Positions 1 through 20,183 of a DNA stretch of 20,183 nt are shown here, in pieces (the first letter of the stretch is position 1; the number at the start of each line of letters is the position of its first letter). The notes beneath the pieces were generated by a model. That model was not told where the DNA came from, searched no databases, and saw only the letters and a program-made list of their open reading frames with translations. This DNA comes from a virus, in IMG/VR virus record IMGVR_UViG_3300021197_000852, positions 1 to 20,183 of that record; one strand, given 5' to 3'. Made by a program: the position numbers and the translations under genes.

Positions 1-215
1 CAGTCGTCACCGAAGTTACGCTTCGGACACAGGAATCCACCCTTTTCTACGTTGTAATGGAACCACATCTCTTTGAAGGGGTCTCCATCAGCTGTTGGGA
101 CAATACGGATGTCTTGCTCACCGTCAACCGGACGCCAGAAAACCGAATCTGAGGAGTTGCCCTCTCCTCTAAGGGACGCGAGCTTCTCTCGCATCTTATC
201 TAAATTAATACCCAT
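1..215 (-). CDS. 32: Single-stranded DNA-binding protein, gp32-like (3' part cut by window edge)
   Basis: Only the first 71 codons are present; the gene continues past position 1. The ATG at 215 is preceded by a clear Shine-Dalgarno (AAGGAGA, 7 nt spacing). The visible protein begins MGINLDKMREKL, then has FWRP, a GEQDIRIVP strand, DPFKEMWFHYNV and LCPKRNFGDD. This layout (basic N-terminus, W-x-P followed by an IRIVP strand, then an HYN segment and the first cysteine of the zinc-binding part) is what T4-like gp32 proteins show in phages. Such proteins coat single-stranded DNA during replication, recombination and repair and contact the polymerase. It follows the polymerase, MazG and tubulin-like genes, which supports a replication role. 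The core OB-fold and acidic tail cannot be seen, so the assignment rests on the N-terminal third. Confidence 0.75.
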   Translation of the reverse strand, partial: MGINLDKMREKLASLRGEGNSSDSVFWRPVDGEQDIRIVPTADGDPFKEMWFHYNVEKGGFLCPKRNFGDD

Positions 216-244
216 TTTAATCTCCTTTTTGGGTTATAGTACGA

Positions 245-1117
245 TCAACTAATCTCTTGATCGTCTTCATTGAATAGTTCTGCATAAGATTGTACCATAG
301 AGGTGTATCGAATGCAATAACAATATTTTTGCTCATATGTTGTCTCAAAAACTCCGTACGAAACATTCAGGGTGTCATCAAGTCGCGACTTTACAAAGCT
401 ATTAATTTTTCTAAACAATGTGCCGTCGTTCTTCAAATCATCCTCTCCAATACCATAATAGTATACCACATCTCGAACTCCTGTCAAGGGGTAAAACCAT
501 TTTTCTGTGTGATTTCTCTCATCCTCGTCTGTGATGTCGACGATGCCTACAGTTGCGATCCTGCTGATCTCCCCAGGCTGGATGAAGTTTCCAATCACAG
601 GCTCTGTGTGCTTAAAAACGTTAATCATATGGATGGTATTAACAATCGCCTGATTAAGGGTATCATAGTACCCAATGATGGACATGTCGCCGATAGTGCG
701 TTCTAAGGCAGTGTTGCTTACCATTATCATACTCTCAATAATACCAGAGCGAGCATACTCTTGCAAGACATTTCTAACAATTTTTTCCTGCTTCTGCTGA
801 ACCTCTGACATTATAGAGGTGTCGCCCTGGAGGTAGATCACGGTCAACCGATTCTTGTTGAGCTGCTCCAGAAGCCTTAAGGATCCTCCTGATATCTGGC
901 CAGAGCCTGCGATAATAACGCTTACGTCTTCGTTAGTAAACTTAAGCTTTCGTCGTAGGTTGGGAAAATTCTCATCATAGTCTTCGTGATTCTTCTTTTT
1001 ACGAATAGTAATATCGGCGGATTCCTCCGTATCAATCCCATAGGTTTCGTACTGCGGAAACTTAGAAAACACTTTAGCAATATTGCAACCAGCTTTGCCT
1101 AGACCTACCACTATCAT
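245..1117 (-). CDS. Tubulin/FtsZ-like GTPase (divergent phage cytoskeletal protein)
   Basis: The 290-residue product has the order of elements of the tubulin/FtsZ fold. A nucleotide-binding T1 loop, GLGKAGCN (residues 5-12), opens the protein, followed by an acidic YGIDTEE strand end (26-32) where FtsZ has its AINTD. A degenerate glycine signature, AGSGQISGG (70-78), stands where FtsZ has GGGTGTG and leads into a helix SLRLLEQL. A strand LTVIYLQGD and a long helix follow, then MIMVSNTALE (130-139), matching the FtsZ IVIPND region, and a helix DTLNQAIVNTIHMI (152-165). The T7 loop region (about 174-184, NFIQPGEIS) lacks the usual paired aspartates. The C-terminus is acidic. FtsZ and phage PhuZ/TubZ proteins polymerise with GTP to position DNA or a phage nucleus. 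Its ATG overlaps the MazG stop (ATGA), so translation is coupled. The fold is fairly convincing; GTPase activity and polymerisation are inference. A dinucleotide-binding Rossmann protein is the main alternative. Confidence 0.65.
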   Translation of the reverse strand: MIVVGLGKAGCNIAKVFSKFPQYETYGIDTEESADITIRKKKNHEDYDENFPNLRRKLKFTNEDVSVIIAGSGQISGGSLRLLEQLNKNRLTVIYLQGDTSIMSEVQQKQEKIVRNVLQEYARSGIIESMIMVSNTALERTIGDMSIIGYYDTLNQAIVNTIHMINVFKHTEPVIGNFIQPGEISRIATVGIVDITDEDERNHTEKWFYPLTGVRDVVYYYGIGEDDLKNDGTLFRKINSFVKSRLDDTLNVSYGVFETTYEQKYCYCIRYTSMVQSYAELFNEDDQEIS

Positions 1118-1431
1118 TCGTCATCTACCCATTCAAGGATAATACCTTGCTCAAAGCCGCCACGCAGGATGCGCTTAGAAGTAGCCTGGGCCATGATCAT
1201 ACTATCACGGATGTCTAGCCTGTCGCAGAGAAAATGAAAGATCTCCATCACATCAGCTGCCTCCTCTGCGGAAGGGTCCTCTGTGAATTCTTGAATCTCT
1301 TCGTGAAGCTTCTTAAAAGCATAAGAGATGATTTCGTCTTCAGCTGCCTTGCGCGTGGCAAAGGACTTACCGTCGTCTGCAATGATGCCGGGAATACGAT
1401 CCCTCACTAGTTTTTGATAAATCTTCTTCAC
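1114..1431 (-). CDS. MazG-like nucleotide pyrophosphohydrolase
   Basis: The 105-residue protein begins MKKIYQKLVRDRIPGII, the standard opening of the MazG-like / phosphoribosyl-ATP pyrophosphohydrolase-like family. It carries the metal-binding pattern EEIQE (residues 44-48) followed by EEAAD (56-60), and ends with RGGFEQGIILE, also typical. These small all-alpha enzymes hydrolyse nucleoside triphosphates to monophosphate and pyrophosphate using magnesium held by the acidic residues. Phage members are thought to clean the nucleotide pool or lower alarmone signals; the substrate here is unknown. The start is GTG at 1431, overlapping the polymerase stop as GTGA, with AAGGAA a few bases upstream. 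The stop overlaps the ATG of the tubulin-like gene. This double overlap ties it to DNA replication genes. Confidence 0.85.
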   Translation of the reverse strand: MKKIYQKLVRDRIPGIIADDGKSFATRKAAEDEIISYAFKKLHEEIQEFTEDPSAEEAADVMEIFHFLCDRLDIRDSMIMAQATSKRILRGGFEQGIILEWVDDE

Positions 1432-2615
1432 AGCTTTAATTCCTTCATTTCTCCGAGATTCTTTCCAGCGGAGACATTAACCTTGAACATATCATAGCGG
1501 GTTTTCTTGAAGGTGTCAAGTAGATTCAACAAATCATAGCGATCTTCTTCGGCCAAATCAATATAGACCGCATCGTGAATCAAAAATGAAATATAACTCT
1601 TCTTTTCCCTCAATAACTCAAATACCTTGTATGCCTGCTCATGCACCATATCAATCGTGGTGCTTTGAACGATGTAGTTAAGAGCATGATGCTCATCTAC
1701 ATTCTCTATTATTCTACCATAATCTGTCTCAATTTTACAGCCATCCCAGTACTTATTTCGCACTAAATCCTTGTTATAAAGTCGCTCTAAGTCCTTGTTT
1801 TCCTTACTGGAATAGAGCCACGCAAAAGTCTTCGTCTTGGCTTCCTCACGGGTCAACTGACCTCCAAAAATGTTCTTTACATTCCAGTCATGAATGTCAT
1901 TTTGGGGTTGTTGAGCGCCGGCCAATGCCAACAGTACTCTTAGTTCTGCCGCGTTAAAGTCCAGTTCAACCAAATAGTCATTAACAGGCTGAATACAGGC
2001 TCGGAACTCCTTATTCATTGTCAGAATCGGAAAAGTGTGAGGGTGAGTAGAGAGTCTGCCGGTAATCGTCCCCCATGGGTTATAGTCGCATACGTGTCGC
2101 ACGTTATGGAGGGTGCGGTGGAAGTTCATGCCGCGGACTGAGCTTAAAAGGTGCTTAATGGGGTTGATATTGATGTTTAAGTGCCGGGAGCGGATATCAA
2201 CGAGCATCTTATTGAGATTTAGCATCTCGTCATGATTCTTAGGTCTCGGAAGATTCTCAACTACATGTTGGGTAATCTTATTTTTGGCACTTAGGTACTC
2301 ATAAAGGAAGTATTCGGGCAATACGTCATAAAGGCAATTTTCATGCAAAGAAAGCTTGGCAGTGTTGAAGGCTCTCAGACACGATTTAAGCGTCTTCTTG
2401 ATCTTTTCCCAGTCCTCCTTCATATCTTCCGGACAAACGTCTGTAAGAGGCGCTCCTTGGCTGTAGATGCGTCCTAGCTCGTACGCCTCACCGTGCATAT
2501 GCTCGGACATCTCCCAAGTGGTCCCTTGGGAGGGTACATTGCCTGTTGAGTGAATGTGGTTGTCGGCGAAATATCCGACGCAATCTTTCTTATGATCCAG
2601 AACCTGAAAAAGCAA
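1428..2615 (-). CDS. Family A DNA polymerase, polymerase domain only
   Basis: The 395-residue protein carries the whole active-site set of family A polymerases. TGRLST (185-190) is the entry motif. Motif A is LDFNAAELR (218-226), with metal-binding D219 and E224. The O-helix is REEAKTKTFAWLY (256-268), with R256, K260, F264 and Y268 in the E. coli R754/K758/F762/Y766 spacing. The Q-helix ALNYIVQSTTIDMV has N313 and Q317. Motif C is LIHDAVYID with H347 and D348; the residue after the catalytic Asp is Ala instead of the usual Glu. The N-terminal ~150 residues are too short for, and do not resemble, a 3'-5' exonuclease. Klenow-type enzymes are about 600 residues, so this is a minimal thumb-palm-fingers enzyme. 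The start is TTG, chosen because AGGAGA sits at a proper distance and overlaps the stop of the upstream gene. It probably replicates or repairs phage DNA; an exonuclease could be encoded elsewhere. Confidence 0.93.
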   Translation of the reverse strand: MLFQVLDHKKDCVGYFADNHIHSTGNVPSQGTTWEMSEHMHGEAYELGRIYSQGAPLTDVCPEDMKEDWEKIKKTLKSCLRAFNTAKLSLHENCLYDVLPEYFLYEYLSAKNKITQHVVENLPRPKNHDEMLNLNKMLVDIRSRHLNININPIKHLLSSVRGMNFHRTLHNVRHVCDYNPWGTITGRLSTHPHTFPILTMNKEFRACIQPVNDYLVELDFNAAELRVLLALAGAQQPQNDIHDWNVKNIFGGQLTREEAKTKTFAWLYSSKENKDLERLYNKDLVRNKYWDGCKIETDYGRIIENVDEHHALNYIVQSTTIDMVHEQAYKVFELLREKKSYISFLIHDAVYIDLAEEDRYDLLNLLDTFKKTRYDMFKVNVSAGKNLGEMKELKL

Positions 2616-2623
2616 GTTTTCTC

Positions 2624-3925
2624 CTAGTACAACTGCTGGGTAACTGCTCCAGCTGTACTAATATTACCAGATCTGGCCTGATTGTCAAGGTTTTTTAATA
2701 GATTATCGTTCAGGACCAGATAGTCGACGGTGTAGATATAATCACGGAAGATCAAATTGATGTACTCCGCAGCGTTCTGCATGGGGGTGATGTTCTTATC
2801 AGGCTGAAGGTGATAAACGCGTGCTATCTCTTGCCGAAGCTTGCTGGATAGCTGAACTGGTGAACCCACCTCAGTCGAACGCAGGTCCAAATAGAGATCA
2901 AGCATGTATTTATCTGTCAACACGCCTGCCACGTTAGCAGGGAGGGCTGAGCGATTAAAGGTCTTCACCGTAGTCTTGTCGCACTGTGGCTTTCGCTCTC
3001 TGGTCTGATAGATGGGATTATTGGTGAGAAACAAAGTATAAGAGTTTACCAAATAGTTCTTGAGATTTTGAATATCTGTCAGATAGGTCTTATCATAATA
3101 AGTCTCGAAGAAGTTCTCCTTGGTGATCAACTCAAAATCATTGGTTAGATATGGTTCTAAGTGAACCATCATAGCGTCCGAGAACAAATCAGCAGTCAAG
3201 AGCCAGGGAATGTTCTTATTAACAGTAAATCCAAACTTCTTGGCAGCTTGAATATAAAAATCAAAGTTAGGATCATTAATCCAGTTAGTATACTTATACT
3301 CATCGTCCTCCGGAGGTCCATTATCAATAGCGATCGCCAATCCAGAGTTAAGCACAGAGATAATGTTAGTGAGCAAGTAGTTGGTCTTAGTCACCGGCAC
3401 TGTGGAAGCAACCGTCTTCATGTGTCGAGCAAACGCTGCCACAAAGGTTCGGAAGTCTGTAATCTGGCGCTGCTGCAGCTCGCTTAGAGAATTGGTAAAG
3501 GACAAGTAGAGTTGCTGTAGGTAGCTATCATAGAGGCGACTGGGGTCCTTGTAGGCTCTTGTGGCAGTGGGATTCAGGATCTTAGTATTGCCATTGCTGT
3601 TGAGCGCTCTCGCAACTGTTGCAGACTGCATCTTAATGGCGAAGGAGTCGAAAGCATTAGCCACAAAGTTCAAAGCCAGGAGATTCTGGGATATAGCCTT
3701 TGTGATGGGGGTCAGATTAGCCAGCTGAGGTATGATTGTGTTTTGTGTTCTGTCCACCGCTCCATAATACTGCTTGTCGTACCAAGTGTCAAGAGGAGTA
3801 ATGAGATTGGAAGGATAAATCTCTTCTTTGTACATAAGGCGCTGGAAATACAATGCGTACGAACTCAGCCCGTTGTTGCCGGCCGGATTGAGAAGATCAA
3901 AGGTGGTGTAGTCGAAAGTGGTCAT
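2624..3925 (-). CDS. Unrecognised 433-residue protein, probable baseplate or virion protein
   Basis: I do not recognise this family. The protein begins MTTFDYTTFDLLNPAG, has no signal peptide, no obvious membrane span and no cysteine cluster, and is rich in Asn, Thr, Tyr and Leu, the composition of a structural protein. Helical stretches are broken by Pro-rich turns, for example GPPEDDEYKYTNW near residue 205. Its ATG overlaps the stop of the 1268-residue hub-like gene (ATGA) and GGAGGA lies upstream, so it is translated with the baseplate genes. A GATAAATA sequence about 55 nt before the start could be a late promoter. By position, right after the hub, a baseplate or tail-completion role is the best guess, but this is inference from context only. 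The next gene is the DNA polymerase, so it marks the end of the structural block. Confidence 0.8.
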   Translation of the reverse strand: MTTFDYTTFDLLNPAGNNGLSSYALYFQRLMYKEEIYPSNLITPLDTWYDKQYYGAVDRTQNTIIPQLANLTPITKAISQNLLALNFVANAFDSFAIKMQSATVARALNSNGNTKILNPTATRAYKDPSRLYDSYLQQLYLSFTNSLSELQQRQITDFRTFVAAFARHMKTVASTVPVTKTNYLLTNIISVLNSGLAIAIDNGPPEDDEYKYTNWINDPNFDFYIQAAKKFGFTVNKNIPWLLTADLFSDAMMVHLEPYLTNDFELITKENFFETYYDKTYLTDIQNLKNYLVNSYTLFLTNNPIYQTRERKPQCDKTTVKTFNRSALPANVAGVLTDKYMLDLYLDLRSTEVGSPVQLSSKLRQEIARVYHLQPDKNITPMQNAAEYINLIFRDYIYTVDYLVLNDNLLKNLDNQARSGNISTAGAVTQQLY

Positions 3926-6900
3926 GGTGTGCTGGATCCTCCCTGAGTCTGGCTCGGGCGGAGGGCTAGCAGTTCAAGATATTTATCAAATCCAATCTCC
4001 TTTCTGTTGAACTGTGCTACGATAGCTTCGGTGTACAAGCGGTCTGCGGCGAGAAGATCAACGGGGCTCGCGACAGGGGCGGCGGTGGCCGGTGTTCGTT
4101 CCCCGGGGACTAAATCAGGCTCACGGAGCTCACGGAGATTAATATTAAGTGGAGGCGCTTCGGCTGTCACATCCAAAACGGTAATGTTGGGCAAAAGAGA
4201 ACGGTCAAACCTGATACCCTCATGTAGGGCCGTAAGGCTCGTGGAAAACCCGGAAGGGCTGATTTTAGATTCAACTCCTGTGACCAAGTAGTAGCCGTGC
4301 AGCCCTAGGTAATCGAGTTCGGCTTCGCTTGCGCCGATAAGAGTGGGGTTAATATAAATATACATACCATTTTTATATAGATTGTTGCCGACTAAATCTA
4401 GGCGAGCAGAATACAGCTCGCGAAGCTGTTCGGCGCCCAAGGCTCCGAACTTCTGGATCTTGGCTTCTCGGAGATACTCTTGATCTTCTCGGTTGAAGCT
4501 CATGTGTTTGAGGAGCCCACAGGAGGCGCCAATGAAATGATGATAGATTCCGCGGTCCAAATCCTTTTGGTAATCGCCCTTAAGATTCGAAGGCTTAGAA
4601 TCTGTAGATACCAATATAAAGCCGCTAACCGCGTCCTTGCTATCCAGCAGGGGACCTACTTTTTTGCGCTGTCCGCCCAACCAAGTGCTTGATATGGTCG
4701 AATTCGTCAATAGAGGCGTTGCATTTGCAACAACGAGAGGTTGTGCATCGAAGCGCTGTTGGAAGTTGATGTTCGTCCCAAAACAACGTGCGCCCATAGC
4801 ACGGCTAACCAAGTCGGCGCAAATGTCTTTAATAAAGTGCAAGAAAAAGTAGCTTTCACGATTCTTCTTAATTACGTTGTCCTTAAACCACACCTGAAAC
4901 GCGTCGAGAGAAATAGGGATATCTCCAATATTCATAATGTTAGATAACCCAGCGATATCAGCATAACTTTGGGGGTCAGACTCTACCAGTCGCACCAGCC
5001 AATCTAGATCTTTAGCTTCCCCGCACCTAATCACATCTTCTAGGTCACCTATTTGCAGGGCCACATTAGGGTCGATCATTTCCGTCTCCGACAAGAACAT
5101 TTTAAAGTTTAATGGAGTTCCTTGATTGTTGTTCTTAATCTGCTGTATCACCGAGTCGATTAAATCTCCGAGATAGAAGAAAGGAATAAATCTAAATGAT
5201 CCGGGATCTTTTTTAATCTGTTGAAATCTTAATTCGTCAGTGTCGGTGAATACGCGCGCAGCCTGTGCCGTACTAGCCTGTTTCTCTGCCTCCTCCTGAG
5301 TGAGCCCGTTGCCTGTGAGGCTGGCGTCAACAGAGTTCAAGAGTGTGAAGTTGATCTCGTCAGCCAGATAGACACTAACAGGTTCTTTTTGAAACCTCTT
5401 GGCGCGGGCAGCGCGGCGTTCTTGATCCAGATCACGCATAGGAGTGCGCAATAGATCTAGTGCATTAACTGTAAGGTTGTAGATGCGTGAGTTTTGTTCT
5501 TGAAATAGACCACATAAGAGTTTTCTGTACTTAATCAACTTGTCTTCCTGGCGCGCTTGGCGCTTTTGTTCAAGAAGATCTTTTTTACGGGCGCGTGCAG
5601 AGTCCGTAAGGGTGGCATCTCGTTCCTTTGTCTTAATTACCTCTAACTGCTGATCCAAGCGCTGCAATTCTTCTTCAACCTGGGGGGATGAGACGGGGGC
5701 AAAAATATCAGCTGACTTAGACGTCAGGAGTCCTGCAATGGATGCCACATAATCAATAGTAAGCTCCAGGCTTCCATTCTGCTTAAAGTCGAGATTATGG
5801 CGTACCTGCTGGAGATATAGAGAAACCTGTGTCTGTTGTATGGCGTCTCGCATGTTTTGAGAGATTTCCACCGAAGGCATCAGAGGGGGTGGTACGGCCC
5901 AGCCCGCATTAACCTTAATTCTGTAGTTTACACCTTTATATTGCTCGTGCAGGTGGCTTTTGACTAGCTGACAGTTGTTAATAGGTTCGTTATTCTTGCT
6001 CGCGCTTTTTGCATTGTTGCGGTACTCGCGGACCGCCGGAGAGTTAATGATGAGATCAAGAAAGTTGGGCTCGTCTTTGCCTGCATGCGAGGCTCCATTA
6101 AAGAAATCATTAATCGTCTGGAAATACATTACTAGTTTGGCGGTGATGTTATTATCGACCTCTGCTGGCTGAACACCCTTCAGGGCCCAGGTGAATGACT
6201 TAATGCCGGCTCCGGGGGTGCGGCCTGTGGTTCGTATTTGGGAAGGATCTAAGAAGTTGTCTATATGAAGACGTTTCTCCATAGGCTTCCCGTCTATCAT
6301 CTTAATTCTGCCATCATCCTCAAACTCTTGACGATAGACTTCTATGTAGGGCTCCAGGAGTCCGTACACATCCGGACAAATATTGATAAACTCTTTAATC
6401 GGCTCTGTTTGTCCGCCGTGCTGGATGGTGTTAAGTACTTCCGCAGGTTTGCCGTTGGTTGTGACGCGATTGATGTGGCGATATGAAGACCAAAATCGGC
6501 CGTCGGGGCGGCGCTGGGCTGCGAGCTTTGTGATGTTCTGCATGAGATGGCATTGAAGATCAAATGGCTTGATGTTTCGGTCTGCCTTGAGAACAGCTTC
6601 TTTGACTTTTTCAGATTTGAGGGCGACCTTAATGTTGGGGGCTTGTTGTTCGCCAGCGCTATCCTGGGGGGTTTGTCCCGACAAGTAATCTATAAAACGC
6701 TGCTTCCTTTCTTTTACCCGGTTAGGACGATTTTCTTCGGACAAAAACGCTGCGTACCGGGCTGATCGCACAGAGGCGAGCTGCTCTATCAGACCATCGA
6801 TAGTAGTTTCGTTAGTTAGGAAAAAAGCCTCAATAGCTTTGACTTGGGTCACCTCATCAGTATCGTATACGGTTCCTGCAGAATCAGCAGCCCCGAGTCC

Positions 6901-7728
6901 ACTAAAAGATAGTGGAGTTAGTTGCGTATAGGTAAGACCCGTTAAAATAGTTCCATCGACATTCGACGCCCATAAACCCCTGTCTCCCACGGGAACTTTA
7001 GAGTCGGGGGACGCAGGATCCATTTTCGCCCCCACTAAATCTCTAGCTTCTTGGAGTCCTTGCTGGGCCTGGCTTTTTACATTGTTAGCTCCATCAGGCT
7101 GGGCTTCAATGGCCGTCGATATAATGTCTAAGCATATATTAACTAGCTCAAAATAGGGTCCGCCTCGTGAAGAGTCACCGCCGCGGCTACGTAGCTCACC
7201 GACATTGGCAAGAAAGGTTAAAATAGGTCCTGCGATAAAGCCCTGAAAGGGGTAAGGGTTATAAATGCCTGTTACCAGGGTTCCATAACTGCCCGGGATG
7301 CCGGTTTTATCGTGTTCCGTCTCCAGGAAGGTATCCCCTACTACTTCAGTGTTATAGAACAAATCGACCGTGCGATCGGCAAAAATCGGGAACATTCTCG
7401 ACCATGACGGAGTATTAACTCGGTTCTCGGCCAATACCTCAGGGTCAATGAGGGTGGTTACACCCATCTTCTTGTAGGTAGTTTCGCTAGCTCTAAATTT
7501 AGACTCATTAACGAGGATCCGGGCTTGAGCGACGGTGTTGATCGGAACGTCGAGATCTTTGGTTGCCTCAGCTATCGCCGGCAAATACTTCTCGATTTCA
7601 GCCGGATCACCGGGGTTTGTACCAAACAGCTCATTATAAGCTATTTCAGCATCTAATCCTTCATAATACTTTTTTATTAGTTGTCCGAATGCATCTTCAG
7701 CATCAGTATTATAGGCAGTTTGTGTCAT
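3922..7728 (-). CDS. Large virion protein, probable baseplate hub (1268 residues)
   Basis: This is the largest gene in the window. Recognisable parts are FTWALKGVQPAEVDNNITAK (512-531, a strand plus a segment as found in phage hub proteins), a charged coiled-coil stretch at about 683-740 rich in Glu, Lys, Arg and Gln, and a C-terminal part with GMYIYINPTLIG then LGLHGYYLVTGVESKISP and a FSTSLTALHEG strand. The last region is typical of the end of baseplate hub proteins, where a beta-domain reports the tube-docking surface. A hub caps the central tail tube and carries the puncturing device. It follows the LysM/gp53-like gene, again a hub-associated position. The ATG at 7728 has only a weak Shine-Dalgarno and starts 8 nt after the upstream stop, suggesting translational coupling. 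The protein is far longer than T4 gp27 (about 390 residues), so several functions may be fused. The hub assignment is moderate; a virion structural role is likely. Confidence 0.65.
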   Translation of the reverse strand: MTQTAYNTDAEDAFGQLIKKYYEGLDAEIAYNELFGTNPGDPAEIEKYLPAIAEATKDLDVPINTVAQARILVNESKFRASETTYKKMGVTTLIDPEVLAENRVNTPSWSRMFPIFADRTVDLFYNTEVVGDTFLETEHDKTGIPGSYGTLVTGIYNPYPFQGFIAGPILTFLANVGELRSRGGDSSRGGPYFELVNICLDIISTAIEAQPDGANNVKSQAQQGLQEARDLVGAKMDPASPDSKVPVGDRGLWASNVDGTILTGLTYTQLTPLSFSGLGAADSAGTVYDTDEVTQVKAIEAFFLTNETTIDGLIEQLASVRSARYAAFLSEENRPNRVKERKQRFIDYLSGQTPQDSAGEQQAPNIKVALKSEKVKEAVLKADRNIKPFDLQCHLMQNITKLAAQRRPDGRFWSSYRHINRVTTNGKPAEVLNTIQHGGQTEPIKEFINICPDVYGLLEPYIEVYRQEFEDDGRIKMIDGKPMEKRLHIDNFLDPSQIRTTGRTPGAGIKSFTWALKGVQPAEVDNNITAKLVMYFQTINDFFNGASHAGKDEPNFLDLIINSPAVREYRNNAKSASKNNEPINNCQLVKSHLHEQYKGVNYRIKVNAGWAVPPPLMPSVEISQNMRDAIQQTQVSLYLQQVRHNLDFKQNGSLELTIDYVASIAGLLTSKSADIFAPVSSPQVEEELQRLDQQLEVIKTKERDATLTDSARARKKDLLEQKRQARQEDKLIKYRKLLCGLFQEQNSRIYNLTVNALDLLRTPMRDLDQERRAARAKRFQKEPVSVYLADEINFTLLNSVDASLTGNGLTQEEAEKQASTAQAARVFTDTDELRFQQIKKDPGSFRFIPFFYLGDLIDSVIQQIKNNNQGTPLNFKMFLSETEMIDPNVALQIGDLEDVIRCGEAKDLDWLVRLVESDPQSYADIAGLSNIMNIGDIPISLDAFQVWFKDNVIKKNRESYFFLHFIKDICADLVSRAMGARCFGTNINFQQRFDAQPLVVANATPLLTNSTISSTWLGGQRKKVGPLLDSKDAVSGFILVSTDSKPSNLKGDYQKDLDRGIYHHFIGASCGLLKHMSFNREDQEYLREAKIQKFGALGAEQLRELYSARLDLVGNNLYKNGMYIYINPTLIGASEAELDYLGLHGYYLVTGVESKISPSGFSTSLTALHEGIRFDRSLLPNITVLDVTAEAPPLNINLRELREPDLVPGERTPATAAPVASPVDLLAADRLYTEAIVAQFNRKEIGFDKYLELLALRPSQTQGGSSTP
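3980..3987 (-). promoter_or_regulatory. Late-promoter-like GATAAATA before the 433-residue gene
   Basis: GATAAATA lies inside the end of the hub-like gene, 54 nt before the next ATG. It fits NATAAATA, but the same octamer also occurs inside the 433-residue gene (2908-2915), so chance is possible. Confidence 0.25.
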
Positions 7729-7736
7729 CGTTGTTA

Positions 7737-8084
7737 CTACTCTCGGTTTCTATTATAGGCCATCAAAATAGTTTGTAAAGGAAGAGGAATAAAAATTATA
7801 TCTCCCAGTTCGACATGAGCCTCTGTTGGTCGCTGATTAAACTGAGCTATAATCCACCAGTACTGAGGATCTCCATAGTATTGTGCGGCCAGCTTGTAAT
7901 AGCGATCTCCTGTAGTCCAGATATGAGAGACCTTGGTTAGATCTCGCATTTCACTCTCTGTGGGGTACGCCAAGCGAGCTGTGTTGTAGTGTCGGATTGA
8001 TGTAAGTCCTCTATTATCTCGAAGCTCTTCGTATAGCTCGCTGGTATTGGAGAACAGGGTGCGACTGTCGTAACGTTTAGGCAT
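7737..8084 (-). CDS. LysM/gp53-like baseplate protein
   Basis: The 115-residue protein contains a LysM-like core in its C-terminal half: WTTGDRYYKLAAQYYGDPQY (about residues 56-75), then WWIIAQFN and a terminal GDIIFIPLP strand. This D-R-Y-x-x-A-x-x-Y-G-D-x-x-Y-W-x-I-x-x-x-N pattern is characteristic of T4 gp53-type wedge proteins and of the small LysM proteins that sit between tape measure and hub genes in many phages. In those systems the domain glues hub and wedges together or contacts peptidoglycan. The N-terminal part (RYDSRTLFSNTSELYEELRD, then RGLTSIRHYNT) looks like a strand-rich docking segment. The start lies 2 nt after the stop of the upstream tube-cap-like gene, and ribosome binding is weak, so coupling is likely. 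T4 gp53 is longer (196 residues). Confidence in the LysM domain is high; the exact gp53 equivalence is less sure. Confidence 0.8.
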   Translation of the reverse strand: MPKRYDSRTLFSNTSELYEELRDNRGLTSIRHYNTARLAYPTESEMRDLTKVSHIWTTGDRYYKLAAQYYGDPQYWWIIAQFNQRPTEAHVELGDIIFIPLPLQTILMAYNRNRE

Positions 8085-8086
8085 GT

Positions 8087-9046
8087 CTATTTACCATCCG
8101 GGTTCAAAACGCCAGCGAGGAACGAGTCCACAACGGGATTGTTGCCTGGGGCGGTCTCAGCGATTGTCTGTCCTGTCTCGGGATCAGTCGTTAGAATTCC
8201 CTGGTCTGGGGATGGTCTGTTGCCAATGACATTGGCATTGGGGAACTGGGATCCCAGTCCGCCGCCGAAGCTCATTACATTGTTGGTCTCGGACCATCCC
8301 ATCAGGTGCGTGTGAAGTACAGTGTAATCTAGATTGATGTTTAGGGTCTTGGGGACATAAGTAAGCCCGCGGGGTGTGCCCGGTGTTTGGACCACTCTTC
8401 CGGCGCCCGTGGGCCGCGTGGCTGCTCCAGTAACTGTCGCCGGGCCGATGATGCGGCCGGGGCTGCCGTCGGGAAGTACATCCCGCGGGGTCGTCACATT
8501 GGTAATTGATTGTACTTCGCCTGGTCCTCGATCGGTTACTTCCACAGTGCCTCCGGGCGTAGCCTTCTGTCCTATCACAAAACCACCCTCTTCCATGCGG
8601 GGACTATAGTTAACGCCACCTAAGTAGCCTGTTAGAAATCCGCCGTTTTCAGCGTTGGAGATAAGGTTGGTCCAGCGCATCTGGATCAGCGGGGCGCCTT
8701 GCAGGGTGTTGCCGATTCTTCCTTTCTTGTCCCGATCCGGGGTATATGCCGGATAGAGAAAAGTGATGAGCTTATTGACATTGATAAGGTTCTGCTGTGC
8801 TTCGGCTGCATTATCTGATACAATATCAAAAGCTAGTTGGATTTTGCGACTGGTGCGCTCGAATGTAGACAAGGGATCCATGCGTCCGTATACATACTCT
8901 TCATTCCACTGAGATATGAACTGGTCGGCGAATTCAGTAACCCAGCCTTCAAACTGCACGCGATTAAGGGTTTTATAGCCACTCGTGGGAACATGGCGCA
9001 TTTCTATGGTGAAGAACTCGCTCTTTCGTAAACTAGGTGCTTGCAT
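8087..9046 (-). CDS. Baseplate-tail tube junction protein (gp48/gp54-like)
   Basis: The 319-residue protein has a conserved-looking body: KIQLAFDIVSDNAAEAQQNL (68-87), VNKLITFLYPAYTP, APLIQMRWTNLI (118-129), LTGYLGGVNYSP and, after an insertion, PKTLNINLDYTVLHTHLMGW (232-251). This arrangement, with a membrane-protein-like LYPAY turn, an R-W/N-L strand and the TVLHTH-x-x-GW ending, is what I associate with phage proteins that cap the baseplate and start tube assembly, such as T4 gp48 and gp54. Residues about 160-228 are a low-complexity Gly/Pro/Thr-rich insertion that breaks the domain. Its ATG is preceded by AGGAGA overlapping the tape measure stop. Position between tape measure and LysM protein fits a tube initiator. 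The specific T4 match is inference; a general baseplate role is well supported by context. Confidence 0.65.
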   Translation of the reverse strand: MQAPSLRKSEFFTIEMRHVPTSGYKTLNRVQFEGWVTEFADQFISQWNEEYVYGRMDPLSTFERTSRKIQLAFDIVSDNAAEAQQNLINVNKLITFLYPAYTPDRDKKGRIGNTLQGAPLIQMRWTNLISNAENGGFLTGYLGGVNYSPRMEEGGFVIGQKATPGGTVEVTDRGPGEVQSITNVTTPRDVLPDGSPGRIIGPATVTGAATRPTGAGRVVQTPGTPRGLTYVPKTLNINLDYTVLHTHLMGWSETNNVMSFGGGLGSQFPNANVIGNRPSPDQGILTTDPETGQTIAETAPGNNPVVDSFLAGVLNPDGK

Positions 9047-9060
9047 TATCTTAGTGTCTC

Positions 9061-10917
9061 CTACGCGTTAGTGAGCGGACCAAACGCGCCGCGGCCAGCC
9101 TCTGAGTTAAGTGCGCCGATCGTTGCTTCCGCAAACTGTGTGCCGCCTACTTCGAGGACGACCTTTTGCTCCGTTCTTCCTGGACGGGATGTCTGCATGT
9201 TCTTGTTAAGTGCATCAATGGAGTCTGCTAGTCGGGCAGACTGCCGAGAAGAGGCACCCTGCTGTCGGGATACCATTCCGCCGATGGAGGATCTTCCTCC
9301 TGCGCGCTGGGTGCTCGGAGTGATGGCGCTTGACTGGCTTTTGGGTGTTCCGGCTGCGGCGATCCCCCCCGCCGCGATGATCCCGCTCAGAGCAAGAAGC
9401 TTGAGCCCTATAGGGACAGTGGCGCCGCCGGTAGGAATGCCCAGCAAAAGCATCGCTAATCCTGCTGCAGGCAGCATCATTTTAAAGGCAGGACCTACGC
9501 TGTTCGTGAAGGTTCCCAGAGCCTGCGCTATGGTACCCATGCCCTTGATGAACGGCTTAATAAAGTTATCAATGAGTGGACGCATATCCACCGCCAAAGC
9601 CATAAACATTGACTTTAGCTCCTGCGCAATGGTTTGAACTTCGCGCGATTGCTCTAGCAGTTCTTCTTGTCGTAGCGCGTCCAGCTGATACTGCTCTTCG
9701 CCCATCCTAAACAGGCGGTTGGCTTCTTCTACGCTCATACCCAGTGAAGAGGCGATCGCTCGCTGCTCATACTTCTGGAGTGCATCGAACTGGATGCCGG
9801 CCATTTCTACCTGTCGTGTGAGGATGGAGATTCTCTCCTCCTCAGAAGCATTGAGCATGTCAATTGAGTTAAGGTAGGGTCCACCCAAAATCGCATTGAG
9901 GCGACCAACGGAGCGAGCTGCTCCGTCAAATGTGTCGAACTGGGCTGTGATCTTGATGAGGTCTCCCACCGAAAGTCCCGTATTCTTAGCTTGTACTGCG
10001 AGTCCCTTAAATACCTCATTAGCTCGGTCCCCATACTGAACCAGTGTACCAAAAGCACTCGTAAAGTCGTTGGCTAGCTGCTTCATAGGCACACCGAGTG
10101 ACTTGGCTGTCCCTGCAATCTCTAGCATTGTGTCATTCGCGTCCTCCACTGAACCGCCAGCAGCCCGGAAGACCTGATCAAAGATGGCGGCCGTGGTGCC
10201 TGCATCGACTCCTAGCTTCTGCAGGAGGACTGTAGTGTCTTTTATTGCGCCGCGCTGTGATGCATTAAGTTGTGTAAAGGCTGAGAAACTCCCATAGAGC
10301 GCTTGGAAGCCTGCGGCTGCGTCTTTAGCGGACACTCCGGCAATGAAGTTGCGTCGCTCTGTCTGCGTGATCTCGTAGTTGTATTGCTTCGAGGCGCCCG
10401 TGGCTTGGCGGAATGAGGAAATAGCTTCGTCCTGTGCCTTGGCGAGTGCGACGGTGGCGTTAAGGAGAGCAGAGCCGGCTTTCTGCAGCGCCAGCGATCC
10501 AAGCTTGGCCGACGAGAGAGTCTTAGTAAAACCCTTCATCTGCTCTGCAGACCTGGGTATTACTTGTGTAAGTTTTCCAGCGAATCCTCCTATTTTGAAC
10601 AGCGAACCAAGCAGTTGTTCGGCCTTCTGTTCGCCTTGTCCCATTTCCTTTTTAAGTTTGTCGAACGCTTCGGTGAGATCGTCGACCGCATCATTCGCTT
10701 CGATAAGATCCTGGAGATGTTGTTGGTTGGTTGGTTGTTGTTTAAGGCGTTCCTGGGCGACGGCGGCGACTGCCTTGGCAAGCGCGATTTCTGACTCCCT
10801 GAGTTTTGCGGTCTCGGTGTCTAGTTGCTCATAGGTATTAAACAGCTGCTGGGCGAGACGCTCCTCGGCCCTGAGTCTTGTTAACCTTTCTTCGGGGGTT
10901 TCTTGATTCGGCGGCAT
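9061..10917 (-). CDS. Tail tape measure protein
   Basis: The 618-residue protein is almost entirely helical. Residues about 8-105 are a charged coiled coil (EERLTRLRAEERLAQQL onward), the middle is Ala-rich amphipathic helix, and two hydrophobic spans lie at about 478-496 and 502-522 with a Gly-Pro turn between. A Ser/Arg/Gln-rich tail follows. This is the layout of tape measure proteins, which fill the tail tube, fix tail length and are ejected into the host envelope at infection. T4 gp29 has a similar length (590 residues). Using the common rule of about 0.15 nm per residue, 618 residues correspond to a tail near 90 nm; that is an estimate. It lies just downstream of the tail tube and frameshifted chaperone genes, the conserved order in long-tailed phages. 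The ATG follows CTAGAGG closely. Confidence 0.88.
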   Translation of the reverse strand: MPPNQETPEERLTRLRAEERLAQQLFNTYEQLDTETAKLRESEIALAKAVAAVAQERLKQQPTNQQHLQDLIEANDAVDDLTEAFDKLKKEMGQGEQKAEQLLGSLFKIGGFAGKLTQVIPRSAEQMKGFTKTLSSAKLGSLALQKAGSALLNATVALAKAQDEAISSFRQATGASKQYNYEITQTERRNFIAGVSAKDAAAGFQALYGSFSAFTQLNASQRGAIKDTTVLLQKLGVDAGTTAAIFDQVFRAAGGSVEDANDTMLEIAGTAKSLGVPMKQLANDFTSAFGTLVQYGDRANEVFKGLAVQAKNTGLSVGDLIKITAQFDTFDGAARSVGRLNAILGGPYLNSIDMLNASEEERISILTRQVEMAGIQFDALQKYEQRAIASSLGMSVEEANRLFRMGEEQYQLDALRQEELLEQSREVQTIAQELKSMFMALAVDMRPLIDNFIKPFIKGMGTIAQALGTFTNSVGPAFKMMLPAAGLAMLLLGIPTGGATVPIGLKLLALSGIIAAGGIAAAGTPKSQSSAITPSTQRAGGRSSIGGMVSRQQGASSRQSARLADSIDALNKNMQTSRPGRTEQKVVLEVGGTQFAEATIGALNSEAGRGAFGPLTNA

Positions 10918-10928
10918 CTATTTAGCCT

Positions 10929-11249
10929 CTAGTTTTTGAAGGGCCACTTAAGACCGGTTTCATATTCAAACTGTTTTACAGCATTGTCGAGCTGATACTT
11001 CGAACTCATCGTCTTGTGGTTGTCGAGTCCGTTGCGCATATAGGAGTCCATATAACGCTTCTCCTTGTTGAGGGCTGTCATAAAGCTATCGATCTGTCCG
11101 GGGCGACCCACCAAATGCATGGGAATGTCAATTCCCGCATCATATAGAGAGATCAGCATTCCGCGGACATCATTCGCAAACTGAGTATATACACGCTCGT
11201 TCAAGGTTTTTCCTTTAGCGTTTAAATAGAGTTTTTTCTTTTCTTCCAT
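10929..11249 (-). CDS. Small protein of unknown function between chaperone and tape measure
   Basis: The 106-residue product starts MEEKKKLYLNAKGKTLNERV and is charged and soluble, with predicted helices and a short C-terminal LKWPFKN. I recognise no family. Codons run cleanly from an ATG preceded by AGAGG to a TAG 11 nt before the tape measure start. Its place, right after the chaperone frameshift extension and right before the tape measure, suggests a tail assembly helper, for instance a partner of the chaperone or tape measure. This is context only. An ACTATTTAA sequence about 21 nt upstream of the start might be a promoter for this gene and the tape measure. Confidence 0.75.
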   Translation of the reverse strand: MEEKKKLYLNAKGKTLNERVYTQFANDVRGMLISLYDAGIDIPMHLVGRPGQIDSFMTALNKEKRYMDSYMRNGLDNHKTMSSKYQLDNAVKQFEYETGLKWPFKN

Positions 11250-11270
11250 TATTAAACCTCTGGAGATATA

Positions 11271-11279
11271 TTAAATAGT
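11271..11279 (-). promoter_or_regulatory. Candidate phage promoter motif upstream of the 106-residue gene
   Basis: ACTATTTAA lies 21 nt before the ATG of the small gene that precedes the tape measure, in a gap of 53 nt. It is identical to the motif upstream of the sheath gene. Support is recurrence in gaps only. Confidence 0.35.
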
Positions 11280-11302
11280 CCCATATAGCAAAAGCCGCAG
11301 CG

Positions 11303-11485
11303 TTAGCTACGGCGTGCTTTTTCCACTTCTTCATTTTGCTTCTCAAATTCTTGAACCAAACGGTTAACAAACCATCGTCGCAACGCAATAGGGAGGTTAT
11401 AGGACTCAGTAAAAGACCATCCCCCATAGTGCTTAAGGGTAAAGAACTCTTCGTATACAGATTCTTGATAACTAGGAGTTAGGCC
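11303..11485 (-). CDS. Frameshift extension of the tail assembly chaperone (no own start codon)
   Basis: After the run of seven T that ends the chaperone gene, the +1 (equal to -2) frame stays open for 60 codons up to a TAA at 11305-11303. It reads GLTPSYQESVYEEFFTLKHY, then GGWSFTESYNLPIALRRWFV and a charged helix ending EVEKARRS. The aromatic GGWSF-x-E-x-YNLP-x-x-LRRWF block is not random-looking and resembles the short T-domain-type extensions following phage tail chaperones. The frame has a stop (TGA, 11503-11501) six codons before GGC, and no ATG, GTG or TTG until codon 35, in the middle of the block. So it can only be made by ribosomes shifting frame at the T run, giving a fusion of about 337-338 residues. 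In lambda the equivalent product (gpGT) brings tube protein to the tape measure. The match is by pattern and position, not by search. Confidence 0.75.
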   Translation of the reverse strand, partial: GLTPSYQESVYEEFFTLKHYGGWSFTESYNLPIALRRWFVNRLVQEFEKQNEEVEKARRS

Positions 11486-12317
11486 AAAAAAAGTCTGCCG
11501 TCAAAGGCATCACCGCCGTTCCAGCATGCGAACACTCGCCACAAATGAAATCAACGTTCATATCGATATCGGGCTTAACGCTCTCATATACAGTCCGGAG
11601 ATGCTTAGCGTCCTGAATAGGCAGTAGTTCTGCTAGTTTCAGTAACTGCGTCCTGTCGGTTACACCGTTTGCAGAGGCGATGATTGAACTTAACAAGAGA
11701 GTTGCTGTGTTCTCTGGTAGTTTCTTCTTCTTGCGCATTTCTAGTTGCTTAGTGATGGTTCTCTCATCTCGCGATGTCAAGATCTTCATCTCCACAATAA
11801 TCTGAGTTCTCGGTAGGGTTACTTGATAATAGCCATTTTCCGAGAGTTCCACACCACTGTCGTCCGCAGTTGTGTGCGCCAGCTCAGATAGATCATATTC
11901 CTGTGTTGTCTTGGCGGAACAAGCAGGACAGGTAATTCCAACCTCGTAGAACGGACCGAAACCAGTGATACGGGTTGCAACCAAGATTGCATTCTTATCT
12001 CCCACTAGCAGTGAATCAACTGTAATGCTCTTGTCTACTATGACTGACTGAACCAGGCGATCAATCGCCATTCCGTTCTTGAGCAACGTCTCGGAAGTAA
12101 GGATATCCTCTTCCTTGGCGGTCATGTGTCGGATCTCGACAGTCTCTTGTCCGCATAGAGGATGCCCCTCAGGGTAGGAGAGTCCCCGGCTGGGGAGTTC
12201 CACGAACTCTGTGGGGTTTACAAAGGAGAAAAGGTCTCCTGTGGGATTCTGTGTTAAGGGTGTTGGCGCGTCGGGGTGCGGTGCGCCAAGCCGCTCGTTG
12301 TTATTTCGTCTTGACAA
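11472..12317 (-). CDS. Tail assembly chaperone / T4 baseplate gp26-type protein with zinc ribbon
   Basis: The 281-residue zero-frame product carries VELPSRGLSYPEGHPL (39-54), then TVEIRHMTAKEEDILTS (59-75), the hallmark of the T4 baseplate protein family (gp26-type; the LPS-x-G ... KEE-x-x-L pattern). CPAC (130-133) and CGEC (259-262) form a likely four-cysteine zinc ribbon. A helical region with Lys-rich MRKKKKLPENTATLL is near 194-208. The start is TTG at 12317, supported by AAGGTGA a few bases upstream, only 20 nt after the tail tube gene. It sits between tail tube and tape measure, the place of tail-assembly chaperones, and its end carries a slippery T7 run leading to the extension described separately. 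In T4 gp26 helps build the hub. Here a chaperone role for tape measure and tube assembly is inferred from position and frameshift. Zinc binding is not demonstrated. Confidence 0.78.
   Translation of the reverse strand: MSRRNNNERLGAPHPDAPTPLTQNPTGDLFSFVNPTEFVELPSRGLSYPEGHPLCGQETVEIRHMTAKEEDILTSETLLKNGMAIDRLVQSVIVDKSITVDSLLVGDKNAILVATRITGFGPFYEVGITCPACSAKTTQEYDLSELAHTTADDSGVELSENGYYQVTLPRTQIIVEMKILTSRDERTITKQLEMRKKKKLPENTATLLLSSIIASANGVTDRTQLLKLAELLPIQDAKHLRTVYESVKPDIDMNVDFICGECSHAGTAVMPLTADFFWPNS
11486..11492 (-). promoter_or_regulatory. Candidate programmed ribosomal frameshift site (T7 run)
   Basis: On the coding strand the chaperone reads GAC TTT TTT TGG CCT AAC TCC TAG, seven consecutive T. 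Slipping +1 or -2 at this run moves ribosomes into the 60-codon extension (next codon GGC). A -1 slip gives TTG GCC TAA and stops at once. Zero-frame readers end 14 nt later. Such homopolymer slips are known at this gene position in tailed phages (lambda -1, Mu -2). Confidence 0.7.
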
Positions 12318-12336
12318 AAGTCACCTTCTTTCGATC

Positions 12337-12912
12337 TTAGAGGTCCGTGACAGTAGATACTGCAGGACCGGTGTCGTACTGAGCCCAATCATACCTGAAA
12401 GTCATGGTAATGTTAAGGAGATCATCTGTGTCATAACTAAGATCACCAAATGTTGCATTGGTAATGAATGCATTGTTGAGTTTCCAGGTACCAACTATGC
12501 CGCCCTGTCCGTCAAGCTCCTGAATGATCACATTGCCGAGAGCATCGACTGCACCCTGCTTGTTGGGGGTGGTGGCCGGCTGGAGAGTGGTGTTGAAAAT
12601 GTCTTCCTGAGCTGTGGGGATGAGATATCCGGAATTGATCAGTGCATCATAAAGGATCTGGTTACCGTCTGGGTTGATGGCATTAACGATGTTTGCCTCC
12701 ACCGTGTTCCATTCAACGCTGCCGGGATAGTAGTATGTGTTACCCAAGAACTTGTGGGGGGTTTCGCCAATCGTGAAAGATGGCTTAGTTACAGATTTAG
12801 CAAGATACTGCTCATAGGCAAACGCCTGATCTGCTGATGTAAGGTTTGGCAGAGAAAGCAAAAAGCGATGCGATCTCCGTGGTTCTGATAGTGCGCTTGT
12901 CCAAAATGGCAT
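12337..12912 (-). CDS. 19: Tail tube protein (gp19-like)
   Basis: The 191-residue protein begins with RSHRFLLSLPNL, followed by a YLAKSVTKPSFTIGETPHKF segment and YYYPGSVEWNTVEANIVNAI, and ends with a strand-rich part (NITMTFRYDWAQYD). This is the layout of phage tail tube proteins: a beta-sandwich whose N-terminal arm and long loop (V-T-K-P-S-F) contact the next ring. T4 gp19 has 163 residues. Tube rings stack beneath the sheath and carry DNA into the host. The ATG at 12912 has a good AGGAGA Shine-Dalgarno. It follows the sheath gene after a 62-nt gap that holds a hairpin and an ACTATATAA motif, a plausible promoter so that tube protein can be made in large amounts. High confidence from motif pattern, length and neighbours. 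Confidence 0.92.
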   Translation of the reverse strand: MPFWTSALSEPRRSHRFLLSLPNLTSADQAFAYEQYLAKSVTKPSFTIGETPHKFLGNTYYYPGSVEWNTVEANIVNAINPDGNQILYDALINSGYLIPTAQEDIFNTTLQPATTPNKQGAVDALGNVIIQELDGQGGIVGTWKLNNAFITNATFGDLSYDTDDLLNITMTFRYDWAQYDTGPAVSTVTDL

Positions 12913-12937
12913 TTAAGTAGTCTCCTGTTATCCTATA

Positions 12938-12946
12938 TTATATAGT
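12938..12946 (-). promoter_or_regulatory. Candidate phage promoter motif upstream of tail tube gene
   Basis: ACTATATAA lies 25 nt before the tail tube ATG and resembles the ACTATTTAA motifs found in other gaps of this window. Support is motif recurrence and position only. Confidence 0.3.
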
Positions 12947-12969
12947 GAGGGAGGCGTAAACCTCCCTCA
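12946..12969. terminator. Hairpin after sheath gene (terminator-like in the + direction)
   Basis: TGAGGGAGG pairs perfectly with CCTCCCTCA, 9 bp with a 6-nt loop, directly after the sheath stop codon. On the + strand it is followed by TTTTCTT, like an intrinsic terminator, whereas on the coding minus strand it is followed by CTATATAAT. It may end antisense transcription, or on the sense strand protect or process the sheath mRNA. The stem is certain; its job is not. Confidence 0.5.
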
Positions 12970-12974
12970 TTTTC

Positions 12975-15932
12975 TTAATCGACGAACGATGCTCCAGTTC
13001 GCGAGATATTGAAATCGATTGCAATGAATTCGATAGCTCGTGTTGGCTTGAGGAAAATCTGTGCATACATGATGTTCCGGTCTACCAATTCTGGTGTGGT
13101 TGTTGTATCGTCGAGCACCACCTTGAAGTCCGACAAACCGAAGTTTGTTTTCACATCCTGCAAGAATGGATTGACCTGTGCTGTGAAGCGCAGCCATGTC
13201 TGTCTGATGTTTGGATCAAAGAGCAAGCCAGATGCAATCTGGGAAATGCGCTTCTTCACGAAGATCATCAGGCGTCGGACGTTAATACGGTCCAGAGCAG
13301 AAGGTGTAACCTGTAGAGTCTTCTGACCGAAGATTACAATACCCTCTGCTGGGAACTTAGCGATTGGGTTAATGTTCGCTGTGTAAAGGTCATCACGATC
13401 CTTGCGGCGCAGCTGGTGGGCTACGTCAACGACTGGGATGCCCGCGGAACCTTCTGTCAGTCCACCGCGGTTGAAGCCGGCGGGTGCGAACCAGACCTGC
13501 GTCTTACGCTGCGAGCTAGACATTGTGCCCAGCGCCGGAACGGATGGTGGCAACCATACAAACGCGCCGTTGATGGTGTCTCGTCCACGAACCCATGGGT
13601 AGTAAGTGCAGCCGTAGGAGGAGTTAAGCCCTCGATCGCGGAGACCGTTTACAGCCTGTGTAATGCTTGACTGTGTGTTGCCGCGGCGCGAAGCTGCGGA
13701 AGCATTGCTCTGCTCACGTGGGATGTAACCCTGTGGCAAGTCGATGATTGCCAGAGCGTCTGCTCGATCCTCGCAGATGTTTACCAAGTTAGTGGTGAGC
13801 CCTTCGTTACGAAGTCCTGGCATCGTTGCCAAGTTCATCTCAACAACCTCAGGATCCGAAATGGCATCCATTGTGCGTCGGATTGAGTTAAAGACGTAGT
13901 TGTTAGTCTCAGAGGCAGTCGTTCCAATATTGTTCGTGCTAGAGTTGAAAGGGTCCATCTCGGTGATATCCACACCATCGAAACCACCGTAAACCGGTAC
14001 CGTGAATCGGTCATAACCCCGGTCGAGAACGCCACTCACAGCGCCGCTCACATAGGTAAGGGAGTTAGAGGAGTGGGATCCACTAACCCAGACACCCTGG
14101 GAGCCAGAAACGTCATCGAGAGTGAACTCTACAGAGCGCTCGGCCTGTCCATTGGCTACACTAAACATAGCACCGACCATGCCGCCGCGGGGGCGGACAA
14201 GATCAATGGTCGATTTGGCAAAGGTTGTGCTGCCTGCACTTTCTGCGGTCTGGAAACCGAAGTATGCATCTGTTGGGTTGCTGAGGCTGCCTGCGGAGGC
14301 GCTAGTACGAAGCTCGGGAGCTGGGTAGAGGATGCGCGCTGCGAAGGAGCCGGGAGCACCCGTGCTGGTGGGTTCCGCAATAGCAACTCCGGATCCAGTA
14401 ATGAAACGAGCTAGAGTATTGATGGTGGCGCCTTTGAGCGTTGAAGGAAGTCCCGCTTGTCCCGGTCCGTTGGAGCCACTAATCCAGTTGCCTGTAACGT
14501 AGTTCGGGCTCGTGGAGCCGGAGCTGTAGTTTTCCTCGTCATTATACTTGACCATTCCCTGGAATCCGAATGGAACCAGTACTGACGGAGTAAGTCCTGC
14601 GTCGACGTCCGAGTTCATGGCGACTCGAATGTAGGAGGAGTTGTTGGCCCAGTCACCTTTCTGCAGATAGCGGCGCTCGGTGGTGTCCCAGTCTAGGTAT
14701 CGATCACCAATCTTGCGGGCAACGTAGTTAACCGAGTCGGGGTTAAGGTCGCACTCGTCAAACTGCTCGATGATACGAACAACGTTATCCGAGTCACCCA
14801 AGGCGCGGACAACAACAGAGAAAGAACCATAACCAGTCTCATTGTTTGTCGAACGCTTGATATCCTGGATGGAAACCTTGATGTTTCGGTTGGTCCAGTC
14901 ACCGGGCTCATTGAGAGCATGAATGGTGAAGAGGTTCTGTGGTGCGTCAGTTGGCGAGAGGCGGCAACTGATAATTGAAGGAGATTGCGCTGACTGCACG
15001 GAGTGTCCTAAGTAATCGGAGCCCTCAACAGAGCCGCTAATGATGGGAAGCAATGCTGCCATCGTTTGTCCGGTATTGGAAGCAGCGATGTCGGCAGATG
15101 TGACATTGGCCAGCATGTGTCGATCGAAGGTCTCACCCAAGAAGTATTTCAGAGGAGTGCCGTCGACAATATCGGAGTTCGTCATCTGAGGGTTTGTGTT
15201 GAGCTTGTTCCGAATGTAGTTGGAATCACTTTCACTGAAGTTAATAGTGGTGCTAAGATCCTCGGTTCCCTTGTAGTTCTTGATCAACAGGCTGTACTGA
15301 TAGTTAGCGCCGGACTCTTGAATCAAACAAACGCTGCCCGTAGTGGAACCGGTTGTTTGAGCTTGGGGGATATGGCCATCGACATCCGAGGACGAACCGG
15401 AAGCAATGAGGGTGCCCGAGAGCATGAACTCGACGTCTGAGGCGCCATACAAAACCGCCGCTAGTGCACCGGTGACAGCTAAAGTCTCGGCCTGCAGGCT
15501 GGCACTCGTATCTGTAAAGATGAACAACCCATAAGCCTGACTGGTGCTCCAGCCAGCTTCTGCGGATGCACCTTGGGCACCACCTGTAGCGCTGCCGTCA
15601 TTGTCGGCGCGCTGGGCACCGTTCAAGCGAATGTAGGTGAGTGGAGAACTGTTGCGGAGGTATGCCTGTGCAGCATACATGCCGTAGGTGGTAGCAGATT
15701 TGTCCGTACCCTCGCGCCATACGTCGTTGCCGGCTTGTCCCGGAGCGGGGGTGCCGAAGACGTTGACGAATTCTTCAAAGGATGTAACTGTAACGGGGCG
15801 AAGTGATGGCCCTTTCTCGGCTCGACCAATAACGACCGGACCGATGCCTGCGGGGGATGCAGGAACTTGGGAGTTGTCGATTTCGTTGACAAAAACCCCG
15901 GGGGATACGAATCTGTACTTTTTAACTGACAT
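12975..15932 (-). CDS. 18: Tail sheath protein, enlarged (gp18-like)
   Basis: The N-terminus reads SPGVFVNEIDNSQVPASPAG (10-29), the signature of contractile tail sheath proteins, followed by VIGRAEKGP and a TSFEEFVNVFGTP segment. The C-terminal ~300 residues include CEDRADALAIIDLP (about 718-731), RDTINGAFVWLPPS and a closing VDRNIMYAQIFLKPTRAIEF, then ISRTG, the conserved subunit-linking arm. The core forms the contractile lattice around the tube, driving it into the host. At 985 residues it is about 330 longer than T4 gp18 (659). The extra length is in the middle, which is rich in Ser, Gly and Thr and probably forms surface domains. Its ATG has AGGAGA with short spacing. A gap of 66 nt upstream holds two ACTATTTA motifs, and a hairpin follows the stop. 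High confidence in the family; the central part is not recognised. Confidence 0.95.
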   Translation of the reverse strand: MSVKKYRFVSPGVFVNEIDNSQVPASPAGIGPVVIGRAEKGPSLRPVTVTSFEEFVNVFGTPAPGQAGNDVWREGTDKSATTYGMYAAQAYLRNSSPLTYIRLNGAQRADNDGSATGGAQGASAEAGWSTSQAYGLFIFTDTSASLQAETLAVTGALAAVLYGASDVEFMLSGTLIASGSSSDVDGHIPQAQTTGSTTGSVCLIQESGANYQYSLLIKNYKGTEDLSTTINFSESDSNYIRNKLNTNPQMTNSDIVDGTPLKYFLGETFDRHMLANVTSADIAASNTGQTMAALLPIISGSVEGSDYLGHSVQSAQSPSIISCRLSPTDAPQNLFTIHALNEPGDWTNRNIKVSIQDIKRSTNNETGYGSFSVVVRALGDSDNVVRIIEQFDECDLNPDSVNYVARKIGDRYLDWDTTERRYLQKGDWANNSSYIRVAMNSDVDAGLTPSVLVPFGFQGMVKYNDEENYSSGSTSPNYVTGNWISGSNGPGQAGLPSTLKGATINTLARFITGSGVAIAEPTSTGAPGSFAARILYPAPELRTSASAGSLSNPTDAYFGFQTAESAGSTTFAKSTIDLVRPRGGMVGAMFSVANGQAERSVEFTLDDVSGSQGVWVSGSHSSNSLTYVSGAVSGVLDRGYDRFTVPVYGGFDGVDITEMDPFNSSTNNIGTTASETNNYVFNSIRRTMDAISDPEVVEMNLATMPGLRNEGLTTNLVNICEDRADALAIIDLPQGYIPREQSNASAASRRGNTQSSITQAVNGLRDRGLNSSYGCTYYPWVRGRDTINGAFVWLPPSVPALGTMSSSQRKTQVWFAPAGFNRGGLTEGSAGIPVVDVAHQLRRKDRDDLYTANINPIAKFPAEGIVIFGQKTLQVTPSALDRINVRRLMIFVKKRISQIASGLLFDPNIRQTWLRFTAQVNPFLQDVKTNFGLSDFKVVLDDTTTTPELVDRNIMYAQIFLKPTRAIEFIAIDFNISRTGASFVD

Positions 15933-15969
15933 TAGTTATGTTCTCCTACACATTAAGAAATGTTCAAAA

Positions 15970-15988
15970 GTAAATAGTGTTAAATAGT
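15970..15988 (-). promoter_or_regulatory. Tandem ACTATTTA motifs upstream of sheath gene
   Basis: Coding-strand ACTATTTAA (15988-15980) and ACTATTTAC (15978-15970) are repeated with a 10-nt period, 37-47 nt before the sheath start, inside a 66-nt gap. The same core is found in other gaps, suggesting a phage promoter or control site. No other evidence. Confidence 0.35.
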
Positions 15989-15998
15989 CTGAATGGTA

Positions 15999-16943
15999 CT
16001 ATTCTCTATATTTTCCATCTTTAATAGTGTCGGGTATATCTCCAACGATTGTACGCTCTCGGGAGAACTTAAATTCAACAGCGTTTTCTCTCTTAACAAT
16101 CTTAGGTTTCTCTTGGTTCTCGCCGTCGCCAATGAGATAACCCAGTGTTTCGATATTAATCGTTGTCTCATAGTTACGTTGAGCCATGTCGAGAGCTGCC
16201 TTATTGGAAGTGTCCGAGAGGCTTCCGTCGATAAAGATTTCGTAAAAATGCCCTTCGTTCTCGATACGTTGGGGCATGCGAGAGTTACCCGGTACTGTAA
16301 GGAATGGGGTTATCATAGTGTTTAGTTGCTGCTGATATTCCGATCGTACCGTAATCTCATATACTACCTTGACCCATACAGGAATAGGGATAGTGATTGT
16401 CTCATACACAGTCTTGGCTGTCGACATATTGCGCTTGTTAGTGTTGTGCATTTTACTGGGGACACTATTATTGATACCGTACTTCCGGTTTGCCTGCGCA
16501 TTCTGGAACTCTGCTGTCTTCTTCTGGTTTATTTGGCGGGCAACTGTTATAACTCCGCCGCGGGCGTCGGGTTCCGGATATAGGTTAGCCCAAACCGTTC
16601 CCTTAAAGTTGGGATCCTTAGTAACACTGGCGCGATTGACCGTGATCAGTGGCAGCACGAGAGTCTCTTCCTTATCCCTCAGATCTTTGTTGTGTTTAAT
16701 CTGATAGGCGCGTTCAGCGGTGACCCACAATACAGGAACCTTCTTAAAGCCATCATTAGTAGTCGTAGAGATATTCAGTGTTTCATCAATAAACCGTAGC
16801 ATGGCGCCGTCGATAGTCTCTAACGTAGACACTGGAATTTCTATTTCGTGCAGCTTGTCGGCTACATCTGGATCTCCAATGTAATCATATTTGGTCGCAT
16901 TGGTATCCTGGATCTGGCGTTGAGTTCTTTTGCTTCTGGGCAT
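15999..16943 (-). CDS. Tail completion / sheath stabiliser protein (gp15-like)
   Basis: The 314-residue protein shows the segments of T4 gp15-type proteins in order: KVPVLWVTAERAYQIKHNKD (67-86), where gp15 has VPITYAS; ETLVLPLITVNRASV, matching the ETILPRINL strand; a Pro-rich turn; then VWVKVVYEITVRSEYQQQLN (187-206), matching KMIYELSIFTRYEDD; TMITPFLTVPG; and a final EIFIDGSLSDTSNK, then RNYETTINIETLGYLI. gp15 caps the tail tube and sheath and joins the finished tail to the head neck. It lies between the neck (gp13-like) and sheath genes, as expected. ATG at 16943 is 5 nt past the upstream stop, and the AGGA there could serve as the ribosome site. T4 gp15 is 272 residues. The match is by pattern, so medium-high confidence. 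Confidence 0.78.
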   Translation of the reverse strand: MPRSKRTQRQIQDTNATKYDYIGDPDVADKLHEIEIPVSTLETIDGAMLRFIDETLNISTTTNDGFKKVPVLWVTAERAYQIKHNKDLRDKEETLVLPLITVNRASVTKDPNFKGTVWANLYPEPDARGGVITVARQINQKKTAEFQNAQANRKYGINNSVPSKMHNTNKRNMSTAKTVYETITIPIPVWVKVVYEITVRSEYQQQLNTMITPFLTVPGNSRMPQRIENEGHFYEIFIDGSLSDTSNKAALDMAQRNYETTINIETLGYLIGDGENQEKPKIVKRENAVEFKFSRERTIVGDIPDTIKDGKYRE

Positions 16944-16948
16944 ATGCT

Positions 16949-18211
16949 TTATCCTACAAAGATGCCGGCAGGGATGTTCTCAGTGATTTTCTTAGTCGAG
17001 TCCTGCAGAGTGGCATCAATCACAGCCAGATTAGCATAAGTCGTCTCGTCCAAAATAGTCTTGAGTTCTTCACGCAACTGATCTTGCTCTGTCCGGGCTT
17101 GAGATAATAAATCGCTAGCATTAAGAGTAACACTCTCTCCCGGGATAGGAACAACCGCAAACTTGCCGCGGACCTGTCCTAGCATTTCCTTTGTAAGAGC
17201 GAGTGCAAACCGGCGGATCCACTGCTTACCAATAGCGTTAATGTTTTCATAAGGAATGTTTTCAAAAGGCAGTGTGTTAAGGTTGTTGATTCCCCTGGCT
17301 CCATCACTGGTCGACCCGGCATCATCCCACGGCTCATACTGATTATCGATGGTAAACTGGACCCAGTACTTATCGGGACTTGTGCGTTGGGGTCGAGGGA
17401 AAAGGCGCAGGATATTATTATGGATCTCGTAAGAATAATGAGATACCCGGGTATAAAGAGCATCTTCATAGGCCATGGCTTGCAATTTGTTCTGCCATGT
17501 TGGGACAATCTCAAAGGTGGAGTCATCGGCGTACTGCCCATAAGTGCGCAGGTTACCTACCACCGAGAAACCGCCATAGTAGCCATAAAAGCGCCACATG
17601 GCGCGCGGGGTCTTGAAAAAGACTTTGCGGATTACAATTCTCTTATCTTTTACTTGGTCATAGTAGGAAGCACCGGTATCGGTTGCCGCCGAAGAAGAAA
17701 TAATGGACTGTAGGTCATAATCTTGTTGTCCCGGTACCATGTCCAACGAAGCAGAATAGATCGGGACTGTTCCGCCGAAGCCGGCTTCCGTAACAATGCG
17801 TTCTGAAACACGATGAATATACCCATAATCATAACGTGGGTAACGGAGTTCAATATTAGAGCCCGATAAGGATCCTGATACTGTGCCGTCCTGATCAAAG
17901 GAGCCGGTGGCTGCACCCAAGTAAGATGAGAGAGCATTCTTGGACTGATGCAAATTAACTAAGTACGAATATTCGAGGACCGCTTCCTCATAGGCTGCGT
18001 AAACATTACCTTCTGCTAGCTCAATGTCTAGGACGTCACCTCCCAGTTTCTTGTAGGTAAAAGCAACTTGGTCAGATGCCCCTGACAGAAAGAAGTCAGA
18101 TGAATCATACATCCCGAAAGGTAGCGTGGCAGCTACGTTCAGAACACTCCCGGTGGCTGGCAAAATGTTGGCGTTGGATGTTGAAGCAGGGTAAAGTTTG
18201 GGGATTGCCAT
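16949..18211 (-). CDS. Neck protein (gp13-like)
   Basis: The 420-residue protein carries KLGGDVLDIELAEGNVYAAY (52-71), then EEAVLEYSYLVNLHQ. T4 gp13-type neck proteins have the same plan near their start: a hydrophobic V-I-x-V-E-L strand followed by a helix with Y-x-x-x-x-x-A-x-E-x-Y. Downstream is an aromatic-rich core (AMWRFYGYYGGFSVV, VSHYSYEIHNNILRLFPRPQ) and a C-terminal helix rich in Glu. Neck proteins sit under the portal and seal the DNA-filled head so the tail can attach. T4 gp13 has 309 residues; the extra length here is mostly an N-terminal arm of about 50 residues and Ser/Gly loops (SGSLSGSN). GAGGAA precedes the ATG at 18211, and a terminator and candidate promoter fill the 89-nt gap upstream. 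Followed directly by the gp15-like gene. Confidence 0.72.
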   Translation of the reverse strand: MAIPKLYPASTSNANILPATGSVLNVAATLPFGMYDSSDFFLSGASDQVAFTYKKLGGDVLDIELAEGNVYAAYEEAVLEYSYLVNLHQSKNALSSYLGAATGSFDQDGTVSGSLSGSNIELRYPRYDYGYIHRVSERIVTEAGFGGTVPIYSASLDMVPGQQDYDLQSIISSSAATDTGASYYDQVKDKRIVIRKVFFKTPRAMWRFYGYYGGFSVVGNLRTYGQYADDSTFEIVPTWQNKLQAMAYEDALYTRVSHYSYEIHNNILRLFPRPQRTSPDKYWVQFTIDNQYEPWDDAGSTSDGARGINNLNTLPFENIPYENINAIGKQWIRRFALALTKEMLGQVRGKFAVVPIPGESVTLNASDLLSQARTEQDQLREELKTILDETTYANLAVIDATLQDSTKKITENIPAGIFVG

Positions 18212-18236
18212 TTAGAGTTCCTCGATTAGTCTATTA

Positions 18237-18245
18237 CTAAATAGA
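18237..18245 (-). promoter_or_regulatory. Candidate phage promoter motif upstream of neck gene
   Basis: TCTATTTAG lies 25 nt before the neck gene ATG, just after the capsid terminator. It is a variant of the ACTATTTAA motif found in other gaps. It would restart transcription after the terminator. Weak evidence. Confidence 0.3.
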
Positions 18246-18274
18246 AAGCCCCGCCTCAAAAGAGACGGGGCTTT
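18245..18274 (-). terminator. Intrinsic terminator after the major capsid gene
   Basis: On the coding strand AAAGCCCCGTCTC, loop TTTT, GAGGCGGGGCTTT forms a 13-bp stem with one G-U pair, starting 27 nt after the capsid stop. It is followed by a modest T-rich stretch (CTTTCTATTTA). The GC-rich lower stem makes it a good stop or attenuator that separates high-level capsid mRNA from tail genes. Confidence 0.75.
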
Positions 18275-18300
18275 AACTATTTTGACCTTACGTCAGACTA

Positions 18301-20085
18301 TTAGCCAGTTACGATACCCTTGCAGATAACGAGACCGTACATGTCTGGACGAACCATCTTCTTGGCATATCGAGTCATCACGCCCTTGCGAGGCACGAAG
18401 TCTTCAACACCGAAGATCGTAGGTGTGGTCTGCAGCGGCACATAAGGTGCATACACATAACCACTCTCAAGGAAGGAACTTCCGCGGCGACCAACGAGGA
18501 TCACATTACGCATGAAGTACGGATCGACAAAGATGTCGAGCTTCTTCGAGAGGGAACCAACCTTCATAGCACCCGCGTCGCCGCGGTCACTATCAGCAGT
18601 CACGTTGGCACGGAAACCAGCAGTGAACTCAAGGATGTTAGCAACTTCTGGTCCGCAGACGATGAAGTTGGCAGCACCACGGAGAGTCTTGCGGTGGATC
18701 TGTGCGGAGACATCATTGATGGACTCAATGAGGGTCTCATACCACTCGGAGACGTTACCGGTGAACTCAGGAGCAGCGTTAGCAGCACCAGTCTCACGGT
18801 CGAGGAAGTCGCCTGGGGAGCGCGACCAGTAACGAATACCGGCACGTGCACCTGCAACGAGGTCCTCAAGGATCTCGCGATCAATCTCAAGAGCAATCTG
18901 CTCCGAAAGGATCTGAGTAAGCTCAACTTCTGCATCCAAGTTGTGGTATGCGTTGAGGTCCTGACCCAATTCTGGAGTCCACTTAGCCTTGAGCTTCTTG
19001 GTGACAGCTGTGACAGCCACGGAGTCAACCTTGATGTTGATCTCTGGGATGGCAGCGCTGTTCTCAAGTCCCCAGTCGGTGGTACCCTCAACAGCACCAA
19101 GAGCCGAAGCGTCCTGGAAGTTGTCGACGATAGCGAACGAGAGGACGGCGGCCTCAATAGAACTCGAAAGCGTGTCTGGGTCCGAACCGTTGGTCGAAAC
19201 AAAAACAGCACGAACAACGTCACGGTTAACCCTATCCAAGTCGCTGAAGGAGCGACTCAGAGCGCTAAGGCGCGGTACGAGAACAGCCGTATCAGCTGTA
19301 ACATTGTCCATGGTCATGGCTGTGAGGTCGTCCTGGTTAAACTGCGTGGAGGCAGAGAGACCAAGCTCAGCAATAACGAACGAAGAACCGGATGTGAGAT
19401 CAGGGTCAAAACGCAGGATTGTGTTAGCGTCAGTCCGTGTCATATCGCTCAGTCCGGGATCCTTGAGACCATTCGCTGGCGAGAACAAGGAAGCAGCAGC
19501 CTGACCGCCGGCCCCAAGGGTACCGGAGCAAACGATCGTGAGACCGCTGCCAGCGAGACCAGACGAAGGATTCAGCGAACCTGTTGGCGAAGAGTAACCG
19601 TTACGCAAGTTGTATGGACCGTTTGCAACTGTACCATCTTCACCTGCGAGGTCAACACCACCGGTGATCTGCGAACCAACAACATTACCACCATAAAGCG
19701 ATGTGTTCTGGTCAAATCCAAGACGATTACTGGAAGCGGGCGTACCCTCAAACATGAAGTCCAGGAAGAAGATGAGGCCGGAAGGCAAGCTCATCGGCTG
19801 AACGGAAACGAGTTCGTTTGCGATCAGGTTGCCGAATACTCGGCGTACAAGTGGGAATGCAACTGCTGCAAAACCCTGAACGTCGCCACCCTGCATGGTG
19901 CTGGCGCTCTCTCGGAGCAGCTCTTTTGCTTGGTTCTCAAGCAAACGTGCCATTCCATTCCGAACCACATCGTCACCCAGACCCTCAAGAAGACCTGTCT
20001 GTTCCCACTTATTAATGAGAGCAGCACCTTCTGTAGAGAGATCACGGTTAACGATACCTTCGGTCAATTTCTCGACGATAGACAT
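18301..20085 (-). CDS. 23: Major capsid protein (gp23-like)
   Basis: The 594-residue protein has the T4 gp23 plan. A helical N-terminal part (1-60) is followed by GFAAVAFPLVRRVFGNLIAN (71-90) and LVSVQPMSLPSGLIFFLDFM, which match gp23 VRRAIPNLI ... VQPMNSPTGQVF. The C-terminal third includes AKWTPELGQDLNAYHNLDAE, EQIALEIDREILEDLV and NFIVCGPEVANIL, also standard for this family. In T4 the N-terminus is removed by the prohead protease after an L/I-x-E site; here LRE (57-59) is a candidate. The region 120-270 is rich in Ser/Gly/Asn and longer than in T4 (521 residues total), so a surface insertion is likely. AGGAGGT is a very strong ribosome site, and a late-promoter-like AATAAATA lies about 38 nt upstream. 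A terminator follows. Very high confidence. Confidence 0.97.
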   Translation of the reverse strand: MSIVEKLTEGIVNRDLSTEGAALINKWEQTGLLEGLGDDVVRNGMARLLENQAKELLRESASTMQGGDVQGFAAVAFPLVRRVFGNLIANELVSVQPMSLPSGLIFFLDFMFEGTPASSNRLGFDQNTSLYGGNVVGSQITGGVDLAGEDGTVANGPYNLRNGYSSPTGSLNPSSGLAGSGLTIVCSGTLGAGGQAAASLFSPANGLKDPGLSDMTRTDANTILRFDPDLTSGSSFVIAELGLSASTQFNQDDLTAMTMDNVTADTAVLVPRLSALSRSFSDLDRVNRDVVRAVFVSTNGSDPDTLSSSIEAAVLSFAIVDNFQDASALGAVEGTTDWGLENSAAIPEINIKVDSVAVTAVTKKLKAKWTPELGQDLNAYHNLDAEVELTQILSEQIALEIDREILEDLVAGARAGIRYWSRSPGDFLDRETGAANAAPEFTGNVSEWYETLIESINDVSAQIHRKTLRGAANFIVCGPEVANILEFTAGFRANVTADSDRGDAGAMKVGSLSKKLDIFVDPYFMRNVILVGRRGSSFLESGYVYAPYVPLQTTPTIFGVEDFVPRKGVMTRYAKKMVRPDMYGLVICKGIVTG

Positions 20086-20121
20086 ATTAAAACCTCCTAA
20101 TATTGTTATTAATGAATGTCA

Positions 20122-20183
20122 TTATTTATTCAAACCTGCTAAACGCAGCATACGACCCATATTTGGGTCTTTAGTAGCCTCGT
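20122..20183 (-). CDS. C-terminus of an upstream gene (cut by window edge)
   Basis: Nineteen codons and a TAA are visible: EATKDPNMGRMLRLAGLNK, ending at 20122, 36 nt before the capsid gene. The frame is open to the window edge and the stop overlaps the AATAAATA motif. By position in T4-like genomes this would be the scaffold/core protein (gp22-like) or the head protease, but the few residues do not decide it. Confidence 0.6.
   Translation of the reverse strand, partial: EATKDPNMGRMLRLAGLNK
20123..20130 (-). promoter_or_regulatory. Late-promoter-like AATAAATA upstream of major capsid gene
   Basis: AATAAATA differs by one base from the T4 late promoter TATAAATA and fits the NATAAATA form described for marine T4-like phages. 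It is 37 nt before the capsid ATG, the place where T4 has a strong late promoter. Not tested. Confidence 0.45.

Follow-up and report, generated by a model that had tools for sequence, protein, structure and literature searches.

The window analysed here is a stretch of 20,183 nucleotides of DNA from a marine phage with a contractile tail (IMG/VR record IMGVR_UViG_3300021197_000852, positions 1 to 20,183). It carries a group of tail genes on the minus strand, in which the features below surround a run of seven T's near the 3' end of a gp26-type gene.

12337..12912, minus strand: tail tube gene (gp19-type), the upstream neighbour (phrog_4542, E 2.5e-20)
11472..12317, minus strand: short form of the tail assembly chaperone (gp26-type, T4_baseplate PF12322), 281 aa, TTG start
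11306..12317, minus strand: predicted long form, chaperone domain plus C-terminal block, a 337-residue +1 fusion with one four-base step
11508..11519, minus strand: region of a Shine-Dalgarno-like element and in-frame ATG (11510-11508), 21-30 nt 5' of the P-site codon
11303..11500, minus strand: open +1 frame, of which 11485-11306 is the coding part after the slip (60 codons), with TAA at 11305-11303
11486..11492, minus strand: T7 slip site TTT TTT T(GG), with the proposed P-site codon at 11489-11487 (UUU_U)
11481..11486, minus strand: A-site codon TGG plus CCT, dual coding (W-P in frame 0, G-L in +1)
10929..11249, minus strand: conserved ORF of 106 aa that separates the chaperone gene from the tape measure gene, 51-64% identity in six clade loci
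9061..10917, minus strand: probable tape measure protein, 618 aa, judged by position and composition; six loci have a homologue in this position

A first-pass annotation made from the letters alone had placed the gp26-type gene exactly between the tail tube and tape measure genes. The order holds, but the 106-aa ORF intervenes before the tape measure gene. Family searches gave no named family for this ORF, and no match in Pfam or PHROG for the probable tape measure protein. Elsewhere in the window, the tail sheath protein (12975-15932) is very large (985 aa), and its main sheath match is confined to the last 360 residues. A 395-aa ORF adjoining the tail genes (1428-2615) resembles phage DNA polymerase over residues 178-358 (phrog_17, E 1.8e-16), and an open frame of 468 codons (18694-20100, plus strand) lies antisense to the major head protein gene.

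The 0-frame gene starts with TTG at 12317, and its 3' end reads GAC TTT TTT TGG CCT AAC TCC TAG, with the stop codon at 11474-11472. When the sequence was read again, both the gene end and the run of seven T's (11492-11486, minus strand) were as first described. The same is true of the open +1/-2 frame of 60 codons, which is closed on its 5' side by TGA (11503-11501) and stays open from 11500 to the TAA at 11305-11303. Translation in +1 across the run gives RQTFF followed by the 60 residues GLTPSYQESVYEEFFTLKHYGGWSFTESYNLPIALRRWFVNRLVQEFEKQNEEVEKARRS. The claim that this block has no start before codon 35 also agreed with the sequence, the first possible start being a TTG at that codon (read in locus L002, whose block sequence is identical). 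A -1 slip would soon end, as had been stated, since that frame meets TAA within a few codons. No further occurrence of TTTTTTTGGCC was found in 627 kb of homologous loci.

When the 0-frame protein was compared with Pfam, it matched PF12322 with 45 bits (gathering cut-off 24.5); it also matched phrog_150 (baseplate hub) with an E-value of 5.6e-16. T4 gp26 and gp51 both match PF12322, gp51 only over the first 201 of its 249 residues. The two halves of the 337-residue fusion were modelled separately using AlphaFold2. The model of the 0-frame protein (pLDDT 84) matched BFVD entries for gp26-type phage proteins, which are predicted structures, with E-values down to 1e-20. Among the PDB chains that were realigned with VIA-align, the best match was the HK97 tail assembly chaperone 2ob9 (a modest Z of 5.8; rmsd 3.2 over 81 residues), followed by YqbN 3klu (a modest Z of 5.3; rmsd 3.3 over 82 residues), which we take to be a tail-chaperone-type protein. 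With Foldseek alone the tail chaperone fold of this model was not significant, and a sequence search of the PDB gave no chaperone match.

The model of the C-terminal block (pLDDT 82) consists of three helices with an aromatic block, and a fold search with it gave no significant match. Profile comparison joined the block of the window clade to that of the Microcystis phage Mel-JY01 clade (99.4%), on to the -1 blocks of cyanophages (94.8%; E 5e-8), and the cyanophage blocks in turn to the C-terminus of T4 gp51 (98.1%; E 1e-13). The link to gp51 runs via intermediates; set directly against gp51 C-termini, the block of the window clade gave no significant match (0.2%). By this profile chain, the predicted long form carries a gp51-type C-terminal domain. 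Membership of the block in DUF6760 (PF20546) was considered and rejected as an assignment, being only a lead at 15.6 bits against a cut-off of 27 (E 0.017). In 198 genomes of one bacterial class, neither DUF6760 nor the controls searched alongside it gave a hit. The PF12322 N-domain, the chaperone matches in the PDB and the link of the C-terminal block to gp51 together indicate that the locus encodes a tail assembly chaperone pair.

Homologous loci were collected in three scans of viral contigs. The first, with the 0-frame protein, found 580 relatives, and the 80 best of them were taken for comparison; about 100 more loci came from two further scans, one starting from phage Mel-JY01 and the other from a large uncultured phage. 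Among the nearest 80 IMG/VR loci, GGCCT follows the run in all 80, the run is T7 in 79 (one has TTCTTTT), and the block stands in the same relative frame (+1) wherever the length suffices. These loci hold 52 distinct versions of the block in +1, two of them cut by the end of the locus.

Over the whole set of 188 loci, which come from several lineages (185 readable and three truncated), 176 of the 185 retain the motif [T/C]TT T(GG/AC) CCT, and the block is in +1 in all 173 motif-bearing loci that are long enough to tell, counts that are taken over loci which are not phylogenetically independent. The forms are TTT TTT TGG CCT (155 loci), TTC TTT TGG CCT (15), CTT TTT TGG CCT (3), TTT TTT TAC CCT (2) and TTT CTT TGG CCT (1), with nine others. 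Two cultured phages, Mel-JY01 and Flavobacterium phage immuto, are in the motif-bearing set. An alignment of homologous loci had been suggested as a check on the frameshift, and in it the T run and the downstream block keep the same relative frame. The joint conservation of slip motif and block is far beyond chance. A close relative (63% identity) with the same slip site was also found on a 4.6-kb contig of a Flavobacteriales metagenome-assembled genome, probably a phage sequence binned with its host.

It could be argued that the T run contains a sequencing or assembly error and that both parts form one plain frame, as homopolymers are error-prone. A different T count had been named in advance as an observation against the frameshift. 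What was found instead is that the two parts stand in an unchanged frame relation across independent metagenomes, cultured phages and forms lacking the T7. Because TTC TTT TGG breaks the homopolymer, and because the signal recurs in the cultured Mel-JY01 and immuto, an error is already refuted and its probability is practically negligible.

Selection on the slip codons was analysed in non-redundant sets of 48 genes from clade A (the window clade) and 62 genes from clade B (the Mel-JY01 clade), using the conserved degenerate columns (81 and 71, respectively). Among all of these columns, only the three for F, F and P of TTT TTT TGG CCT have a synonymous entropy below 25% of expectation. The second Phe codon, which would occupy the P site, is TTT in 110 of 110 non-redundant loci, compared with an overall TTT usage of 77-79%; this choice is what a putative slip site needs. 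CCT is likewise present in 110 of 110, despite four-fold degeneracy in frame 0, and its fixation is explained by dual coding, as its T is the second base of the +1 Leu codon. In clade A the codons ACG and GCA, located two and three positions ahead of the first Phe (window 11496-11501), are near-fixed as well (42/48 each), where synonymous choice is free.

The block has a median dN/dS of 0.081 in clade A and 0.265 in clade B, compared with at least 1.1 when it is read in the other frames. Stop codons interrupt it in none of 107 loci in +1, as against 87 and 106 of 107 in the other two frames. By these measures the block evolves as a protein. The proposal of a programmed frameshift, made in the first-pass annotation, is thus strongly supported by the conserved motif, the conserved frame, the frozen slip codons and the selection on the block.

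The direction had been left as +1/-2, and it can now be narrowed to +1. Both shifts reach the same frame, a -2 slip is reported for the tail chaperones of phage Mu, and the seven-base homopolymer, on which transcript slippage could also occur, is dominant (155 of 176 loci). However, the variant sites do not suit these mechanisms. TTC TTT TGG (15 loci) has only four T's left; there tRNA-Phe could re-pair from UUU to UUU at +1, whereas -2 pairing in the P site falls on UCU. In the case of TTT CTT TGG (immuto), re-pairing from CUU to UUU is possible at +1, whereas a -2 slip puts tRNA-Leu on UUC. Since both variants keep the frame of the block yet disfavour stepping two bases back, +1 is much the better reading, and since they break the homopolymer they also argue against transcript slippage. 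It is highly unlikely that the same fusion arises from a -2 ribosomal slip or from transcript slippage on the T7.

A different possibility is that the block is a separate small gene, translated from an internal start or by termination-reinitiation and never fused. A second block with its own start in homologues had been named as the case that would speak against a frameshift, and such loci do occur: the block stands as a separate ATG gene in three of them (L191, L196 and LR756511, or L090), although two of the three are nested inside the +1 group. In L191 the slip site is gone (TTC TTG TAT), and in L196 the block lies in the -1 frame behind its own ATG. Public records also annotate the block as a CDS of its own: in Mel-JY01 it is given a TTG start that lies within gp26, and in immuto and SP-15 an ATG start within the block itself. 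But no ATG precedes codon 25 in the +1 frame in 120 of the 173 complete blocks, and frozen slip codons would be without reason in a separate gene. For the motif-bearing loci, we consider this explanation extremely improbable.

In the reading that we prefer, the locus very probably uses programmed +1 ribosomal frameshifting to make a tail assembly chaperone pair of the T4 type (gp26/gp51 family). Reading TTT TTT TGG CCT in frame 0, most ribosomes would go on to the nearby stop and give the short form of 281 aa. Where the second TTT holds peptidyl-tRNA-Phe in the P site and TGG fills the A site, a minority of the tRNAs would move their pairing forward by one base, from UUU to UUU. GGC would then be read next, and the C-terminal block of 60 residues would be added. 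Judging by lambda gpG/gpGT, the short form would serve to coat the tape measure protein, and the long one to bring in subunits of the tail tube. Two familiar types of stimulator were considered and rejected. Conserved RNA structure 3' of the site (a hairpin or pseudoknot) gave no signal in general, not pseudoknot-specific, folding z-scores (means of 0.18 and -0.67 in the two clades and +1.4 for the window), and a close Shine-Dalgarno element of the prfB kind (3-nt spacing) is not indicated, as anti-Shine-Dalgarno energies directly upstream were only weak.

Farther upstream, a Shine-Dalgarno-like element was observed when pairing with the anti-Shine-Dalgarno sequence was compared with shuffles that keep both protein and codon usage. 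In the +1 clades, the strongest selected site of the gene is (A/G)AGGTG at -30 in clade A and AAGGAG at -33 in clade B, with z-scores of -13 to -16. Calibrated over all columns, this site has the lowest mean energy in both clades; its z-score is among the most extreme in clade A and the most extreme of all in clade B (spread of z across the columns of clade B, 2.5). Elements resembling GGAGGT, in single sequences read by eye, stand in the same register in L181-L190, L084, L170 and immuto (L083). In several +1 lineages, pairing with the first A of the anti-Shine-Dalgarno core ACCUCC lies in one register, at -26. No such element was found in several other +1 loci (L147, L162, SP-15 and GXN1), and that of the window is only weak (ACGGCGGTG ATG).

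The direct effects known to act on a ribosome positioned at the slip do not reach over about 25 nt, and we know of no frameshift signal that works at such a distance. Tentatively, and with considerable doubt, the element may be a long-range part of the +1 signal. It might dock a 30S subunit, or a ribosome in the course of initiation, in the wake of the paused one, or else launch a second, short product that undergoes the shift at this slip site as well. Such a product would begin from the in-frame ATG 21 nt upstream of the slip and, besides the fusion, yield a free C-terminal block of about 67 residues. The position of the gene's strongest synonymously selected anti-Shine-Dalgarno site just 5' of the slip in both large clades, together with the ATG at -21 in 45 of 48 clade-A genes, speaks for such a product. 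Clade B, however, has no consistent start codon there, the element of the window (ACGGCGGTG) is weak, and we are aware of no precedent; on balance this product is unlikely.

The homologous pair takes several other forms. In P-SSM2, S-PM2, HTVC008M and KVP40, the homologous block lies in -1 behind NNT TTT TT(C/T). This slip site is shared by 80 cyanophage-type loci, of which the 78 that are long enough have the block in -1, and the genes of this type (L176, L177 and L202-L281) show selection for GGAGGG some 10 nt ahead of the slip, an arrangement similar to that of dnaX, with a z-score of about -11. In the jumbo phages RAS14 and XacN1, T TTT TTT precedes a block in -1; a search of viral contigs for relatives of the XacN1 form found none. 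T4 has two genes for the pair, one for the short and one for the long form. Further +1 forms were found in phages of Bacillus, Listeria and Streptococcus (SP-15, LIS04 and GXN1), where the slip sites are not precisely located; in Streptococcus phage GXN1 (L085, around 3200-3229), a candidate TTC TTT CGT stands at the corresponding place.

In a tree of the N-domain, the cyanophage, KVP40 and T4 forms fall on one side, and the +1, RAS14/XacN1 and separate-gene forms on the other. L191 and L196 are sisters of the CUU_U phage immuto, and the slip codons of L191 have decayed. The number of direction changes is an impression and not a count, because the deep branches are long and some supports are low (39-91).

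If the +1 reading is true, one homologous pair is made in four ways, by +1 shift, by -1 shift, by gene duplication (T4) and as separate genes, and the family would be a natural experiment on the swap of recoding direction with product and gene place unchanged. In UUU_UGG there would be a compact bacterial +1 site of wide occurrence whose A site holds a sense codon, and on which +1 shifting could be studied without a stop codon or 3' structure. It would also explain an annotation error in public records (L082, L083 and L087), in which the C-terminal domain has a false start (the TTG in Mel-JY01) or is truncated at an internal ATG (immuto and SP-15).

Phage lambda makes its gpG/gpGT pair by a -1 slip at GGGAAAG. 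The likeness to the window lies in the place between tube and tape measure genes and in a short and an extended product (both predicted here); the differences are the -1 direction in lambda and that no sequence similarity was seen. A lambda-type X XXY YYZ heptamer with a -1 slip does not describe the window, where the block is in +1, the -1 frame runs into TAA and the variants exclude the heptamer. Lambda gpG/gpGT and related tail chaperones were described by Xu, Hendrix and Duda (2004) and reviewed in PMC5009743.

The first-pass annotation also held that the gp26-type protein is the equivalent of lambda G. This is right, as the comparison holds in gene order, in the predicted two-part architecture and, at modest structural scores, in fold, but it is not new: as cited in PMC10885494 and PMC12846349, the tail chaperones of T4-like phages were identified by Vladimirov, Gautam and Davidson (2022, Virology 566:9-15). 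That their pair is gp26/gp51 is our own reading of the citing statements, together with PF12322 and the T4 two-gene comparison. PMC10885494 describes some T4-like phages as having a short gene plus a longer fused gene, and PMC12846349 speaks of poly-T -1 signals as known from the chaperone genes of T4-like phages. The literature, in which the 2022 paper is represented by its title and by papers citing it, yielded no account of +1 shifting for the gp26 family. Within that coverage and as far as checked, what is new is the conserved +1 shifting proposed here, mapped against the -1 (cyanophages, KVP40 and two jumbo phages), duplicated (T4) and split forms, and the upstream Shine-Dalgarno-like element.

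T4 gp26/gp51 resembles the window in the PF12322 family and in a short form plus a long form with a small C-terminal domain, but T4 uses two genes and the window one gene with a +1 shift. The T4-like -1 chaperones of P-SSM2, S-PM2, HTVC008M and KVP40 (NNT TTT TTC) share the N-domain family, a homologous C-terminal block and a T-rich slip site at the same place. They differ in direction, and their dnaX-like Shine-Dalgarno element stands about 10 nt upstream, in contrast to about 25 nt in the +1 lineages.

A +1 shift in a tail chaperone has also been proposed for the haloarchaeal myoviruses HSTV-2 and the HF1 group, with TTT_CGC in the HF1 group (PMC5009743 and PMC7230728), and a UUU_CGN +1 motif is cited for haloviruses and eukaryotic viruses (PMC7230728). 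These myoviruses share with the window the +1 direction, the P-site UUU (HF1 group) and a tail chaperone pair; their A-site codon is CGC and not UGG, their hosts are archaeal, the genomes are few, and the shift there is likewise only proposed. The candidate TTC TTT CGT of GXN1 resembles this halovirus motif. With prfB, the window family shares a (C/U)UU_U slip in the P site, UUU_U or CUU_U being present in 176 loci and CUU_U in immuto. In prfB a stop codon occupies the A site and a Shine-Dalgarno element stands 3 nt upstream, whereas the family described here has a sense codon, TGG or TAC, in the A site and no Shine-Dalgarno element at 3 nt.
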